64,000 bases of DNA, taken from assembly GCF_001202035.1 (NCBI RefSeq), contig NZ_LGHT01000026.1:62001-126000 (forward strand), read 5' to 3'. Of the stretch, positions 1-64,000 are shown in pieces. Position numbers and translations under genes: made by a program. Each line of letters begins with the position of its first letter. The first letter of the stretch is position 1. The stretch is from Pseudorhodobacter wandonensis. Lineage in GTDB: Bacteria; Pseudomonadota; Alphaproteobacteria; Rhodobacterales; Rhodobacteraceae. The notes beneath the pieces are model-generated. The model had not been told where the DNA came from. It did no database searches and was given only the letters and a program-made list of their open reading frames with translations.

Positions 1-798
1 AGCGAAAACCTGCGCAAATACTACGCGGGTGTGCAGGCCGAGCTGTTGTCGCAAGGTTTGATGCGCACCGATACGGGGGCCAAAGACGCGCCCTTTAATG
101 CCCGCATGTTGGCAAATAACTTCGTGCGCATCGCGTTCTTTGATGAATTTGACAGCTCTTCCGGAACGCTGGTGGCGCGTGCGACCGAAAAACGCCTGCG
201 CCGCTGGGACAAACCGGTGCGCGTGGGCCTCGCCTTTGGCGATTCAGTGCCGCAGGATTTGCGCTCGATTGAAAGGGCGCGGGTGGCATCTTTTCTGGCG
301 CGGTTAACACGGCTGACCGGCCATTCGATTCAACTGGCCGATAGCGGCATCAACTTTCACCTGCAGATTCTGAACGTTGACGAGCTTCGGGCGATTGGCC
401 CCACCGTTCGCAGCACAGACCCGAGTATTGGCAGGCCAGAGCTGGAGTCGATCATCAACATGCCAGAATCGACCTATTGCCAGGTCACCTATTCGATTGA
501 TGATTCCACCAACCTGATTGAGCGCGCCTTTGCCGTAATCCGCGCCGAACACCCTGATTTACTGCATTTATCTTGCCTGCACGAAGAAATTACCCAAGGC
601 CTTGGCCTGCCCAATGACAGCCCGCAGGCCCGGCCCTCGATTTACAATGACGATCAGGAATTTGCCCTACTCACCCCGATGGATGAGCTGATGCTGCGCA
701 TGCTTTATGACAAACGCCTGTCACCCGGCATGTCGATCACGCAGGCCCGCCCCATCATTGACCAACTCGCCCAAGAGCTTATCGGCGGCGACAGCTAG
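1..798 (+). CDS. DUF2927 domain-containing protein (5' end outside window)
   Basis: The reading frame is open from base 1, so the true start lies upstream; the GTG at 31 is only the first start-like codon in view. About 265 residues are visible. The C-terminal half has the pattern I associate with DUF2927, including HEEITQGLGLPND and a following stretch ending TPMDELMLRMLYD. These proteins are mostly secreted or periplasmic and of unknown function; the HEE element resembles a degenerate metalloprotease site, which is inference. The stop is followed after 11 bases by the SPFH gene, so the two are probably co-transcribed. Any signal peptide would be outside the window. Confidence 0.8.
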   Translation, partial: SENLRKYYAGVQAELLSQGLMRTDTGAKDAPFNARMLANNFVRIAFFDEFDSSSGTLVARATEKRLRRWDKPVRVGLAFGDSVPQDLRSIERARVASFLARLTRLTGHSIQLADSGINFHLQILNVDELRAIGPTVRSTDPSIGRPELESIINMPESTYCQVTYSIDDSTNLIERAFAVIRAEHPDLLHLSCLHEEITQGLGLPNDSPQARPSIYNDDQEFALLTPMDELMLRMLYDKRLSPGMSITQARPIIDQLAQELIGGDS

Positions 799-809
799 GA
801 GTCCAGAAA

Positions 810-1934
810 ATGGTATTCGACTTTCTCAAAGGCCAGTTCATCGACGTCATCGCTTGGACAGATGACACCCGCGATACCATGGTCTGGCGGTTTGAACGCC
901 AAGGCAATGAAATCAAATACGGTGCCAAGCTGACAGTGCGCGAAGGCCAAGCCGCTGTTTTTGTTCACGAAGGCCAGATGGCCGATGTCTTTGGCCCCGG
1001 CTTGTACATGTTGGAAACCAACAACATGCCGATCATGACAGCGCTGCAACATTGGGACCACGGCTTTCAAAGCCCGTTCAAATCCGAGATCTATTTCATC
1101 AATACGACCCGCTTTAACGATCTGAAATGGGGCACCAAAAACCCGATCATGACGCGCGACCCCGAATTTGGCCCCGTGCGCATCCGCGCCTTTGGCACCT
1201 ATTCGATGCGCGTCACCGACCCTGCAAAATTCATGCAGGAAATCGTTGGCACCGATGGCGAATTCACGGCAGATGAAATCAGCTTTCAAATCCGCAACGT
1301 GATTTTGCAGGAAATGAGCCGCGCTTTGGCGGCCTCAAAAATTCCGGTGCTGGATATGGCGGCCAATACCGCCGATCTGGGCAAGCTGGTCGCCACAGCG
1401 ATCAACCCGCAAATTGCCGAATACGGGCTGTCACTGCCTGAGCTCTATATTGAAAACATCTCGTTGCCCCAAGAGGTTGAAAAAGCACTGGATAAACGCA
1501 CCTCGATGGGTATCGTCGGTGACTTGAACCGCTATACCCAGTTCAGCGCCGCCGAGGCACTGGCGCAACCCGGATCGGCCATGGGGGCCGCGATGGGGGC
1601 TGGTATGGGCGCCGGCATGGGGATGGGCTTGGCCCAGCAAATGGCGCCGCAGAATATGGGGCCATGGGGCGCCATGCCTGCCGCCGCAGCCGCACAAACC
1701 CCTCCGCCACCGCCACCACCAGCGCCGGAAAGACTGTGGCACACCGCCCAGAATGGCACCACAGCAGGCCCGTTTTCGCGCAGCCACCTTGGCCGCATGA
1801 TCACCGAAGGCAGCTTTGCCCGTGACACGATGGTCTGGACGGCAGGTCAGGACGGCTGGAAACCAGCGGGCGAGATTGCCGAACTGGCCCAGCTTTTCAC
1901 CGTGGCGCCGCCGCCACCCCCACCCGGGGCGTAA
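810..1934 (+). CDS. SPFH domain protein with C-terminal GYF_2 domain (YdjI-like)
   Basis: A 374-residue protein. Residues about 25-240 form an SPFH/band-7-like domain of the 'virion core protein' type, ending with the typical LYIENISLPQEVEKALDKR segment. Next come a Gly/Met-rich linker (about 254-285), a run of seven prolines near 300, and a GYF_2 domain at about 308-365 containing GPFS and a W-x-x-GQ-x-GW pattern. The last residues are again proline-rich. The start is supported by GGAG at 798-801. SPFH proteins scaffold membrane microdomains; Bacillus YdjI is the closest characterised relative I can name. The next gene begins 3 bases after the stop, so tight coupling is likely. Confidence 0.88.
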   Translation: MVFDFLKGQFIDVIAWTDDTRDTMVWRFERQGNEIKYGAKLTVREGQAAVFVHEGQMADVFGPGLYMLETNNMPIMTALQHWDHGFQSPFKSEIYFINTTRFNDLKWGTKNPIMTRDPEFGPVRIRAFGTYSMRVTDPAKFMQEIVGTDGEFTADEISFQIRNVILQEMSRALAASKIPVLDMAANTADLGKLVATAINPQIAEYGLSLPELYIENISLPQEVEKALDKRTSMGIVGDLNRYTQFSAAEALAQPGSAMGAAMGAGMGAGMGMGLAQQMAPQNMGPWGAMPAAAAAQTPPPPPPPAPERLWHTAQNGTTAGPFSRSHLGRMITEGSFARDTMVWTAGQDGWKPAGEIAELAQLFTVAPPPPPPGA

Positions 1935-1937
1935 ACC

Positions 1938-3044
1938 GTGAGCGCCGACCAAGAACACCGCTGGCCCTGCGACAGTTGCGGGGCCGACCTGCGCTTTGCG
2001 CCGGGCCAGACCGAGCTTGTCTGCGACCATTGCGGCAATGTGCAACAGATTCCGCAAGCGGCGCAAAGCGGTATGACCACAGCACTGGGTGAACTCGACC
2101 TCGCGCGTGGGCTGCGTGATGACCTGCCGCAAGCATCAATGGAAACGCCACAAACCACCCCATGTCCGAATTGTGGTGCATTGGTCGCGTTTTCAGGCGC
2201 ACAACATGCCGCTCAATGTCCGTTTTGTGCAACACCTGTGGTCATCGGCACCGGCACCAACCGCCAGATCAAACCGCAGGCACTGGTCCCGTTTCAGCTG
2301 GATGAACGCAAGGCACGCGATGCGATGGGCAAATGGCTGGGCGCGCTGTGGTTTGCGCCCAACGGGCTGGTCGAATATGCCCGCAAAGGCCGGGCACTTT
2401 CGGGCATCTACGTGCCCTATTGGACCTTTGATGCCGCCACCCGATCGGCCTATTCCGGCCAGCGCGGGGTCTATTATTATGAAACCCGCACCGTTAACGT
2501 ACAGGTCAACGGCAAAACCGAACGCCGACAGGAACAGGTGCGCAAAACCCGCTGGTACCCCGCCTCGGGGCAAGTGGCACGCCAGTTTGATGACGTCCTT
2601 GTGCTGGCCTCGCAAAGCCTGCCGCGCGGCTATACCGAAGGGCTAGAGCCATGGGATCTGACCGCCCTACAACCCTACCGCCCCGATTACCTGGCAGGCT
2701 TTATCGCCGAGGGCTATACGATTGGCCTTGGCGACGGCAACAGCATTGCACATGACAAAATGGCCCAAGTGATCGCGCAGGACGTCCGCCGCGACATTGG
2801 CGGCGATGAGCAACGGATCAGCCACATAGACACGGATCACAGCCAGGAAACCTTTAAACATATCCTGCTGCCTATCTGGATGGCGGCCTATAAATACAAC
2901 AGCAAAACCTACCGTTTCGTGGTGAATGGCCAAACTGGCAAGGTCCAAGGCGAGCGCCCCTATTCCGCATGGAAAATCGCCTTTGCGGTGGTGGTCGCCG
3001 CCATCGTCGTCGGCGCAATCGTCTATCTCAACCAACATCAATAA
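1938..3044 (+). CDS. Membrane-anchored TFIIB-type zinc-ribbon protein (YdjG-like)
   Basis: A 368-residue protein starting at GTG, directly after the SPFH stop. The N-terminus has paired CxxC motifs (CDSC...CDHC) and a second pair lies near residue 75 (CPNC...CPFC), giving two zinc ribbons. The middle is a conserved soluble domain with YVPYWTFDA and a Tyr-rich patch. One transmembrane helix occupies roughly 346-363, followed by only a short tail, so the bulk is probably cytoplasmic. Such proteins are often mislabelled 'primosomal protein N' because of the ribbons; no helicase motifs are present. Pairing with an SPFH gene mirrors Bacillus ydjG-ydjI, so a role in membrane stress is plausible but inferred. 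Confidence 0.8.
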   Translation: MSADQEHRWPCDSCGADLRFAPGQTELVCDHCGNVQQIPQAAQSGMTTALGELDLARGLRDDLPQASMETPQTTPCPNCGALVAFSGAQHAAQCPFCATPVVIGTGTNRQIKPQALVPFQLDERKARDAMGKWLGALWFAPNGLVEYARKGRALSGIYVPYWTFDAATRSAYSGQRGVYYYETRTVNVQVNGKTERRQEQVRKTRWYPASGQVARQFDDVLVLASQSLPRGYTEGLEPWDLTALQPYRPDYLAGFIAEGYTIGLGDGNSIAHDKMAQVIAQDVRRDIGGDEQRISHIDTDHSQETFKHILLPIWMAAYKYNSKTYRFVVNGQTGKVQGERPYSAWKIAFAVVVAAIVVGAIVYLNQHQ

Positions 3045-3256
3045 CCCAGCACCGGCCTAGGGCGGCATTGAGCCCCCCTTCGGCCGGTTTGGCCCTCGGC
3101 CACACTGCCACAGCAGTATCAACCAGCATCTTCTTGACTTTGCCGCAAAAATTGACACGCCAATCACGACAGGCCAGTGACGTGCTTCAAAGCGCGCATA
3201 CATGAACCCAACCTCACATCACGCGCAAAACGCCCCACACCCAAAACCGCCTTTCG

Positions 3257-3280
3257 GCTTTCTTTCCGGTTCAAATATCC
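3257..3280 (+). repeat. Degenerate AAATATCC-type intergenic repeat
   Basis: GCTTTCTTTCCGG followed by TTCAAATATCC closely matches the repeats at 5787-5810 and (minus strand) 58511-58534, with one base missing and two or three changed. Unlike those copies it is over 200 bases from the upstream stop codon and lacks the G-rich hairpin. Confidence 0.55.
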
Positions 3281-3344
3281 ACTCAATCCTTTCCCCCACG
3301 CCAAACCCCCACAAAAAATGCACCGCACTTGGCCACAGCAAAGA

Positions 3345-3373
3345 TTGACTCTCGCCCAACCCCGCATAAAAGG
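3345..3373 (+). promoter_or_regulatory. Candidate sigma70-type promoter of purC
   Basis: TTGACT at 3345-3350 is a strong -35 match; a weak A/T-rich -10 (ATAAAA/TAAAAG) follows after 15-16 bases, a pattern common in GC-rich alphaproteobacteria. The 11-mer ending in this -35 box recurs before the PLP dehydratase at 12670-12680, also followed shortly by CTCGCCCAA. Transcript start not determined. Confidence 0.5.
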
Positions 3374-3396
3374 GCCTCAACCGATAGGAGGCCCTG

Positions 3397-4353
3397 ATGA
3401 CCGATTTGACCCGCATCCTCGATCAAGCCCATATCCCAGAGCTTCCGAACCCCTATTTCGGCAAGGTCCGCGATTGTTACGATCTGCCCGATGACCGCCG
3501 CATCCTTATTTCCTCTGACCGGGTGTCGGCCTTCGACCGTATCCTTGCGGCGATTCCGTTCAAAGGCCAGGTGCTGACCCAGACAGCCCGTTTCTGGTTT
3601 GATCACACCGCCGATATTTGCCCCAACCATGTGCTGGCCTATCCCGATCCAAACGTCGTGATTGGCAAAAAGCTGACCATCCTTCCGGTCGAAATTGTCG
3701 TGCGCGGCTATCTTGCGGGCACCACGGGCACCTCTATCCTGACCCTTTACAAAAAGGGCCAGCGCGAAATGTACGGCCACACGCTCCCCGATGGTTTGCG
3801 CGACAATCAGGCCTTGCCAACCCCTATTATCACCCCCACATCCAAGGCCTTTGACGGCGGCCATGATGAGCCGCTGACCACAGCCGACATCCTGTCACAA
3901 GGGCTGCTGACTCAGGCCCAATGGGACCGCATCTCGGCCGTCGCCCTTGCGCTTTTCGCGCGCGGTCAGGAAATGGCGGCCAAGCGCGGCTTGATCCTTG
4001 TTGATACGAAATATGAATTCGGCACGGATGCCAAAGGCCAGATCATTCTCGCCGATGAAATCCACACGCCCGACAGCTCGCGCTACTGGCTTGCCGATGG
4101 CTATGCGACCGCCTTTGAAAATGGCACCCGGCCGCCTTCGTTCGACAAGGATGTCATCCGGTCCTGGGTTGCCGCCCGCTGCGACCCCTATTCCGATCCC
4201 ATCCCCGAAATCCCACCCGAAATGATCGTCGCCACCGCCCAAGTCTATATCGATGCCTATCAGGCGATTACCGGTCAGCCCTTTGTCCCCGACACCTCTG
4301 GCGCCACCCCGCTGGACCGTGTGCGCAAGAATCTGGCACCTTATTTCACCTGA
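3397..4353 (+). CDS. purC: Phosphoribosylaminoimidazole-succinocarboxamide synthase (SAICAR synthase)
   Basis: Converts CAIR plus aspartate and ATP to SAICAR in de novo purine synthesis; cytoplasmic. The 318 residues contain the family signature [10 protein letters not shown] near residue 40 and later VDTKYEFG and [12 protein letters not shown]. The ATG follows an excellent ribosome site (AGGAGG at 3387-3392). At 318 residues this is the longer, yeast-ADE1-like form rather than the roughly 240-250 residue enzyme of many bacteria; I recall that Rhodobacterales can carry a second short purC elsewhere, so it may be one of two. It is followed after 71 bases by the sugar kinase. Confidence 0.95.
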
Positions 4354-4424
4354 ACCACAAAGATGTTTGCGCTAACATCGACAGTTTGCTAAACTACCAC
4401 AACTTTTCATACAGGAATGATGTG

Positions 4425-5345
4425 ATGCTCCTTTGTTGCGGCGAAGCCCTGATCGACATGCTACCCCGTCAAACCACTGCGGACGAGGCGGCTTTCGCCC
4501 CCTATGCAGGCGGCGCAGTGTTCAACACAGCCATCGCCGCCGGTCGCCTCGGGGTGAAAACCGGCTTTTTCTCGGGCCTTTCTACCGATCTCTTTGGCGA
4601 GATCTTGACCAATACGCTCGCGGCTTCGAATGTCGATACAACCTATGCCGCACGCTCGGGCCGCCCGACAACTCTGGCGTTTGTAAAGCTTGTCAACGGT
4701 CAGGCAACCTACGCATTCTATGATGAAAACACCGCCGGCCGCTTGCTCTCGATTGACGATCTGCCAGCCCTGCCTGCCGAAATTTCGACCCTGTTCTTCG
4801 GCGGCATCTCTCTGGTCAACGACCCCGCCGCCTCGGCCTATGCAGCCCTTCAGGCACGCGAGGCCCCGACCCGCGTCACCATGATCGACCCCAACATCCG
4901 CCCCGGCTTTATCACCGATCAGGCCGCCTATCGCGCCCGCATCAACGCGATGGTCGCCAATGCCGATATCATCAAGATCAGCGACGAAGATCTGCACTGG
5001 CTCGAAGGTGCGGGCGATCTGACCGCCCTTGCGCGGGGCCTGTTGGCACGCGGCCCGAAACTGGTTTTTCTGACCGAAGGCGCCTCGGGCGCGCGCGCTA
5101 TCACCGCCACGCAAAACCGCTTTGTCGCAGGTCAAAAGGTCACTGTGGCCGATACCGTCGGCGCGGGTGACACGTTCAACGCCGGCGCACTCGCCGCCCT
5201 GAACACAGCAAACGCCCTGACCAAAACTGCCCTGCAATCCTTGCCCGATGCCACCCTTGATGCGGCACTTTCGCTTGGCAACCGCGCGGCTGCGATCACC
5301 GTTTCGCGCCCGGGCGCAAACCCACCCTGGACGCATGAGCTGTGA
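4425..5345 (+). CDS. PfkB-family carbohydrate kinase, probable fructokinase
   Basis: A 306-residue ribokinase-fold kinase. It has the N-terminal glycine pair region ([18 protein letters not shown]) and the C-terminal PfkB signature with catalytic Asp, [14 protein letters not shown], near residue 245. I chose the ATG at 4425 because AGGA lies 8 bases upstream; an upstream TTG in frame has no ribosome site. Overall it resembles bacterial fructokinases (fructose to fructose-6-phosphate), but substrate cannot be fixed from sequence alone. Its stop overlaps the GTG of dtd by four bases, so the two are translationally coupled although metabolically unrelated. Confidence 0.85.
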
Positions 5346-5785
5346 GAGCACTGCTCCAACGCGTCCACTCTGCCTCCGTTTCGGTAGATGGCGAAACCAT
5401 CGGCCAAATCGGCCCCGGCCTCCTTATCCTGCTTTGCGCAATGCAAGGCGATACCGAGGCCGAGGCCGATAGCCTCGCCGCCAAAATCTCCAAACTGCGC
5501 ATCTTCAAGGATAGCGCCGGCAAAATGAATCTATCGTTAAAAGACACCAATGGTGCAGCCCTAATCGTCAGCCAATTCACCCTTGCGGCCGATACCTCGC
5601 GCGGCAACCGCCCCGGGTTCTCCACCGCCGCCGCCCCGGATACAGGTCGCCACCTCTACGAATACTTCACCGAGCAAATGCGAAACCTCGGCATCACAAC
5701 AGCCAACGGCCAGTTCGGTGCCGATATGGATGTAAGCCTCACCAATGCTGGCCCCGTGACAATCTGGCTCGACACTGCCGGCTAG
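5342..5785 (+). CDS. dtd: D-aminoacyl-tRNA deacylase
   Basis: Hydrolyses D-aminoacyl-tRNAs to protect translation from D-amino acids; cytoplasmic homodimer. The 147-residue length is normal. The N-terminus MRALLQRV is characteristic, [17 protein letters not shown] carries the active-site SQFTL element, and NAGPVTIW near the end is the Gly-cisPro motif that gives chiral proofreading. The start is GTG overlapping the kinase stop (GTGA). A repeat element begins one base after its TAG stop. Confidence 0.95.
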
Positions 5786-5786
5786 T

Positions 5787-5819
5787 GCTTTCTTTTCGGT
5801 AAAAATATCCTCAGGGGGT
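5787..5819 (+). repeat. AAATATCC-type post-gene repeat, copy 1
   Basis: Begins one base after the dtd stop codon and reads GCTTTCTTTTCGG, AAAAATATCC, then CAGGGGGT. The same block, also one base after a stop codon, occurs on the minus strand after allE (58501-58534). Here the usual long G/C hairpin is replaced by the terminator of the convergent acyl-CoA synthetase gene. Confidence 0.75.
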
Positions 5820-5832
5820 GAATTTTCCGTCA

Positions 5833-5857
5833 GGAAAAGAGGGGGCAGAATGCCCCC
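5833..5857 (-). terminator. Rho-independent terminator of the acyl-CoA synthetase gene
   Basis: GGGGGCA (5841-5847) pairs with TGCCCCC (5851-5857) around a three-base loop. Read on the minus strand the hairpin is followed by CTCTTTTCC, and the synthetase stop lies just before it. Confidence 0.7.
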
Positions 5858-5863
5858 TGCCCC

Positions 5864-7759
5864 TTACGCCTCTTCGGCCCATTCCCAAGGCCGGACAAAC
5901 TGGCCCAGCACCGCCATCACAGCCATCTCTCCAACGCCCTCGGCGCGCGAAACATGCGCCACCAAACCGCGTTTTTTGTCCTCAACGACCGAGACAACCT
6001 GCACCGGAACCCCCGCCGCCGCCAGCGCCTCATTATAGACGCGGGTAATGGCAAGCCGCCGCAAATCGGGTTTGAACACCTTGCCGACAGCGGTTTTCGG
6101 CATTTCAGGCAAAATCTCGATCACCTTTGGCACCGCCGCCCGCTCATGAATATGCGCGCGGGCAAAGGCCATCAGCTCCTCTTGTGTTACCTCGGCCCCC
6201 TTCACCAGCTCAACATAGGCACAAGGAATCTCACCCGCATGCGCGTCCGGCTGGCCAATCGCACCCACCATCGCCACAGCCTCATGCCCCGCCAGTGCCT
6301 CTTCAATTTCGGCAGGGTCAATGTTGTGACCACCACGGATAATCAGATCCTTTGCCCGGCCGGTTATAAACAAATACCCATCCGCATCCATCCGCCCCAA
6401 ATCGCCGGTGCGCAGATAGATCCCTTCGGCAAACAGATCGTGGTTTTTATCGGTTTCCGTATAGGTCGATCCCGGAAAGACACCGGGGTTAGATACGCAA
6501 ATCTCGCCCACCTGGTCTACGCCACAATCCGTTGCCACCCCGTCGGCATGATGCAAAATCCGCACATGGGTATAGGGCAACGGAATTCCGACCGAGCCGA
6601 TTTTCTTTTGCCCTTGCGGCGGGTTACACGACACAAGGCAGGTGCATTCCGTCAGCCCGTAGCCTTCGATAATCTGCACCCCTGTCGCCTTTTCAAACCG
6701 TTTGTACAGCTCCAGCGGCAAAGGCGCCGAGCCTGAAAACGCCCCGCGCAGGCTGCTTACATTGGCATCTATCGGCCGCTGCATCAGCGCCGACAGCGCA
6801 GTCGGCACGGTGATCATATAGGTAATTTTCCAGCGCTCGACCAATTTCCAGAAATTGTCGAACACGCCCTCGCCGCGATAGCCGGCGGGGGTTGGAAACA
6901 CCACATGCGCGCCGCTACCGATCATCGACATCAAAATCGGATAGATCGCAAAGACATGAAACATCGGCAGCGGGCAAATCACCACATCCGATTTGTCAAA
7001 AATCAGCTGTGACCCCAACCAGCCGTTATACACCATCCCCGACACCTTGTGCTGGGCAACCTTGGGCATTCCCGTTGTCCCGCCGGTGTGGAAATAGGCA
7101 GCAACGCGGTCATCCAACACATCCTCAAACACCAGCCGGTCCGCCGGTTGACGCGCCAGTTCCGCGTTGAAATTCAATACTCTGGCATTATGCGCCACAG
7201 GGTTTTTCGGCCGCACCAGTGGCACGATCCAGCTTTTCGGCGGACTTAGATAGCGCTTTAGATCAATCTCCAGAACCGTCTTTACCTCGGGCGCATGGCG
7301 CACCGCTTCGGCCACGCGCTGCGCCACCTCGGTCTTTGGAAAGGACTTCAGCGTCACCACAACCTTGGCCTTGGTCTCGCGCAAGATCGAGCTGATCTGA
7401 TCGGCATCCAGCAGCGGGTTGATCGGATTCACAATCCCCGCGACAGACCCGCCCAGCACCGTTACCGCAGTCTCGATGCAATTGGGCAGCACAAAGGCCA
7501 CCACATCACTTGGCCCGATGCCAAGGCTGCGAAACAGGTTTGCGGCCTGCGTCACCAAGCCATGATACTGCGCCCAAGTCAGCGTTTCGGCACTGTCAGC
7601 AGGCCCCGACTGCAGCTGAAAGCTGATCGCGTTCTTATCGCCATGCTTCTCACGTGTTTGGCTTAGAAACTGATAGATCGAGCGCGCGACATCGCGTTCT
7701 TCCCACCGTTTTTCCGCCTCAATCGTATCGCGGTCTGCAATCGATACAAACGCTTTCAT
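5864..7759 (-). CDS. Acyl-CoA synthetase (AMP-forming)
   Basis: Activates a carboxylic acid, probably a fatty acid, to its CoA thioester through an acyl-adenylate. The 631-residue protein shows the ANL-superfamily landmarks: P-loop-like HTGGTTGMPK, EGYGLTE for the adenylate, YLRTGDLGRMDADGY with the ribose-binding Asp, and the hinge region GRAKDLIIRGG. A C-terminal lysine context (KTAVGKVFKPDLR) fits the catalytic Lys. It lacks membrane segments. I cannot assign chain length. The gene stands alone with its own terminator. Confidence 0.9.
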   Translation of the reverse strand: MKAFVSIADRDTIEAEKRWEERDVARSIYQFLSQTREKHGDKNAISFQLQSGPADSAETLTWAQYHGLVTQAANLFRSLGIGPSDVVAFVLPNCIETAVTVLGGSVAGIVNPINPLLDADQISSILRETKAKVVVTLKSFPKTEVAQRVAEAVRHAPEVKTVLEIDLKRYLSPPKSWIVPLVRPKNPVAHNARVLNFNAELARQPADRLVFEDVLDDRVAAYFHTGGTTGMPKVAQHKVSGMVYNGWLGSQLIFDKSDVVICPLPMFHVFAIYPILMSMIGSGAHVVFPTPAGYRGEGVFDNFWKLVERWKITYMITVPTALSALMQRPIDANVSSLRGAFSGSAPLPLELYKRFEKATGVQIIEGYGLTECTCLVSCNPPQGQKKIGSVGIPLPYTHVRILHHADGVATDCGVDQVGEICVSNPGVFPGSTYTETDKNHDLFAEGIYLRTGDLGRMDADGYLFITGRAKDLIIRGGHNIDPAEIEEALAGHEAVAMVGAIGQPDAHAGEIPCAYVELVKGAEVTQEELMAFARAHIHERAAVPKVIEILPEMPKTAVGKVFKPDLRRLAITRVYNEALAAAGVPVQVVSVVEDKKRGLVAHVSRAEGVGEMAVMAVLGQFVRPWEWAEEA

Positions 7760-7883
7760 CCATAGTCCTCCCCTTGCGCCCGCAAATTCCAGCTTGGGGC
7801 ATTTTCGTTAAAGAATGCTGTTTTTCAGGCAGCGTCGCAAGCAAAGACGGCCATAGGAAACGCAACGTCATAGCCTGAAATGC

Positions 7884-7911
7884 AAAAGAGGCACCCCAAG
7901 GCGCCTCTTTT
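7884..7911 (-). terminator. Terminator of the LysM/BON protein gene
   Basis: AAAAGAGGC (7884-7892) is complementary to GCCTCTTTT (7903-7911) with a short loop. Flanking A and T runs make it potentially bidirectional; on the minus strand it follows the LysM gene stop at 7931 by about 20 bases. Confidence 0.8.
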
Positions 7912-7930
7912 CCCAACATTGCCGCAGGCT

Positions 7931-8371
7931 TTACTTCGCAGGAATACGCAGCTTTTGACCGGGGTAAATCTTGTCCGGATGGGTCAGCATCGGGCGGTTT
8001 GCCTCAAAGATTTCCGGGTAACGGTTGGCATTGCCCAAAGTTTTCTTGGCAATCGCCGACAGCGTGTCGCCTTTGGCAACTTCGTGAAATACAGGCGCAG
8101 CCCCCGCATCGGGCACATCATCTTGCACTTCGCCAACACCGGCCACGTTGCCAACGGCCAGAATGACTTTTTCTTTCATTTCCTGGCTGACAGCATTGCC
8201 CGAAACGACAACCTTGCCACCTTCGTCAACCTTGATGTCCAGCCCGGTCGCATCCAAACCAAGGTCCTTGACCTCTTGTTTCAGCACGTCCTCTTTCGGT
8301 GCCTCGGCCGCTTCGGCCTTGCTTCCAAATAGCGACTTGCCTGCGTCTTTTACAAAGCTCCACACACCCAT
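7931..8371 (-). CDS. kbp: BON and LysM domain protein (YgaU/Kbp-like)
   Basis: A 146-residue protein with an N-terminal BON domain (about 25-90, containing VDEGGKVVVSGNAVS) and a C-terminal LysM domain (about 95-145, HEVAKGDTLSAIAKKTLGNA to PGQKLRIP). This is the architecture of Escherichia coli YgaU/Kbp, a cytoplasmic potassium-binding protein. No signal peptide is seen, fitting that. I selected the ATG at 8371 because GGAG lies six to ten bases upstream; the longer frame has no ribosome site. Assignment to Kbp is by domain order and size. Confidence 0.88.
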   Translation of the reverse strand: MGVWSFVKDAGKSLFGSKAEAAEAPKEDVLKQEVKDLGLDATGLDIKVDEGGKVVVSGNAVSQEMKEKVILAVGNVAGVGEVQDDVPDAGAAPVFHEVAKGDTLSAIAKKTLGNANRYPEIFEANRPMLTHPDKIYPGQKLRIPAK

Positions 8372-8504
8372 CTTACACTCCATTTTTTCGCGGGGCAGGT
8401 TTGCCCCAAGCCCCGCCAAGTATGGCGCATGACGCTAACGGCGCAATGACGCATTTTGTGCAATTCAGGGGGAAAATACCGAAACTTTCCCCCTAACCCC
8501 GGCA

Positions 8505-10289
8505 CTAGGCCTGCCCGTCGGTAAATTGCAACCGTGCCAGCCGCGCATACAGCCCCTCTTGGGCCACCAGTTCATCATGCGTGCCCATGGCCACAATCCG
8601 CCCTTCGTCAAACACCACAATCCGGTCGGCCTTTTTCACAGTGGCCAAACGGTGCGCCACCACAATGGTCGTGCGGGTTTTGGCCAGCTCGTCCACTGCC
8701 GCTTGCACCGCGCGCTCCGATTCCGCGTCCAAAGCACTGGTCGCCTCGTCCAGCAACAACACCGGCGCATCGCGCAAAATTGCCCGCGCAATCGCAATCC
8801 GCTGCTTTTGCCCGCCCGACAGCATCACCCCACGTTCACCAACAAAGGTGTCATAGCCTTGCGGCAGCGCGGTCAGAAACTCATGCGCGGCGGCGGCTTT
8901 GGCGGCGGCTTCAATCTCGGCATCGCTAGCCTCTGGCCGGCCGAAACGGATGTTTTCCCGCGCGCTTGCGCCAAAGATAACCGGGTCTTGCGGCACAAGC
9001 GCGATCGCTTGGCGATACTCGGCCCGCGCCATATCTTGCAAGTTCACACCGTCCAGCAACACGCGGCCACTCTGTGGGTCATAGAACCGCAAAATAAGCT
9101 GCAAAATCGTGGTCTTACCTGCGCCAGACGGCCCGACAAGCGCCACTGTCTCGCCCGCAGATATTGTCAAATCCACCCCATCCAAGGCAGAAATCTCGGG
9201 CCGTGCAGGGTATTGGAAATGCACATCCTCAAACGTGATTTCGCCGCGAACAGGGCTGGGCAGCGCCAGCGGCTTGGCCGGGTCCGTCACGCTATCTTCG
9301 GCGACCAACAGCTCGACCAGCCGCTCGGTCGCACCCGCTGCCCGCTGCAATTCGCCCCATATTTCCGACAGCGCCCCTACCGCCCCCGCCACCATGACTG
9401 AATAAATCAGGAACTGGATCAACTCGCCCGCGCTCATCACATCCGCCCGCACATCGCGCGCGCCAATCCATAAAACACCAACCACGCCGGTGAAAATCAG
9501 GAAAATCACGATCACGGTCATAACAGCCCGTGTGCCAATCCGCGTTTGCGCCGAGGCATAGGATTGCTCGGTCAAGTCGGCAAAACGCGCCCGCGTCGGC
9601 GCCTCATGCGTAAAGGCCTGCACGGTTTGCACCGACAGCAGCGCCTCGGATGCATTGCCCGAACTGCTCGCGATCAAATCCTGGTTTTCGCGGCTCAGGG
9701 TGCGCAAACGCCGCCCCAGCACGATAATCGGTATAACCACCCCCGGCACGATCAACAAAACCAACCCGGTCAGCTTGGCCGAGGTCAGCAGCAGCGCCAC
9801 CATCCCCCCAAGGAACAGCAGCAAATTGCGCAACGCAATCGACACCGAAGACCCGATCACCGACAAAATCAGCGTGGTATCCGTGGTCAGGCGGCTCAGC
9901 ACCTCACCCGTCATCAGGCGTTCGAAAAATGCGGGGCTCATCCCCATCACCTTGTCAAACAGCGCTTTGCGAATATCGGCTACCACGCGTTCACCCAAAC
10001 GTGTCACCAAATAATACCGCGCGCCGGTGCCCAGCGCCAACAGCACCGCAATCGCCAAGGCCGCGCCGAAATACTGGTCCAACAGGCCCGCGTTTTCCGA
10101 TGAAAACCCGTCCACCACCCGCCGCACCGCAAGCGGCAGCGCAAGCGAGACACAGGCCGTTGTAATCAGCGCCAGAACCGCTCCGATCACCAATCTGCGA
10201 TATGGCATCAAGAACGGGATCAACCCGCGCAATGCCCCCATCCTTTTCGATTTTTCGCGCTCTTCCAGCACTGTCGTATTTCGCGCCAT
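8505..10289 (-). CDS. ABC transporter, fused permease and ATPase (exporter type)
   Basis: A 594-residue half-transporter. Residues about 25-310 form the six-helix exporter membrane domain, and about 355-590 the nucleotide-binding domain with Walker A GPSGAGKTT, signature LSGGQKQR, Walker B LLLDEATSALD and the switch His in VAHRLATVKKAD. The family includes MsbA, lipid and multidrug exporters; the substrate is unknown. It probably works as a homodimer. The start at 10289 (MARNTTV) is preferred over the upstream in-frame ATG because the extension is not conserved-looking; the ribosome site is weak either way. Confidence 0.9.
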   Translation of the reverse strand: MARNTTVLEEREKSKRMGALRGLIPFLMPYRRLVIGAVLALITTACVSLALPLAVRRVVDGFSSENAGLLDQYFGAALAIAVLLALGTGARYYLVTRLGERVVADIRKALFDKVMGMSPAFFERLMTGEVLSRLTTDTTLILSVIGSSVSIALRNLLLFLGGMVALLLTSAKLTGLVLLIVPGVVIPIIVLGRRLRTLSRENQDLIASSSGNASEALLSVQTVQAFTHEAPTRARFADLTEQSYASAQTRIGTRAVMTVIVIFLIFTGVVGVLWIGARDVRADVMSAGELIQFLIYSVMVAGAVGALSEIWGELQRAAGATERLVELLVAEDSVTDPAKPLALPSPVRGEITFEDVHFQYPARPEISALDGVDLTISAGETVALVGPSGAGKTTILQLILRFYDPQSGRVLLDGVNLQDMARAEYRQAIALVPQDPVIFGASARENIRFGRPEASDAEIEAAAKAAAAHEFLTALPQGYDTFVGERGVMLSGGQKQRIAIARAILRDAPVLLLDEATSALDAESERAVQAAVDELAKTRTTIVVAHRLATVKKADRIVVFDEGRIVAMGTHDELVAQEGLYARLARLQFTDGQA

Positions 10290-10421
10290 GCTTATTCTGC
10301 CTTTAATTACACCACTTCCCTTTAGGCCTTGCGCCCGCACCTCGCAAGCACCCCAATTGCCGCGCCCCCTTTCCTAAGCCGCCTGCCTGTGCCACCTTCG
10401 CCGCAAAAGGGGGCAAAACAA

Positions 10422-11108
10422 ATGGCGATAACAACCTGCGTTTTTGATGCTTATGGCACGCTGTTTGACGTGGCCGGCGCCGCCCGCTTTGCCGCTGCCG
10501 AGCCAGGGCAGCAGGCCCTTGCCGCCATATGGCCGCAACTGGCCGAGGATTGGCGGCGCAAGCAGCTTGAATACACTTGGCTGCGCGCCATCACCGGCCA
10601 GCATTGCGATTTTCGTCAGGTCACCGCCGACGGGCTGGATTGGGCGATGGAGGCGCAAGGCATTGCAAACCCCGATTTGCGCGCCCGCCTGATGGCGTTG
10701 TATGACACGCTTCCCGCCTACCCCGAAGTGCCGGCGATACTGAAAACCCTGAAATCCCAAGGCTTTGCCACGGCGATTTTGTCAAACGGCAGCCCCGACA
10801 TGCTGGCCTCGGCCACCACCTCTGCGGGTATAACCGATCAGTTGGACGCCGTGCTATCGGTCGAATCCGTTGGCATTTTCAAACCGTCCGCCCGCGTCTA
10901 CGAACTGGTCGGCCAACATTTCGGCACCGCGCCCGATCAGGTGCTTTTCGTTTCCTCCAACGGTTGGGATGTCTGCTCGGCCGCCGGCTTTGGCTTTACC
11001 ACGGCTTGGGTAAACCGCGCGGGCCTGCCGCTCGACCGGCTTCCCGCCCAACCCGCGCATATCCTTTCCGACCTTAACAAAATCCCCCAAATCGCAGGTG
11101 CCGCATGA
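10422..11108 (+). CDS. Haloacid dehalogenase, type II
   Basis: A 228-residue HAD-superfamily hydrolase. The nucleophile motif is FDAYGTLFD at the N-terminus, followed by LSNGSPDML (motif 2), the IFKPS lysine (motif 3) and FVSSNGWDV (motif 4), the last being typical of L-2-haloacid dehalogenases. It would hydrolyse L-2-haloacids with inversion, though many such proteins are phosphatases of unknown substrate. The ATG at 10422 is the first that leaves only the HAD fold. The stop overlaps the next gene's start (ATGA), so it is coupled with the downstream hydrolase. Confidence 0.87.
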   Translation: MAITTCVFDAYGTLFDVAGAARFAAAEPGQQALAAIWPQLAEDWRRKQLEYTWLRAITGQHCDFRQVTADGLDWAMEAQGIANPDLRARLMALYDTLPAYPEVPAILKTLKSQGFATAILSNGSPDMLASATTSAGITDQLDAVLSVESVGIFKPSARVYELVGQHFGTAPDQVLFVSSNGWDVCSAAGFGFTTAWVNRAGLPLDRLPAQPAHILSDLNKIPQIAGAA

Positions 11109-11950
11109 CCCAGTTTTTCACAACAACCGATGGCACCCGCATCGCCTATACGGATCAGGGCAGTGGCACCCCCTTGCTGTGCCTGTCTGGCCTGACGCGC
11201 ACGATTCAGGATTTTGACTATATGCTCCCCCACCTGCCGCCCTGTCGCCTGATCCGCATGGATTATCGTGGGCGCGGTGCCAGCCAGTGGACCGGCGCCG
11301 CCACTTACACCGTCCCGCAAGAGGCCAAAGACGCGCTCGAATTGCTCGACCACCTGAATATCAGGCAAGCCGCCCTGCTTGGCACGTCGCGCGGCGGGCT
11401 CATCGCGATGGTTCTGGCCGCAACTGCCCACGACCGCCTGCTTGGCATCTGCTTTAATGACATCGGCCCCGAAATCCACAAACCGGGCTTGGCGCGCATC
11501 ATGGATTACGTTGGCCGCAATCCCCGCGTCAAAACCCATGCAGAACTGGCCGAGGCGCTGCCCGCCAACATGCCCGGCTTTGCCAATGTGCCCGCAACCC
11601 GTTGGCTGGCCGAGGCCCGCCTGCATTACACCGAAACGCCCCAAGGCCTGCGCATCACCTATGATCCGGCCTTGCGCGAGAGCTTTCTAAACGCGTTCAA
11701 AGGCCCCGAGGTTGACCTTTGGCCGCTGTTTGACGCCTGCGCGGGCCTGCCACTTGCCCTGATCCGCGGCGGCAATTCCGATCTGTTAACCCAAAGCTGC
11801 GCCGATGAAATGTGCCGCCGCCGCCCCGATATGGGCTTTGCCAATGTTCCTGACCGTGCGCATATCCCCTTTCTTGATGAACCGCAGGCTGTCGCGATCC
11901 TTAAGGCCTATCTTGATTCGGTTAAAATTCCACCCACAAGCTCAGTTTGA
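11105..11950 (+). CDS. Alpha/beta hydrolase
   Basis: A 281-residue alpha/beta-hydrolase-fold protein. The nucleophile elbow is GTSRGGLIAM near residue 97, the oxyanion region is CLSGLTRT, and the catalytic His is probably in DRAHIPFLDEP near the C-terminus. It is translationally coupled to the haloacid dehalogenase by a four-base ATGA overlap, suggesting a shared degradative role, but the substrate is unknown. Its last 29 bases overlap the 3' end of the convergent outer-membrane-like gene. Confidence 0.85.
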   Translation: MTQFFTTTDGTRIAYTDQGSGTPLLCLSGLTRTIQDFDYMLPHLPPCRLIRMDYRGRGASQWTGAATYTVPQEAKDALELLDHLNIRQAALLGTSRGGLIAMVLAATAHDRLLGICFNDIGPEIHKPGLARIMDYVGRNPRVKTHAELAEALPANMPGFANVPATRWLAEARLHYTETPQGLRITYDPALRESFLNAFKGPEVDLWPLFDACAGLPLALIRGGNSDLLTQSCADEMCRRRPDMGFANVPDRAHIPFLDEPQAVAILKAYLDSVKIPPTSSV

Positions 11951-12608
11951 TCCGCCGGTCTTTGGCGCCGATCACCCCGATTGACGGCGAAACCGCCAGA
12001 TGAGTTGGCCCCATGGCCAGCGCAGCGGTGGTTTCCAGCCGCATGCTCTGCGCCGTTCCACGCCGCCAATATTGCGCCTGTGCCATCAGTTTCAGCCATT
12101 TTCGCGGCTGCACGCCAACCCCCATATCCAGCTTGTAGGCCAGACCGTCGTTCAACCAATCGGTCGTCACGATATGTTCGGCCTGCGCATCAACCGTGGC
12201 CCAGCCCGCACCAATCGGGGTTTCAAACCCTTTGCCCCAAAACAGACCCGCGCGCACGGCAATTTCAGACACGCCTTTCAGATGCGGAAAGGCAAAAACA
12301 GCGGTAGTTTCGCGCAGCTCGGCCGCCAGCCCCGCCGACAGAATCGCCCCGCCTTTGCCGCGCCACAGCGGGTGCTGGATAAACTGGCTGACATCAGGCA
12401 GGCGCCGCCCGCGCGGCATCGTGACCTCGGTCCCCAAGGTCCAGTCTTTGCCCACCCCGTATTCGGCATAGATCTGGCTCCGCAACTGATCGCCCGAAAG
12501 CGCTATGAAAAACTGCCCCTTGTCGCGCGGCCAGGCACCGGCCTGCGCCATCTCGGCCGCAAAGCCCGAAACCCAACAGATCAAAACTGCCAAAGCCCAA
12601 CGCATCAT
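11922..12608 (-). CDS. Predicted exported beta-barrel-like protein, unknown function
   Basis: A 228-residue protein with an N-terminal signal peptide (hydrophobic ALAVLICWVSGFAAEMA, cleavage likely after AQA). The mature part is rich in alternating polar/hydrophobic strands and aromatic residues and ends in Phe (LWVEF), a hallmark of outer-membrane beta-barrel substrates of the BAM complex. I do not recognise a named family. It is monocistronic and convergent with the hydrolase, overlapping by 29 bases. Confidence 0.72.
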   Translation of the reverse strand: MMRWALAVLICWVSGFAAEMAQAGAWPRDKGQFFIALSGDQLRSQIYAEYGVGKDWTLGTEVTMPRGRRLPDVSQFIQHPLWRGKGGAILSAGLAAELRETTAVFAFPHLKGVSEIAVRAGLFWGKGFETPIGAGWATVDAQAEHIVTTDWLNDGLAYKLDMGVGVQPRKWLKLMAQAQYWRRGTAQSMRLETTAALAMGPTHLAVSPSIGVIGAKDRRIKLSLWVEF

Positions 12609-12674
12609 GGCGCCCCCCTTTGGCTGACGATGCCGCGAAATGGGTTAACAGGGCGTAAAGGCGATCGCTAAAGA

Positions 12675-12700
12675 TTGACTGTTCTCGCCCAAACCGCCAG
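12675..12700 (+). promoter_or_regulatory. Candidate promoter of the PLP dehydratase gene
   Basis: TTGACT at 12675-12680 is followed by a plausible -10 (AGCTAT after 18 bases, or CTATAG after 20). The preceding AAAGA and the downstream CTCGCCCAA are shared with the purC promoter at 3340-3359. Confidence 0.5.
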
Positions 12701-12728
12701 CTATAGGCAGCACAGCCAAGGAAGCCCC

Positions 12729-13706
12729 ATGCCCACCATCGCCGATATTGACGCAGCCGCACTCCGCCTCCAAGGGCATGTCCGCCGCACGCCACTTTTA
12801 TCCTCGCCCTTTCTGGATGAGATCGCGGGTCGGCGGGTCTTTGTTAAGGCCGAATGTCTGCAACACACCGGCTCGTTCAAATTTCGCGGCGCATGGTCGG
12901 CGGTTTCGGCGCTTGACCCCGCGCTGCGGGCCAAAGGCGTCATCGCCTTCTCCTCGGGCAATCACGCCCAAGGTGTGGCCTTGGCGGCCAAACAGCACGG
13001 CATCCCGGCTGTCATCGTCATGCCCGCCGATGCGCCGCGCCTTAAAATCGCCAACACCCACGCCTTTGGCGCCGAAGTCGTGCTGTATGACCGCGCAACC
13101 GAAGACCGTGACGCCATCGGCGCGCACCTTGCCTCGGAACGCGGCCTGACCCTGATCAAACCTTTTGACAATGAAATGGTAATCGCGGGCCAGGCGACCG
13201 CCGGCCTAGAAATCAGTGAACAAGCCGCAGAAAACGGCGTAACCGATGCCGATGTGCTGGTCTGTTGCGGTGGCGGTGGCCTGACCTCGGGCATCGCGCT
13301 TGCCCTTGATGCGCGCAGCCCGAACCTGCGCGCCCGCCCGGTCGAGCCTGCAGGCTTTGACGATGTCACCCGCAGCCTTCTCAGCGGAAAAGCCGAAAGA
13401 AACACCAGCCTTTCCGGCTCGCTCTGCGACGCCATAATTACCCCCACACCGGGCCAGATAACCCTGCCGATCATGCAGCACCATTGCGGCGCAGGCATCG
13501 TGGTCACGGATGAAGAGGCCCTGCGCGCCATTGCCCTTGCATGGCTACGCCTGAAAATCGTGTTGGAACCGGGGGGCGCCGTCTCGCTTGCGGCGGCGCT
13601 GTTCCATGGGGAACAAATCACTTCGCGCGACGTGATCTGCGTGGTCTCGGGCGGCAATGTCGACCCTGATATCTTTATCCGCGCCCTCGCCACCCTTGCC
13701 GAATGA
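12729..13706 (+). CDS. Threonine/serine dehydratase (PLP fold type II)
   Basis: A 325-residue PLP enzyme that would deaminate threonine or serine to a 2-oxo acid plus ammonia. The Schiff-base lysine sits in GSFKFRGA, the substrate loop is SSGNHAQG, and the phosphate-binding glycine loop is CCGGGGL. There is no C-terminal ACT regulatory domain, so it matches the short catabolic or serine-racemase-like type, not biosynthetic IlvA. The ATG at 12729 has AAGGA 8-12 bases upstream. Hydroxyaspartate dehydratase activity cannot be excluded. Confidence 0.87.
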   Translation: MPTIADIDAAALRLQGHVRRTPLLSSPFLDEIAGRRVFVKAECLQHTGSFKFRGAWSAVSALDPALRAKGVIAFSSGNHAQGVALAAKQHGIPAVIVMPADAPRLKIANTHAFGAEVVLYDRATEDRDAIGAHLASERGLTLIKPFDNEMVIAGQATAGLEISEQAAENGVTDADVLVCCGGGGLTSGIALALDARSPNLRARPVEPAGFDDVTRSLLSGKAERNTSLSGSLCDAIITPTPGQITLPIMQHHCGAGIVVTDEEALRAIALAWLRLKIVLEPGGAVSLAAALFHGEQITSRDVICVVSGGNVDPDIFIRALATLAE

Positions 13707-13888
13707 CAGTCTACTGCAACCAAATTTTGTGCTAGACTTGGGTCATAAGGCATTCAGCCTCTCCGATCGTTGCAGTTGAGTGCCGGGTATAAGCGCAGTG
13801 TTGACAGATATTTGTTAACAACGTCCTTCTCATCGCCGGTTTGCCGCGGCATTGGCACCAAACCGGCCCCATTCGCATAGGCAACCCG

Positions 13889-14236
13889 ATGGAACCCCCT
13901 CCTACGGTTACGATTTCGTTTTTACAGCCGGCCACTATCGGCCTGATTCTAATGGCAGCTTTGGGCTATAGCGTTGCAACAATCGGCCTGAAAATGGGGG
14001 CCACGGCGCTGAACGGTGCGGCGGTTCTGGTCATCGCCCTCGGGCTTGGGGCAGCCGTTGTCGGCGAATTGACCGCCCTGCGCAGCGCCAACCTTGGCCC
14101 GATCTACATTGCCATTATCGGCACCGAATCCCTGATCGTCATGCTGTACGCGTGGTTCATCGGCGAGCCGCTCAGCACGCGACAGATTGGCGGTGCAGGC
14201 ATGGTCGTCGCCGGGCTGATACTGGTGAACCAATAG
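13889..14236 (+). CDS. SMR/EmrE-like four-helix membrane protein lacking the key glutamate
   Basis: A 115-residue protein with four hydrophobic helices. The C-terminal half (PIYIAIIGTESLIVMLYAW then a helix ending AGLILVN) aligns with EmrE from its Tyr40 region to its end. In the first helix, the position of the essential EmrE Glu14 appears to be Tyr (AALGYSVAT), so proton-coupled drug export by the classical mechanism is doubtful. I recall small proteins like this in Rhodobacterales databases misnamed '5-aminolevulinate synthase'. The start is uncertain; an in-frame ATG at 13841 would add 16 hydrophilic residues. Confidence 0.7.
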   Translation: MEPPPTVTISFLQPATIGLILMAALGYSVATIGLKMGATALNGAAVLVIALGLGAAVVGELTALRSANLGPIYIAIIGTESLIVMLYAWFIGEPLSTRQIGGAGMVVAGLILVNQ

Positions 14237-14311
14237 CCACACCGGCCCGATACCCCCTTGCAGCCTGCCCGCCATTGGCCGACAAACACGCCATCAAACG
14301 ATGGACGCCCC

Positions 14312-15106
14312 ATGCCCCACTACGCCCCCTGCGGCGATGACCGCATCGCCTATTACACCCAAGGCCCAAGCGACGGCCCCACTCTCGTTCTGGCCCATGC
14401 CATGGCGATGGACAGCCGCCAGTGGGATGCCATCCTGCCGCTTTTACCGCCCTCTTTGCGTGTCTTGCGTTATGATCTGCGCGGCCACGGCAATTCGTCT
14501 GCGCCCCCCGCCCCCTATAGTATGGGCGCGCTGATCCGCGACGCCGAAACCCTGCTCGACCATTTGAACATCCGCGATTGCGTGTTTGTGGGCTCTTCGC
14601 TTGGCGGCATGGTGGCCCAAGGGCTCGCTGTCAAACGGCTTGACCAAATCCGCGCATTGGTGCTGACAAATACCGCCACCAAACGCGGCACCAAAGACAT
14701 CTGGGCCCGCCTGATCGCAAATATCGAAACCAACGGGGCACTAGCCTATCTCACCACAGATTTTGCCCAAAGCTTTTCGGCCAGCTTCCGCAAAACCCCG
14801 GAGGCGCGGCTTTGGCAAACCCGCCACCTCGCGCAAAACCCGCAAACCATCCTTGGTTGCGCCGCCGCCATCGCAGGCACCGATTTCTACACCACCACCG
14901 CCAGCCTGCGCCTTGCCACCCTTGTCATCGGCAGCGCCAATGATGCCATCACCCCTGCCGATATGGCGCGTGAACTGGCAAACCTCATCCCCGGCGCCAG
15001 CTTTCACCTCATCACCAAATCCGGCCATTTTCCGATGATCGAACACCCCGCCGCCTTCGCCAGCGCGCTTGGCAGCTTCCTTACCGCTATCGGCCACTGC
15101 GCATGA
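14312..15106 (+). CDS. Alpha/beta hydrolase (3-oxoadipate enol-lactonase-like)
   Basis: A 264-residue alpha/beta hydrolase. The nucleophile elbow is GSSLGGMVAQ near residue 93; the catalytic Asp is likely in GSANDAITP and the His in SGHFPMIEHP. Domain spacing and the sequence YDLRGHGNS resemble PcaD-type enol-lactonases, but no other protocatechuate genes are nearby, so the specific activity is not supported. The stop overlaps the MFS start by four bases (ATGA), implying co-translation with the transporter. Confidence 0.82.
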   Translation: MPHYAPCGDDRIAYYTQGPSDGPTLVLAHAMAMDSRQWDAILPLLPPSLRVLRYDLRGHGNSSAPPAPYSMGALIRDAETLLDHLNIRDCVFVGSSLGGMVAQGLAVKRLDQIRALVLTNTATKRGTKDIWARLIANIETNGALAYLTTDFAQSFSASFRKTPEARLWQTRHLAQNPQTILGCAAAIAGTDFYTTTASLRLATLVIGSANDAITPADMARELANLIPGASFHLITKSGHFPMIEHPAAFASALGSFLTAIGHCA

Positions 15107-16326
15107 CGCCCGCACCCCGCCTCGCGCTCGGCTTTATCCTGATCACGGTCACACTCGATGCCATCGGCATCGGCCTGATCTTTCCGGTCATGCCCGACCT
15201 TATCGCCTCGGTCACATCCGGCACCATCGCGACCGAGGCCCTCTGGGCCGGCGTCCTCGCGACCTCTTTCGCGGTCATGCAATTCATCTTTGGCCCCGTC
15301 ATCGGCTCGCTGTCCGACCATTTCGGCCGCCGCCCCATCCTGCTTGTATCTCTTGCGGCCATGGCGCTGGCCTATCTTGGCATGGCGCTGGCCCCGACCA
15401 TCTGGCTCTTGCTCGCCGCACGCCTGCTCGCGGGTATCACCTCGGCCACGCAATCCACCGCCTCGGCCTATATTGCTGACATCACGCCACCAGCCGACCG
15501 AGGCCGCCGCTTCGGCCTGCTCGGCGCCTGCTTTGGCGTCGGCTTTGTGCTTGGGCCTATGCTCGGCGGGCTCATCGCGGGGCTGGATACCCGCGCGCCG
15601 TTCTTTGCCGCCGCCCTCATGGCGCTGGCCAACCTAGCCCTCGGCCTGATCGTGCTGCCCGAAACCGTGACCGACCGCACCCGCCGCCCCTTTACTTGGG
15701 CGCGTGGCAACCCGATCGGCGCGTTGCGCAGCCTCGCGCAACTCCCCGGCCTCAAACGCCCGCTCATTACCTTTCTCATCATCGCCATTGCGATGAACGT
15801 CTACCCGTCAATCTGGGCTTTCTTCGGCAAAGCCCGCTTTGACTGGGATACAAAAATGATCGGCCTCTCGCTCGGCGTTTATGGCCTCAGCTACGGCATT
15901 GGTCAGGCGCTGCTGGTCGGCCCCCTTATCAAACGCTTCGGCGAACACCGTGCCGCAACCTACGGCATGTGGGTCGATGTGATCTGCCTCACCGCGCTCG
16001 GCCTTGTCACCTCTGGCACCGTCGCACTCATGCTCACCCCGATCACCGCCCTCGGCGGCGTCGTCACCCCCGCCTTGCAGGCTATCTTGTCGCGCGATAC
16101 CCCCGACAACGCCCAAGGCGAACTCCAAGGCGTGCTCGCCTCGCTCAACGCCATCGCGATGATCACGGCCCCCTTGGCCATGACCGCCACCTTCGCCCAT
16201 TTCACCGCCCCCAACGCCTCTATCTTCGCCCCCGGCGCGCCTTTCCTGCTTGCGGCAATCCTCATGTTCGCCGCAATCGCCCTCCACGTCAAAAACCCCC
16301 TAGACCACCCCGAAACCCGCCCCTAA
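15103..16326 (+). CDS. MFS transporter, TetA/TCR family
   Basis: A 407-residue, twelve-helix major facilitator. The loop 2-3 signature GSLSDHFGRRP and the antiporter motif C-like GPMLGGLIAG place it with the tetracycline-resistance (DHA1) drug:proton antiporters. Inner-membrane efflux is expected; whether tetracycline is a substrate is unknown, since many chromosomal relatives do not confer resistance. It is coupled to the preceding hydrolase, and a TetR regulator lies 1.4 kb downstream beyond an enolase-superfamily gene. Confidence 0.87.
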   Translation: MTPAPRLALGFILITVTLDAIGIGLIFPVMPDLIASVTSGTIATEALWAGVLATSFAVMQFIFGPVIGSLSDHFGRRPILLVSLAAMALAYLGMALAPTIWLLLAARLLAGITSATQSTASAYIADITPPADRGRRFGLLGACFGVGFVLGPMLGGLIAGLDTRAPFFAAALMALANLALGLIVLPETVTDRTRRPFTWARGNPIGALRSLAQLPGLKRPLITFLIIAIAMNVYPSIWAFFGKARFDWDTKMIGLSLGVYGLSYGIGQALLVGPLIKRFGEHRAATYGMWVDVICLTALGLVTSGTVALMLTPITALGGVVTPALQAILSRDTPDNAQGELQGVLASLNAIAMITAPLAMTATFAHFTAPNASIFAPGAPFLLAAILMFAAIALHVKNPLDHPETRP

Positions 16327-16384
16327 CATCATCTATCGAAAAATATCCCACGGGGGGGTCCGGGGGGGCGTGAAGCCCCCCCGG
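16327..16384 (+). repeat. AAATATCC-type post-gene repeat with G/C hairpin, copy 2
   Basis: Starts immediately after the MFS TAA. It reads CATCATCTATCG, AAAAATATCCCAC, a G run, then a hairpin whose stem CCGGGGGGGC (16360-16369) pairs with GCCCCCCCGG (16375-16384). No T tract follows, so it is not a canonical terminator. Confidence 0.8.
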
Positions 16385-16414
16385 CGCCTGCCACAAAAAT
16401 CCGAAAGCCCAAGC

Positions 16415-17659
16415 ATGCGCCTAGAATCCCTCGAAATCTTCACCGTAGCCCCCCCTGCCCCCGGCTGGGGCGGCCGCTACTGGATCTTTACCAAGCTCAC
16501 CACCGCCTGCGGCATCATCGGCTATGGCGAGGCTTATGCCTCCACCGTCGGCCCCAAGGCGATGCAGGCCGTGATCGAGGATGTCTTTGCCCGCCACATG
16601 CAAGGCGAAAACCCAGAAAACATCGAGCTGATGTTCCGCCGCGCCTATTCCTCGGGCTTCACCCAACGCCCCGACCCCACCGTCATCGGCGCCTTCTCGG
16701 GGCTGGAAATGGCTTGCTGGGATATCCTCGGCAAGGCCCGCAACCGTCCGGTCTGGGCACTCTTGGGCGGAAAAATGAACGCACGGCTGCGCTCTTACAC
16801 CTATCTCTATCCCGCACCCGGTCAAGAAACCCCCGATTTCTGGGTCTCACCCGAGGCCGCAGCCGAGGCCGCGCTTCGCTTTGTCAACATGGGCTTTACA
16901 GCCGTCAAATTCGACCCCGCCGGTCCCTATACCATCCGCGGCGGCCATATGCCCGCCATGACCGACATCACCCGCTCGGTCGCCTTCTGCAAAGCCATCC
17001 GCGAGGCTGTGGGCGACCGCGCCGATCTTCTTTTCGGCACCCATGGCCAGTTTTCCACCCCCGGCGCCATCCGGCTTGGCCAAGCGATCGAACCCTACCT
17101 GCCGCTCTGGTACGAAGAACCCATCCCGCCAGACAACCTTGCCGAATTTGCCAATGTCGCGAATAGCGTCCGCATCCCGCTGGCCACAGGCGAGCGCATG
17201 TCCACCAAGGCCGAGTTCGGCGCCCTCCTCCGCCACGGCGGCGTCAAAATCCTGCAACCCGCCTTGGGCCGCGTCGGTGGCATCTGGGAGGCCAAGAAAA
17301 TCGCCGCCATGGCCGAAGTGTTCAACGCCGAAATGGCCCCCCATCTTTATGCAGGCCCCGTAGAATGGGCTGCCAACCTGCATCTTGCCGCCTCTATCCC
17401 CAACCTCCTCATGGTGGAAACCATTGAAACCGGCGGCAGCTTTCACCAAAAGCTGATCAAAAACTCGATCAAATGGGAAAATGGCTATGTCCTCCCCCCC
17501 GAAGCCCCCGGCCTCGGCATCGAGTTTGACGAAGATGTCGCCCGCGCCCACCCCTATACCGGCACCGGCCTGCATCTGGAAATGCAAGAGGCCCCTTGCG
17601 ACTATACCAACGGCAACCGCTTTGAAGGCGGCGCACCTTCACAAAAAACCTCACAATAA
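16415..17659 (+). CDS. Mandelate racemase/muconate lactonizing enzyme family protein
   Basis: A 414-residue enolase-superfamily protein with the N-terminal capping domain and C-terminal barrel. Metal ligand two is in WYEEP and ligand three in ATGERM; a likely general-base His is in APHLYAGP. At the first metal-ligand position, where mandelate racemase has a VDYNQ-type motif, this protein has GTHGQ, so Asp is replaced and His may serve. Substrate is probably a sugar acid (inference). The ATG at 16415 fits the family N-terminus (MRLESLEIF); an upstream in-frame ATG lies inside the preceding repeat. Confidence 0.87.
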   Translation: MRLESLEIFTVAPPAPGWGGRYWIFTKLTTACGIIGYGEAYASTVGPKAMQAVIEDVFARHMQGENPENIELMFRRAYSSGFTQRPDPTVIGAFSGLEMACWDILGKARNRPVWALLGGKMNARLRSYTYLYPAPGQETPDFWVSPEAAAEAALRFVNMGFTAVKFDPAGPYTIRGGHMPAMTDITRSVAFCKAIREAVGDRADLLFGTHGQFSTPGAIRLGQAIEPYLPLWYEEPIPPDNLAEFANVANSVRIPLATGERMSTKAEFGALLRHGGVKILQPALGRVGGIWEAKKIAAMAEVFNAEMAPHLYAGPVEWAANLHLAASIPNLLMVETIETGGSFHQKLIKNSIKWENGYVLPPEAPGLGIEFDEDVARAHPYTGTGLHLEMQEAPCDYTNGNRFEGGAPSQKTSQ

Positions 17660-17738
17660 CTGCCATATACCCTGCGGGCCCGCTTTCCATTGGCGCGCCC
17701 GCAGGCTAGGCTGAACCCCGTTCAACAAGGTTCACCCC

Positions 17739-18380
17739 ATGCCCACACCCAGCCCGGAACGCGGCCCCAAACTCAGCAAAGCCGATCTGCGCCGCCAGGA
17801 TCTTCGCGCCCGCCTGATCGACATCGCGGAGGCCTGCATCCGCGCCGAAGGCCTGTCCGCCATCAAAGCCCGCGATCTCGCGCGCCAAGCTGACTGCGCG
17901 GTGGGGGCCATCTACAACGTCTTTTCCGATCTCAACGGCCTGACCATGGCGGTCAACGGCCGCACCTTTCAAACCTTGGGCAAAACCGTCGCCGCGTCGG
18001 TGGCCAGCTGCCCCGCCGATCAGCCGCAAACCGAACTGATCACAATGTCCCACGCCTACCTGCGCTTTGCCGCTGAAAATACCAACCTCTGGCGCGCGCT
18101 GTTTGATCTGGAGATGTCCACCGAAATGGATGTCCCGCAATGGTATCTGGCCGAACTCGGCAAACTCTTCGCGCTGATCGCCGCCCCCTTGGCGCGGATT
18201 TTCCCCGATTACAACCGCCATGCGCTCGAACTGATGACCCGCGCGCTGTTTTCCTCGGTTCATGGCATCGTGCTCTTGGGCCTGCAAAAGCGAATTTCCG
18301 GCGTGCCACTTGATAAAATCGAAGAGATGATCGCGGTTTTGCTCACCAACGTCACGTCCCAGCCAAAGCCGCATCACTGA
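17739..18380 (+). CDS. TetR/AcrR-family transcriptional regulator
   Basis: A 213-residue regulator. The N-terminal helix-turn-helix lies at about 25-70 ([25 protein letters not shown]-like region). The C-terminal ligand domain looks like the WHG type, with [10 protein letters not shown] and a hydrophobic helix near the end. It probably represses a nearby gene, the MFS pump and enolase-like gene being candidates. No clear palindrome was identified at its own promoter. Confidence 0.85.
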
Positions 18381-18407
18381 CACAGCGAAAACCAACCGCA
18401 AGCCGCC

Positions 18408-19862
18408 CTAGGCGCCGTTTCGCACCAATGACCAAAACCCCGCTTTGCGGGGATAGGCTGCCTCCAGCCCGCGCAGAAAGTCGGTGTGGCTGGGATGGCC
18501 CGCGTAATCCTCTATCCGCGCATCGGCTTCAAAACACTGGGCCAGATGCTCGGCCGCATAGCCATAGCGCTTGCTACGCCCCTGCGCCAAGGTCCAGCCA
18601 ATCATCGCCCGCCGCAGCAGGCTTGCCGCCAGCGGCGCCGCCGGGTCTGCACTTGTGTCCAAAGCCTCTGCCGCAGGTGTCAGCAACTCATACCGCCCGC
18701 CATCCAGCGCATCGGCCCTTGCCAAAACCAAGCGCGCGGCATGGCCCAACGCCGGCCAATTGATAAAAAACGCCAGCGCCGCCGCAAAATCGGAATGCGC
18801 CGCCGCAACCGCCATCGCGCGATCCTCGGCCTCGATATCGTCAAAATCCGGCAAGGCTTTCAGATGCTTGCGCAGATGATCGGCGTTCAAACCCTGACAA
18901 AAGCTGTCCCATAGAAACGCCTGCGCCGCGTCCCCGCGCCCCAAGGCACCAAGACAGGCCAGATAGCCCGCATCCAGCGCCTCGTGGTCAAAAAAGGCCT
19001 CTTTGCCCTGCCGCCGCGCCCGCGCGCGCTCGATCACTTGCAAGGCCTCCTCGGCCCGCCCCGCCGCCAGCAACCGCGCCGCAATATCAGGTGCAATGGT
19101 GCTATAAGTCAGCTGCTCGGCCGAATACCGCGCCATGTAGGCATCCACATCATTTTGCAGATCGGCAATGTCTTGCAACATGATGCCATAGGTCAGGCCC
19201 CGCGCCTCTTGTGCCATTTTCGCCTGCCGCGTTGCATCACGCACAAAATCATAGCGTGCCAGCTCTGCAGCCGTCAGCGGCGCCGCCTCCGCCGCTTGCG
19301 CCAACCCTTTCAGATGCTCCAACCCTTTCGGCCCCAACGCCTCGGCCAGCGCAACAATCGCCCCGTCAAACGCTGCATAGCCATTGTCTTGCAGCGCCTC
19401 GAACACCCGCTCTGCCAGCGCCGTAGCACCCATCCCCAAACGTGGGGCAATCGCCTTGACCGCCGCCATAGCGCTGCGCATCACTTCGGTAATATGGCCG
19501 CTGCTGTCATCGGTGCGCTCATGTATCCCCGGCGCCAAATGCAGAAATTCCCAAAGCAATTCAAAGGCATCATCCGCTGCCTCGGGCGCCACATGCGCCT
19601 CGATCAGGCCCAGAATATCGCCCAGCTCCTTGGCCAGCACCCGCCGCTTGCGCCACGAAACCCGCCCCGTGGCGCGGCGCAACGACCCATAGCGCTTGCG
19701 CACATCCTGCATCACCTCAGCCACACCTTGGCTGGCGCTCAACTCCAGCCGCACACGGCGCTGCAGGGCCGCGCTGCCCTTTGTCACCTCCAGCAACAAA
19801 TCTGCCAGCCGCTCGGCCCCCAAAGGCACAAGGTTCTTTTTGGTTAATGAGGTTTTAGACAC
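18408..19862 (-). CDS. DUF6880 family protein, helical-repeat-like
   Basis: A 484-residue, alanine-rich and leucine-rich, probably all-helical cytoplasmic protein resembling DUF6880. The start is GTG at 19862 (encoded SKTSLTKKNLVPLGAERLA), with GAGAGG about ten bases upstream; the in-frame ATG at 19940 has no sensible N-terminus. Residues after about 250 look like TPR-style repeats (RLLAAGRAEEALQVIERARA). Function is unknown. It follows a small gene on the same strand, with which it probably forms an operon. Confidence 0.75.
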   Translation of the reverse strand: MSKTSLTKKNLVPLGAERLADLLLEVTKGSAALQRRVRLELSASQGVAEVMQDVRKRYGSLRRATGRVSWRKRRVLAKELGDILGLIEAHVAPEAADDAFELLWEFLHLAPGIHERTDDSSGHITEVMRSAMAAVKAIAPRLGMGATALAERVFEALQDNGYAAFDGAIVALAEALGPKGLEHLKGLAQAAEAAPLTAAELARYDFVRDATRQAKMAQEARGLTYGIMLQDIADLQNDVDAYMARYSAEQLTYSTIAPDIAARLLAAGRAEEALQVIERARARRQGKEAFFDHEALDAGYLACLGALGRGDAAQAFLWDSFCQGLNADHLRKHLKALPDFDDIEAEDRAMAVAAAHSDFAAALAFFINWPALGHAARLVLARADALDGGRYELLTPAAEALDTSADPAAPLAASLLRRAMIGWTLAQGRSKRYGYAAEHLAQCFEADARIEDYAGHPSHTDFLRGLEAAYPRKAGFWSLVRNGA

Positions 19863-19940
19863 AGCGCAGCCGCCTCTCGGTTTCCAACCTGCGCAGGCTA
19901 TCAACCCCGTGGGGCCAATGCACCCCGCAAAACGCAACAC

Positions 19941-20264
19941 CTAACCAAGCGGTTCATAACAAACATGAAACCGCGCGCCCAACTCCGCCCTTACACGCAC
20001 CAATGCCGCCAGCGCTGCCGCCTCAAACCGCGCAAACTCATCACTGCCCCAAGGGCTCGCCCCCGCCGGATCGGCCCAATCCAACGCCCCGTCATGCCAA
20101 ACCGAAAGACGCGCCAAATGCTGCCTTACCTCATCAGACAGCGGCAAAACATCTTCCACCGGCCCCACGCCAAACCGCGCCCGCGCTGCATCATTGCCGC
20201 ACCACAGGCAGCCACCACCCCAGTCAAACATCAATCGCAGCTCAAAGTCCGCCCCTGACCGCAA
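19941..20264 (-). CDS. Small hypothetical protein, Trp- and Cys-containing
   Basis: A 107-residue protein with no signal or membrane segment. It contains FDWGGGCLWCGND, and its middle reads PVEDVLPLSDEVRQHLARL. It lies about 80 bases upstream of the DUF6880 start on the same strand, so they are probably co-transcribed. I do not recognise the family. The protein-like composition and gene spacing support a real gene. Confidence 0.6.
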   Translation of the reverse strand: MRSGADFELRLMFDWGGGCLWCGNDAARARFGVGPVEDVLPLSDEVRQHLARLSVWHDGALDWADPAGASPWGSDEFARFEAAALAALVRVRAELGARFHVCYEPLG

Positions 20265-20278
20265 AAGCCCACCCCCGG

Positions 20279-20442
20279 CATCATCTATCTACAAATATCC
20301 ATAGCGCCCCACCAACCACACGACCGGCCTCGGTTAACACCGCACATCCCCAAAACCCGCTGACCTCAGGTTAATATTTAGTAAACGCCACAGTAAATAC
20401 TACATAAAATCAACAAATTACAAGAATGTCCGCGCGTGGTCA
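20279..20442 (+). repeat. Composite intergenic repeat, copy A
   Basis: Starts with a 24-base block (20279-20302, CATCATCTATCTAC followed by AAATATCCAT) that is identical at 54865-54888. It ends with TGTCCGCGCGTGGTCA (20427-20442), matched 14 of 16 at 54978-54993. A GGTTAA lies exactly 58 bases before the end motif in both copies. Both copies lie just past the stop of a minus-strand gene. Confidence 0.7.
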
Positions 20443-20478
20443 CCAGCCCAAAACACGCCACATCCACCCGCGCCCCAC

Positions 20479-22035
20479 TCAAAAATCAGTGGGCGCGCCG
20501 CCCTCTTGTTTTCGTTTCGCCACGAACCGCGCCAATTCCTCGCGATGGTCCCCATTCATCGCCGGCGGCTCAAACTCTGCCATGATCTGCTTGTAAATTC
20601 TATGCGCCCGTTCATGCGTCCAAACCGCGCCATCCTGTTCCCAGGCCTCATAATTCCGCCAATCCGAAGCCATCGGCGCATAAAAGGCCGTTTGATAGCG
20701 TTCTTGGGTGTGCTGGCAGCCGAAATAATGCCCGCCCGCGCCAACCTCTTTTATCGCCTCAAACGCCAGATCTTCCTCTCGCGTCGCAAAGGTGGCCTCT
20801 TCAAAATAACGCTGGATCATCTGCAAAACTTCGCAATCCATGATGAACTTTTCAGGGCTGGCTATCAGCCCGCCTTCCAACCAGCCCGCCGCGTGATAGA
20901 CCATATTCGTCCCGCTCTGCACCGCCGCCCACAGGCTGTTCGAGGTCTCCCACATCGCCTGCCCGTCCGGCACATTCGCCGCACAGACGCCGGATGATCG
21001 CAGCGGCAGCTTATAAAACCGCGCCATCTGCCCCGTCATCTGCGTGGCCCGCATATATTCGGGCGTCCCGAACGCAGGCGCGCCGGATTTCATATCCACA
21101 TTGCTAGTAAAGGTCCCGATCACCACCGGGCAGCCGGGGTTGATATACTGCAGCAGGGCAATCGCTGCCAAAGCTTCGGCAATACTTAGCGCCACCGCCC
21201 CCGCCATCGTCACCGGCGCCATTGCCCCTGCCAGCGTAAAGGGCGTCACCACCACCGGCTGCCCCCGTTTCGCCAACCGCATCGCCCCGTCCAGCATCGG
21301 ATAATCATGCTTTAACGGGCTGACCGAGTTGATATTGGTATACATCCGCGGCTTGGCATCGAATTCCGCCTGCGACAGCCCGCCCGCAAGGCGGGTCATC
21401 TCCATCACATCCTCAACCCGTTCGGCGCCCAAGGAATAGGCATGCACCACCTTATCGGTCAGCGTCAGCTTTTCATACAAGCAGTCCAGATGACGAACCG
21501 AGGGGTGAATATCGATCGGCTCCACCGGATATCCGCCCGCGATATGGATGCAGTTGAAATACTGCGTCAGCTTCATGAACTCTTTAAAAGTCTCAAAGTC
21601 GCCCGATCGTTTTCCGCGCTCCATATCCCATGAGTTCGGCGGGCTGGAGACGTTGACAAACACCATATGCTTGCCGCCGATAATCAGCTCTCGGTCAGGG
21701 TTGCGCGGGGTGATGGTAAAGCTTTCCGGCGCATGGCCCAGCATCTCCATCACGAAATCTTCACCCATCCGGACATTCTCGCCCGAGACCTTGCAGCCGG
21801 CACGCTCTAAAATCGCCACGGCATCAGGGTTCAGAAACTCTATCCCGATATCCGATAAAATCCGCATGGCGGTGCGATGGATCGCCTGCACGCCCTCGAC
21901 ATCCAAAGGCTCTACCGGCCGATCAGGGTTCACCGGCAGCCGCCACGGCATCTGGTCCACCGCGGCCGAGCCCGCACGTATTTTGTTGCCCGCACGCCCC
22001 CCCGCCCTGCGCGGCCGTCCTGCTTCGTCGGTCAT
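20479..22035 (-). CDS. Trimethylamine methyltransferase family protein (MttB superfamily, non-pyrrolysine)
   Basis: A 518-residue TIM-barrel methyltransferase of the MttB superfamily. The frame runs through without an in-frame amber codon, so it is a non-pyrrolysine member; characterised ones demethylate quaternary amines such as glycine betaine and pass the methyl group to a corrinoid protein. A motif such as VNVSSPPNSWDMERGKRS near residue 130 and the glycine-rich SGVCAANVPDGQA segment fit the family. The start has a good ribosome site (GGAGGG). No corrinoid partner or reductive activator is in view, so substrate and partner are open. Confidence 0.88.
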   Translation of the reverse strand: MTDEAGRPRRAGGRAGNKIRAGSAAVDQMPWRLPVNPDRPVEPLDVEGVQAIHRTAMRILSDIGIEFLNPDAVAILERAGCKVSGENVRMGEDFVMEMLGHAPESFTITPRNPDRELIIGGKHMVFVNVSSPPNSWDMERGKRSGDFETFKEFMKLTQYFNCIHIAGGYPVEPIDIHPSVRHLDCLYEKLTLTDKVVHAYSLGAERVEDVMEMTRLAGGLSQAEFDAKPRMYTNINSVSPLKHDYPMLDGAMRLAKRGQPVVVTPFTLAGAMAPVTMAGAVALSIAEALAAIALLQYINPGCPVVIGTFTSNVDMKSGAPAFGTPEYMRATQMTGQMARFYKLPLRSSGVCAANVPDGQAMWETSNSLWAAVQSGTNMVYHAAGWLEGGLIASPEKFIMDCEVLQMIQRYFEEATFATREEDLAFEAIKEVGAGGHYFGCQHTQERYQTAFYAPMASDWRNYEAWEQDGAVWTHERAHRIYKQIMAEFEPPAMNGDHREELARFVAKRKQEGGAPTDF

Positions 22036-22140
22036 GGCAACCCTCCGTGGATAGACCTTGTTCAGCCAAACATGGCCCAGCCATCAAGCCTTTGAACACT
22101 TCACCCACGACATAGTCAGGTCGTTTTTAGGCTTCCCGCC

Positions 22141-22839
22141 CTAGGAATCGTCCGCCAGCCTGTCAATCCAGGCACCCAGCGCACCAATATCTGCCAAAAC
22201 CACATCGGCATGGGGCCGCAATTCCTCGGCTTTGGCAATGCCGGTCAGCACGGCCACGCAGCGCATTCCAGCCGCACGGCCTGCGATCAGGTCATGCGCA
22301 CTGTCGCCGACCATCACCGCGCGCGCAGGGTCAATTCCGGTCGCCCGCGCAAAAGCTAGGCACATGCCCGGCCCGGGCTTTGGCCCGTGACCGGAATCGT
22401 ACCCCGCCACGAAATCGAACAAATCCAATATCCCATGCGCCGTCAGATGCGCCCGCGCGGGGGCCTCGGTATCATTGGTCGCAAGCCCGATTTTCAAGCC
22501 CCGATCCCGCAGCGCACCCAGAACGGGGCGCAACGGCACGGCAGGCGCCATCACGGCATGTTGGGCCAAGGCGTTCAGGCGCGCGGCCAGCTCGGGCTGG
22601 GTATGGCCCGGCAAATGCGGCAACAACGCTGCCGAGATTTCCTCGGCCGTGGCGGCAATCACCGGGCTGTCAGGGTGAAAATCCTGCTGCGCGGGGTAAT
22701 AGCCAATGGCTGCGGCAAGCGCATCGGCATGGGCCTGATCTTGGGCAAGCTGCTGCAAAAGCTGCGCCGTCCACACCCCCCAGCTTTGCCGAAAGTCGAA
22801 CAGCGTCCCGTCCTTGTCAAACACCACACCTTCGATCAT
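22141..22839 (-). CDS. HAD-family hydrolase, phosphoglycolate phosphatase-like
   Basis: A 232-residue HAD phosphatase. The nucleophile motif is VFDKDGTLFDF at the N-terminus; motif 2 is ATNDTEAPA, the lysine is in GHGPKPGPG, and motif 4 is MVGDSAHDLIAG. The cap insert follows the first motif. Family resemblance is to Gph/PGP enzymes that dephosphorylate 2-phosphoglycolate, but related HADs hydrolyse various sugar phosphates. It lies 105 bases downstream of the MttB-like gene on the same strand. Confidence 0.85.
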   Translation of the reverse strand: MIEGVVFDKDGTLFDFRQSWGVWTAQLLQQLAQDQAHADALAAAIGYYPAQQDFHPDSPVIAATAEEISAALLPHLPGHTQPELAARLNALAQHAVMAPAVPLRPVLGALRDRGLKIGLATNDTEAPARAHLTAHGILDLFDFVAGYDSGHGPKPGPGMCLAFARATGIDPARAVMVGDSAHDLIAGRAAGMRCVAVLTGIAKAEELRPHADVVLADIGALGAWIDRLADDS

Positions 22840-22891
22840 TGCGCCCCCCGATTTTTCTGCACGATGACGGCAACATCTGCGAATTGCAATC

Positions 22892-23173
22892 TTATGTCCA
22901 GTTCATCTGCTCGCCGCCGGGCAGCGCCGCGCGGGCCTGCATCGGGGCGGTATAGGGCAAGTTCACGCTGTCGCAGAACCCGATCACCCACGCATCATCC
23001 ATAACCAGAAAATCCAGAACCGAGCCGAGAAACGCCGGCTGCTTGGCATTCTTGGCCAATTCATTAACCGAAGCCCCTGTCGCATTCAGGAAAACCGGCA
23101 GCAAATCTTCGTTCCCAACCAGCCAACCCAAGGCCTGCAACGCTATCGTTTCGGCATTTTCTTGCTTTTTCAT
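22892..23173 (-). CDS. DUF3572 family protein
   Basis: A 93-residue protein matching DUF3572 in its start (NAETIALQALGWLV) and in the block FLVMDDAWVIGFCD. The family is confined to alphaproteobacteria and, as I recall, is usually found next to the cell-cycle regulator pleD, as here (divergent). I chose the ATG at 23173 over a more upstream one because GAGAGA lies at the right spacing. Cytoplasmic, function unknown. Confidence 0.85.
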   Translation of the reverse strand: MKKQENAETIALQALGWLVGNEDLLPVFLNATGASVNELAKNAKQPAFLGSVLDFLVMDDAWVIGFCDSVNLPYTAPMQARAALPGGEQMNWT

Positions 23174-23313
23174 CGAACAGCTCTCTCTTTTCGGCATATT
23201 TTTCCAGTTCCTTACAGGTTTGTGCGGATTGTCTTCAAATTGGAAAGAGTTTCTTAACCAAATCCCCCGAAAGATGAATCCACCGTAACCGAACGTCTTT
23301 AGGTGTTACCAAA

Positions 23314-24699
23314 ATGTCTGGCAAAATTCTGATTGTTGATGATGTCGCGACCAATCGCATCGTCTTCAAGGTCAAACTTGGCGCGGCCTGCTATACCCCC
23401 ATTTTGGCGGCGAGTGGCGAAAGCTGCCTTACGCTGGCAAAACAGGCCAAGCCCGACCTGATTTTGTTAGACTTGGTGCTGCCCGATATTTCGGGGGCCG
23501 AGGTTCTACGCCGTTTGCGCGCCGACCCTGAAACTGCATCCATACCCGTTGTCGTGTTTTCTGCAGAAGAGGACCGCGCGTCACGGCTGGCGGTGTTTTC
23601 GGCAGGGGCCGACGACTATCTGGCCAAAACCATTGATGACCAAACCTTGCTGGCGCGACTACGTAACCTGCTGCGTGAACGCGACGAAATCACCGATCTG
23701 GAAAATGGTGGTGCCCCGATCCGCGCCCTTGGTTTTGCCGAGGCGGGTGCGGGCTTTGAAATGCCCGGCACGATTGCGCTGGTCACGCATCTGCCTGAAA
23801 CCGCGCTCCGCTGGCGTAGGGAGCTGGGGGCAAATATGCCCGACAAGATGATGATGATCTCGCGCGAGGCGGCGCTGTCGGGTGCGGCGCTGTCACCGGT
23901 TCCCGATGTGTTTGTGATCGAATATGATCTGGCCGACCCGATAGGCGGGCTGCGCCTGATGTCCGAGTTGCGCAGCCGGCCGCAAACCCGCCATGCCGCG
24001 ATTTGTGTCGTCAAGAACGACCGGATCGGCGGGGAAAGCGCGATTGCCTTTGATCTTGGCGCGAATGATGTTGTGCCGGTCAGCGTCGATCCCGGCGAAT
24101 TCAGCTTGCGTGTCGCGCGGCTGCTACAACGCAAACGCGCAGCCGATAAGCTGCGCCTTTCAGTGCGCGACGGGTTGCGGATGGCGGTGATTGACCCGCT
24201 GACCGGTCTGTTCAACCGCCGCTATGCCGTCAGCCAACTGGCCATTATCGCGGCCCAGGCAAAGGGGGCGTCGCAACCTTTTGCCGTGATGGTCATCGAT
24301 CTGGACCGGTTCAAAGAGGTGAACGACCACTTTGGCCATGCCGCTGGTGATGCCGTTCTGACCGAGGTCGCCCGCCGTTTGGCGGCAAATATCCGTCACA
24401 ATGACCTGCTGGCCCGCATTGGCGGCGAAGAATTCCTGATTGCCCTGCCCTGTGCCGATCTGAAAGACGCCAAACCGATCGCCGAGCGGCTGTGCAAAGC
24501 TGTGCATGACGCGCCGTTTGCCATACCGGGTTTTGCCCCGCTGTCCTTGACCGCCTCAATCGGGCTTGCGGTGTGCGACGGGCGCGTTTGCCATGTGCCA
24601 GAACCGGTGGCTGAAGTGATTGATCGCGCCGATCAGGCCTTGATGGTTGCCAAGTCGGGTGGTCGCAACCAAGTCACCATCAGCCAGACCGCAGCCTAA
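23314..24699 (+). CDS. pleD: Response regulator diguanylate cyclase, PleD type
   Basis: A 461-residue protein made of two receiver domains (about 1-120 and 150-270) and a GGDEF domain (about 290-455), the architecture of Caulobacter PleD. The phospho-acceptor is Asp53 in LLDLVLPD. The active site reads RIGGEEF, an intact GGEEF, and an RHND sequence five residues upstream is a complete RxxD I-site, so product inhibition by cyclic di-GMP is expected. The second receiver has EYDLAD where the acceptor would be and may be an adaptor. It would make cyclic di-GMP in response to a histidine kinase, controlling motility or polarity. Confidence 0.93.
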   Translation: MSGKILIVDDVATNRIVFKVKLGAACYTPILAASGESCLTLAKQAKPDLILLDLVLPDISGAEVLRRLRADPETASIPVVVFSAEEDRASRLAVFSAGADDYLAKTIDDQTLLARLRNLLRERDEITDLENGGAPIRALGFAEAGAGFEMPGTIALVTHLPETALRWRRELGANMPDKMMMISREAALSGAALSPVPDVFVIEYDLADPIGGLRLMSELRSRPQTRHAAICVVKNDRIGGESAIAFDLGANDVVPVSVDPGEFSLRVARLLQRKRAADKLRLSVRDGLRMAVIDPLTGLFNRRYAVSQLAIIAAQAKGASQPFAVMVIDLDRFKEVNDHFGHAAGDAVLTEVARRLAANIRHNDLLARIGGEEFLIALPCADLKDAKPIAERLCKAVHDAPFAIPGFAPLSLTASIGLAVCDGRVCHVPEPVAEVIDRADQALMVAKSGGRNQVTISQTAA

Positions 24700-24706
24700 C
24701 CCGCCC

Positions 24707-25231
24707 TTACTCGGGTGCTGGTGGCGGGGGGTTGGCTTCGCGCGGGTGCCGTTTTAGCGCCTTTTCCAATTGGTTGGCTACCTCGGCCCGCTCTGCCCCC
24801 GACATTTTCGTCAGGTAATCCAGTACAATCGCCTGCCCTTGGGCTTGACGCGCTTCAATCCGGGCGGCACCGGCTTTCAGCGCGCCGCGCAAGGCTTCGA
24901 CATCGAAAGGCTCGGCCCGCAAAGCGGTTAGCACGGCGCGCAAGTCATCGCGCATCTGCTGGCGCTCGGCACGGATATTGGGGTTGGCCTTGGCATAGGT
25001 TTTGCGCAGCTCTTTGCGATCGCGTTCGGAAAATGCCTCATTGAACATCCCAAAGCCCACGTCACGCGCGGCCAATCCATTCCGGTCAGGCCCGCCTCGG
25101 CCCAAAATCGCCCCGCCAACCACGCCCGCCACGGCAAGGTTCAGTGCCAACGACACAATCAGCACCAATCGCCCCCAGCGAAAGGCCGGCTTTTGCGGTT
25201 GCAACGAAGTGGTTTTCGGGTCGTTCATCAT
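24707..25231 (-). CDS. Periplasmic heavy-metal sensor-like protein (CpxP/Spy/CnrX fold)
   Basis: A 174-residue protein with one N-terminal transmembrane helix (about 22-45) and a periplasmic, highly charged helical domain (ERDRKELRKTYAKAN, AERQQMRDDLRAVLTAL) typical of the periplasmic heavy-metal sensor family. No Cys or His cluster is obvious, so metal binding is uncertain. Two adjacent ATGs (25231, 25228) are possible. It directly follows the small membrane protein gene and the ECF sigma gene, so it may set the input of that sigma system. Confidence 0.8.
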   Translation of the reverse strand: MMNDPKTTSLQPQKPAFRWGRLVLIVSLALNLAVAGVVGGAILGRGGPDRNGLAARDVGFGMFNEAFSERDRKELRKTYAKANPNIRAERQQMRDDLRAVLTALRAEPFDVEALRGALKAGAARIEARQAQGQAIVLDYLTKMSGAERAEVANQLEKALKRHPREANPPPPAPE

Positions 25232-25582
25232 TTATCCTTCGCTTAGATAGTCGTCAAAGCCGGGCAGAATGTCGACGGTCTCGACCGCCACTTCGGTTTG
25301 CCAGATGCTATCGGTCACTGTTGTCAAGGCTGTGGGCTGCGCAAAGCCGAACCAAACGCCGGCAATCGCCGCCGTCGATAGCCCCGCAAGCCCCCCCGCC
25401 CCGCCAAGCGCGGCAAACAGGCCCGTCCAAAACCCCTGGCGGCGTTTTGGCCTTGCCAAGCCAACGGCCACGGGCTGTTCGGCTTGGGCATCTTGCAATA
25501 CCCGCGCCATAAGGTCATCTGACACTGCCACGGGTTGCTGCCGCACAGCTGCAAAAAGATCGTCCAGATCGCTGTTAGTCAT
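25232..25582 (-). CDS. Small single-pass membrane protein, putative anti-sigma factor
   Basis: A 116-residue protein with a cytoplasmic N-terminus (MTNSDLDDLFAAVRQQPVAVSDDLMARVLQDA), one membrane segment near 60-85 (Gly/Ala-rich) and a short acidic periplasmic tail. It starts two bases after the ECF sigma stop and abuts the heavy-metal-sensor gene, the usual place for an anti-sigma factor. No zinc HxxxCxxC motif is present, so it is not a ZAS-type protein. The role is inferred from position and topology. Confidence 0.7.
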   Translation of the reverse strand: MTNSDLDDLFAAVRQQPVAVSDDLMARVLQDAQAEQPVAVGLARPKRRQGFWTGLFAALGGAGGLAGLSTAAIAGVWFGFAQPTALTTVTDSIWQTEVAVETVDILPGFDDYLSEG

Positions 25583-25583
25583 T

Positions 25584-26183
25584 TCAGCTTCCTTCCTCAT
25601 ATCCCAATTCGGCCCGCCGCCCGGCCATCGCCGCGGTCAGTGACCGCTTGCCCCGCGCCGTCAGGCTTTCAACGGCTTCAATGCCAATCTCCATCACCTC
25701 GGCGATCTCGGGGTTTGTCAGCCCTTCGATATGCCGCAGCACCACGGCCTGGCGCTGGCGGTCTGGCAAGGTTTCCAACGCGGCATGCAAAGCATTGATC
25801 CGGTCATTTTCAACCAACGAGGCCTCAACACTGCGCGCGCCGTCTTCGACATCGGGCGCATCATCCAACCCTACGGCACGGCGCCGCTTTTGCCCACGCA
25901 ATCTGTCAGTACACAGGTTGGTGACAACCCGGTACAACCATGTAGACACCTTGGCTTCGCCTTGCCGCCACTCGGGTGCAATCCGCCACAGCCGCAGCAT
26001 CGCTTCTTGCGCCACATCTTCGGCCTCGGCCCTATCACCGCCCAACATCCGGGCGGCAAATCCCATCACCCTTGGCAAATGCCGCGACGCCAGTTCGCGC
26101 GCGGCCGCAGAGTCCCCGTTGGCATATAGCACCAACAGGGCCTCATCGGGCACATCAGAGGCTTGGTCAAAGGCCATTGTCAT
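25584..26183 (-). CDS. ECF-type RNA polymerase sigma factor
   Basis: A 199-residue sigma70-family protein with region 2 (DVAQEAMLRLWRIAP, then STWLYRVVTNLCTDRLR) and region 4 (LPDRQRQAVVLRHIEGLTNPEIAEVM). Regions 1 and 3 are absent, as in extracytoplasmic-function factors. The start at 26183 (MTMAFDQ) has TTAGGA upstream. It heads a three-gene unit with a putative anti-sigma factor and a CpxP-like protein, and lies directly downstream of the EF-hand gene. Target genes are unknown. Confidence 0.9.
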   Translation of the reverse strand: MTMAFDQASDVPDEALLVLYANGDSAAARELASRHLPRVMGFAARMLGGDRAEAEDVAQEAMLRLWRIAPEWRQGEAKVSTWLYRVVTNLCTDRLRGQKRRRAVGLDDAPDVEDGARSVEASLVENDRINALHAALETLPDRQRQAVVLRHIEGLTNPEIAEVMEIGIEAVESLTARGKRSLTAAMAGRRAELGYEEGS

Positions 26184-26265
26184 CCTAACGGCAATACGCG
26201 TCTGTCGTCGTAAACTCAATCCTGCCCCCCACCCCCAAACGGGATGGGGAGCAAGCCTTTTTTAG

Positions 26266-26889
26266 TTAGCCGTTGTCTTGGTCGTCTTGGGGGTCGTCAT
26301 CACCAGGCATCGGGTGATGCTTGCCTTTTTTGCCCTTATGGCCGTGATCATCGTCGCCGTGCTTGCCCTTTTTGCCTTTGTGGCCGTGATCATCGTCGCC
26401 ACGCCCACGATCGCCACGTTTTTCCATCTTGGCCTTCATCGCATCGGCTTCAGCCTTGGAAATAGCGCCGTCACCGTCGGTATCTGCGCGGTCAAACATC
26501 TTGTCACCACGGTCGCCCTTTGGCGCCATTTCTTCCAGCGACAAAACGCCGTCCTTGTTGGCATCGCGCTGCTCGATCATACGCTCGGCCATCCTGGTCT
26601 CGCGGTCAGCTTCGCGTTCGGCCTGACGCTTTTGCTGCGCCGCAATCAACTCGGCCGCCGACAGGTTGCCATCTTTGTCGGTGTCCATAGCCGCCAACTG
26701 GGCTGCGTGGAAAGCGGCGACCTCATCCTTGGTCACTTTGCCATCACCGTTTGCGTCCATCTCTTCAAAGACAAACATCCGTGGGCCGTTGCCACCTTCG
26801 TTGCCGCTTTGGGCATTCGAAACAGTGGAAAAGCTGGCTGCTACCAAAGCTGCCAAGGTTACGGCGCTCAGAATTGATTTCGTTCTCAT
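26266..26889 (-). CDS. Exported four-EF-hand calcium-binding protein
   Basis: A 207-residue protein with a signal peptide (cleavage near SNA-QS, residue 26). It has four canonical EF-hand loops at about 45-56 (DANGDGKVTKDE), 69-80 (DTDKDGNLSAAE), 109-120 (DANKDGVLSLEE) and 136-147 (DTDGDGAISKAE). The C-terminus is a highly basic/acidic tail with two tandem 14-residue units (HGHKGKKGKH) that could also bind metals through His. The ATG at 26889 is preceded by GGAGATTGAAC. It is next to the ECF sigma unit and may be its target (inference). Confidence 0.88.
   Translation of the reverse strand: MRTKSILSAVTLAALVAASFSTVSNAQSGNEGGNGPRMFVFEEMDANGDGKVTKDEVAAFHAAQLAAMDTDKDGNLSAAELIAAQQKRQAEREADRETRMAERMIEQRDANKDGVLSLEEMAPKGDRGDKMFDRADTDGDGAISKAEADAMKAKMEKRGDRGRGDDDHGHKGKKGKHGDDDHGHKGKKGKHHPMPGDDDPQDDQDNG
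26317..26400 (-). repeat. Two 42-bp tandem units in the EF-hand gene
   Basis: The units 26317-26358 and 26359-26400 are nearly identical and code for the 14-residue repeat GDDDHGHKGKKGKH. Being in frame, copy-number change would alter only the tail length. Confidence 0.85.
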
Positions 26890-27103
26890 GTTCAATCTCC
26901 GGTCTGCTCTGACAGGCTGTTTCGCCCGCCTTCATGTATAGTCAAACGCCACCAATCAGGGTTTCCGTCGCCGGTCCGAGAATCTTTTTTGCGACATCAC
27001 GCCGCAACATGAATCTAATACTCTACTTTCCCGGCCAGACAGGCTATGAGATGGGCTTGCCGCACAACGCCCCAAACGGGGTACCAGATTTCAGGACCAA
27101 TCC

Positions 27104-27496
27104 ATGACCGACCAAGCCCTGCCGATGGAAGAAGATCGCCCCGTAGGCCAAGCCTTGCGTCGTGGCTGGCGTTGCCGTTGCCCTAATTGCGGCTCTGGCC
27201 CGATGCTGCGCGGTTATCTGACCGTGCGTGACAGTTGCCCTGTCTGCAACGAGGAACTGCTGCATCACCGCGCCGATGACGGGCCGGCCTATCTGACAAT
27301 TCTGATTGTCGGGCATTTGATGGCGCCGATGATCTTGTGGGTATTCACCCATTACCGCCCCGATCCTTGGGTTCTGGCCTCGGTGTTTTCGGTTGGCACA
27401 GTTGCGCTGTCATTGTTCTTGCTGCCACGGCTAAAAGGCGCAGTGGTTGCGATACAATGGGCCAAAAAGATGCATGGTTTTGGCAGAAATGCCTAA
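27104..27496 (+). CDS. DUF983 family membrane protein
   Basis: A 130-residue protein with an N-terminal zinc-ribbon-like segment (CRCPNCGSGPMLRGYL and CPVCNEEL) and two C-terminal membrane helices (about 65-85 and 92-108). This matches DUF983, a family of unknown function often near cytochrome oxidase assembly or NUDIX genes. The next gene overlaps its 3' end by a few bases, so they are coupled. Confidence 0.87.
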   Translation: MTDQALPMEEDRPVGQALRRGWRCRCPNCGSGPMLRGYLTVRDSCPVCNEELLHHRADDGPAYLTILIVGHLMAPMILWVFTHYRPDPWVLASVFSVGTVALSLFLLPRLKGAVVAIQWAKKMHGFGRNA

Positions 27497-28184
27497 CCCA
27501 TCGGTCGATAAAGCCGCCATCCGCAACGCTGCAACGGTGGTTTTGTGGCGCAACGGGCCAAACGGCGCAGCGCAGGTCTTGATGGGGCAGCGCGGGGCGC
27601 AAGCCGCCTTTATGCCGTCAAAATATGTATTTCCCGGTGGCGCGGTTGATGCGGCCGATGCCGATGTGGCACTGGCCAAAGGCTTGCCAGAGGCCTGCAA
27701 ACTGCGGCTGGCCAATGGCACCGATGTGCGGCCCGATACCCTAGCCGCCGCCGCAATCCGCGAGCTGTGGGAAGAAACCGGCCTTGCCCTTGGCATCACC
27801 GGCACTTGGGCCAGCCCCCCCGCGGATGAGGGGCATGATTGGGCCGGCTTTGCCGCGCGGGGTTTGGCGCCCTCGGCCCAAGGGATGGAATTTATCTTTC
27901 GCGCCATCACCCCCCCCGGCCGCCCGCGCCGCTTTGACGCGCGGTTCTTTTTGGTGCCCGCCGCGCATATCGCAGGCGATATCGATGATTTCAGCGCCGC
28001 CTCGGATGAGCTGTCGCATCTGCATTGGATCGACCTTGCCGCCACCCGCAGCCTTGATTTGCCCTTCATCACCGAGGTTGTGCTGGCCGAGGTTGCCAGT
28101 GTGTTGAAAACCGGCCCCGCCCCTGCCGGCGTGCCGTTCTTTGATAATTCCGGCCCTCGCCCGCTGTTTCGCAGGCTGGTTTAA
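27489..28184 (+). CDS. NUDIX hydrolase
   Basis: A 231-residue NUDIX protein. The Nudix box is split but recognisable: VFPGGAVDAAD, then RELWEETGLALG (RExxEE) about 60 residues later, a long-spacer form similar to mammalian NUDT19/RP2p and CoA pyrophosphatases. The substrate is probably a nucleotide or CoA derivative. The chosen ATG at 27489 overlaps the DUF983 stop; an ATG at 27474 is an alternative. Its end overlaps the convergent EamA transporter by four bases. Confidence 0.82.
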   Translation: MPNPSVDKAAIRNAATVVLWRNGPNGAAQVLMGQRGAQAAFMPSKYVFPGGAVDAADADVALAKGLPEACKLRLANGTDVRPDTLAAAAIRELWEETGLALGITGTWASPPADEGHDWAGFAARGLAPSAQGMEFIFRAITPPGRPRRFDARFFLVPAAHIAGDIDDFSAASDELSHLHWIDLAATRSLDLPFITEVVLAEVASVLKTGPAPAGVPFFDNSGPRPLFRRLV

Positions 28185-29080
28185 GCCGCCAACACGACGA
28201 TCATAATGATCGACACAGCAAGCAGGCCCATCCCCGCCACTTCACGCCGCTTGGGCCTTTCGCCAAAGACCAGCATAGACACGAGCAGCGAAAAGATCAG
28301 CTCAACCTGCCCGACCGACCGCACATAGGCCGCGTTTTGCAGTGCAAATGCGGTGAACCACCCCAGCGACCCCAAGACGCCCGTCACACCAACAGGCAAA
28401 GTCGCGCGCCACGCCCCCAACACGCGCGTCACCTCGCCTGCCTCGCGCCAGCGCAGCCACAGCGCCATGGCAACCGATTGAAACGCCGTGACGCAGGCCA
28501 AGGCAAGCATGGCCCGAAACAGCGGGTCGTCATTGGCAATTTCCAACGTTGCCCCGCGATAGCCAATCGCCGAAATCCCGAAAAACGCGCCTGCAAGCAG
28601 GCCCAAAACCGTGGCACGGTTCAATATCTTGCCTGCGATCCAGCCTTGCGGCGGCCGCGACAGCAGCAAAACCCCTGCCAGCCCGATCAGAATTGCCACC
28701 ACCCCAAGGCCTGATACTGCCTCGGCCAGAAACACCGCCGAAAACAGCGCCACTTGTACGGTTTCGGTCTTGGTAAAGGCGATGCCCACGGCAAAACTAC
28801 GCTCGGAAAACAGCGCGACCGTGCAGAATGTCGCGATGATCTGGCCAATCCCCCCCGCCACGGCAAAGGCCCAAAAGCGCAAGCCAAGCGGCGGGATGCT
28901 ATAGCCGTTCAGCCCAACCAGTACCGCCACGCCAAGACAGGCCAGCGGCACGGCAAATAAAAACCGTGAAAACGTGGCGCCGCCCGTCGAAAGGCCAATC
29001 CCCTTTAGCCGCTTTTGCAGCATAAAACGGACGGTCTGCACAGCGGCAGCGGCGATTGTGGCGATGACCCAAAGTTCCAT
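28181..29080 (-). CDS. DMT-superfamily transporter (EamA)
   Basis: A 299-residue protein with ten predicted membrane helices in two EamA repeats of five helices. A motif ERSFAVGIAFTKTETVQVALF in helix 4 region and FGERPKRREVAGMGLL before the last helix are typical. Inner-membrane exporter or importer of a small metabolite; substrate unknown. It is the last gene of a minus-strand run starting with the aldo/keto reductase, 20 bases after the desaturase stop. Confidence 0.83.
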   Translation of the reverse strand: MELWVIATIAAAAVQTVRFMLQKRLKGIGLSTGGATFSRFLFAVPLACLGVAVLVGLNGYSIPPLGLRFWAFAVAGGIGQIIATFCTVALFSERSFAVGIAFTKTETVQVALFSAVFLAEAVSGLGVVAILIGLAGVLLLSRPPQGWIAGKILNRATVLGLLAGAFFGISAIGYRGATLEIANDDPLFRAMLALACVTAFQSVAMALWLRWREAGEVTRVLGAWRATLPVGVTGVLGSLGWFTAFALQNAAYVRSVGQVELIFSLLVSMLVFGERPKRREVAGMGLLAVSIIMIVVLAA

Positions 29081-29100
29081 GCCGCCTCATGACACGCCTG

Positions 29101-30009
29101 TCACAGACTGTCGAGCGGCGCCTTGGGATAATGCGGATGCGGCACCGGTTCCTTGGTGCAAAACAGATATTTGCGAAACACCTCGGCATAGCTTCGATAG
29201 GCATAGCCACCGTTACCGGCCAGAAAGCCGGCGCGGTTGGCATCATAAATCTGGCGCAAACGATACCATGGCACACCGGGGTGGCGGTGGTGTACCGCGT
29301 GAAAATTATTGTTCAAGAACAACAGCGCCAGCAGCCCCCGATCTTCGACAATCGCGGTGCGCGAAAATACGTCCTCATGGGCGCGATGTTCCAGAAAAGT
29401 GCGTATCTTCAATAGGCTATGGGCGATGAATACTGCCAACAGATAGGCCCAGAACGGCATCGCCGCCCACCACAGCCAGATCGCAAGCGGCACTAGCCCC
29501 AGCACATGCAGCCCCCAGTCGCGCCGCACGCCCGGCGCATTGCGGCCAAACAGGCGTGCCTCTCCCACCAGCCACATCACATTCCCGATCAAGGGGCCAA
29601 GCAACATCCGCCCCAACAAACTATTGTTCGCACGAAACACCAGCTGCATCAGACGTGGCAACCGCCCCCAAACCGCAGGGTCAAAATAATTGCTTTCAGG
29701 GTCGTCATAAGGGTCGGTCAAAATCGGGTCAAAGTGATGCGCCATGTGGGTATTGCGAAAGCGGCCATATGGCACCGTCAGCGTCAGCGCCGGAAAAACC
29801 AACGCCTCATTCAACACGCGGTTCCGGAACGGGTGGCCATGCATGGCCTCATGCTGAAGCGATGCGAACTGCGTTACCGCCACGCCCGTGGCCACCACAC
29901 CCAAAACCGGAGACCACGCATATAGTGCCGATGTGCCAAGCCCCCAAACCGCATAGGTTGCTATCAGCAACAACAGGGTTGGCCACTCAACCCGCGCGAT
30001 CTTTGACAT
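29101..30009 (-). CDS. Fatty acid desaturase family protein
   Basis: A 302-residue membrane di-iron enzyme. The three histidine boxes are HEAMHGH, HMAHH and HAVHHRHP, with hydrophobic segments between them. This spacing fits acyl-lipid or carotenoid-type desaturases/hydroxylases. Substrate (phospholipid acyl chain, sphingolipid or carotenoid) cannot be set. The ATG at 30009 (MSKIARVEW) has AGGA a few bases upstream, very close, with AAAGGG slightly further. It follows the lipocalin gene by 25 bases, suggesting a lipid-modifying operon. Confidence 0.85.
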   Translation of the reverse strand: MSKIARVEWPTLLLLIATYAVWGLGTSALYAWSPVLGVVATGVAVTQFASLQHEAMHGHPFRNRVLNEALVFPALTLTVPYGRFRNTHMAHHFDPILTDPYDDPESNYFDPAVWGRLPRLMQLVFRANNSLLGRMLLGPLIGNVMWLVGEARLFGRNAPGVRRDWGLHVLGLVPLAIWLWWAAMPFWAYLLAVFIAHSLLKIRTFLEHRAHEDVFSRTAIVEDRGLLALLFLNNNFHAVHHRHPGVPWYRLRQIYDANRAGFLAGNGGYAYRSYAEVFRKYLFCTKEPVPHPHYPKAPLDSL

Positions 30010-30034
30010 TCCTCGCCCTTTCACCAAACCGCCA

Positions 30035-30526
30035 TCAGCGCAACCGCGCCAGATCATAGCCGTTCCAATCCAACACTTCACGCGCGGCGCGCATCCGGTC
30101 GTCAGGCAAAGCGCCGCCACGGTTCAAAATAAACCCAAACCGCCCCGACGGCGTGCCAATAACCAGCGTGCGATAGCCGACATCCGACCAAATCACCCAC
30201 CACGCCTCGCCTTTGGGCGGGGTAAACCGGCCCGGCCCGGCTGCCACCAAAGGCCCCGAAAACGGTGTGGAAACCCCACCAAGGCACAACCGCGCCGCAA
30301 TCGTCAAGCCTTTGGCACCACGCGAAATATCCGCCCCGCCTTTGGCACAGCCCGGCGCCCCCTGCGGCGCAAACTCGGCCACCTGCACCCATTTGCCAAC
30401 CAGCTTGTCATTTTCCAGCACGGCGTTCGAATAGATCTGCGTCGCAGGCTTGCGATAGCCCGTGGCGGGCGCAGACGTTTTGCCAACACAGCCAGCAAGC
30501 AAAAGCAGCGCGATCAGTCTATACAT
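30035..30526 (-). CDS. Lipocalin-like lipoprotein
   Basis: A 163-residue protein with a lipoprotein signal (LLLLAGC, Cys13 as lipid anchor). The mature part has the lipocalin start GKWVQVAEF (GxW-like) and strand motifs such as WWVIWSDVGYRTLVIGTP, close to bacterial lipocalin Blc. It should bind a lipid-like ligand at the inner face of the outer membrane or in the periplasm. Its start overlaps the preceding lipoprotein gene end by 13 bases, and a desaturase follows. Confidence 0.82.
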   Translation of the reverse strand: MYRLIALLLLAGCVGKTSAPATGYRKPATQIYSNAVLENDKLVGKWVQVAEFAPQGAPGCAKGGADISRGAKGLTIAARLCLGGVSTPFSGPLVAAGPGRFTPPKGEAWWVIWSDVGYRTLVIGTPSGRFGFILNRGGALPDDRMRAAREVLDWNGYDLARLR

Positions 30527-30984
30527 AATTCAACCCGCCGCCCGTCATTCTGCAAAATATCCTGACAGCCCAAAAGGGGCTTTACCGGCGCACAACTGTT
30601 TGATCTGGCAAGGCAAACACCATCACAATCGCTTTCACGGCGGCATTGTTTGCCACCATCGCGGGTCACAAACTGACAGGTCATCGCGCCCGAGCCGGGC
30701 AAGGCAACAAAGCGCCCGCCCTTTGCCTCACAGGCCAACTGTCCGGGGGTTTTCACCAATGGGGTCGGCGGCTTTGCTTCGGCATCCGTTGCGGGTGCGG
30801 CAGGCGCAACAGACTCCTGACCGATCGGGGCAAGCGTCGTCACCTCAACCGCAGGCCCTTGCAGGGCCGATGGCGCCGCCACATCGGTTGCAGGCACCTC
30901 GGCGCCGCCAAACCCGCCAAACTGGCACCCCGCCAAAGCAAACGCCAATACCGCAACACGGCCAAAACCCCAAAACTGCTGCAT
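30514..30984 (-). CDS. Cys-rich lipoprotein of unknown function
   Basis: A 156-residue protein with a lipobox (FALAGC, Cys20). After a Pro/Ala-rich spacer of about 60 residues comes a compact domain with eight cysteines (CEAKGGRF, TCQFV, QCRRESDCDGVC, SCAPV, GCQDI, LCID), probably four disulfides. I chose the ATG at 30984 (MQQFWGFGRVAV) as it gives the lipoprotein signal. The 3' end overlaps the lipocalin start by 13 bases. No named family recognised. Confidence 0.72.
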   Translation of the reverse strand: MQQFWGFGRVAVLAFALAGCQFGGFGGAEVPATDVAAPSALQGPAVEVTTLAPIGQESVAPAAPATDAEAKPPTPLVKTPGQLACEAKGGRFVALPGSGAMTCQFVTRDGGKQCRRESDCDGVCLARSNSCAPVKPLLGCQDILQNDGRRVELCID

Positions 30985-30985
30985 G

Positions 30986-32029
30986 TCAGTACGGCTGCGG
31001 AAAGGCACGATGCGCCTCATCGATTTCGGCCATAACCTCATCAGACAGCACCAGATCGGCGGCATCAATATTCATCCGCAACTGATCAAGGTTTGACGCC
31101 CCGATAATCGGGATCACCGGAAACGGACGGTTGCGCACAAAAGACAGCGCCATCATGTTCGGGTTCAGCCCATGCCGCGCCGCGATGCCCAAATAGGCGG
31201 CAATCGCCTCAAACACTTGCGGCGTAACGCGCCCACCCAGTTCGGGGCTGTTCACCCGCCGCGTGCCATCAGGCACCACGCCGCCCGCATATTTCCCGCT
31301 CAGCAACCCCGCAGCAAGGGGCGAAAACGCCAGCAAGGGCATGTTTTCCATCACCGAAAACTCGGCCCAGTCACTATCAAACTGGCGGCACAGCAGTGAA
31401 TATTCGTTCTGCACACTCGCCATTCGTGGCAGCCCCAAGGCCTGCGCCAAGCGGATAAAATTGGCAGCCCCCCAAACGCTTTCATTCGACAGCCCGATCG
31501 CACGAATTTTACCCTCGGCAATCAGCTTTGCCGCCGATTGCAAAACATCCGTCATATCGGCGAAAACCTCGGCTGCGGGCGTGGCTGGCGGGGTGTAGTT
31601 CCAGATCTTGCGAAAGTGGTAGGACCCACGGTTCGGCCAATGCAGCTGAAACAGATCGATATAGTCGGTTTGCAAACGGCGCAGCGATGCCTCGACCGCG
31701 TCACGCAGGCTGGCCCCGGTGATCGGCGCGCCATCGCGAACATAGCTGGTGCCCTCGCCGACAATCTTGGTCGCAAGCACCACTTTTTCGCGCCCGCCAT
31801 TGCGGCCGAACCAGTTGCCGATAATCTTTTCCGTGCCGCCGATGGTTTCCTTGCGCACGGGGTTTGTCGGGTACATCTCGGCTGTATCCCAGAAATTTAC
31901 CCCATGATCCAAGGCCATAGCGATTTGGTCATGCCCTTCGCGCTCGGAGTTCTGGCGGCCCCATGTCATCGTGCCAAGGCAGAATTCTGATACCATAAGG
32001 CCCGTTGACCCAAGGGGGATTTGCTTCAT
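30986..32029 (-). CDS. Aldo/keto reductase (Tas-like)
   Basis: A 347-residue NADPH-dependent oxidoreductase with TIM-barrel fold. The catalytic Asp-Tyr pair lies in FWDTAEMYPTNP, Lys in VLATKIVG, and the His in FQLHWPNRGSYHF. The length and the insertion with HFRKIW match the Tas/YghZ-like group. Substrate unknown. The ATG at 32029 has AGGCAGG upstream. It begins the run lipoprotein-lipocalin-desaturase-EamA on the same strand; the spacing to the lipoprotein gene is one base. Confidence 0.87.
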   Translation of the reverse strand: MKQIPLGSTGLMVSEFCLGTMTWGRQNSEREGHDQIAMALDHGVNFWDTAEMYPTNPVRKETIGGTEKIIGNWFGRNGGREKVVLATKIVGEGTSYVRDGAPITGASLRDAVEASLRRLQTDYIDLFQLHWPNRGSYHFRKIWNYTPPATPAAEVFADMTDVLQSAAKLIAEGKIRAIGLSNESVWGAANFIRLAQALGLPRMASVQNEYSLLCRQFDSDWAEFSVMENMPLLAFSPLAAGLLSGKYAGGVVPDGTRRVNSPELGGRVTPQVFEAIAAYLGIAARHGLNPNMMALSFVRNRPFPVIPIIGASNLDQLRMNIDAADLVLSDEVMAEIDEAHRAFPQPY

Positions 32030-32134
32030 ATGCCTGCCTTTCAAAATGCGTCTTGGCGGCCCGTGGCCACCAATGAATTCTATTTGCAAAGTCGCATTGT
32101 TTTTGCCGTGACGCAAGCGCCGGCGCGGCGCGCC

Positions 32135-32737
32135 CTAGCCCTGCCGGATCACCACATCGGCAGAAACCGAACCCGCCACAACCTGCTGCGCGTTGGGAAT
32201 GTCATTGCCCATGGCCCGTGCCACCGCCGCCGCCTGCATCAGCCCGTGGTCGCGCCAGCGCTGCACCAACCGCGCCTCTAACACCGGCAACGGCACCTCG
32301 ATGCCGATTGTCAGATCCCAGCACCCTGCCAGTCGGTTCCAAGGCGCCCTGTCCAGCAGCAGATAATTGCCCTCGATCAGCAACACGCGCTGCTCTGGCC
32401 CGATTACCCGCGCCCCCGCAATAGCAATATCGCGGGCACGGTCAAACACAGGGATCACCACCTCTTCACCGCGTTTCAGACGGGTGACCATGTTCAAAAA
32501 ACCTGCCGCATCAAAGCTTTCCGGCGCACCTTTGCGGGCCAGCAGGCCGCGCTGTTCAAGCACCGTATTGTCCAGATGAAACCCGTCCATCGGCACCACG
32601 GCGGCCCCGGCAATCCGGTCGGCCAAAGCCTCGGCCAGCGTGGATTTACCCGCCCCCGGCGGCCCCGCAATCGCAATCAGCACGCGGCCATCGGTGGCGC
32701 GGCTGGCCGCGGCAATCGCATCCAGCGCGGCCTTCAT
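32135..32737 (-). CDS. P-loop nucleoside/sugar kinase-like protein (PRK/uridine kinase family)
   Basis: A 200-residue kinase. Walker A is AGPPGAGKST near residue 25; PMDGFHLDN carries the Asp-Phe-His element typical of pantothenate/uridine/fructose kinase relatives, and LLIEGNYLLLD is the following conserved strand. The start ATG overlaps the GAPDH-like gene's stop (ATGA), so translation is coupled. I cannot name the substrate; fructose, a nucleoside or a vitamin are possible. The coupling suggests a phosphorylated intermediate linked to the dehydrogenase. Confidence 0.8.
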   Translation of the reverse strand: MKAALDAIAAASRATDGRVLIAIAGPPGAGKSTLAEALADRIAGAAVVPMDGFHLDNTVLEQRGLLARKGAPESFDAAGFLNMVTRLKRGEEVVIPVFDRARDIAIAGARVIGPEQRVLLIEGNYLLLDRAPWNRLAGCWDLTIGIEVPLPVLEARLVQRWRDHGLMQAAAVARAMGNDIPNAQQVVAGSVSADVVIRQG

Positions 32738-33723
32738 TCGCCTTGCCCAATCAGGCGGGCCACGTCCAACATCCGGTTGGAAAAGCCCCATTCGTTATCA
32801 TACCAACCAAACACCCGCAGCATACCACCGGCCGTGATACGGGTTTCGGGGCAGGCCATGACAATGCTTTCCCGCCGCGCCCGCATATCGGTGGAAACCA
32901 AGGCGCGGTCCGTCGCCCCGATCACCCCGCCAGCCGCGCGAAACGCCGCATTCACCGCCTGCACGCTGGCGGGCCGTTTGGTCATCACCGCCAGATCAAC
33001 CGCTGACACACTAACCACCGGCACCCGCACGGCCGACCCCTCTATCCGGCCGGCCAGCGCGGGCAAAACCTCATCCAGCAAGCGCTGCGCCGAGGTGGTC
33101 GTCGGTACCATAGAAACGGCGGCCGCACGGCTGCGGGCAAAATCGGCGGCGGGGGCGTCAACCGTGGGCTGGCTGCCCGTGTAACAGTGGATCGTGGTCA
33201 TGGAACCGGTTTCCACCCCCCACTCGGCCTCGATCAACGCCACAAGCGGCGCCAGCGCGTTGGTCGTGCAAGACGCGTTCGACAAGATGCGGTGGTCGCG
33301 CAGATTTAACCCCGCCTCATTCGCGCCCAATACCACAGTATAGTCCGCAGCCTTGGACGGGCCCGAAACCAGAACCCGCGCGGCACCGGCCCGCAAACCA
33401 CGGGCCGCCATTTCACGCCCGTCAGCGCGGCCTGTGCATTCCAGAACCAAATCAACGCCGCGCAGATCCAGCGTTGAAATATCCGACACGCGGTGCATCG
33501 GAATGCGATGCCCGTCAATTATCAAATCCGAACCTTCTTGGCCAACAGTGCCGCGCCATGGGCCAAAAATACTGTCATATTCGAACAAATAGGCGCACAT
33601 ATCGGGGGCGGCAATATCGTTCACGCCGACCACCTGCAAACCAGGCCAACGGTCAGGCGATTGCAAAAAGGCCCGCAACACCGACCGCCCGATCCGGCCA
33701 AATCCGTTGATAAAGATCCGCAT
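32734..33723 (-). CDS. Glyceraldehyde-3-phosphate dehydrogenase-like protein
   Basis: A 329-residue type I GAPDH-fold protein. The Rossmann start is INGFGRIGRS, the catalytic Cys is in SNASCTTNALAP, the His in IHCYTGSQPT and the C-terminal WYDNEWGFSNRM is typical. The second Cys of the usual SCTTNC motif is Ala here; it is not catalytic but unusual. The ATG at 33723 gives the standard N-terminus. It is coupled to the downstream kinase gene, an atypical setting for glycolytic GAPDH, so it may be a paralogue acting on another aldehyde phosphate. Confidence 0.87.
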   Translation of the reverse strand: MRIFINGFGRIGRSVLRAFLQSPDRWPGLQVVGVNDIAAPDMCAYLFEYDSIFGPWRGTVGQEGSDLIIDGHRIPMHRVSDISTLDLRGVDLVLECTGRADGREMAARGLRAGAARVLVSGPSKAADYTVVLGANEAGLNLRDHRILSNASCTTNALAPLVALIEAEWGVETGSMTTIHCYTGSQPTVDAPAADFARSRAAAVSMVPTTTSAQRLLDEVLPALAGRIEGSAVRVPVVSVSAVDLAVMTKRPASVQAVNAAFRAAGGVIGATDRALVSTDMRARRESIVMACPETRITAGGMLRVFGWYDNEWGFSNRMLDVARLIGQGE

Positions 33724-33899
33724 CTTCCTGCCTTTCATTTTGGCAAGTCTGACCACGACAGTGTCCGCTTTTCAAGGCGTGCAGGGCCGGAATTTTGTAC
33801 CAGTCACAATAGCATAAAGTGCCGCAAAACCCCTACCCCTTGCGGCACCCTCAGCCCACGCGCCCCGCCCCTGGATCAGTGCGGCACCCAAAACGGGTT

Positions 33900-35285
33900 T
33901 CACTCGGCCTTTTCTTGCATGCGGGCATGGTGGATCGCCGCAACCGCGCAAGACGCCAGCCGCGCCATAGAGCTGTCGGACCGCGAGTTCAGGATAACCG
34001 GCACGCGCGCACCCATTACCAGCCCCGCCGCCTCGGCATGGCTGATATAGGCAAGCTGTTTGGCCAGCATATTCCCCGCATCGATCCCCGGCACAACCAG
34101 CACTTCGGCGCGGCCTGCCACCTCGGATTTGATACCTTTAATACGCGCCGCCGCCATTGATACCGCATTGTCCATCGCCAAAGGGCCATCGACAAAACCG
34201 CCAGTAATCTGGCCACGTTCCGCCATTTTAGACAGCAGCGCCGCATCCAGCGACGAAGGAATATCGGGGTTAACCGTTTCCACCGCCGACAAAACACCCA
34301 CGCGCGGCTGGGCAATGCCAATAGAAATCGCCAGATCAATCGCGTTTTGCACAATATCAACCTTGGTCGCCAGATCGGGTGCAATATTGATCGCCGCATC
34401 CGACACCAGCAACGGATGGGCAAGCCCCGGCACATCCATCACAAAAATATGCGTCAAGCGGCGGCCAATGCGCAGGCCGGTTTCCCGCACGACCATCGGA
34501 CGCAGCATTTCATCGGTGTGCAGGTTGCCCTTCATCACCGCATCGACGCGCCCCTCCCGGACCAGTGCCACAGCACGGGCGGCGGCTGCGGCGTGATGGG
34601 CCTCTTCGATAATCTCGACCCCCGACAAATCGGCGCCAAGCTCGGTCGCTGCGGCATGGATTTTACCCAAATGACCAATCAGGATCGGCGTGATGATCGT
34701 ATGCTTCATCGCCAGAATAGCACCCCCTAACGAGGCGGCATTCTCGGGGCAAATCACAGCGGTGCGCAAAGGTGGCAAAGGCTCGGCGCGGGCCAGAATC
34801 GCCTCAAAATGCCGGTGACGGCGCACGGTCAGCCCCGGCAGCGTAGAGCCATCAACGCGGTAGGATTTGGCAGGCGCCTGCACCCGCACCGAGCCGGACA
34901 AGATAAGCATGTCGTCGATTTCGCGGATCACTTGCGCCGCAAGCGTCACCACTCCGTTATCCAGCCCCGTCACGGTAACCGTTGTCACCAGCTCGTCATC
35001 GGCTTTGGCGCGGGTATGAAAAGTATAGTCTTGCGACAGCGTCGTAATGCCCGGCCCCGGCAAATGCGACCCCAGCAAAGCCGCGACCAAAGATGCCGCA
35101 AAGGCCGAAGGCACCATCGCCTCGGCCTGCCCGTCACCATCGCCATCCAGCCCCGGCAGGTGCAGCGGGTTATGGTTGCCCGTGGCCGACGCAAAGATGA
35201 ACAGATCATCGGCCGTACACAGCCGCGTGGCGCTTGCGGTATCACCCAGCTTCAGCGTCTCGAACAAGCGGTTCTCAAGGATCAT
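33900..35285 (-). CDS. Bifunctional MaoC-like hydratase/phosphate acetyltransferase
   Basis: A 461-residue fusion. Residues about 1-145 form a MaoC-like hotdog domain (LFIFASATGNHNPLH with the hydratase Asp/His region varied), and about 160-461 a phosphate acyltransferase (PTA/PTB) domain (VMKGNLHTDEML, VSDAAINIAPDL, VLVVPGIDAGNML). Such fusions are known from alphaproteobacteria, typically beside acetate kinase, which is not next to it here. It would transfer acetyl or other acyl between CoA and phosphate. The start has GGAG at proper spacing. The hydratase half may be degenerate. Confidence 0.87.
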   Translation of the reverse strand: MILENRLFETLKLGDTASATRLCTADDLFIFASATGNHNPLHLPGLDGDGDGQAEAMVPSAFAASLVAALLGSHLPGPGITTLSQDYTFHTRAKADDELVTTVTVTGLDNGVVTLAAQVIREIDDMLILSGSVRVQAPAKSYRVDGSTLPGLTVRRHRHFEAILARAEPLPPLRTAVICPENAASLGGAILAMKHTIITPILIGHLGKIHAAATELGADLSGVEIIEEAHHAAAAARAVALVREGRVDAVMKGNLHTDEMLRPMVVRETGLRIGRRLTHIFVMDVPGLAHPLLVSDAAINIAPDLATKVDIVQNAIDLAISIGIAQPRVGVLSAVETVNPDIPSSLDAALLSKMAERGQITGGFVDGPLAMDNAVSMAAARIKGIKSEVAGRAEVLVVPGIDAGNMLAKQLAYISHAEAAGLVMGARVPVILNSRSDSSMARLASCAVAAIHHARMQEKAE

Positions 35286-35378
35286 GGCACACTCCGGTTT
35301 TGCGCGCCACAACCTGTGCCGCGTTGGTCCTCCGCCCTACCTCTTTGTGCCGCTGTCGCGCGGCAGGGGCAAGGGCGC

Positions 35379-35576
35379 TTAGACCGTTTGCGCCGGAAAC
35401 CCTACGGCAGCAAGCGCTGCGATCAACGCGGATTCGGTCTTGGCCGAGGTGATTTCGGCGCGACGCGCGACCAGATCAACCAGCACAGCGGCCGCAGGGT
35501 CAAGCTTGTGGATCGCAGTTTCGACCGCCGTTTTGCAATGGCCGCAGTTCATGTCAGGAATAGAAAGCGTTGTCAT
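35379..35576 (-). CDS. copZ: Copper chaperone (HMA domain)
   Basis: A 65-residue single heavy-metal-associated domain with the Cu(I) site MNCGHC near the N-terminus. It would carry Cu(I) in the cytosol to CopA. It is divergent from copA and preceded by its own MerR-type promoter (35601-35631) with a 19-bp spacer. Ribosome site AGGAG at 35582-35586 (minus strand). Confidence 0.9.
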   Translation of the reverse strand: MTTLSIPDMNCGHCKTAVETAIHKLDPAAAVLVDLVARRAEITSAKTESALIAALAAVGFPAQTV

Positions 35577-35600
35577 AATGGCTCCTCATATGTCGGGGGA

Positions 35601-35631
35601 ATCTGTGAGGTTCCCGTTGGGGGAAGGTCAA
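35601..35631 (-). promoter_or_regulatory. CueR-type promoter/operator of copZ
   Basis: On the minus strand TTGACC (-35) is followed after exactly 19 bases by ACAGAT (-10). The spacer TTCCCCCAACGGGAACC contains the dyad TTCCC/GGGAA. The long 19-bp spacer with a dyad is the hallmark of MerR-family activated promoters. Confidence 0.8.
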
Positions 35632-35655
35632 GCCAAATATTTGCACCACAGGCCC

Positions 35656-35686
35656 TTGACCTTCCAGTGACTAGAACCCCTATGTA
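35656..35686 (+). promoter_or_regulatory. CueR-type promoter/operator of copA
   Basis: TTGACC (35656-35661), a 19-base spacer TTCCAGTGACTAGAACC plus CC, then TATGTA (35681-35686). The first bases of the spacer (CTTCC) and the later GAACCC match the copZ operator. Expected to be activated by CueR with Cu(I). Confidence 0.85.
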
Positions 35687-35707
35687 GGTACCAAAAGTGA
35701 GGACGCA

Positions 35708-38137
35708 ATGGCCGAAATGATATTTGAAGTCGAGGGCATGACCTGCGGGGCCTGTGTAGGCCGGGTAGAGCGGGTCTTGGCTGCAGTAGACGGTGTTGGC
35801 CAGGCCGAAGCGAACCTCGCGAATGGCACGGCACGTGTGCAGGGTGGCGCCGCACCCGCCCTTGCGGCGGCCTTGGAAAGTGCAGGCTTTGGCGCAAGGC
35901 AATCGCATATCACCCTGGCGATTGAGGGCATGACCTGCGCGTCTTGTGTCGGGCGGGTCGAGCGCGGATTGGCAGCTTTGGACGGGGTCGTTTCGGCACA
36001 GGTAAATCTGGCGACCGAAACCGCCGATGTTCGATTTTTGGCGGGTGCGCTGGCGAAAGACGCCCTGATTTCCGCCGTATCCGATCTTGGTTATGTAGCA
36101 AAAGTGCAAGAGGTGGCAGCCACCCCCGACCACAAGGCCGAAGAAATCCTGACCTTGCAACGGCAGTTGATCACAGCTTTGGTGCTAACGCTGCCGGTGT
36201 TTTCATTGGAAATGGGGGGGCATTTGGTCCCAGCTTTTCACCATTGGATTGCGCAGACAATCGGCACGCAAAACAGCTGGCTGGTCCAATTCGCGCTGAC
36301 CTCTCTGGTGCTACTCGGGCCGGGGCGGGTGTTTTACACACGCGGCTGGGCAGCCTTGCGCCATCTTGCCCCCGATATGAACGCATTGGTGATGATCGGC
36401 ACAGCCGCGGCTTACGGCTTTTCTCTCGTGGCAACTTTTGCACCCGCGCTTTTGCCCAGCACCGCGCAGGCCGTGTATTATGAGGCCGCTTCGGTAATCG
36501 TCACGCTGATCCTGCTGGGCCGCTGGCTCGAGGCCCGTGCCAAAGGTCGCACTGGTGCCGCGATTGCGCGGCTGGTTGGCCTTGCGCCACAAACCGCGCA
36601 GGTCGAACGCGACGGCACCGTGCAGGAACTGCCGCTGGATGCGGTGGTCGTTGGTGACATCTTGCACCTGCGCCCCGGCGAGAAAATCGCCGTAGATGGC
36701 GAGGTGATCGACGGGCGCAGCTATGTCGATGAAAGCATGATCACGGGCGAGCCTGCCCCCGTTGAAAAAGCCCCCGGCGCGATGGTCACAGGTGGCACGG
36801 TGAATGGCACAGGGGCCTTGCAATACCGCGCCTTGCGCGTGGGGGCCGATACGATGCTGGCGCAGATAATCCGCATGGTGGCGCAGGCGCAGGGCGCGCG
36901 GCTGCCGGTGCAGGATCTGGTAAACAAAATCACTGGCTGGTTCGTGCCAATGGTGCTGTTGGCGGCGGCGGTTACAGTGCTGATCTGGCTGGTCTTTGGG
37001 CCTTCACCCGCACTGACCCATGCGCTTGTGGCCGGTGTGGCTGTGCTGATTATCGCTTGCCCCTGCGCAATGGGCTTGGCGGTGCCAGTGTCGATCATGG
37101 TCGGCACAGGCCGCGCCGCCGAGCTTGGGGTCCTGTTTCGCAAAGGGGCCGCGTTGCAGGCTTTGCAATCGATTGACGTGGTGGCTCTGGATAAAACCGG
37201 AACCCTGACAGCCGGCCGCCCCGAGATGACAGATCTGGTCCTCGCTCAGGGCTTTAACAGCCATGTCGTGCTGGCCCGCATCGCCGCGATCGAGGCCAAA
37301 TCCGAACACCCGATCGCGCAGGCAATCCTGCGCGCGGCCCGGGAACGCGGGCTGGAATTGCCCCCCGCATTTGACTTTGCCTCGCACACCGGTTTCGGGA
37401 TTTCGGGGCAAGTGGCCGGGCAACGCGTGCTGATCGGCTCGGCCCGGTTCATGGCACAAGAAGGCGTAGAATTGGGCCATTTGGCCAAAGCAGGTAACAC
37501 GCTGGCCACAAACGGCAAAACCCCGCTTTTTGCCGCCTTGCATGGCCAGATTGCGGCCGCTATCGGCGTTGCAGACCCGGTCAAAACCGGCACCCCCGAG
37601 GCGATTGCGGCCTTCAAAGCGATGGGCCTGCGGGTGGTGATGATCTCGGGCGATACAACCGAAACCGCGCGCGTGATCGCGGGCGAGCTGGGCATCAAAG
37701 AGGTCATCGCCGAGGTTCTGCCCGATGGTAAGGTTGCCGCATTGCAAGCCCTGCGTGACAAGGGTTTGCGGCTGGCCTTTGTCGGCGACGGTATCAATGA
37801 CGCCCCCGCTCTGGCGCTGGCCGATGTGGGCATCGCGATTGGCACCGGCACCGATGTCGCGATAGAGGCAGCCGATGTGGTGCTGATGTCTGGCGATTTG
37901 CGCGGCGTGGTTTCGGCGCTTGAGGTCAGCCGCGCGACGATGCGCAACATCAAGCAAAACCTGTTCTGGGCCTTTGGCTATAACGCCGCGCTGATCCCCG
38001 TCGCGGCGGGGCTTTTGTACCCCGTTTGGGGTGTGCAACTGTCACCGGTTCTGGCCGCCGGGGCGATGGCAATGTCATCCATCTTTGTCCTGACAAACGC
38101 GCTGCGCCTGCGGTGGGTCGCGGGGGCGCGGGCATGA
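35708..38137 (+). CDS. copA: Cu(I)-exporting P-type ATPase
   Basis: An 809-residue P1B-type ATPase that pumps Cu(I) out of the cytoplasm. Two N-terminal HMA domains carry GMTCGAC (about residue 10) and GMTCASC (about 77). The membrane metal site is CPC (ACPCAMG, about 450), the phosphorylation motif DKTGTLT about 494, the SEHPIAQAI histidine marks P1B, and [11 protein letters not shown] is the hinge. Start ATG at 35708 has GAGGACGCA upstream. It is coupled to cueR by an ATGA overlap. Confidence 0.96.
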
Positions 38138-38550
38138 ATATCAAAGAGGCAGGGCAACGGGCAGGCCTGCCCGCCAAAACCATCCGCTATTATGAAGAAG
38201 TCGGCCTTATCCGCCCCTTGCGCGACAGCAACGGCTACCGCGCCTTTCGCGAAAGCGACGTGCACAAACTGGGCTTTTTGGGCCGCGCACGCGCCTTGGG
38301 CTTTACGATTGAGGATTGCCGCGTGCTGCTCTCACTCTATGAAGACCAAAGCCGCGCGAGTGCCGATGTCAAAGAGGTGGCGCAAAAGCACCTTGCCCAG
38401 ATTTCCGACAAAATCGCAGCCCTGCAGACGATGCAGGACACGTTGTCGCATCTGGTCGCCTGCTGCCACGGTGATGACCGGCCAGATTGCCCGATTTTGG
38501 CCGATCTGGCGCCGCCAAACCCGCCCCCACCAAAGCTGCGCAAACCCTAG
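38134..38550 (+). CDS. cueR: Cu(I)-responsive MerR-family regulator
   Basis: A 138-residue MerR protein with N-terminal winged helix ([17 protein letters not shown]) and the dimerisation helix. The C-terminal metal loop [13 protein letters not shown] has the two cysteines eight to nine residues apart, as in CueR. It should sense Cu(I) and activate the copZ and copA promoters. The start overlaps the copA stop (ATGA). Only 4 bases overlap with the convergent alpha-glucosidase gene. Confidence 0.93.
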
Positions 38551-40121
38551 GCTGTGGTCAGAAAGGCAAAGCCATTGGCGCCCAGCGTCAGGGTATTGCC
38601 CTCTATCTCGGCGTTTTGCCACGGCCCAACAAGGCTTGGCACCGCGCTCAGCGTCAGCATCGCGTTGTTTGGCGACAGGTTGTAAAGGCACATCAGATCA
38701 TCGCGCAAAAAGCCCAAAATCGGGTCGGGCAAATCCAGAAAAACGGTGCGGCCATGGCGCAGCGCGGGTGTGTTCTTGCGAAACGCCAGCGTCTCGCGAT
38801 AGCTTTCCAGAACCGACCCCGCGCCCATCCCTGCCACATTGCGCGCCTTTTGCGGCGGTTTGATCGGCAGCCACGGCGTACCAGAGGTAAAACCCGCCTG
38901 ATCGCTGTCATCCCAAACCATCGGCGTGCGGCACCCATCGCGGCCTTTATAATCGGGCCAGAACTTGAACCCCGGCGGGTCGGTCAACTCGGAATACAGG
39001 ATGTCGGTTTCCGTCTGGCCCAATTCTTCGCCCTGATACAGACATAAAGAGCCTTGAAACCCCGCCAGCATCGCAATCGCCTGTTTCGCCAGCGCGTCTT
39101 GGCTGCCGAACGCGGTCCAGCGCGTGACATGGCGCACAACATCATGGTTGGAAAAGGCCCAACACGGGCAACCATTCGGGGCCGCCGCGTAAAAGGCCTC
39201 GATCTTCTGGCGGAAATGCTCGGCGGTAAATTCAGGGCCAAGCATATCGAATGAATAGGCCATATGCAGGCGCGTCTCGCCCGCAGTGTATTGCGCCATA
39301 ATCTCGCCCGCGCGCCGCGACTCGCCCACCTCGCCCACCATGGCGCGGCCGTCGAATTCATCCGTCAGGGCACGCAAACGTTCCAGAAAGCTCAGGTTTT
39401 CCGGCCGGTTCTTGGAATAAAGATGATCTTGCATGTCATAGGGGTTAACCTTGGGCACGGCCGTATTGCGCGGGTCGGGCGGGTTGGACCGCAAATCCTG
39501 ATCATGGAAATAAAAATTCACCGTATCCAGCCGGAAGCCGTCCACCCCCCGCTCCAGCCAGAACCGCATGGTAGACAGCAACCAATCCTGCACATCCGGA
39601 TTGTGAAAATTGAAATCCGGCTGCGAGGTCAGGAAATTGTGCAAATAATACTGCCGCCTGCGCGAATCCCACTCCCATGCCGATCCACCAAAGACCGAAA
39701 CCCAATTGTTGGGCGGCGTGCCGTCAGGCATCGGGTCAACCCAAACATACCAATCGGCACGCGGGTTATCGCGACTGGAACGGCTTTCCTCGAAAAACGG
39801 GTGCTTGTCGGATGAATGGCTGATCACCTGATCGATAATCACTTTCAGCCCCCGGTCATGCGCCTTTGCGACCATCGCGTCAAAATCCGCCATCGTGCCG
39901 AACAGCGGGTCAATGCCGGTGTAATCCGATACGTCATACCCCATATCAGCCATAGGCGAGGTAAAGATCGGCGACAGCCAGATCGCATCGACCCCAAGGC
40001 TGGCCACATAGTCCAGCCGCGCCGTAATGCCTGCAATATCGCCAATACCATCACCGTCACTGTCCTGAAACGAGCGGGGATAGATTTGATAGGTTACCGA
40101 ATTGCGCCACCAGTCCTGCAT
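38547..40121 (-). CDS. Alpha-glucosidase, GH13 family
   Basis: A 524-residue GH13 enzyme. The catalytic nucleophile Asp is in GFRLDTVNF, the acid/base Glu in MVGEVGES and the transition-state Asp in FSNHDVVR. QIYPRSFQDSDGDGIGDI at the N-terminus with loop 3 details fits the oligo-1,6-glucosidase/alpha-glucosidase subfamily (GH13_23/30-like). It hydrolyses small alpha-glucosides in the cytoplasm. The aglEFGK transport genes often nearby are not in this window. No signal peptide. Confidence 0.92.
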   Translation of the reverse strand: MQDWWRNSVTYQIYPRSFQDSDGDGIGDIAGITARLDYVASLGVDAIWLSPIFTSPMADMGYDVSDYTGIDPLFGTMADFDAMVAKAHDRGLKVIIDQVISHSSDKHPFFEESRSSRDNPRADWYVWVDPMPDGTPPNNWVSVFGGSAWEWDSRRRQYYLHNFLTSQPDFNFHNPDVQDWLLSTMRFWLERGVDGFRLDTVNFYFHDQDLRSNPPDPRNTAVPKVNPYDMQDHLYSKNRPENLSFLERLRALTDEFDGRAMVGEVGESRRAGEIMAQYTAGETRLHMAYSFDMLGPEFTAEHFRQKIEAFYAAAPNGCPCWAFSNHDVVRHVTRWTAFGSQDALAKQAIAMLAGFQGSLCLYQGEELGQTETDILYSELTDPPGFKFWPDYKGRDGCRTPMVWDDSDQAGFTSGTPWLPIKPPQKARNVAGMGAGSVLESYRETLAFRKNTPALRHGRTVFLDLPDPILGFLRDDLMCLYNLSPNNAMLTLSAVPSLVGPWQNAEIEGNTLTLGANGFAFLTTA

Positions 40122-40388
40122 GCTTGCCCCCTTGTTCCGGTTCTCTCAGACGACCCCAAAGCCGCGCCTTGCGCAAGCAGGTATTTTGGCGACCACCGCG
40201 CCGCGATGGGCGCCCCCGCTCGGCCAAACCCACCCAAACCGCCAAAATTGCCACCAAAACCAGCAGCCAATCGCCAACGCCAAAAAAAGGATCGGCCTCT
40301 CCGCGCCCCAAAGAAATCGCAAAAAAACAGGGGGTCAGGTCACACCCGCCCCCCCCATTTCATCTTGGCTCAAATACCTATTCTGCCC
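40122..40388. other. Gene-free stretch between alpha-glucosidase and hemE
   Basis: Contains no convincing coding frame or RNA gene. The right end holds a CAAATACC-type repeat (40357-40388) touching the hemE stop; C-rich and A-rich tracts (about 40285-40355) fill the middle. A partial AGGTATTTTGG at about 40175 resembles the same repeat. Confidence 0.55.
40357..40388 (-). repeat. CAAATACC-type post-gene repeat, copy 1
   Basis: On the minus strand it begins directly after the hemE TGA: GGGCAGAATAGGTATTTG, then AGCCAAGATGAAAT. It matches 49827-49856 on the plus strand, which lies after argE. Confidence 0.75.
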
Positions 40389-41420
40389 TCAGCCGCCGCG
40401 CACGGCCTCGATCATCCGGCTTACATTGTCAGGGTCGGCATCAGGGGTAATCCCGTGGCCAAGGTTAAAGATATGCGGCCCCTTGGAAAACGCTTTTACA
40501 ATATGCCGCGTCTCGTCAATCAGCGCCTGCCCGCCCGTAACCATGTGATGCGATGCAAGATTGCCTTGCACACAACCATCCACCTGCACATTAGCCGCAG
40601 CCCACTCCGGCGTCACCGAATTGTCTAGCGCCACACAATCAGCGCCCGTCGCACGGGCAAAGCCGATATAGCCGTCACCACCCTCACGCGGAAAGGCAAT
40701 CACGGGCAGGTTAGGGTGGCGCCGCTTCAGCTCGGAAATAATCCGCTTGGCAGGCAATAGCGCGAAATCATGGAAATCCGCGCCTTTCAGGCTGCCGGCC
40801 CAGGAATCAAACAGCTTGACCACCTCGGCCCCCGCTTGCACTTGGGCATCCAGATACTCAATCGTGCCATCTGTAATCCGGTCAATCAGCGCCACAAAGG
40901 CCGCGCGGTCAGTGTCTTTCAACTTATGCGCAGGGGCTTGGTCGGGCGTGCCACGGCCTGCGATCATATAGGTCGCCACCGTCCACGGCGCACCGGCAAA
41001 GCCGATCAGCGTGGTCTCGCGCGGCAATTCGCGCGCCAAAATCTTCACCGTCTCATAGATCGGTGACAGCGTTTCGTGAATATCGGCGGTGGGGCGCAAT
41101 GCCTGAACCCCTGCCATATCGGTAATGGTCGAAAGCCGCGGCCCCTCGCCCGTCACAAACCACAAATCCGCGCCAAGCGCCTGCGGCAACAGCAAAATAT
41201 CGGCAAACAGAATGGCCGCATCAAAGCCATAGCGCCGGATCGGCTGCAACGTTACCTCGGCCGCCAGATCGGGGTTATAGCACAGCTTCAGAAAATCCCC
41301 CGCCTGTTCGCGGGTGGCACGGTATTCCGGCAAATAGCGCCCCGCCTGACGCATCATCCAGATCGGGGGCGTGGGCAGGGTTTCGCCGCGCAGCGCACGC
41401 AGGATGGTTTTCTCGGTCAT
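40389..41420 (-). CDS. hemE: Uroporphyrinogen decarboxylase
   Basis: Decarboxylates uroporphyrinogen III to coproporphyrinogen III in heme and chlorophyll synthesis. The 343 residues start with [13 protein letters not shown] and carry the substrate-binding segment [26 protein letters not shown], with its active-site Asp, and [13 protein letters not shown] are also present. The ATG at 41420 has GGAGAG upstream; longer in-frame starts reach into the hemC promoter. It is divergent from hemC across 110 bases, a common alphaproteobacterial arrangement. Confidence 0.96.
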
Positions 41421-41470
41421 CAGGCTCTCCAATTCAACTTGCACCCCTGACTTCCAAGATGTGGCGCGCT

Positions 41471-41483
41471 TGTCAATATGACA
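41471..41483. promoter_or_regulatory. Palindrome between hemE and hemC
   Basis: TGTCA-ATA-TGACA is a perfect 5-bp-arm dyad. On the minus strand part of it forms TTGACA, a consensus -35 for hemE, so a bound protein would affect hemE transcription. The protein is unknown; FNR/Crp-type sites are similar but need a different spacing. Confidence 0.45.
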
Positions 41484-41530
41484 CATCATCGCCAGTTGAA
41501 AGCGCCGCAGTGGAACGCTAGGAAGGGGCC

Positions 41531-42487
41531 ATGAAAAACGCACGCCCCTCCCCCGCCCAGCCCTTGCGCATTGGTACCCGTGGCTCGCCGCTTGCCCTGT
41601 GGCAGGCGCATGAGGCGCGGCGCTGTCTGATGCAGGCACATTCCTTGCCCGAATCCGCCTTTGAGGTGGTCATCATCAAGGTCAGCGGCGACAACCGCCT
41701 GCTAATCGACGCCGACCGCCCGCTGAAAGAAATCGGCAACAAAGGCCTGTTCACCCGCGAGATTGAGGATGCCCTGCTGGATGGCAGCATCGACATCGCC
41801 GTGCATTCGATGAAAGACATGCCGACCGAGCAGCCTGCGGGTTTGGTGCTGCAATGCTATTTGCCGCGCCAAGACGTGCGCGACGGGTTTTTGTCGCCAA
41901 CAGCGGCCAGTCTGGCCGATCTGCCGCAAGGCGCTGTGGTCGGGTCGTCCAGCCTGCGGCGTCGGGCACAACTGGCCCTGCGCCGGCCCGACCTAAAGCT
42001 GGTCGAATTTCGCGGCAACGTGCAAACGCGGATGCAAAAGCTTCAGGATGGCGTCGCCTCGGCCACATTCCTTGCCATGGCAGGGCTGAACCGCCTCGGC
42101 ATGGCCGATATGGCCCGCTGTGCGATTGAACCCGAGGAAATGCTGCCCGCCGTCGCCCAAGGCGCAATCGGGATTGAGCAACGCTCGGATGACGCACGGG
42201 TGCGCAACTTGCTGGATGCCATTCACTGCACGCCCACCGGCCTGCGCGTGAATACCGAACGCGCGTTCTTGCGCGAAATGGACGGCTCTTGCGAAACGCC
42301 GATTGCAGCACTGGCAATCCTGGAAGGCGACCAGATCTGGCTGCGCGGTGAAATTCTGCGCCCCGACGGATCGGAATCTTTGGCCGATGATATTCGCGGG
42401 CCTGCGACCGATGGCACAGCACTTGGGCAGGCCTTGGCCCAACGCCTGTTGGCCCGCGCACCGGCAGGCTTCTTTGACTGGCGTTAA
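41531..42487 (+). CDS. hemC: Hydroxymethylbilane synthase (porphobilinogen deaminase)
   Basis: Polymerises four porphobilinogens to hydroxymethylbilane. The 318-residue protein has the N-terminal [15 protein letters not shown], the DMPTE loop, active-site Asp region HSMKDMP, and the dipyrromethane-cofactor Cys in DGSCETPIA near residue 256. The start ATG has AGGAAGG upstream. The kinase-like gene downstream overlaps or abuts its 3' end. Confidence 0.96.
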
Positions 42488-43217
42488 TACCCCCGCAGTC
42501 GATGAGGCGGTGGATGCAGCTGTCGCAGCGGCCTTGGCCGGGCCCTATGCCCGCGTGATGCCGCTTGCGCTGCCCGATGGCCGCAGGGTCTGGCTAAAAC
42601 AGGCCGAGCGGTTGACGGGGCGGATGCGGCTGCAAAAGGGCAGCGGCATGAAAGGCTTTGCGCGCGAATGGGCCGGCTTGCACCTTTTGGGCCGCTTGGG
42701 CCACGCCGTAGCCCCTGTTCTGGCCGAGGGGCAAGATTGGTTTGTCACCCCCGATCTGGGGCCAACACTGCGCCATTTGATGTGGCACCCTTCGGGCGAT
42801 GGCACCCCCATCTTTGCTGCCGCAGGTACGGCTTTGGCCCGCCTGCATCTGGCCAGCTACCGCCACGGCCGCCCCGCAATCCGCGATATGTGCTGGGATG
42901 GGAAGGCGGTTCACTTCATTGATCTTGAACGATTTTCCGATGTAAAATCCGACCCGCGCGGTTTGGCTATCGATCTGATGATCTTTGTCCACAGCCTTTT
43001 GGCCGATGGGCTGAACGCCCCCGCAGGCACGGCCCAGACACTGCAAAATGCGGCATTCGCGGCCTACCGCGCCCAAGCGCCCGGCATTTGGGCACAAGCC
43101 GGCGTTACGGCAGGTTGGCTGCGTTGGTTGCCCCTTGTGGCGCGGCTAAAGCCCCACAGCCGTGAATGGCAATCGATGGCCCCCACATTGGCACTGTTCA
43201 GGCAAGATCGGGGATAA
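42474..43217 (+). CDS. Kinase-like protein, probable Kdo/lipopolysaccharide kinase-type fold
   Basis: About 247 residues depending on start. The Lys of the nucleotide site is in VWLKQAERL, and a catalytic-loop-like HGRPAIRDMCW with following FIDLERFSD (metal-binding Asp) suggests a RIO/WaaP/KdkA-type protein kinase fold. Phosphorylation of a lipid A core sugar is one possibility; protein phosphorylation is another. The start is uncertain: TTG at 42474 overlaps the hemC stop, GTG at 42510 is a shorter choice. It converges with the FAD oxidoreductase gene, overlapping by 20 bases. Confidence 0.65.
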   Translation: MTGVNTPAVDEAVDAAVAAALAGPYARVMPLALPDGRRVWLKQAERLTGRMRLQKGSGMKGFAREWAGLHLLGRLGHAVAPVLAEGQDWFVTPDLGPTLRHLMWHPSGDGTPIFAAAGTALARLHLASYRHGRPAIRDMCWDGKAVHFIDLERFSDVKSDPRGLAIDLMIFVHSLLADGLNAPAGTAQTLQNAAFAAYRAQAPGIWAQAGVTAGWLRWLPLVARLKPHSREWQSMAPTLALFRQDRG

Positions 43218-44613
43218 TCTTGCCGGGATTCATACGGTTTTCGGGGTCAAGCGCCGCTTTGACCGACCGCATCACCGCCAGCGCCACCGGGTCTTTGCGC
43301 CGCGCCATCGACGCACGTTTTGACAATCCCACGCCATGCTCGGCCGAGAAACTGCCGTGCAGCGCCTGCACCTCATCCTCGACCGCCTCAACCACTGCAT
43401 CATAAAGGGCTGCGTCATCTCGGGTCGGGAACACGGTATAATGCACGTTCCCATCCCCCAAATGCGCGACGCAAATATCCTCGGCCCCCGCGTCAAGCGA
43501 TGGCAGGCGGGCCGCCATGCGCTGCAAGAATGTATCGACCTGATCGACCGGCACCGCAATGTCGGTATCAATCGCCGGTTTGCGGGCAAAGGTGATTTCG
43601 GCGGCCAGCTCGCGGCGTTCCCACATCGCACGGCGCTGCGCCTCATTCTGCGCGATTTCGGCCTCAAGCACGGTGCCCTCCTCCAGCATATCGGCCAGAA
43701 CCTGCGTCAACAGCGCCACCACCGGCACATCGCCCGCGTCATTCGGGGTGGCATCACGCGGGGCAACAGCGCCAACCTCGACCAGAATATTGACCTGTTG
43801 GCGCGGGGTGAACGGCTGGCGAATATCGGGGCGCGCCTCTGCCAACCTGCGCATATAGCTTTCAGGCATATATTCAAACGCTTCCACCGCGCCGCCAGTC
43901 TCGTTGCGCAAACGGTTCAGCAAAACCAACGCATCGGGCAGCGACCGCGCGGCCAGCGTCGCCGTGGCATAGGCGCGCGGCCGTGGCACCAGCTTCATCA
44001 CTGCCGCCGTAATAATGCCCAACGTGCCCTCGGCCCCGATGAACAGATTGCGCAGATCATAGCCCGAGTTGTCCTTATGCAGTTCCGACATCAGGTTCAG
44101 CACCTGCCCGTCAGCCAAAACCACCTCTAGCCCCAGACACAAAGCGCGGGTTGACCCATAGCGCAGCACGTTCGACCCACCCGCATTGGTGGAAAGCACC
44201 CCCCCGATCATGGCCGAACCTCGCGCGCCAAACCACAGCGGAAAGTACAACCCCTCGGCCTCGGCAGCGGCGTGCAAACTGTCAAGAATAACCCCCGCCT
44301 CAACCACAGCGATGCGGGCCTGCGGGCGGATTTCACGGATACGGTTCATCCGCTCGACCGAGATCATCAGCCCGCCCTGCGTCATCGCCCCACCCACCAG
44401 CCCGGTGCGGCCCGAAACCGGCACCACCGGCACCGCGTATTTGGCGGCAATACGCACACACGCTGCCACCTCAGCCGTGTTGGCAGGGCGCACAACCGCC
44501 ACCGGATCGGCGGTATAGCTGCCCGTCCAATCGCCCGTATGGCCCGCACGGTCTGCCCCCGTCAGCACATGCGCCGCGCCCAAAGCCTGTGTTAGTTCGG
44601 CGATCAAAGTCAT
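43198..44613 (-). CDS. FAD-binding oxidoreductase (D-2-hydroxyacid dehydrogenase, GlcD/D2HGDH-like)
   Basis: A 471-residue vanillyl-alcohol-oxidase-family flavoprotein. The PCMH-type FAD domain spans about 40-220 (VVPVSGRTGLVGGA, STNAGGSNVLRYG, LFIGAEGTLGIITA), and the FAD-oxidase C domain follows with DICVAHLGDGNVHYTVFP and EHGVGLSKR. These resemble D-2-hydroxyglutarate or D-lactate dehydrogenase and glycolate oxidase GlcD. Cytoplasmic, electrons likely pass to a quinone or ETF. Start ATG at 44613 has AGGGA upstream. Confidence 0.88.
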   Translation of the reverse strand: MTLIAELTQALGAAHVLTGADRAGHTGDWTGSYTADPVAVVRPANTAEVAACVRIAAKYAVPVVPVSGRTGLVGGAMTQGGLMISVERMNRIREIRPQARIAVVEAGVILDSLHAAAEAEGLYFPLWFGARGSAMIGGVLSTNAGGSNVLRYGSTRALCLGLEVVLADGQVLNLMSELHKDNSGYDLRNLFIGAEGTLGIITAAVMKLVPRPRAYATATLAARSLPDALVLLNRLRNETGGAVEAFEYMPESYMRRLAEARPDIRQPFTPRQQVNILVEVGAVAPRDATPNDAGDVPVVALLTQVLADMLEEGTVLEAEIAQNEAQRRAMWERRELAAEITFARKPAIDTDIAVPVDQVDTFLQRMAARLPSLDAGAEDICVAHLGDGNVHYTVFPTRDDAALYDAVVEAVEDEVQALHGSFSAEHGVGLSKRASMARRKDPVALAVMRSVKAALDPENRMNPGKIIPDLA

Positions 44614-44676
44614 ATAACGTCCCTGCGGTTTGCGTGGCCTTTTTGTTGCGCAACCCATCCGCAAGCGCAAGCGCGG

Positions 44677-45369
44677 TCAGCGTTTAATCTGCGCCAATAG
44701 CGCGATCACCTCTGGCCCCAACGCCTCGACTATCCGCGCCACGCCTTCACGGTTGGGGTGAATACCGTCTGCCTGCATAAAGGCAGGGTCAAGCCCGCCA
44801 TCAGCCGTCGCAATCGGCGCGAAATAAACCGGCGACAATAGCACCCCGAATTGCGCCGCCAGATCAGGGTAAATCGCGTCAAACTCGGCTTTGTAGTCAG
44901 GGCCATAGTTTCCAGGCGCAAGCAGCCGCACCAGCAAAACCGGCAAACCTTTGGCCTTGGCCACCTCCAGAATCTTCGTCAGATTGGCCCGCGCCTCGGC
45001 AGGGGGCAAACCGCGCAGCATGTCATTGCCACCAAGGTTCACGATCATCGCATCCGCACCTTCCGACAGCGACCATTCCAGCCGCGCCGCACCGCCCGCC
45101 GTGGTATCGCCCGACACCCCCGCATTGACGACAACGGCCTGCGCACCCTGCGCCGCCAGCCAGCCCGATAACCGCGGCACAAACCCGTCCTCGGGCGGCA
45201 AACCATAGCCCGCCGTCAAACTGTCACCCAGTGCCAATACTTTCGGCAAATCGGCCGCCATTGCGCCGCCCGCGACGGAAAAGCCTAAAATCATCGTATA
45301 AACAATGTTGCGAACAGCGCGCGCCGCCCCATATGGAAGGGTAAGGCAGGACCGAAGGGCAGATTTCAT
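44677..45369 (-). CDS. tesA: Arylesterase / lysophospholipase L1-like SGNH hydrolase
   Basis: A 230-residue exported SGNH hydrolase. Block I is ALGDSLTAGYGLP, block III VNLGGNDML, and block V DGIHPN carry the catalytic Ser, Asn and Asp-His. A signal peptide ends near GGAMA-AD. With the start at 45369 it has a long basic n-region; an ATG at 45294 would leave only 13 hydrophobic residues, so I prefer the longer form. It is divergent from, and its start codon overlaps, the ABC ATPase gene, like Escherichia coli tesA-ybbA-ybbP. TesA has thioesterase and lysophospholipase activity. Confidence 0.85.
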   Translation of the reverse strand: MKSALRSCLTLPYGAARAVRNIVYTMILGFSVAGGAMAADLPKVLALGDSLTAGYGLPPEDGFVPRLSGWLAAQGAQAVVVNAGVSGDTTAGGAARLEWSLSEGADAMIVNLGGNDMLRGLPPAEARANLTKILEVAKAKGLPVLLVRLLAPGNYGPDYKAEFDAIYPDLAAQFGVLLSPVYFAPIATADGGLDPAFMQADGIHPNREGVARIVEALGPEVIALLAQIKR

Positions 45370-46060
45370 GACGACACCCATTCTGGCGCTAAACAACATA
45401 GCGCTGACGCTTGCGGGCAATGCAGGCCCGGTTTCCATTTTGCGCGGCATTACGCTGAACGTCCAGCGCGGCGAAAGTTTGGGGCTGATCGGGCCTTCGG
45501 GGTCGGGCAAATCGTCTCTCCTTATGGTCATGGGCGGGCTGGAACGCGCCACATCCGGCGCGATCAACGCCTTGGGGCATGATCTGACCGCTATGGATGA
45601 AGACAAGCTCGCGCGCTTTCGTAGAGATCATATGGGGGTGGTGTTCCAATCTTTCCACCTTATTCCGACAATGACCGCGCTGGAAAACGTGGCCCTGCCG
45701 CTGGAACTGGGCGGGGTGCAAGACGCCTTTGGCCGTGCCGCCGCCGAATTGAACGCCGTCGGTCTGGGCAGCCGCATGGATCATTACCCCAGCCAGATGT
45801 CGGGGGGCGAGCAACAGCGCGTCGCCCTTGCCCGCGCCGCCGCCCCTCGCCCCGCGATCTTGCTGGCCGATGAGCCCACCGGCAATCTTGATGGCAAAAA
45901 CGGCGCGGCCATTATGGACCTGCTGTTTGGCCTGCGCGACCGGCATGACGCCACCCTGATCATGGTCACCCACGCCCCCGAACTGGCCGAGCGTTGCTCG
46001 CGCATCATCCGGCTTAAGGACGGAATGATCGACACCGACGCGGTCGAGGACGCAGCATGA
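45368..46060 (+). CDS. ybbA: ABC transporter ATP-binding protein (YbbA/LolD-like)
   Basis: A 230-residue ATPase with Walker A GPSGSGKSS, signature MSGGEQQRVALARA, Walker B ILLADEPTG and the H-loop MVTHAPEL. Sequence resembles the MacB/LolD/YbbA type that works with FtsX-fold permeases. The stop overlaps the permease start (ATGA), so the two are one unit. Neighbourhood with a tesA-type gene supports YbbA; substrate is thought to be a lipid, unproven. Confidence 0.88.
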   Translation: MTTPILALNNIALTLAGNAGPVSILRGITLNVQRGESLGLIGPSGSGKSSLLMVMGGLERATSGAINALGHDLTAMDEDKLARFRRDHMGVVFQSFHLIPTMTALENVALPLELGGVQDAFGRAAAELNAVGLGSRMDHYPSQMSGGEQQRVALARAAAPRPAILLADEPTGNLDGKNGAAIMDLLFGLRDRHDATLIMVTHAPELAERCSRIIRLKDGMIDTDAVEDAA

Positions 46061-48576
46061 GCCTGATGTTGGCGGCCAAACTGGCACGGCGCGAATTGCG
46101 CGGTGGCTTGCAGGGGTTTCGGGTGTTTCTGGCCTGTCTGGCGCTGGGTGTCGCCGCGATTGCCGCCGTCGGCATGGTGCGTTCCGCGATTGAGGGCGGC
46201 TTGGCGACACAAGGCGCTGCCCTTTTGGGCGGTGATGCGCAGATGGAATTCACCTATCGCACCGCCACCGATGAAGAGCGCGCCTTTATGGACGCCATGT
46301 CCATGGCGACCTCCGAGGTGATTGATTTCCGCTCGATGGCTGTGGTCGGCGAAGACCGCGCCCTGACACAAGTAAAAGCCGTAGACAGCGCCTATCCTTT
46401 GGTTGGCGCGGTCGAACTCGATCCCGCAATTCCGCTGGCGCAGGCCTTGGCCGTAGAAAATGATCTGCCCGGTGCGGTGATGGACCGTGTTTTGGTTGAT
46501 CGCTTGGGCCTTGCCCTTGGCGACCCGTTCAAAATGGGCACGCAAAGCTTTCGCCTGTCGGCAGTGCTGGTCAAGGAACCCGACAGTGCGACCGGCGGCT
46601 TTGGCCTTGGCCCGCGCACGATTGTGCTAACCAGCGCCTTGGCAAACTCGGGGCTCATCAGCGCGGGCAGCCTGTTTGAATCGCAATACCGGCTTCTCCT
46701 GCCCCCCGAAACCGATCTTGATGCAGCCAAAGCCAGCGCCGAAGACGCGTTCCGTGACAAAGGCTTGCGTTGGTCCGATAGCCGCCGCGCAACCCCCGGC
46801 GTGGCGCGTTTTGTCGAACGCATCGGGTCTTTTCTTGTGCTGGTGGGGCTTGCTGGTCTGGCGGTCGGCGGTGTCGGCGTTTCAGCCGCAGTACGCGCCT
46901 ATCTCGACGGCAAAATCGCAACAATTGCCACGCTGAAAACCCTCGGCGCCAGCGGGCGGATGATTTTTCAAACCTATCTGATGCAAATCGGGGCGCTGAC
47001 GGTTCTGGGCGTGACACTGGGCCTGATCTTGGGCGCAGGCGTGCCGCTGGCGCTGTCGCCGCTGATCAAGGCGTCATTGCCGTTTCCGGTGGATTTCGCC
47101 CTCTATCCCGCACCACTGGCCGAGGCCGCGTTTTACGGCAGTGTCACCGCTTTGCTGTTCACGCTTTGGCCGCTGGCGCGGGTGCAAAATGTGCGGGCGG
47201 CTGTGCTGTACCGTGGTGGCGACGGACGTGTGGCTTGGCCAAACTGGGTGCATTGGCTGGCGCTGGTGGCGCTGGTTGCCTTGCTGATCGGCGGCGCGGC
47301 CTGGCTGTCGGGCCTTGCGTTTCTGGCGCTGTGGGCGGCGGCTGGTGTCGTGGCGGCGCTGGGTATCTTATGGGCCACTGCTTACGGATTACGCCTTGCC
47401 GCGCGGGCCTTGGCGCGGTCGGGGCTGGCGCGGGGCCATGTCGGTCTGCGCGCGGCACTGGCCGCCATCGGCGGGCCGCGGGATGAGGCGGCCTCGGTCA
47501 TCCTCTCGCTTGGTCTCGGGCTTACAGTGCTGGCCTCGGTCGGGCAAATTGATGCGAACCTGCGGGCCGCGATCAGCCGCGATCTGCCAAGCGTTGCCCC
47601 CAGCTATTTCTTTGTCGATATCCAGAATGACCAGATCGACGGTTTTCTAACCCGCACCAAGGCCGACCCCGGCGTAACGCGCGTCGAATCTGCGGCCATG
47701 CTGCGCGGGGTAGTGACCAAGATCAACGGCGTCGACGCGCGTCAGGTCGCGGGCGAGCATTGGGTTGTGCGCGGCGACCGTGGCGTGACCTATGCCGCCA
47801 CCCTGCCCGAGGGCACCGAACTGACCGGCGGCACCTTCTGGCCCTCTGATTACACAGGCCCACCGCAACTGTCCTTTGCGCAGGAAGAGGCCGATGAGAT
47901 CGGGTTGAAACTGGGCGACACAGTCACCGTCAACATCCTTGGCCGCGATATCGAGGCCAAGATCACCAGCTTTCGCAAGGTTGACTTCTCAACCGGCGGA
48001 ATGGGTTTTGTGATGATGCTTAACCCTGCTGCGGTGGCGGGCGCGCCGCATACCTTCATCGCGACGGTCTATTCCGATGCTGCATCCGAGGCGCGGCTGC
48101 TGCGCGATGTGGCAGGGGCTTACCCCAACATCACGGCCGTGCGGGTGCGCGATGCGATCAACCGCGTGTCCGATGCCCTGTCGGCCATTGCCACGGCCAC
48201 GGCTTGGGCTGCGGGGGCCACTTTGCTGACCGGCTTTGTCGTCCTCATCGGGGCTGCAGCAGCGGGCGAGCGTCTGCGCATCTATGAGGCAGCGGTTCTG
48301 AAAACCCTTGGCGCCAGCCGTGCGCAGATCATGGGCAGTTTCGCGCTGCGGGCGGCGTTGACAGGGGCTGCAGCAGGCGTGGTGGCGATTCTTGCAGGCG
48401 GTCTGGCGGCTTGGGGTGTCATGCATTTCGTTATGGAAACCACCTTTATCTTTGAACCGCTGTCGGCGCTGGCCATTGTCATCGGCGGGGTCTTGGCAAC
48501 CTTGCTGGCAGGTCTGGCCTTTGTCTGGCGCCCCCTTGCGGCACGGCCCGCCCAAGTGTTGCGGGCGCAGGAATAG
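46057..48576 (+). CDS. ybbP: ABC transporter permease, FtsX-like (YbbP)
   Basis: An 839-residue inner-membrane permease with one N-terminal helix, a large periplasmic domain, and two FtsX-like three-helix blocks (about 265-390 and 700-830), each preceded by TLKTLGASGRM and AVLKTLGASRAQIM coupling-helix motifs. The length and duplication match E. coli YbbP. With YbbA it forms a transporter of the MacB/Lol class, possibly extracting lipids or long-chain molecules from the inner membrane; TesA may act on the same lipids. Confidence 0.87.
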   Translation: MSLMLAAKLARRELRGGLQGFRVFLACLALGVAAIAAVGMVRSAIEGGLATQGAALLGGDAQMEFTYRTATDEERAFMDAMSMATSEVIDFRSMAVVGEDRALTQVKAVDSAYPLVGAVELDPAIPLAQALAVENDLPGAVMDRVLVDRLGLALGDPFKMGTQSFRLSAVLVKEPDSATGGFGLGPRTIVLTSALANSGLISAGSLFESQYRLLLPPETDLDAAKASAEDAFRDKGLRWSDSRRATPGVARFVERIGSFLVLVGLAGLAVGGVGVSAAVRAYLDGKIATIATLKTLGASGRMIFQTYLMQIGALTVLGVTLGLILGAGVPLALSPLIKASLPFPVDFALYPAPLAEAAFYGSVTALLFTLWPLARVQNVRAAVLYRGGDGRVAWPNWVHWLALVALVALLIGGAAWLSGLAFLALWAAAGVVAALGILWATAYGLRLAARALARSGLARGHVGLRAALAAIGGPRDEAASVILSLGLGLTVLASVGQIDANLRAAISRDLPSVAPSYFFVDIQNDQIDGFLTRTKADPGVTRVESAAMLRGVVTKINGVDARQVAGEHWVVRGDRGVTYAATLPEGTELTGGTFWPSDYTGPPQLSFAQEEADEIGLKLGDTVTVNILGRDIEAKITSFRKVDFSTGGMGFVMMLNPAAVAGAPHTFIATVYSDAASEARLLRDVAGAYPNITAVRVRDAINRVSDALSAIATATAWAAGATLLTGFVVLIGAAAAGERLRIYEAAVLKTLGASRAQIMGSFALRAALTGAAAGVVAILAGGLAAWGVMHFVMETTFIFEPLSALAIVIGGVLATLLAGLAFVWRPLAARPAQVLRAQE

Positions 48577-48643
48577 GCGTTTTGGGGGTGCCGCAACGCG
48601 CCCCCTTAGGCTATGACAGGCGGGAATGAACCGGAGTTTCCCC

Positions 48644-49798
48644 ATGGACATGCGTGCCATACTTGACCGTCTGATCGGTTTTGAAACCGTCAGCCATATG
48701 ACCAACCTGCCCTTGCTGCGCTTTGTCGAGGGGCTGCTGGCCGAAGCAGGCATTCCCAGCACGCTGATTTTTGACGAGACCGGCGAAAAGGCCAATCTCT
48801 GGGCGCGTGTCGGCCCTGCCGATGTGCCGGGGGTGATCTTGTCAGGCCATGTCGATGTGGTGCCGGTCGAAGGCCAGGCCTGGACGCGACCGGCCTTTGA
48901 GGTGACGCAAGAGGGCAGCCGCCTCTATGGCCGCGGCACCACCGATATGAAAGGCTTTGACGCCTGCGCCATTGCCTGCATGTTAGAGGCAGCCAAACGC
49001 GACCTGAAAGTGCCGCTGATTTTGGCGCTGTCCCATGACGAAGAAATCGGCTGCCGCGGCGTGGGGTCGATGATCGACGCGATGGCCGAGTGGTCTGTGC
49101 CGCCGCGCCTGTGCATCGTGGGCGAACCCACTAGCATGGAGGCCGCGATCGGCCACAAAGGCAAAGTGGCGCTGCGCGTGACCTGTCAGGGCCGCGCGGG
49201 CCATTCGTCGCTGGCGCCCCAGGCGCTGAATGCAATCCATATGGCGATGGATTTTGGCATGGGCGTGCGGGCCTTGCAGGCCGAGGTGGCGGCGACAGGC
49301 CCGTCTGATGCCGATTATGACGTGCCCTATACCACGCTGCATATGGGCAAGATCACCGGCGGCGTGCAGGTGAATGTGGTGGCGCATCAATGTGTGATCG
49401 ACATGGAAATCCGCTCTTTGGCGCAAGATGACCCACAAGCGCTGATCGCGCGGGTCGAGGCCGTGGCCGAGGCGGTTGTGGCCCCCCTGCGCAATGACTT
49501 CCCCGAAGCCGCCATCACCGTTGAGCGGCTGTGGGATTATCCGGGATTGGGAACCGAGGCCGACGCGGATGTTGTCAGCTTTGTCAAAGGCCTGACCGGT
49601 GGCAATACGCACCTGAAAGTGGCCTATGGCACCGAAGGCGGGATGTTTGCCCAACGGCTGGGCCTGCCCACCGTGATCTGCGGGCCGGGTGCAATGGCGC
49701 AGGGCCATATGCCGGATGAATATGTCGAACTGGCGCAATTGCAGCGCTGCGAGGCGATGATGGCCGCATTGCTGGCGCGGTGCGAGGCCGGGTTCTAG
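48644..49798 (+). CDS. argE: Acetylornithine deacetylase (ArgE), M20 peptidase family
   Basis: Hydrolyses N-acetylornithine in arginine synthesis; cytoplasmic di-zinc enzyme. The 384 residues carry the metal sites GHVDVVP (His, Asp), DEEIGCRG (Glu pair), and the His near GHMPDEYVE; GRAGHSSLAP is the dimerisation-domain motif. The ATG at 48644 has GGAG eight bases upstream; an earlier ATG at 48626 is less good. The alternative is another M20 deacylase such as succinyl-diaminopimelate desuccinylase, but the overall pattern fits ArgE. Confidence 0.88.
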   Translation: MDMRAILDRLIGFETVSHMTNLPLLRFVEGLLAEAGIPSTLIFDETGEKANLWARVGPADVPGVILSGHVDVVPVEGQAWTRPAFEVTQEGSRLYGRGTTDMKGFDACAIACMLEAAKRDLKVPLILALSHDEEIGCRGVGSMIDAMAEWSVPPRLCIVGEPTSMEAAIGHKGKVALRVTCQGRAGHSSLAPQALNAIHMAMDFGMGVRALQAEVAATGPSDADYDVPYTTLHMGKITGGVQVNVVAHQCVIDMEIRSLAQDDPQALIARVEAVAEAVVAPLRNDFPEAAITVERLWDYPGLGTEADADVVSFVKGLTGGNTHLKVAYGTEGGMFAQRLGLPTVICGPGAMAQGHMPDEYVELAQLQRCEAMMAALLARCEAGF

Positions 49799-49826
49799 GC
49801 CTGTTAGGTTGGCCCCCTTGGCCAAA

Positions 49827-49856
49827 GGGCAGCAGGTATTTGGACCAAGATGAAAT
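49827..49856 (+). repeat. CAAATACC-type post-gene repeat, copy 2
   Basis: GGGCAGCAGGTATTTGG then ACCAAGATGAAAT, 28 bases after the argE stop in sense direction. It matches the hemE-flanking copy (40357-40388) in about 26 of 30 positions with a two-base length difference. Confidence 0.75.
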
Positions 49857-49925
49857 CAGACGGCGTGCGGGGAGCCATAGATCGCGGCTTTTCCTGCGGC
49901 AGCCTATCGCGTAAGAAGGGCCGAC

Positions 49926-51017
49926 ATGGCAATAACTCTCACCTCTCTTGCGCAACTGGCCCAGCTTGGGTTTGACGACATCATCGATGTGCGCAGCCCT
50001 GCCGAATTTGCCGAAGATCATATCCCCGGTGCTATCAACCTGGCCGTTCTGGATGATGCCGAGCGCGCCGAGGTGGGCACGATTTACAAGCAAGACAGCC
50101 CGTTTCGCGCCCGCAAGATCGGCGCGGCCTTGGTGGCCGCCAATGCTGCCGCGCATCTGCAAGGGCCGCTGGCCGACAAACCGGGGGGCTGGCAGCCGCT
50201 GGTCTATTGCTGGCGCGGGGGGCAGCGATCGGGGTCTTTTGCGTCCATCCTCAGCCAGATCGGCTGGCGGGTAGAGCTGGTTTCGGGGGGCTATAAGGCC
50301 TATCGCAGCCTGGTGGTGCAGGCGCTTTATGACCAGCCGTTCCCCTGCCCTGTGATCTTGCTGGATGGCAATACCGGATCGGCCAAAACCGCCCTGCTGC
50401 ACCGTTTGGCGGCGCGCGGCATACAAGTACTTGATCTGGAAGGGCTGGCGCATCATCGCGGCAGCCTGTTTGGCGCGATGGCAGGTGGGCAACCCAGCCA
50501 AAAGGCATTTGAATCGGCGCTGGCCGCGGCGATTGACAGCCTTGACCCCACGCGCCCTGTGGTGATTGAGGCCGAGAGCTCCAAAGTTGGCAACTGCCGC
50601 CTGCCGCCGATGCTTTGGAAGGCGATGATCGCCGCCGAGCGGTTCGAAGTGGTGGCCCCCGTGGCGGCCCGCGCCCGCTATCTGGTCACCGCCTATGCCG
50701 ATCTGGTCGCCGATACCACGCGGCTAACTGGCGTAATTGGCAGATTGCGCAATGCCCATTCGGCGGAACAAATAGACCTCTGGCAAACGCAAGCTGCAAC
50801 CGGCGCGTTTGAACCGCTCGCCGCAAGCCTGATGGCCGCGCATTATGACCCCCGCTATTCCCGCCACCGTGCAAGGGTGGAACGGGGGCTGGAACAGGGG
50901 CTGGAACACGGGCTGGAAACCTTTTCGGTGGATGATTTGGGCGATGCCGCGCTGAACGCGTTGGCAGATTGCATGGCGCAACACGTCGCGGCAAAAGGTC
51001 CAGACCCGCGACAATAG
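49926..51017 (+). CDS. mnmH: tRNA 2-selenouridine synthase (MnmH/SelU)
   Basis: Converts 2-thiouridine-34 of certain tRNAs to 2-selenouridine through a geranylated intermediate. The 363 residues have a rhodanese domain (about 10-135) with active Cys in VYCWRGGQRS and a P-loop domain with GNTGSAKTALL near residue 150. The second glycine of the usual GSGKT is Ala (GSAKT). Near the C-terminus, RGLEQGLEHGLE reflects a slipped 12-base repeat. Selenophosphate synthetase is not in the window, so selenium use cannot be confirmed. Confidence 0.93.
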   Translation: MAITLTSLAQLAQLGFDDIIDVRSPAEFAEDHIPGAINLAVLDDAERAEVGTIYKQDSPFRARKIGAALVAANAAAHLQGPLADKPGGWQPLVYCWRGGQRSGSFASILSQIGWRVELVSGGYKAYRSLVVQALYDQPFPCPVILLDGNTGSAKTALLHRLAARGIQVLDLEGLAHHRGSLFGAMAGGQPSQKAFESALAAAIDSLDPTRPVVIEAESSKVGNCRLPPMLWKAMIAAERFEVVAPVAARARYLVTAYADLVADTTRLTGVIGRLRNAHSAEQIDLWQTQAATGAFEPLAASLMAAHYDPRYSRHRARVERGLEQGLEHGLETFSVDDLGDAALNALADCMAQHVAAKGPDPRQ

Positions 51018-51075
51018 TTAGCCAAATGGAAATGTTTTTATTGCCACCCGCCACGACAGGTGATAACTTAGCCCT

Positions 51076-51399
51076 ATGGATAACCATCTACACAGCAGCT
51101 TTCACGCCCTGGGCGACCCAACCCGCCTTGCGGTCATCGAACAACTTATGCACGGCCCCGCCACGGTAAGCGCCCTGGCAGAACCACATGCCATGGCGCT
51201 GCCCTCATTCACCAAACATTTGGGCGTGTTAGAGCGTGCCGGGCTGATCCGAAGCGCGAAAAAAGGCCGCGTGCGCACCTGTTTTATCCATCCGCCGGCC
51301 ATCCACGCCATCGACGACTGGCTAACCAATCGACGTGCAATGTGGGAAGGGCGGCTTGATCGGCTTGCCTCCCACCTCGCCTCCTCTCGAAAGGACTAG
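51076..51399 (+). CDS. ArsR-family transcriptional regulator
   Basis: A 107-residue winged-helix repressor (HALGDPTRLAVIEQLMHGPATVSALAEPHAMALPSFTKHLGVLERAGLI pattern, shortened here by region only). There is no ELCVC metal motif, so it is not an arsenic sensor. Its gene lies 4 bases before the SRPBCC gene, the common ArsR-SRPBCC pairing where the regulator controls the ligand-binding partner. Ribosome site is weak. Confidence 0.87.
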   Translation: MDNHLHSSFHALGDPTRLAVIEQLMHGPATVSALAEPHAMALPSFTKHLGVLERAGLIRSAKKGRVRTCFIHPPAIHAIDDWLTNRRAMWEGRLDRLASHLASSRKD

Positions 51400-51402
51400 A
51401 CC

Positions 51403-51858
51403 ATGGATATGCATCACGAAACCCTTGTTTTTGAGCGCAATTTCAACGTTCCGCCCGCGCGCCTGTTTCAATCCTATACAGACCCAAGAGAGCGCGAAAT
51501 CTGGTCGGCGTCCTCGCCTGAAACGGTGATCATCATCGATCAAACCGACGTACGAACCGGTGGTCAGGAACTGGGGCGCTGCGGCAGCGCAAAGGACCTA
51601 AGCTGGACGGTGAAAGTGGCTTACCACCTTGTAAATCAAGACGAATTGATCACCTTTACCGAGGAGCTGTGGGAAGGCGATGCGATCCTGACGATTGCCC
51701 TTATCACCTTTGAGATTGAGCAACACGGCAAGGCCGGGTCGCGGCTAAAGCTGACCGATCAGATCACGTCTTTCGTCGGTAAAGGCGGGGTTGCAGGGCA
51801 TCTTGAAGGCTACACCCTTGCGCTCGACAATCTTGTGGCGCGGCTGAACCTATCATAG
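51403..51858 (+). CDS. SRPBCC (AHSA1/START-like) domain protein
   Basis: A 151-residue SRPBCC-fold protein with the typical FNVPPARLFQSYTDP start and a C-terminal helix (GGVAGHLEGYTLALDNLVARL). These bind small hydrophobic ligands in a deep cavity. It is co-transcribed with the ArsR-family gene, three bases downstream, and probably works under its control. Ribosome site AAAGGA upstream supports the ATG at 51403. Confidence 0.87.
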   Translation: MDMHHETLVFERNFNVPPARLFQSYTDPREREIWSASSPETVIIIDQTDVRTGGQELGRCGSAKDLSWTVKVAYHLVNQDELITFTEELWEGDAILTIALITFEIEQHGKAGSRLKLTDQITSFVGKGGVAGHLEGYTLALDNLVARLNLS

Positions 51859-51966
51859 GGCAACCAGTGTTTGATCTGCAAACCGGCGCTTACAAAACAA
51901 ACGCGCGCTGCAAAGCTACAGCGCGCGATTATCGCATCTGATATCACAACCTTGCAGGGCAGACCG

Positions 51967-53676
51967 TCAGCCCCGCACACCTGCAAAGCGTTCTTGCCAT
52001 TCCACCCGCTCGTCATCGGTGATTTTGCGGAACAGCACCTCGGGCACCTCAAACGCATGGCCCACGGGCAGCGCATTCAGCGCCGCACGCAGATCGGTTG
52101 GCCAGGACCAATCATCGGTTTTCATACCCGCCATCATCGACTCTGCCGCTGCCGGGATAAACGGCTGCGAAATCACAGCGTAAACGCGGATCAGGTTCAG
52201 CGCCAAACGAATCTGGGCGGCGGCCTGCGCGGGGTCGGTTTTTACCACGGTCCACGGCGCACTGGCTTGCAGATACTCATTGCCCGCAACCCAAATGCTG
52301 CGCAACTCAATCGCCGCTTTGCGCACGTCCATCGCTTGCATATAGCCCTCATAGGCGCGCAGGCGGGTTTCAATATCGGCAATCAGCGCATCCTCGGCCG
52401 CGCCCCAGGTGCCGCCCTCCGGCACAACCTCACCAAATTTCGACCGGCAGAACTTGGTGACGCGGGACACGAGGTTGCCCAACACATCCGCCAAATCCTT
52501 ATTGGCCGATTGCTGGAAATTCTCCCACGTAAACTCGGAATCCGACGATTCAGGGGCGTGCGACAGCAACCACCAGCGCCAGTAATCGGCAGGCAACAGC
52601 GACAACGCCTGATCCATAAACACCCCCCGCCCGCGCGAGGTGGAAAACTGACCGCCGTCATAGTTCAGATAGTTGAACGACTTGATGTAATCGACCAGCT
52701 TCCACGGCTCATTCGAGCCCAAAATCGTGGCCGGAAAGCTAAGCGTATGAAACGGCACGTTATCCTTGCCCATGAACTGGGTATAGGTCACGTCATCCGC
52801 GCCTTTGTCGGTGCGCCACCAGCGTTCCCAATCATTGCCCGTGGCCGCCGCCCACTCCTGCGCGCAGGCGATATATTCGATCGGCGCATCGAACCAGACA
52901 TAGAACACCTTGCCGTCCATCCCCGCCCAAGGTGCGCCGTCAAACTGCGCAGGCACGCCCCATTTCAAATCGCGGGTGATGCCACGGTCTTGCAACCCGT
53001 CCCCGTCATTCAGCCATTTCTTGGCAATCGAGGTGGTCAGAACCGGCCAATCGGACTTGCTCTCAATCCACTCCGACAGCTTGCCCTTCATTTCCGACTG
53101 GCGCAGATACAGATGCTTGGTTTCGCGCAGCTCCAGATCGGTTGACCCCGAAACAGTCGAACGCGGGTTAATCAGATCAACAGGGTCCAGCTGCTTGGTG
53201 CAGTTGTCACACTGGTCGCCGCGCGCAGACTCGAACCCGCAATTCGGGCAAGTGCCCTCGATATAGCGGTCGGGCAAAAACCGGCCATCCGCCACCGAAT
53301 ACATCTGCTGCTCGACCACTTCGCGGATCAGCCCCTCTTCGGCCAAACGCTTGGCAAAGGCCTGCGTCAGCACGCGGTTTTCCGCACTGGACGACCGCCC
53401 GAAATGGTCAAACGACAGGGCAAAGCCGCGCGCAATCTCGGCCTGAACGGCGTGCATTTCCGCGCAATAGGCGTCAACCGGTTGGCCCGCCTTGGCCGCA
53501 GCCAGCTCGGCGGGGGTGCCATGCTCATCCGTGGCACAAAGAAACAGCACTTCGTGGCCGCGCGCGCGCAAATAACGGGCATAAAGATCGGCAGGCAACT
53601 GGCTGCCCACAAGGTTGCCCAAATGCTTGATTCCGTTGATATAAGGAATTGCAGAGGTGATCAGATGTCTGGCCAT
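51967..53676 (-). CDS. metG: Methionyl-tRNA synthetase
   Basis: Charges tRNA(Met) with methionine. The 569-residue protein starts with [21 protein letters not shown], in which HLGN is the HIGH motif, and has a zinc finger with CPNCGF...CDNC, the connective peptide and the anticodon domain. The KMSKS loop is written QFSTSRGRG: Lys and Met are replaced and the second Lys is Thr, a variant known from a divergent MetRS group. The start follows a clear Met in the family context; upstream in-frame codons add a hydrophilic tail. It has no C-terminal tRNA-binding EMAP domain. Confidence 0.93.
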
Positions 53677-53748
53677 TGGGGCGCCCTTTTCGAATAAACC
53701 TTTGCCCATTTACCCCAAGCCCGCGCCCAAAGCCAGAACCAGCGTACA

Positions 53749-53958
53749 CTAATCGCGGGCTTTCCATGGCCACCAAACCCAATACCCCCGTTCCCAATGC
53801 AGCCCATCGCCCGCATAGCGGCAATACTCGCCCCGCGCAGCCCAATCCGCAGCCGCCCTGTCCCAAACCCCGATCATCCCCAACCAACACTTGACGCAAA
53901 CCCCGTTTTCGCGCCTTCTAAAGGTAAAGATTGCAGGATAAGGCGGCGCCGTGATCAA
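53749..53958 (-). CDS. Tentative small Trp/Cys-rich protein
   Basis: A short minus-strand frame whose C-terminal 50 residues look protein-like: ENGVCVKCWLGMIGVWDRA, then CRYAGDGLHWERGYWVWWPW. Codon third positions are G/C-rich, as in real genes here. The start is unclear (TTG at 53958 or ATG at 53877); the former would overlap the DUF1963 start region head-to-head. I do not recognise a family. It fills an otherwise empty 274-base gap before metG. Treat as a candidate, not a certainty. Confidence 0.35.
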   Translation of the reverse strand: MITAPPYPAIFTFRRRENGVCVKCWLGMIGVWDRAAADWAARGEYCRYAGDGLHWERGYWVWWPWKARD

Positions 53959-54847
53959 ACTGATTGCCTTGGGGGCTTTGCTACTGGTTGGCATTTTCTG
54001 GGCGCTGCGCCGCCGCCCCAAGGTTGTCGCTGCGGCCCGAAAACCGCTTGATCCACCTGCCAAACAGCATAAGGCCCCTCACTTCAGCACCAGTTTGCAC
54101 GATGCCATAACAGCCCTAACCGAACCGGGCTTGCGCGGCAGCATGACGCCCTATGCCGCAGGCCCAACCGACAGCCGCATCGGCGGCCCGCTGATCTGGC
54201 CAAAGGGCGAAACCCTGCCCCTCGATGAAACCGGCCGCGCTTTTATCCTGCTGGCGCAGGTCAATCTCTCAACCCTGCCCGCCCCGCTTGATCTGCCGCG
54301 TTCGGGCCTGCTGCAAATCCTGATAACCGCCGATGAAATGTTCGGCTGCGAATTCCCCTCGGCGCAAAATGCTGGCATGCGCGTGGTCTTGCACCCTGCC
54401 GACGCCAGTTTCGCCCCCTGCCCAAACCCGGTTTCCAGCACCGCAGACACCCCGATCACCGTCAAGAACCTATACCCGCAAGGTCAAAAAATCGCTTGGG
54501 AGCACATCAGTTGCCCACCGTCCTTTGCCGACAGCCGCCTCTCTGACCTGCTATACCCGCCGCAAGGCCTCAGCCCCGCCGATAAAACGGCCGTCGAAAC
54601 CCTGAACATCGCCACGATGCAGGCGCGCGGCCCCTATGACATCATGCTGCGCGGCACCCCCGATTTTGTCCAAAGCGACCCGCGCCAGGATCCGGCCTAT
54701 AGCGGCATGGTCAACCTGATTGCTTTCTCGTCATCCGGTGGCGCATTCCTCTGGGGCGATGCGGGCGAGGCCTGCTTTCTTATCCCGCAACCAGACATCG
54801 CCAAAGCCGAGTTCTCGCGCGTGATCTACTATTGGGATTGCAGGTAA
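53951..54847 (+). CDS. DUF1963 family protein, membrane-anchored
   Basis: A 298-residue protein starting at GTG with AAGG eight to eleven bases upstream. Residues 1-18 form a transmembrane anchor (IALGALLLVGIFWAL), followed by basic residues RRRPK, so the bulk is probably cytoplasmic. The rest matches DUF1963 (YwqG-like): SRIGGPLIWPKGE, FILLAQVNLSTLP, GLLQILITADEMFG. Function unknown. A composite repeat begins 17 bases after its stop. Confidence 0.82.
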   Translation: MIKLIALGALLLVGIFWALRRRPKVVAAARKPLDPPAKQHKAPHFSTSLHDAITALTEPGLRGSMTPYAAGPTDSRIGGPLIWPKGETLPLDETGRAFILLAQVNLSTLPAPLDLPRSGLLQILITADEMFGCEFPSAQNAGMRVVLHPADASFAPCPNPVSSTADTPITVKNLYPQGQKIAWEHISCPPSFADSRLSDLLYPPQGLSPADKTAVETLNIATMQARGPYDIMLRGTPDFVQSDPRQDPAYSGMVNLIAFSSSGGAFLWGDAGEACFLIPQPDIAKAEFSRVIYYWDCR

Positions 54848-54864
54848 CCAAAACCGCCCTCGCC

Positions 54865-54993
54865 CATCATCTATCTACAAATATCCATTCTACGGCGGGG
54901 CACAATTGCGTCCTCAAAAGGTTAAGAATGCATGAACGCAAAATGAAAATGGCAGCAAATACAACGCCCTAACAAATTGTCCGCGCACGGTCA
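54865..54993 (+). repeat. Composite intergenic repeat, copy B
   Basis: Identical 24-base start block (54865-54888) and near-identical 16-base end block (54978-54993) to copy A at 20279-20442. GGTTAA is at 54920, 58 bases before the end block, as in copy A. It fills most of the 152-base gap between convergent DUF1963 and MFS genes. Confidence 0.7.
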
Positions 54994-54999
54994 TTCTGG

Positions 55000-56229
55000 C
55001 TATTTGCGCTCTTTGTCCCGCCCTCGCCCCAACAGCCGCCCCACCCAAAACGACGTGCGCGGCTCATAGGTATAGGCCGTCCTTTCATCCGGGCTGGGCC
55101 GCGCCTGCATCCGCGCGATTCCAAAAACAATCAAGAAAACATGGGCCAAAGCGATCATCCAGAACATCGCGGCCGGGCCAAATCCGTCAATCACAACCGA
55201 GGCCAGAAACGGGCTCGCAATCGCCCCCACCGCGTATAAAAACATCAAGGCCGCCGACAATTCGACCCGTTCAGACGAGCTGGCAAAATCATGGGCATGG
55301 GCGGTCGAAACCGAATAAATCGGCAAGGTCGCAAAGCCGAAAATCCCCGCCGTGACAAACACCGCCACCGTCCCCGCGCCCGCAAACATGATCGTCACCA
55401 CACAAGCCACGATCCCTGCCACCGACAGCCCGATCAGCACGCTGCGGCGGTCAAATTTATCGGCCAGCCAGCCCACCGGATATTGCGCCAGCGCGCCGCC
55501 CACCACAAAGGCTGCCAAGAAAAGCGCGATCTGATCCGCCCGCAGCCCGACCTCCAGCCCGTAAACCGGCCCTACCATCCGAAAGGCCGCCCCCGACACG
55601 CCTGACACGATCACTCCTGCCGCCGCCAGCGGCGACCGCTCCCACGCCAGCCTTGGCCGCAAACGCGGCGTGGCGGGCGTCTCGGGCGGCTCGGCCTTGG
55701 TCAGCGTCAGCGGAAACAGCGCCGCACAGCACAGCAGGGCCAATAAATTATACGACACATAAGACGCAGGCTCCAACACCGCGATCATCATCTGCGCGCC
55801 CAAACTGCCGCAAATATCTACCACGCGGTAGGTGCCCATCGCCCGCCCCCGCGTTTCATTCGTCACCTTGGCCTGTAACCATGCCTCGATAATTGTATAA
55901 CAACCCGCAATACAGACCCCGCTGGCCATCCGCATCACCGCCCAAGCATAGGCGTCAATAACCAGCATATGCGCCAATATCCCGATTGTGCCCGCCGCAA
56001 CAAAGGCCGCAAAAGCGCGGGAATGGCCGACCTCGCCCATCAAACGCGGGGCCCACCAGCAGCCAATGAAAAACCCCACGAAATGCGCCGAGCCAAGGAT
56101 ACCGATTTGCGCTGTCGTAAAGTTCAAGGCGGCCCCGGAAATCGCATCCAACGGGCCAACCCCGCCCGACCCGAGTTGCAAAAGCACAACTGAAAAGAAC
56201 AGGGCGGCAAAAGATATCAGCAGACGCAT
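55000..56229 (-). CDS. MFS transporter (YcaD-like)
   Basis: A 409-residue, twelve-helix major facilitator. Conserved loops GYTIIEAWLQAKVTNETRGRA (as CYTIIEAWLQ) and GWLADKFDRRS are typical of the YcaD-type group. The first helix is LLISFAALFFSVVLLQLGSG. Substrate unknown. A single-gene unit upstream of the ureide cluster on the same strand. Confidence 0.82.
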   Translation of the reverse strand: MRLLISFAALFFSVVLLQLGSGGVGPLDAISGAALNFTTAQIGILGSAHFVGFFIGCWWAPRLMGEVGHSRAFAAFVAAGTIGILAHMLVIDAYAWAVMRMASGVCIAGCYTIIEAWLQAKVTNETRGRAMGTYRVVDICGSLGAQMMIAVLEPASYVSYNLLALLCCAALFPLTLTKAEPPETPATPRLRPRLAWERSPLAAAGVIVSGVSGAAFRMVGPVYGLEVGLRADQIALFLAAFVVGGALAQYPVGWLADKFDRRSVLIGLSVAGIVACVVTIMFAGAGTVAVFVTAGIFGFATLPIYSVSTAHAHDFASSSERVELSAALMFLYAVGAIASPFLASVVIDGFGPAAMFWMIALAHVFLIVFGIARMQARPSPDERTAYTYEPRTSFWVGRLLGRGRDKERK

Positions 56230-56324
56230 AACGGGGCTTTCGGGTCAGGCAGAGCCTGCACTTTGGGCGCAGTTGAGCCGTTCCGTCCAGTCCTTGTTTC
56301 ATAATCCGGCGCCAAAATGCAAAA

Positions 56325-56344
56325 CGGGGGGCTAATGCCCCCCG
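56325..56344 (-). terminator. Rho-independent terminator after the NCS2 permease
   Basis: CGGGGGGC (56325-56332) pairs with GCCCCCCG (56337-56344), loop TAAT; on the minus strand it is followed by TTTTGCATTTTGG. Confidence 0.8.
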
Positions 56345-56366
56345 CCTGTTCGGTTATCAAAGGCGC

Positions 56367-57854
56367 TCAGTGATCTGCGACCGAGGCCGCTTTGCGCAGC
56401 TCTTCTTCGGTGCCTTTTGCGCCATTGAAAAACAGGTTCAGCAACACGGCCGAGATCGTCGTCAGCAAGATACCGCTTTCGATCAGGGGATGAATCGCAT
56501 GGGGCAACCACATTTTGAAATCGGGCGCGATCAAAGGGATCATCCCGAAGCCAAGCGATATGGCAACGATGAACAGGTTGAACCGGTTTTGCGCAAAATC
56601 AACGCCACTGGCCAGAATACGGACGCCCGTCGCGGCAACCATGCCAAACATCACCAAACCCGCACCGCCAAGCACAGCCGTCGGCAAGGCCTCGACCAAA
56701 GCCGCCATTTTCGGAATAAGCCCGAGCGCGATGAGGATCAGACCCCCTGCTACCGCAATGTACCGGCTTTTGATGCCCGTCACACCCACCAACCCGACGT
56801 TTTGCGAAAAGCTGGTATATGGGAAGGTGTTAAAGATGCCCCCGATCAGCGTGCCCAATCCGTCGGTCCGCAAACCTGCGGCAAGGCGGGGCTGGGTGAT
56901 CTTGCGGCCGGTCATATCGCCAAGCGCAAGAAACATGCCGGTAGATTCGATCATCACAACGATCATCACCAGAACCATCGTGATGATCATCACCGGATCA
57001 AATATCGGCATGCCAAAATGGAACGGCTTGATCAGTGCGAACCATTCAGCGCCTGCAACCTTATCAAAATGCATCATGCCAAGCACTGCGGCCAGCACCC
57101 CGCCGACAACGATGCCCAAAAGCACCGCGATATTGGCGACAAAGCCCTTGCCGTATTTTGCAAAGGCCAGAACTGCAGCCAGAACAATCGCCGAGACGGC
57201 CATATTTGGCAAGGATGCATAGGCCGGGTTATTGACCGAAGGCGCGATGCTGAGGCCTTTGGGGATAGCTGGCAGGGTAGAGCCGGTGGCGGCAGCCAAG
57301 TCGGTGACTTGTTTCAACCATTCGGCATGCTCAGGGTTAACGATTTTCGGCGCGGTCGGGCCCAGCGGCAAGCCAAAGATCCAGTTGATCCCGATCCGCA
57401 TCAGAGTGACACCGATGATCAGAATGATTGTGCCGGTGACGACCGGCGGAAAAAACCGCAGCATTTTGGATACTAAAGGCGCGATGAGCATGGCAATAAT
57501 GCCCGCGCCGATGATTGAGCCAAAGATCATGCGTGCGCCATCATAGCCCGGGTTGGACAGGCCGATTGCGATCATCGGACCAACAGATGCAAAGGTAACG
57601 CCCATCATCACCGGCATTTGCACACCGAAATAGCGGGTGACGCCCAAAGATTGAATGATCGTCACGATACCGCAGACAAACAAGTCGGCGGAAATCAGAA
57701 AAGCCACATCTTGGGGTTCGAGTTTCAGCACACGGCCAATAATCAGCGGTACGGCAATCGCACCCGCATACATTACCAGCACATGTTATAACCCCAGCGT
57801 AAAGAGCTGAGGCGTGGGTAGAATTTCATCTACCGGTTTTACTTGATCAGTCAC
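56367..57854 (-). pseudogene. NCS2 (nucleobase:cation symporter-2) permease with in-frame stop at codon 23
   Basis: The full gene would start at GTG 57854 (GAGAGGA seven bases upstream) and encode 495 residues of an NCS2 xanthine/urate permease; the NAT signature QNVGLVGVTGI is intact, as are about 12-14 helices. Codon 23 (57788-57786) is TAA between TLGL and HVLVMYAGAI. Family members have Gln there (the conserved QH of TM1), so CAA to TAA is the simplest explanation. A shorter frame from GTG 57782 (471 residues) is open, but would lack the N-terminus and part of TM1. In this cluster it should import urate or a related purine. Confidence 0.85.
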
Positions 57855-57925
57855 GTTTCGTCCTCTCTGTTCGGGGTTATCATTTCAAGCGGGACGCGCC
57901 CCTATCGCGCCCGGCCCGTCCGTCA

Positions 57926-58450
57926 TCACAAAGGGTGGCTTTTGCCTTTTTCTGCCTTTGCGGGGGAATGGCCTTGGGGGTAAACCGTCCAAGGCTGGGA
58001 AAACCGGTGTTCTTCGAGGTTGGGCGTAGGTCCAATGCGATCAACCACGGCAAAAAGACCGGGCCCATCCAAAGGCGTCAGCACACCGTGCCAGGTGCCA
58101 CGGTGCAGGTTGATGCCTTGTGCGCCGTTGGTCAGGAATGCGCGGGGTGTGGCTTTGGGGTCGGCAGTAACGATAACAAGGAAAGGGTGCTGGGACATCG
58201 GAATGAAGGCTTGCGAGCCTTGGGGGTGACGTTCTACCAGATCGAGGATGTAGGGCAGGCTGCGGGTTTGGGCCTGAAAGATGGAAATACCAGCCTGTGC
58301 ATCGTCAAAATCAAGTTTAGCGCGGTCATGGAAGCGGCCGCAGAGGCCTTGGTTTATGATTTTGTCGGGGGGGCCGCATGCATCAAGCACATCGCCGAAG
58401 GGGGCGAAGGCTGTGGCGATCAGGGGTTCGATCTGGATGGCTCTAGTCAT
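57926..58450 (-). CDS. allA: Ureidoglycolate lyase
   Basis: Cleaves (S)-ureidoglycolate to glyoxylate and urea, the last step of the allantoin route. The 174 residues match the family: FAPFGDVLD near the start, HPQGSQAFIPM and LHRGTWHGVLTPL carry conserved His residues of the cupin-like fold. It lies 71 bases upstream of the permease and downstream of allE, same strand, so it belongs to the ureide cluster. Confidence 0.92.
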   Translation of the reverse strand: MTRAIQIEPLIATAFAPFGDVLDACGPPDKIINQGLCGRFHDRAKLDFDDAQAGISIFQAQTRSLPYILDLVERHPQGSQAFIPMSQHPFLVIVTADPKATPRAFLTNGAQGINLHRGTWHGVLTPLDGPGLFAVVDRIGPTPNLEEHRFSQPWTVYPQGHSPAKAEKGKSHPL

Positions 58451-58477
58451 TCTGACCTTTGGTTCTTGGGCTGGCCG

Positions 58478-58534
58478 CCGGGGGATTTCACATCCCCCGG
58501 ACCCCCTGTGGGATATTTTTACCGAAAAGAAAGC
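58478..58534 (-). repeat. AAATATCC-type post-gene repeat with G/C hairpin, copy 3
   Basis: On the minus strand it starts one base after the allE stop: GCTTTCTTTTCGG, AAAAATATCCCAC, AGGGGGTCC, then hairpin arms CCGGGGGAT and ATCCCCCGG (58478-58500) with loop GTGAA. It sits between two genes of the same operon. Confidence 0.8.
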
Positions 58535-58535
58535 A

Positions 58536-59369
58536 TCAGCGCGGATTTAGGGGGCCGCGCAGATTGGCGTGGCGGTTGACGTCTTTGTAAAGCAAATAGC
58601 GGAAGGGGCCGGGGCCTGCGGCATAGCAAGCCTGCGGGCAGAAGGCGCGGAGCCACATGAAATCACCTGCCTCGACCTCTACCCAATCTTGGTTGAGTTT
58701 GTAGACGGCTTTGCCCTCAAGCACGTAGAGGCCGTGTTCCATGACATGGGTTTCTTCGAACGGGATAACGCCACCGGGTTGGAAGGTGACGATGGTGACG
58801 TGCATGTCGTGGGACAGGTCTGTCGGGTCGACAAAGCGGGTGGTGGCCCAAGCGCCATTGGTATCGGGCATTGGGGTTGGTTTTACGTCGGCGTCGCTGG
58901 TCACAAATGGTTTTGGCGCGGCGATGCCGGCGGCGGGTTCGTAAATCTTGCGGATCCAATGGAAGCGGGCGGGCGTGGAATGCGCGTTTTTCAGGCGCCA
59001 TTTTGTGCCCGCAGGGATATAGGCATAACCGCCGGGGCCGAGGTCATGCTCGGTGCCGTCGATGGACAGCCAGACCTCGCCTTCAGTGAGGAACAGGACG
59101 GATTGCGCGGCGGCATCGGTTTCGGGGTGGTCGGAACCGCCGCCGGGGGCGACCTCCATCACATATTGGCTGAAGGTTTCGGAAAAACCGGTCATCGGGC
59201 GGGCGATCAGCCAGAGGCGGGTTTTATCCCAGCCCGGCAGATAGCTGGTGACGATATCGGAGAACACCCCGCGCGGGATGAAGGCATAGGCATCGGTGAA
59301 CACCGCGCGGCCTGTCATCAACTGGGTTTGCGGTGGCAGGCCGCCTTTGGGGGCGTAATAGCTGGTCAT
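58536..59369 (-). CDS. allE: (S)-ureidoglycine aminohydrolase
   Basis: Releases ammonia from (S)-ureidoglycine to give (S)-ureidoglycolate, the AllA substrate. The 277-residue bicupin begins MTSYYAPKGGLPPQ; the metal site is in the C-terminal cupin (EETHVMEHGLYVLEGKAVYKLN, short form EETHVMEHG). It depends on manganese in characterised enzymes. The start overlaps the PuuE-UraD stop (ATGA), giving translational coupling with the upstream allantoinase. Confidence 0.92.
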   Translation of the reverse strand: MTSYYAPKGGLPPQTQLMTGRAVFTDAYAFIPRGVFSDIVTSYLPGWDKTRLWLIARPMTGFSETFSQYVMEVAPGGGSDHPETDAAAQSVLFLTEGEVWLSIDGTEHDLGPGGYAYIPAGTKWRLKNAHSTPARFHWIRKIYEPAAGIAAPKPFVTSDADVKPTPMPDTNGAWATTRFVDPTDLSHDMHVTIVTFQPGGVIPFEETHVMEHGLYVLEGKAVYKLNQDWVEVEAGDFMWLRAFCPQACYAAGPGPFRYLLYKDVNRHANLRGPLNPR

Positions 59370-60781
59370 GGCAGCATGTCCTTTAGGCGCAGCTCTGCTA
59401 TCCGTTCGACTTGGGCGCAGGCAGTGGCGAATTCGGTTGCGGTATCGTTGTTCAGGCGGGCCTTGAAAGCCGAGAGGATGCTGGCCTTGGTATTGTCACG
59501 CACAGCGATGATGAAGGGAAAGCCGTGTTTGGCGACATAGGCGGTGTTGAGTTGTTCAAATTCGGCGCGCTCGGGGTCGGTTAGCGCATCCAGCGCGGCG
59601 CTGGCCTGTTCGGCGGTGCTTTCAGCCGTCAGGCGTTTGGCGGCGGCGAGTTTTCCGGCAAGGTCGGGGTGGGCGGTGAGCACGCCGAGGCGTTCTGTAG
59701 CGCTGGCCGAGCGGAACATACGGGCCAGCGCGTTGTGCAAGCCTGTGGCGCTGTCATGTGCGGGGCCGAGTTCGAGCGCATGGGCGCGGCTGGCGATCCA
59801 TGGGGAATGTTCGAATACGCCGCCGAACTTGGCTGTAAAGCTGGCCTCGTCCATCTGACTGGGGCGCGTGCGGCGTTGATGCGGGTGCTGTGCGGCCCAA
59901 TGGGCGGCGATATCCATGCGGCGCGGGAACCAGACGCCGTCATGGGTGGCAGCGTAATCCAGAAACCGCATCAGCCCCGCGATTTTGCCCGGACGGCCGA
60001 TCAGGCGGCAGTGCAGCCCGATGGAAAACATCTTGGCAGCACCCGCAGCACCTTCGGCATAGAGCACGTCAAAGCTGTCTTTCAGGTATTGGAAGAACTG
60101 CTGCCCCTCAATATAGCCCGGCGCGGTGGCAAAACGCATGTCATTCGCCTCGAGCGTGTAGGGGATGATGAGCTGATCGCGGTCGCCTACCTCTATCCAA
60201 TAGGGCAGATCATCATCATAGGTATCTGAAATCCAGTCGAAGCCACCCTCTTCGGCGACCAGACGCACAGTGTTTTCCGAGCAACGGCCTGTGTACCAGC
60301 CGCGCGGGCGTGTACCCACCACTTCGGTGTGCAGGCGCACGGCTTCGGCGATTGCGGCGCGCTCTTCATCCTTGGGCATGTCGCGGTGCTCGACCCATTT
60401 CAACCCATGACTGGCGATTTCCCAACCTGCCGATTTCATCGCGGCGACCTGTTCTGGGTTGCGGGCAAGCGCTGTGGCCACGCCGTAAATGGTGACTGGG
60501 ATGTTGCGAGAGGTGAACAGGCGGTGCAGGCGCCAAAATCCTGCGCGCGCGCCATAATCATAAAGCGATTCCATATTCCAATGGCGTTTACCCGGCCAAG
60601 GGGCGGCGCCCGCAATGTCGGACAGAAAGGCCTCGGACCCCGTATCGCCGTGCAACACGTTGTTTTCACCGCCCTCTTCATAGTTCAAGACCAGCGAAAC
60701 TGCTATTTTGGCGCCGTTGGGCCAAGCCGCATCTGGCGGGTTTTGGCCATAGCCGGTCATGTTGCGCGGATATCTGTTCAC
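59366..60781 (-). CDS. puuE: Fused allantoinase (PuuE) and OHCU decarboxylase (UraD)
   Basis: A 471-residue fusion. Residues about 1-305 are a PuuE-type, metal-independent allantoinase of the polysaccharide-deacetylase fold (NMTGYGQNPPDAAWP, VSLVLNYEEGGENN, GWEIASHG). Residues about 310-471 are 2-oxo-4-hydroxy-4-carboxy-5-ureidoimidazoline decarboxylase (STAEQASAALDAL, KHGFPFIIAVR), which makes (S)-allantoin. The two act consecutively. Start GTG at 60781 has AAGGGG six bases upstream. Fusion is known in alphaproteobacteria. Confidence 0.93.
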   Translation of the reverse strand: MNRYPRNMTGYGQNPPDAAWPNGAKIAVSLVLNYEEGGENNVLHGDTGSEAFLSDIAGAAPWPGKRHWNMESLYDYGARAGFWRLHRLFTSRNIPVTIYGVATALARNPEQVAAMKSAGWEIASHGLKWVEHRDMPKDEERAAIAEAVRLHTEVVGTRPRGWYTGRCSENTVRLVAEEGGFDWISDTYDDDLPYWIEVGDRDQLIIPYTLEANDMRFATAPGYIEGQQFFQYLKDSFDVLYAEGAAGAAKMFSIGLHCRLIGRPGKIAGLMRFLDYAATHDGVWFPRRMDIAAHWAAQHPHQRRTRPSQMDEASFTAKFGGVFEHSPWIASRAHALELGPAHDSATGLHNALARMFRSASATERLGVLTAHPDLAGKLAAAKRLTAESTAEQASAALDALTDPERAEFEQLNTAYVAKHGFPFIIAVRDNTKASILSAFKARLNNDTATEFATACAQVERIAELRLKDMLP

Positions 60782-60810
60782 GAATAGCCCCTTATCACTT
60801 TACACCCTGT

Positions 60811-60823
60811 CTATTACGAATAG
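60811..60823. promoter_or_regulatory. Dyad in the puuE-uraH divergent region
   Basis: CTATT-ACG-AATAG is a perfect palindrome; on the minus strand CTATTCGT occurs again directly before the puuE GTG (60780-60787). Could be an operator for the ureide cluster; regulator unknown. Confidence 0.35.
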
Positions 60824-60932
60824 TGGTGCATGATTACCAAATAAAAGCGAAAGCACTTTATGGGCCATTTGATGGTCGCACATTGCGCAAATATCGGGCA
60901 GGTTTGGCCATGATTTGCACATGGAGAGAGAA

Positions 60933-61292
60933 ATGAGCGGTGGGAAACTGACGACGCATGTTCTGGATACGGCTTTGGGCAAGCCAGCGGCCGGTGTGAA
61001 AATCGCGCTGTTTCGGCTAACGGACGCAGGGCATGAAAAACTGGCCGAGACAGTGACCAATGCAGATGGCCGCACGGATGCGCCGATGTTGGTTGGTGAT
61101 GCGCTAAGCGTGGGAAACTATGAACTGGTGTTTTCAGCAGGCGCCTATTTGCGGGCCAGCGGGCAGGCAAAGGGTGACACGCTGTTCCTGGATGACATCC
61201 CGATCCGCTTTGGCGTGCCGGATGCTGGTGCGCATTACCATGTGCCGCTGCTTATTTCGCCTTTTGCCTATTCAACTTATCGCGGCAGTTAG
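60933..61292 (+). CDS. uraH: 5-hydroxyisourate hydrolase
   Basis: Hydrolyses 5-hydroxyisourate (product of uricase) to OHCU, which the adjacent UraD domain decarboxylates. The 119-residue transthyretin-like protein has the N-terminal TTHVLDTALGKPA and the diagnostic C-terminal YRGS (STYRGS). The ATG at 60933 has GGAGAG upstream. It is divergent from puuE. Cytoplasmic, as no signal peptide is visible. Confidence 0.95.
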   Translation: MSGGKLTTHVLDTALGKPAAGVKIALFRLTDAGHEKLAETVTNADGRTDAPMLVGDALSVGNYELVFSAGAYLRASGQAKGDTLFLDDIPIRFGVPDAGAHYHVPLLISPFAYSTYRGS

Positions 61293-61293
61293 G

Positions 61294-61310
61294 TTTAGAA
61301 TCATTCCAAA
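61294..61310. promoter_or_regulatory. Irr-type iron-control element (ICE box)
   Basis: TTTAGAA-TCA-TTCCAAA differs by one base from the perfect palindrome TTTAGAA-N3-TTCTAAA, the consensus I recall for Irr in alphaproteobacteria. It ends two bases before the nfuA -35 box. Confidence 0.65.
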
Positions 61311-61312
61311 CC

Positions 61313-61341
61313 TTGACTTATCCAGCGCGCAGGCGCATATC
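61313..61341 (+). promoter_or_regulatory. Candidate promoter of nfuA
   Basis: TTGACT (61313-61318), 17-base spacer, CATATC (61336-61341). GGAG for nfuA is at 61354-61357, ten bases before its ATG. Confidence 0.6.
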
Positions 61342-61366
61342 CGAGTAGAACAGTCGGAGATATAAA

Positions 61367-61927
61367 ATGTTCATCCAGACAGAATCTACGCCAAACCCCG
61401 CCACTTTGAAATTCTTGCCCGGCCAGACCGTGTTGGAAATGGGCACAGCCGATTTCCCGAACGCGGAAGCCGCGGGCAAATCGCCGCTGGCCAAGCGCAT
61501 CTTTGCAGTGGGCGATGTGACGGGCGTATTCTTTGGCAATGACTTCGTGACTGTCACCAAAGCCGACAGCGCCGAGTGGGACCATATCAAACCCGCAATT
61601 CTGGGCGCGATCATGGAGCACTACCAATCGGGTGCATCCGTGATTGAAGGCGAGCAAGCCGCGTCGGGCCATGCCGAACACACTGGCGAAGACGGCGATA
61701 TTGTTGCGCAAATCAAAGAGTTGCTGGATACGCGTGTCCGCCCGGCGGTGGCACAGGATGGCGGCGACATCACGTTCCACGGCTTTGACCGCGGGATCGT
61801 TTACTTGCATATGCAAGGGGCCTGCGCCGGTTGCCCATCATCAACCCTGACGTTGAAAATGGGGATCGAGAACCTGCTGCGCCACTATATCCCCGAGGTG
61901 CTGGAGGTGCGGCCCGTTGCCGCCTAA
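61367..61927 (+). CDS. nfuA: Fe-S cluster scaffold/carrier protein NfuA
   Basis: A 186-residue iron-sulfur carrier. The N-terminal Nfu domain starts IQTESTPNPATLKFLPG, and the C-terminal NifU-like domain (about 110-180) has the cluster-binding CAGC motif in MQGACAGCPSS. It delivers 4Fe-4S clusters to target enzymes. A candidate Irr box and promoter precede it. It overlaps the tsaB start, forming the common alphaproteobacterial nfuA-tsaB-rimI order. Confidence 0.95.
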   Translation: MFIQTESTPNPATLKFLPGQTVLEMGTADFPNAEAAGKSPLAKRIFAVGDVTGVFFGNDFVTVTKADSAEWDHIKPAILGAIMEHYQSGASVIEGEQAASGHAEHTGEDGDIVAQIKELLDTRVRPAVAQDGGDITFHGFDRGIVYLHMQGACAGCPSSTLTLKMGIENLLRHYIPEVLEVRPVAA

Positions 61928-62585
61928 AGCTTTTTCGGTCGACAAGCCCGTTTTGGCCTTTGACACATCGGCCGCGCATTGCGCGGCCGCTTTGCTATTG
62001 CACGGCAAAATCATCGCCGAGTCGCGTGAGGTGATGGCCAAGGGCCAAGCCGAGCGATTGATGCCGTTGATTCATGAAATGCTGGCGGCTGCAGGCTTCG
62101 ACTGGCAAGATTTGGGCGCCGTTGCGGTGGGCGTTGGTCCGGGCAACTTTACCGGCATCCGGATTTCTGTCGCTGCTGCGCGCGGGCTGGCGCTGGGTTT
62201 GGGCGTGCCTTCGGTGGGGGTGACGGGGCTAGAGGCTTTGGCGTATGGCACCGAAGGGGCTGTCTGTGTGGCAACGCCATCTTCGCGCGGCGCGCTCTAT
62301 TTGCAAGAGTTTGACGGCGGTATTGCCAGCGGTGAGGTGCGCGAGGCGCATCCTGATGACGCCGATTTCTGGCCTGATGCCAGTCGGCAATTGGTTGGCG
62401 ACTGGCCTGAAACCGGCAAGGCGGTCCTGCGCCCCGACGCAATCGCACGGATACGCGCGATTGCCCTGATCGGGGCTGCCCGCGCGGCACAAAACCCCTG
62501 CCCCGCGGCACCGTTCTATCTGCGCGCTGCCGATGCTGCCCCCCCAAGCGACCCGCCTCCGGTCATTCTGGACCCGATTTCGTGA
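61917..62585 (+). CDS. tsaB: tRNA threonylcarbamoyladenosine biosynthesis protein TsaB
   Basis: Partner of TsaD and TsaE in making t6A37 of ANN-decoding tRNAs. The 222-residue ASKHA-fold protein has VLAFDTSAAHCAAAL at the start and GPGNFTGIRISVAAARGLA, the signature shared with TsaD relatives. The start is TTG at 61917, inside nfuA, with an excellent GGAGGT eight bases upstream; no ATG fits. The stop overlaps the rimI start (GTGA). Confidence 0.92.
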   Translation: MPPKAFSVDKPVLAFDTSAAHCAAALLLHGKIIAESREVMAKGQAERLMPLIHEMLAAAGFDWQDLGAVAVGVGPGNFTGIRISVAAARGLALGLGVPSVGVTGLEALAYGTEGAVCVATPSSRGALYLQEFDGGIASGEVREAHPDDADFWPDASRQLVGDWPETGKAVLRPDAIARIRAIALIGAARAAQNPCPAAPFYLRAADAAPPSDPPPVILDPIS

Positions 62586-63004
62586 CGCCCGAGGCACTTG
62601 CGACCCTGCATGGACAGGCCTTTACCACCCCGCGCCCTTGGTCCGCCGCTGAATTTTCCGGCCTATTGGATATGGCCGGTGTGTTGCTGATCAGCCAGCC
62701 TGCAGGCTTTATTCTGGGCCGCGCGATTGCAGGCGAGGCCGAAGTTCTGACCCTTGCCGTAGCGCCCTACGCCCGCAGGCAAGGGATCGCCCGCCAGCTT
62801 ATGCTGGAGTTTGAGCTGCAAGCCGCGCAGCACAACGCCGAAACCGCGTTTCTAGAGGTGGCCGAGGATAACGCGGGGGCGATTGGTCTATATCTTTCAT
62901 TGGGTTACGTCATTTCCGGGCGCAGGCGCGGCTATTTCAAAACGCCAGACAACAAACGGCTTGACGCGCTGATCCTGACCAAAACACTTTTGCCCAATGC
63001 TTAA
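62582..63004 (+). CDS. rimI: GNAT-family N-acetyltransferase, RimI-like
   Basis: A 140-residue acetyltransferase whose classic substrate is the N-terminus of ribosomal protein S18. The acetyl-CoA P-loop is RRQGIARQL, with the preceding LTLAVAPYA strand and following EVAEDNAGAIGLYLSLGY. It starts at GTG overlapping tsaB by four bases. Order tsaB-rimI supports the assignment over other GNATs. Confidence 0.88.
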   Translation: MTPEALATLHGQAFTTPRPWSAAEFSGLLDMAGVLLISQPAGFILGRAIAGEAEVLTLAVAPYARRQGIARQLMLEFELQAAQHNAETAFLEVAEDNAGAIGLYLSLGYVISGRRRGYFKTPDNKRLDALILTKTLLPNA

Positions 63005-63036
63005 CGCAAGGGCATCGCGGGAATATCGGCCAAAAC

Positions 63037-63095
63037 TTGACCGTTTGGCCGAATAGGTAGCCGAAACACGGAAATACCTATTGACCCTTTTGACC
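63037..63095. promoter_or_regulatory. Cluster of TTGACC half-sites upstream of the BMP gene
   Basis: TTGACC occurs at 63037-63042 (with inverted TGGCC at 63046-63050), 63081-63086 and 63090-63095. The first resembles the RutR consensus TTGACCA-N2-TGGTCAA (11 of 14). The second may also be the -35, with CCTAAT at 63104-63109 as -10 (17-base spacer). Confidence 0.4.
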
Positions 63096-63179
63096 AAACC
63101 CGCCCTAATTTGGATACGCACCACCACCCCCAAGGGGGGATTCTTGCGGTGGCAAAAATAACAATCGGGAGACGATAGT

Positions 63180-64000
63180 ATGAGCCTCATGAAAACCCTC
63201 GCGGCTGCTACGGCGACGATCGCGCTGACTGCTGGCATGGCTGCCGCAGACCCTGCGCTGATTTTTGACCTTGGCGGTAAATTCGACAAATCCTTTAACG
63301 AGGCCGCCTATGAAGGCGCGCAGCGTTGGGCCAAAGAAACCGGCGGTTCCTATAAGGAACTGGAAATGCAATCCGAAGCCCAGCGTGAACAGGCGCTGCG
63401 CCGTCTGGCTGAATCGGGTGCAAACCCTGTTGTCATGACCGGCTTTGCCTTTGGTGACGTTTTGAACCAAGTCGCGCCTGATTTCCCTGACACCAAATTT
63501 GCGATCATCGACATGGTGGTTGACCAGCCGAACGTGAAATCGGTGGTCTTTACCGAAGAGCAAGGCTCGTATCTGGTCGGCATGGCAGCTGCGATGGCAT
63601 CAAAAACCGGAACAGTTGGTTTTGTCGGCGGTATGGACATTCCGCTGATCCGCAAATTCGCTTGCGGCTATGCCCAAGGTGTTATGGCCGTGAACCCGGA
63701 TGCCAAAGTGATTGCCAACATGACCGGCAGCACGCCAGCAGCCTGGAATGACCCGGTTAAGGGTGGCGAGTTGGCCAAGGCGCAAAAAGCGCAAGGCGCT
63801 GACGTGATTTACGCGGCAGCCGGCGGCACCGGTCTGGGCGTTCTGCAAGCGGCGGCTGACGAAGGCATCCTGTCGATTGGCGTAGACAGCAACCAGAACT
63901 ACCTGCACCCGGGCAAAGTGCTGACCTCGATGACAAAACGCGTTGATAACGCGGTTTATGACATCTTCAAATCCGGCACTGATATGACACCCGGTATTAC
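63180..64000 (+). CDS. BMP-family ABC transporter substrate-binding protein (3' end outside window)
   Basis: The frame runs from ATG 63180 (GGGAG upstream) through the window edge. A cleavable signal peptide (KTLAAATATIALTAGMAAA) precedes the mature protein; no lipobox Cys is present, so it is soluble periplasmic. The sequence IFDLGGKFDKSFNEAAYEG and the later GFVGGMDIPLIRKF, then ADVIYAAAGGTGLGV, match the basic membrane protein (Bmp/Med) family, which mostly binds purine nucleosides. Transporter subunits would follow outside. Proximity to the urate cluster fits purine uptake. Confidence 0.92.
   Translation, partial: MSLMKTLAAATATIALTAGMAAADPALIFDLGGKFDKSFNEAAYEGAQRWAKETGGSYKELEMQSEAQREQALRRLAESGANPVVMTGFAFGDVLNQVAPDFPDTKFAIIDMVVDQPNVKSVVFTEEQGSYLVGMAAAMASKTGTVGFVGGMDIPLIRKFACGYAQGVMAVNPDAKVIANMTGSTPAAWNDPVKGGELAKAQKAQGADVIYAAAGGTGLGVLQAAADEGILSIGVDSNQNYLHPGKVLTSMTKRVDNAVYDIFKSGTDMTPGI

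Follow-up and report, generated by a model that had tools for sequence, protein, structure and literature searches.

The uric acid-xanthine permease UapA of Aspergillus nidulans (PDB 5i6c and others) is a distant and intact homologue of the gene described here. A protein from a congener of our species aligns to the UapA chain, with GLQH in TM1, and Table 1 of PMC3405029 rates Q85 and H86 of UapA as crucial, with a major effect and a Vmax under 10%. The NAT signature of TM10 appears as Q/E/P-N-x-G-x4-[RKG] where it is printed in PMC4346270. Much closer to our gene are the PbuX-type orthologues of what appears to be Pseudorhodobacter antarcticus and of other alpha- and betaproteobacterial genomes, with which it shares the subfamily profile and the neighbourhood, and four congener orthologues that are 84-85% identical to it, the gene described here alone having an in-frame TAA in place of the TM1 Gln codon. 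Recent nonsense pseudogenes occur in bacterial genomes, and our gene resembles them in that its conserved sequence is intact but for one stop; we found no difference between the two situations. A literature search on the genus turned up a Pseudorhodobacter genome paper and nothing about the use of purines.

The permease frame and its stop codon

The window, as we call the whole stretch of 64,000 nucleotides of Pseudorhodobacter wandonensis (GCF_001202035.1) that was analyzed, contains on its minus strand a gene for an NCS2/NAT permease, whose assignment to the PbuX (TIGR03173) xanthine permease subfamily is supported. The part after the stop reaches 488.2 bits with TIGR03173 (cut-off 414.15) and 317.6 bits with PF00860 (cut-off 27). 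The translation carries QNVGLVGVTG as the NAT signature of TM10, as expected for a family member. It fits the form of the motif with T before the last residue. At the TM1 Gln-His pair, where the Gln codon is TAA and only the His is retained, the gene departs from the family. The features of the frame are:

56367..57854, minus: ancestral frame of the NCS2 purine permease gene (PbuX type) in full, with one TAA (translation and profiles)
57786..57788, minus: TAA nonsense codon, in frame, in place of the conserved Gln of TM1 (Gln in 82/82 orthologues)
57852..57854, minus: ancestral start codon GTG, with AGAGAGG 7 bases 5' (same start place in four congeners)
57780..57782, minus: GTG at which re-initiation might give a 471-aa product without the TM1 Gln-His

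Read from the GTG at 57854, the minus strand gives VTDQVKPVDEILPTPQLFTLGL-stop-HVLVMYAGAIAVPL..., that is, 22 codons, the TAA at 57788-57786 and then an open frame down to 56367, ending at the stop 56369-56367. In the four congeners the permease starts at the same position with ATG, ATG, GTG and TTG and the leader residues are nearly identical, which shows that the 22 codons before the TAA are truly coding. The original prediction had placed a ribosome site and a GTG upstream of the break; the AGAGAGG is a plausible site, and the start is common to the four congeners. The prediction had also named an outcome that would speak against it, relatives all beginning at 57782 with no conserved residues upstream, and the four congeners show the opposite. 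A PF00860 profile search of the whole genome passes through the gene and reports '1 TAA' inside it, although this reads the same assembly and is thus no independent confirmation of the base. TAA is a normal stop here, as 3 of the 14 window genes that were counted end in it.

The codon is invariably Gln in the relatives compared. Loci were retrieved with the portion of the gene beyond the stop, and hence without selection on this codon; we found Gln in 80 of 80 loci, which are the best 80 of 589 matches in the genome-contig set and therefore the nearer relatives. A set of 82 orthologues, made up of the congeners and the metagenome-assembled genome (MAG) G163 from the whole-genome set with the rest taken from those best 80 loci, has Gln in 82 and a stop at this codon in none, and another count gave 88 of 88 rows (87 distinct); the three sets overlap. 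The same 82 orthologues have the Gln-His pair, in agreement with the prediction that the residue before His is Gln in this family and that the nonsense codon falls on this conserved motif. A stop conserved in relatives, as programmed recoding or a suppressed stop would show, is absent from them (0/82).

It had been proposed that a single C-to-T change, from CAA to TAA, suffices to explain the break. This holds against two of the four gene-bearing congeners, whose codon is CAA; the other two have CAG, and because the Leu codon before the stop is also odd, more than one base differs from the congeners here. That Leu codon (57791-57789, minus strand) is TTA in the window and TTG, TTG, CTG and CTA in the congeners. 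TTA accounts for 8 of 506 Leu codons in 14 window genes and is found at this Leu position in 1 of the 82 orthologues. Compared with the congener that has TTGCAA, both centre bases are changed, giving TTATAA.

The close pbuX orthologue has a patchy occurrence. Among nine genomes of the genus, the window's own included, it is present in 5, while in 3 the NCS2 matches are confined to distant pieces (32-36% identity) and the remaining genome, which is 84% complete, has none. In the family sample, a match at E<=1e-100 was obtained for 26 of 394 genomes, in 3 cases over the second part of the protein only, and a TAA is found in 2 of the 26, the window's own genome and G163. The class sample gave matches at E<=1e-150 in 3 of 385 genomes, one of which is the genome of the window, and added no other stop. 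The orthologue in the Rhodobacterales MAG (L028 1929-1940, the same place as G163:C90; L144) also has an in-frame TAA, at codon 4 after the ATG and well before TM1, where an internal GTG could serve as start. G163 and L028 appear to be the same MAG contig.

The ureide genes around the permease

The permease is the last gene of its run, with genes for a ureidoglycolate lyase, an aminohydrolase and a fusion protein upstream in the same direction. The four congeners and G163 have the permease and the ureide genes in this same order. The neighbouring features are:

56322..56347, minus: terminator-like hairpin after the permease (consensus scan; 5.4 kb contained 13 such sites, shuffled sequence 6.0)
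57926..58450, minus: allA-type ureidoglycolate lyase, frame open (passes PF04115; highest-scoring NCBIfam model at 257.7 bits, just short of its cut-off of 260)
58536..59369, minus: (S)-ureidoglycine aminohydrolase, open frame (profile above Pfam or NCBIfam cut-off)
59366..60781, minus: allantoinase PuuE fused to OHCU decarboxylase (UraD), open frame (profile above Pfam or NCBIfam cut-off)
60915..61292, plus: 5-hydroxyisourate (HIU) hydrolase, open frame, divergent (profile matches)

A urate oxidase (PF06181) is encoded on another contig of the genome. The ureide pathway had been described as otherwise intact, which is true of the genes examined, namely allA, the ureidoglycine aminohydrolase, the PuuE-UraD fusion, the HIU hydrolase and the urate oxidase. 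The break is not expected to have polar effects on the other ureide genes, since the permease closes the run and is followed by the terminator-like hairpin. Searching the assembly with PF00860 gave no second NCS2 gene, the window gene being the only one found, and searching it with PF02133 gave no NCS1 gene.

Constraint on the gene and reliability of the base call

Apart from the stop, the permease looks like a gene under normal constraint. Over the 471 codons after the stop, dN/dS between the window and the four congeners is 0.077-0.094, within the 0.038-0.124 found for congener pairs, although dS in the window comparisons is 1.1-1.5, and being above 1 it makes both the ratios and any argument on age rough. 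The terminal protein branch of the window gene measures 0.049, against 0.073 for G001 and 0.124 for G006, with the sister tips G008 and G002 shorter still. At otherwise invariant residues the window has 4 changes of its own (I to V, V to I, V to L and I to V), all conservative, and three congeners have 6, 2 and 6, G002 being excluded from this count as a near sister of G008. Among 194 columns that are at least 97% conserved, the window gene departs at 3, the stop among them, and three congener loci (L004, L012 and L013) at 3, 3 and 2. There is no frameshift in the permease gene, and the original prediction that everything downstream of the stop is intact, including the NAT signature, agrees with our finding no other break. 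Where its relatives have a sense codon the gene has a premature stop, and it shows no other sign of decay.

Because the gene is otherwise normally constrained, the stop, if real, is very young, and the earlier view of a very recent event or an error fits these data. Relaxed constraint over more than a small part of the branch would be expected to have left more change. This leaves three possibilities for the stop: it is very recent, it is false, or it is tolerated.

We favour, at a probability of roughly 0.6, the first of these, in which the only NCS2 purine permease (urate/xanthine-type) found in the genome has lost its function through a recent nonsense substitution. From the sequence, translation would start at the GTG at 57854, make a peptide of 22 residues and stop at the TAA. 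Urate and allantoin made internally would still be degraded, while the uptake of external purine bases would be lost or sharply reduced. The upstream catabolic genes are left untouched by the break, as the permease comes last in the run. We infer from all this that transport is lost, that the stop is recent and that the base call is correct; an otherwise intact gene fits equally well with one that is still used by re-initiation or readthrough. If the stop is real, the strain is predicted not to grow when external urate or xanthine is its nitrogen source, though the ureide enzymes are kept, and the use of allantoin is predicted to be unaffected provided that it can be taken up.

It is possible, though we rather doubt it, that the stop is a sequencing or assembly error in an intact gene. 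Normal constraint on the rest of the gene is what a whole gene would show, and the oddity of the neighbouring TTA, with at least two neighbouring bases differing from the congeners, points in the same direction. The window lies on a 337-kb contig, and the assembly (3.89 Mb in 45 contigs) is rated 100% complete and 0.48% contaminated, which argues against an error, as does the change being a substitution and not an indel. A search of the assembly for 16S rRNA found none, and the tRNA survey described below has gaps, which would suit a faulty assembly; however, 5 of 14 control genomes likewise gave no 16S rRNA, so its absence here carries little weight.

How frequent errors are in the window was judged against a congener contig (G001:C59), to which the stretch from 20.5 to 64 kb was compared; the first 20.4 kb have no match in that contig. 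Dropping matches that overlapped a better one by more than 30% left 40 alignments, covering 12,204 residues and 35,421 bases. Stops are contained in 11 of the 40; nine of these alignments were inspected one residue at a time, and the remaining two were checked as well. All stops other than the one at 57788 are upstream of likely gene starts or in frames antisense to a stop-free gene, the starts and strands being our own judgement. The permease is the only sense gene judged interrupted in the 35 kb alignable to the congener contig, so errors must be infrequent, and widespread errors in the window were rejected after inspection of all 11 stop-bearing alignments. A two-piece match near 41500, from a scan that omitted matches below 50% identity, was considered as another broken gene and rejected, as it consists of two divergent genes, one piece being antisense.

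Expression past the stop and features of the leader

The inactivating substitution remains our preferred reading over a third one, in which the stop is real and the permease still works to some extent, by re-initiation at the GTG at 57782 or by readthrough of UAA by a Gln tRNA. This seems unlikely to us. Constraint on the gene is normal, and the GTG follows the stop after a single intervening codon; PMC5972666 describes re-initiation as frequent in prokaryotes. Against this, the re-initiated protein would be without half of TM1 and without both the Gln and the His, each of which is crucial in UapA according to Table 1 of PMC3405029. The GTG is an ordinary Val codon in the four congeners, which all have it, and it is preceded by GGGG and not by a good ribosome site.

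A tRNA with a TTA anticodon (ochre suppressor) was absent from the 38 tRNAs found by a tRNA family search and ARAGORN, a survey that is incomplete, since Tyr and Ile tRNAs were not found either. Three anticodon-loop patterns of our own, with the matches of two of them checked, added no suppressor; two of the three had fewer matches than reversed controls, and thus the patterns are weak. A tRNA-Gln (TTG) is present in the genome. Such a tRNA may read UAA at a low level, UAA differing from CAA in the first base only, which would allow some readthrough.

A more specific form of re-initiation, in which the 22-residue leader is followed one codon on by a shortened permease that lacks the TM1 Gln-His and would still transport something, is very improbable; if true, it would challenge the view of this pair as indispensable in NCS2 proteins. 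Apart from the growth prediction, this is a routine point of annotation, the listed 471-aa permease from 57782 being probably not functional. That the protein normally starts at 57782, where the mechanical ORF list begins it, with the upstream similarity due to chance, can be dismissed, since orthologues have conserved residues and the Gln-His pair in frame upstream and the family profile crosses the stop. Whether it is the recent loss of one nutrient permease, which is the most likely, or an assembly error, which comes second, the event is an ordinary one.

In the first codons of the gene there is a palindrome, GGTAGA-N6-TCTACC (57834-57817, minus strand; permease codons 7-13), whose arms are the same in the window and the four congeners except for one base. 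A conserved leader structure was considered and rejected: the covariation term for the consensus of the five is positive, and identical codons in the leader and palindrome region run to at most 4, hardly above the permuted mean of 3.3. No known RNA from Rfam was found in the permease leader. The window leader folds better than its shuffles (z -2.42). In it, ATAACCCC (57880-57873, minus strand) is the exact complement of GGGGTTAT (57795-57788, minus strand), the end of which is the first base of the stop; this pairing is only partly kept in the congeners and is therefore probably due to chance.
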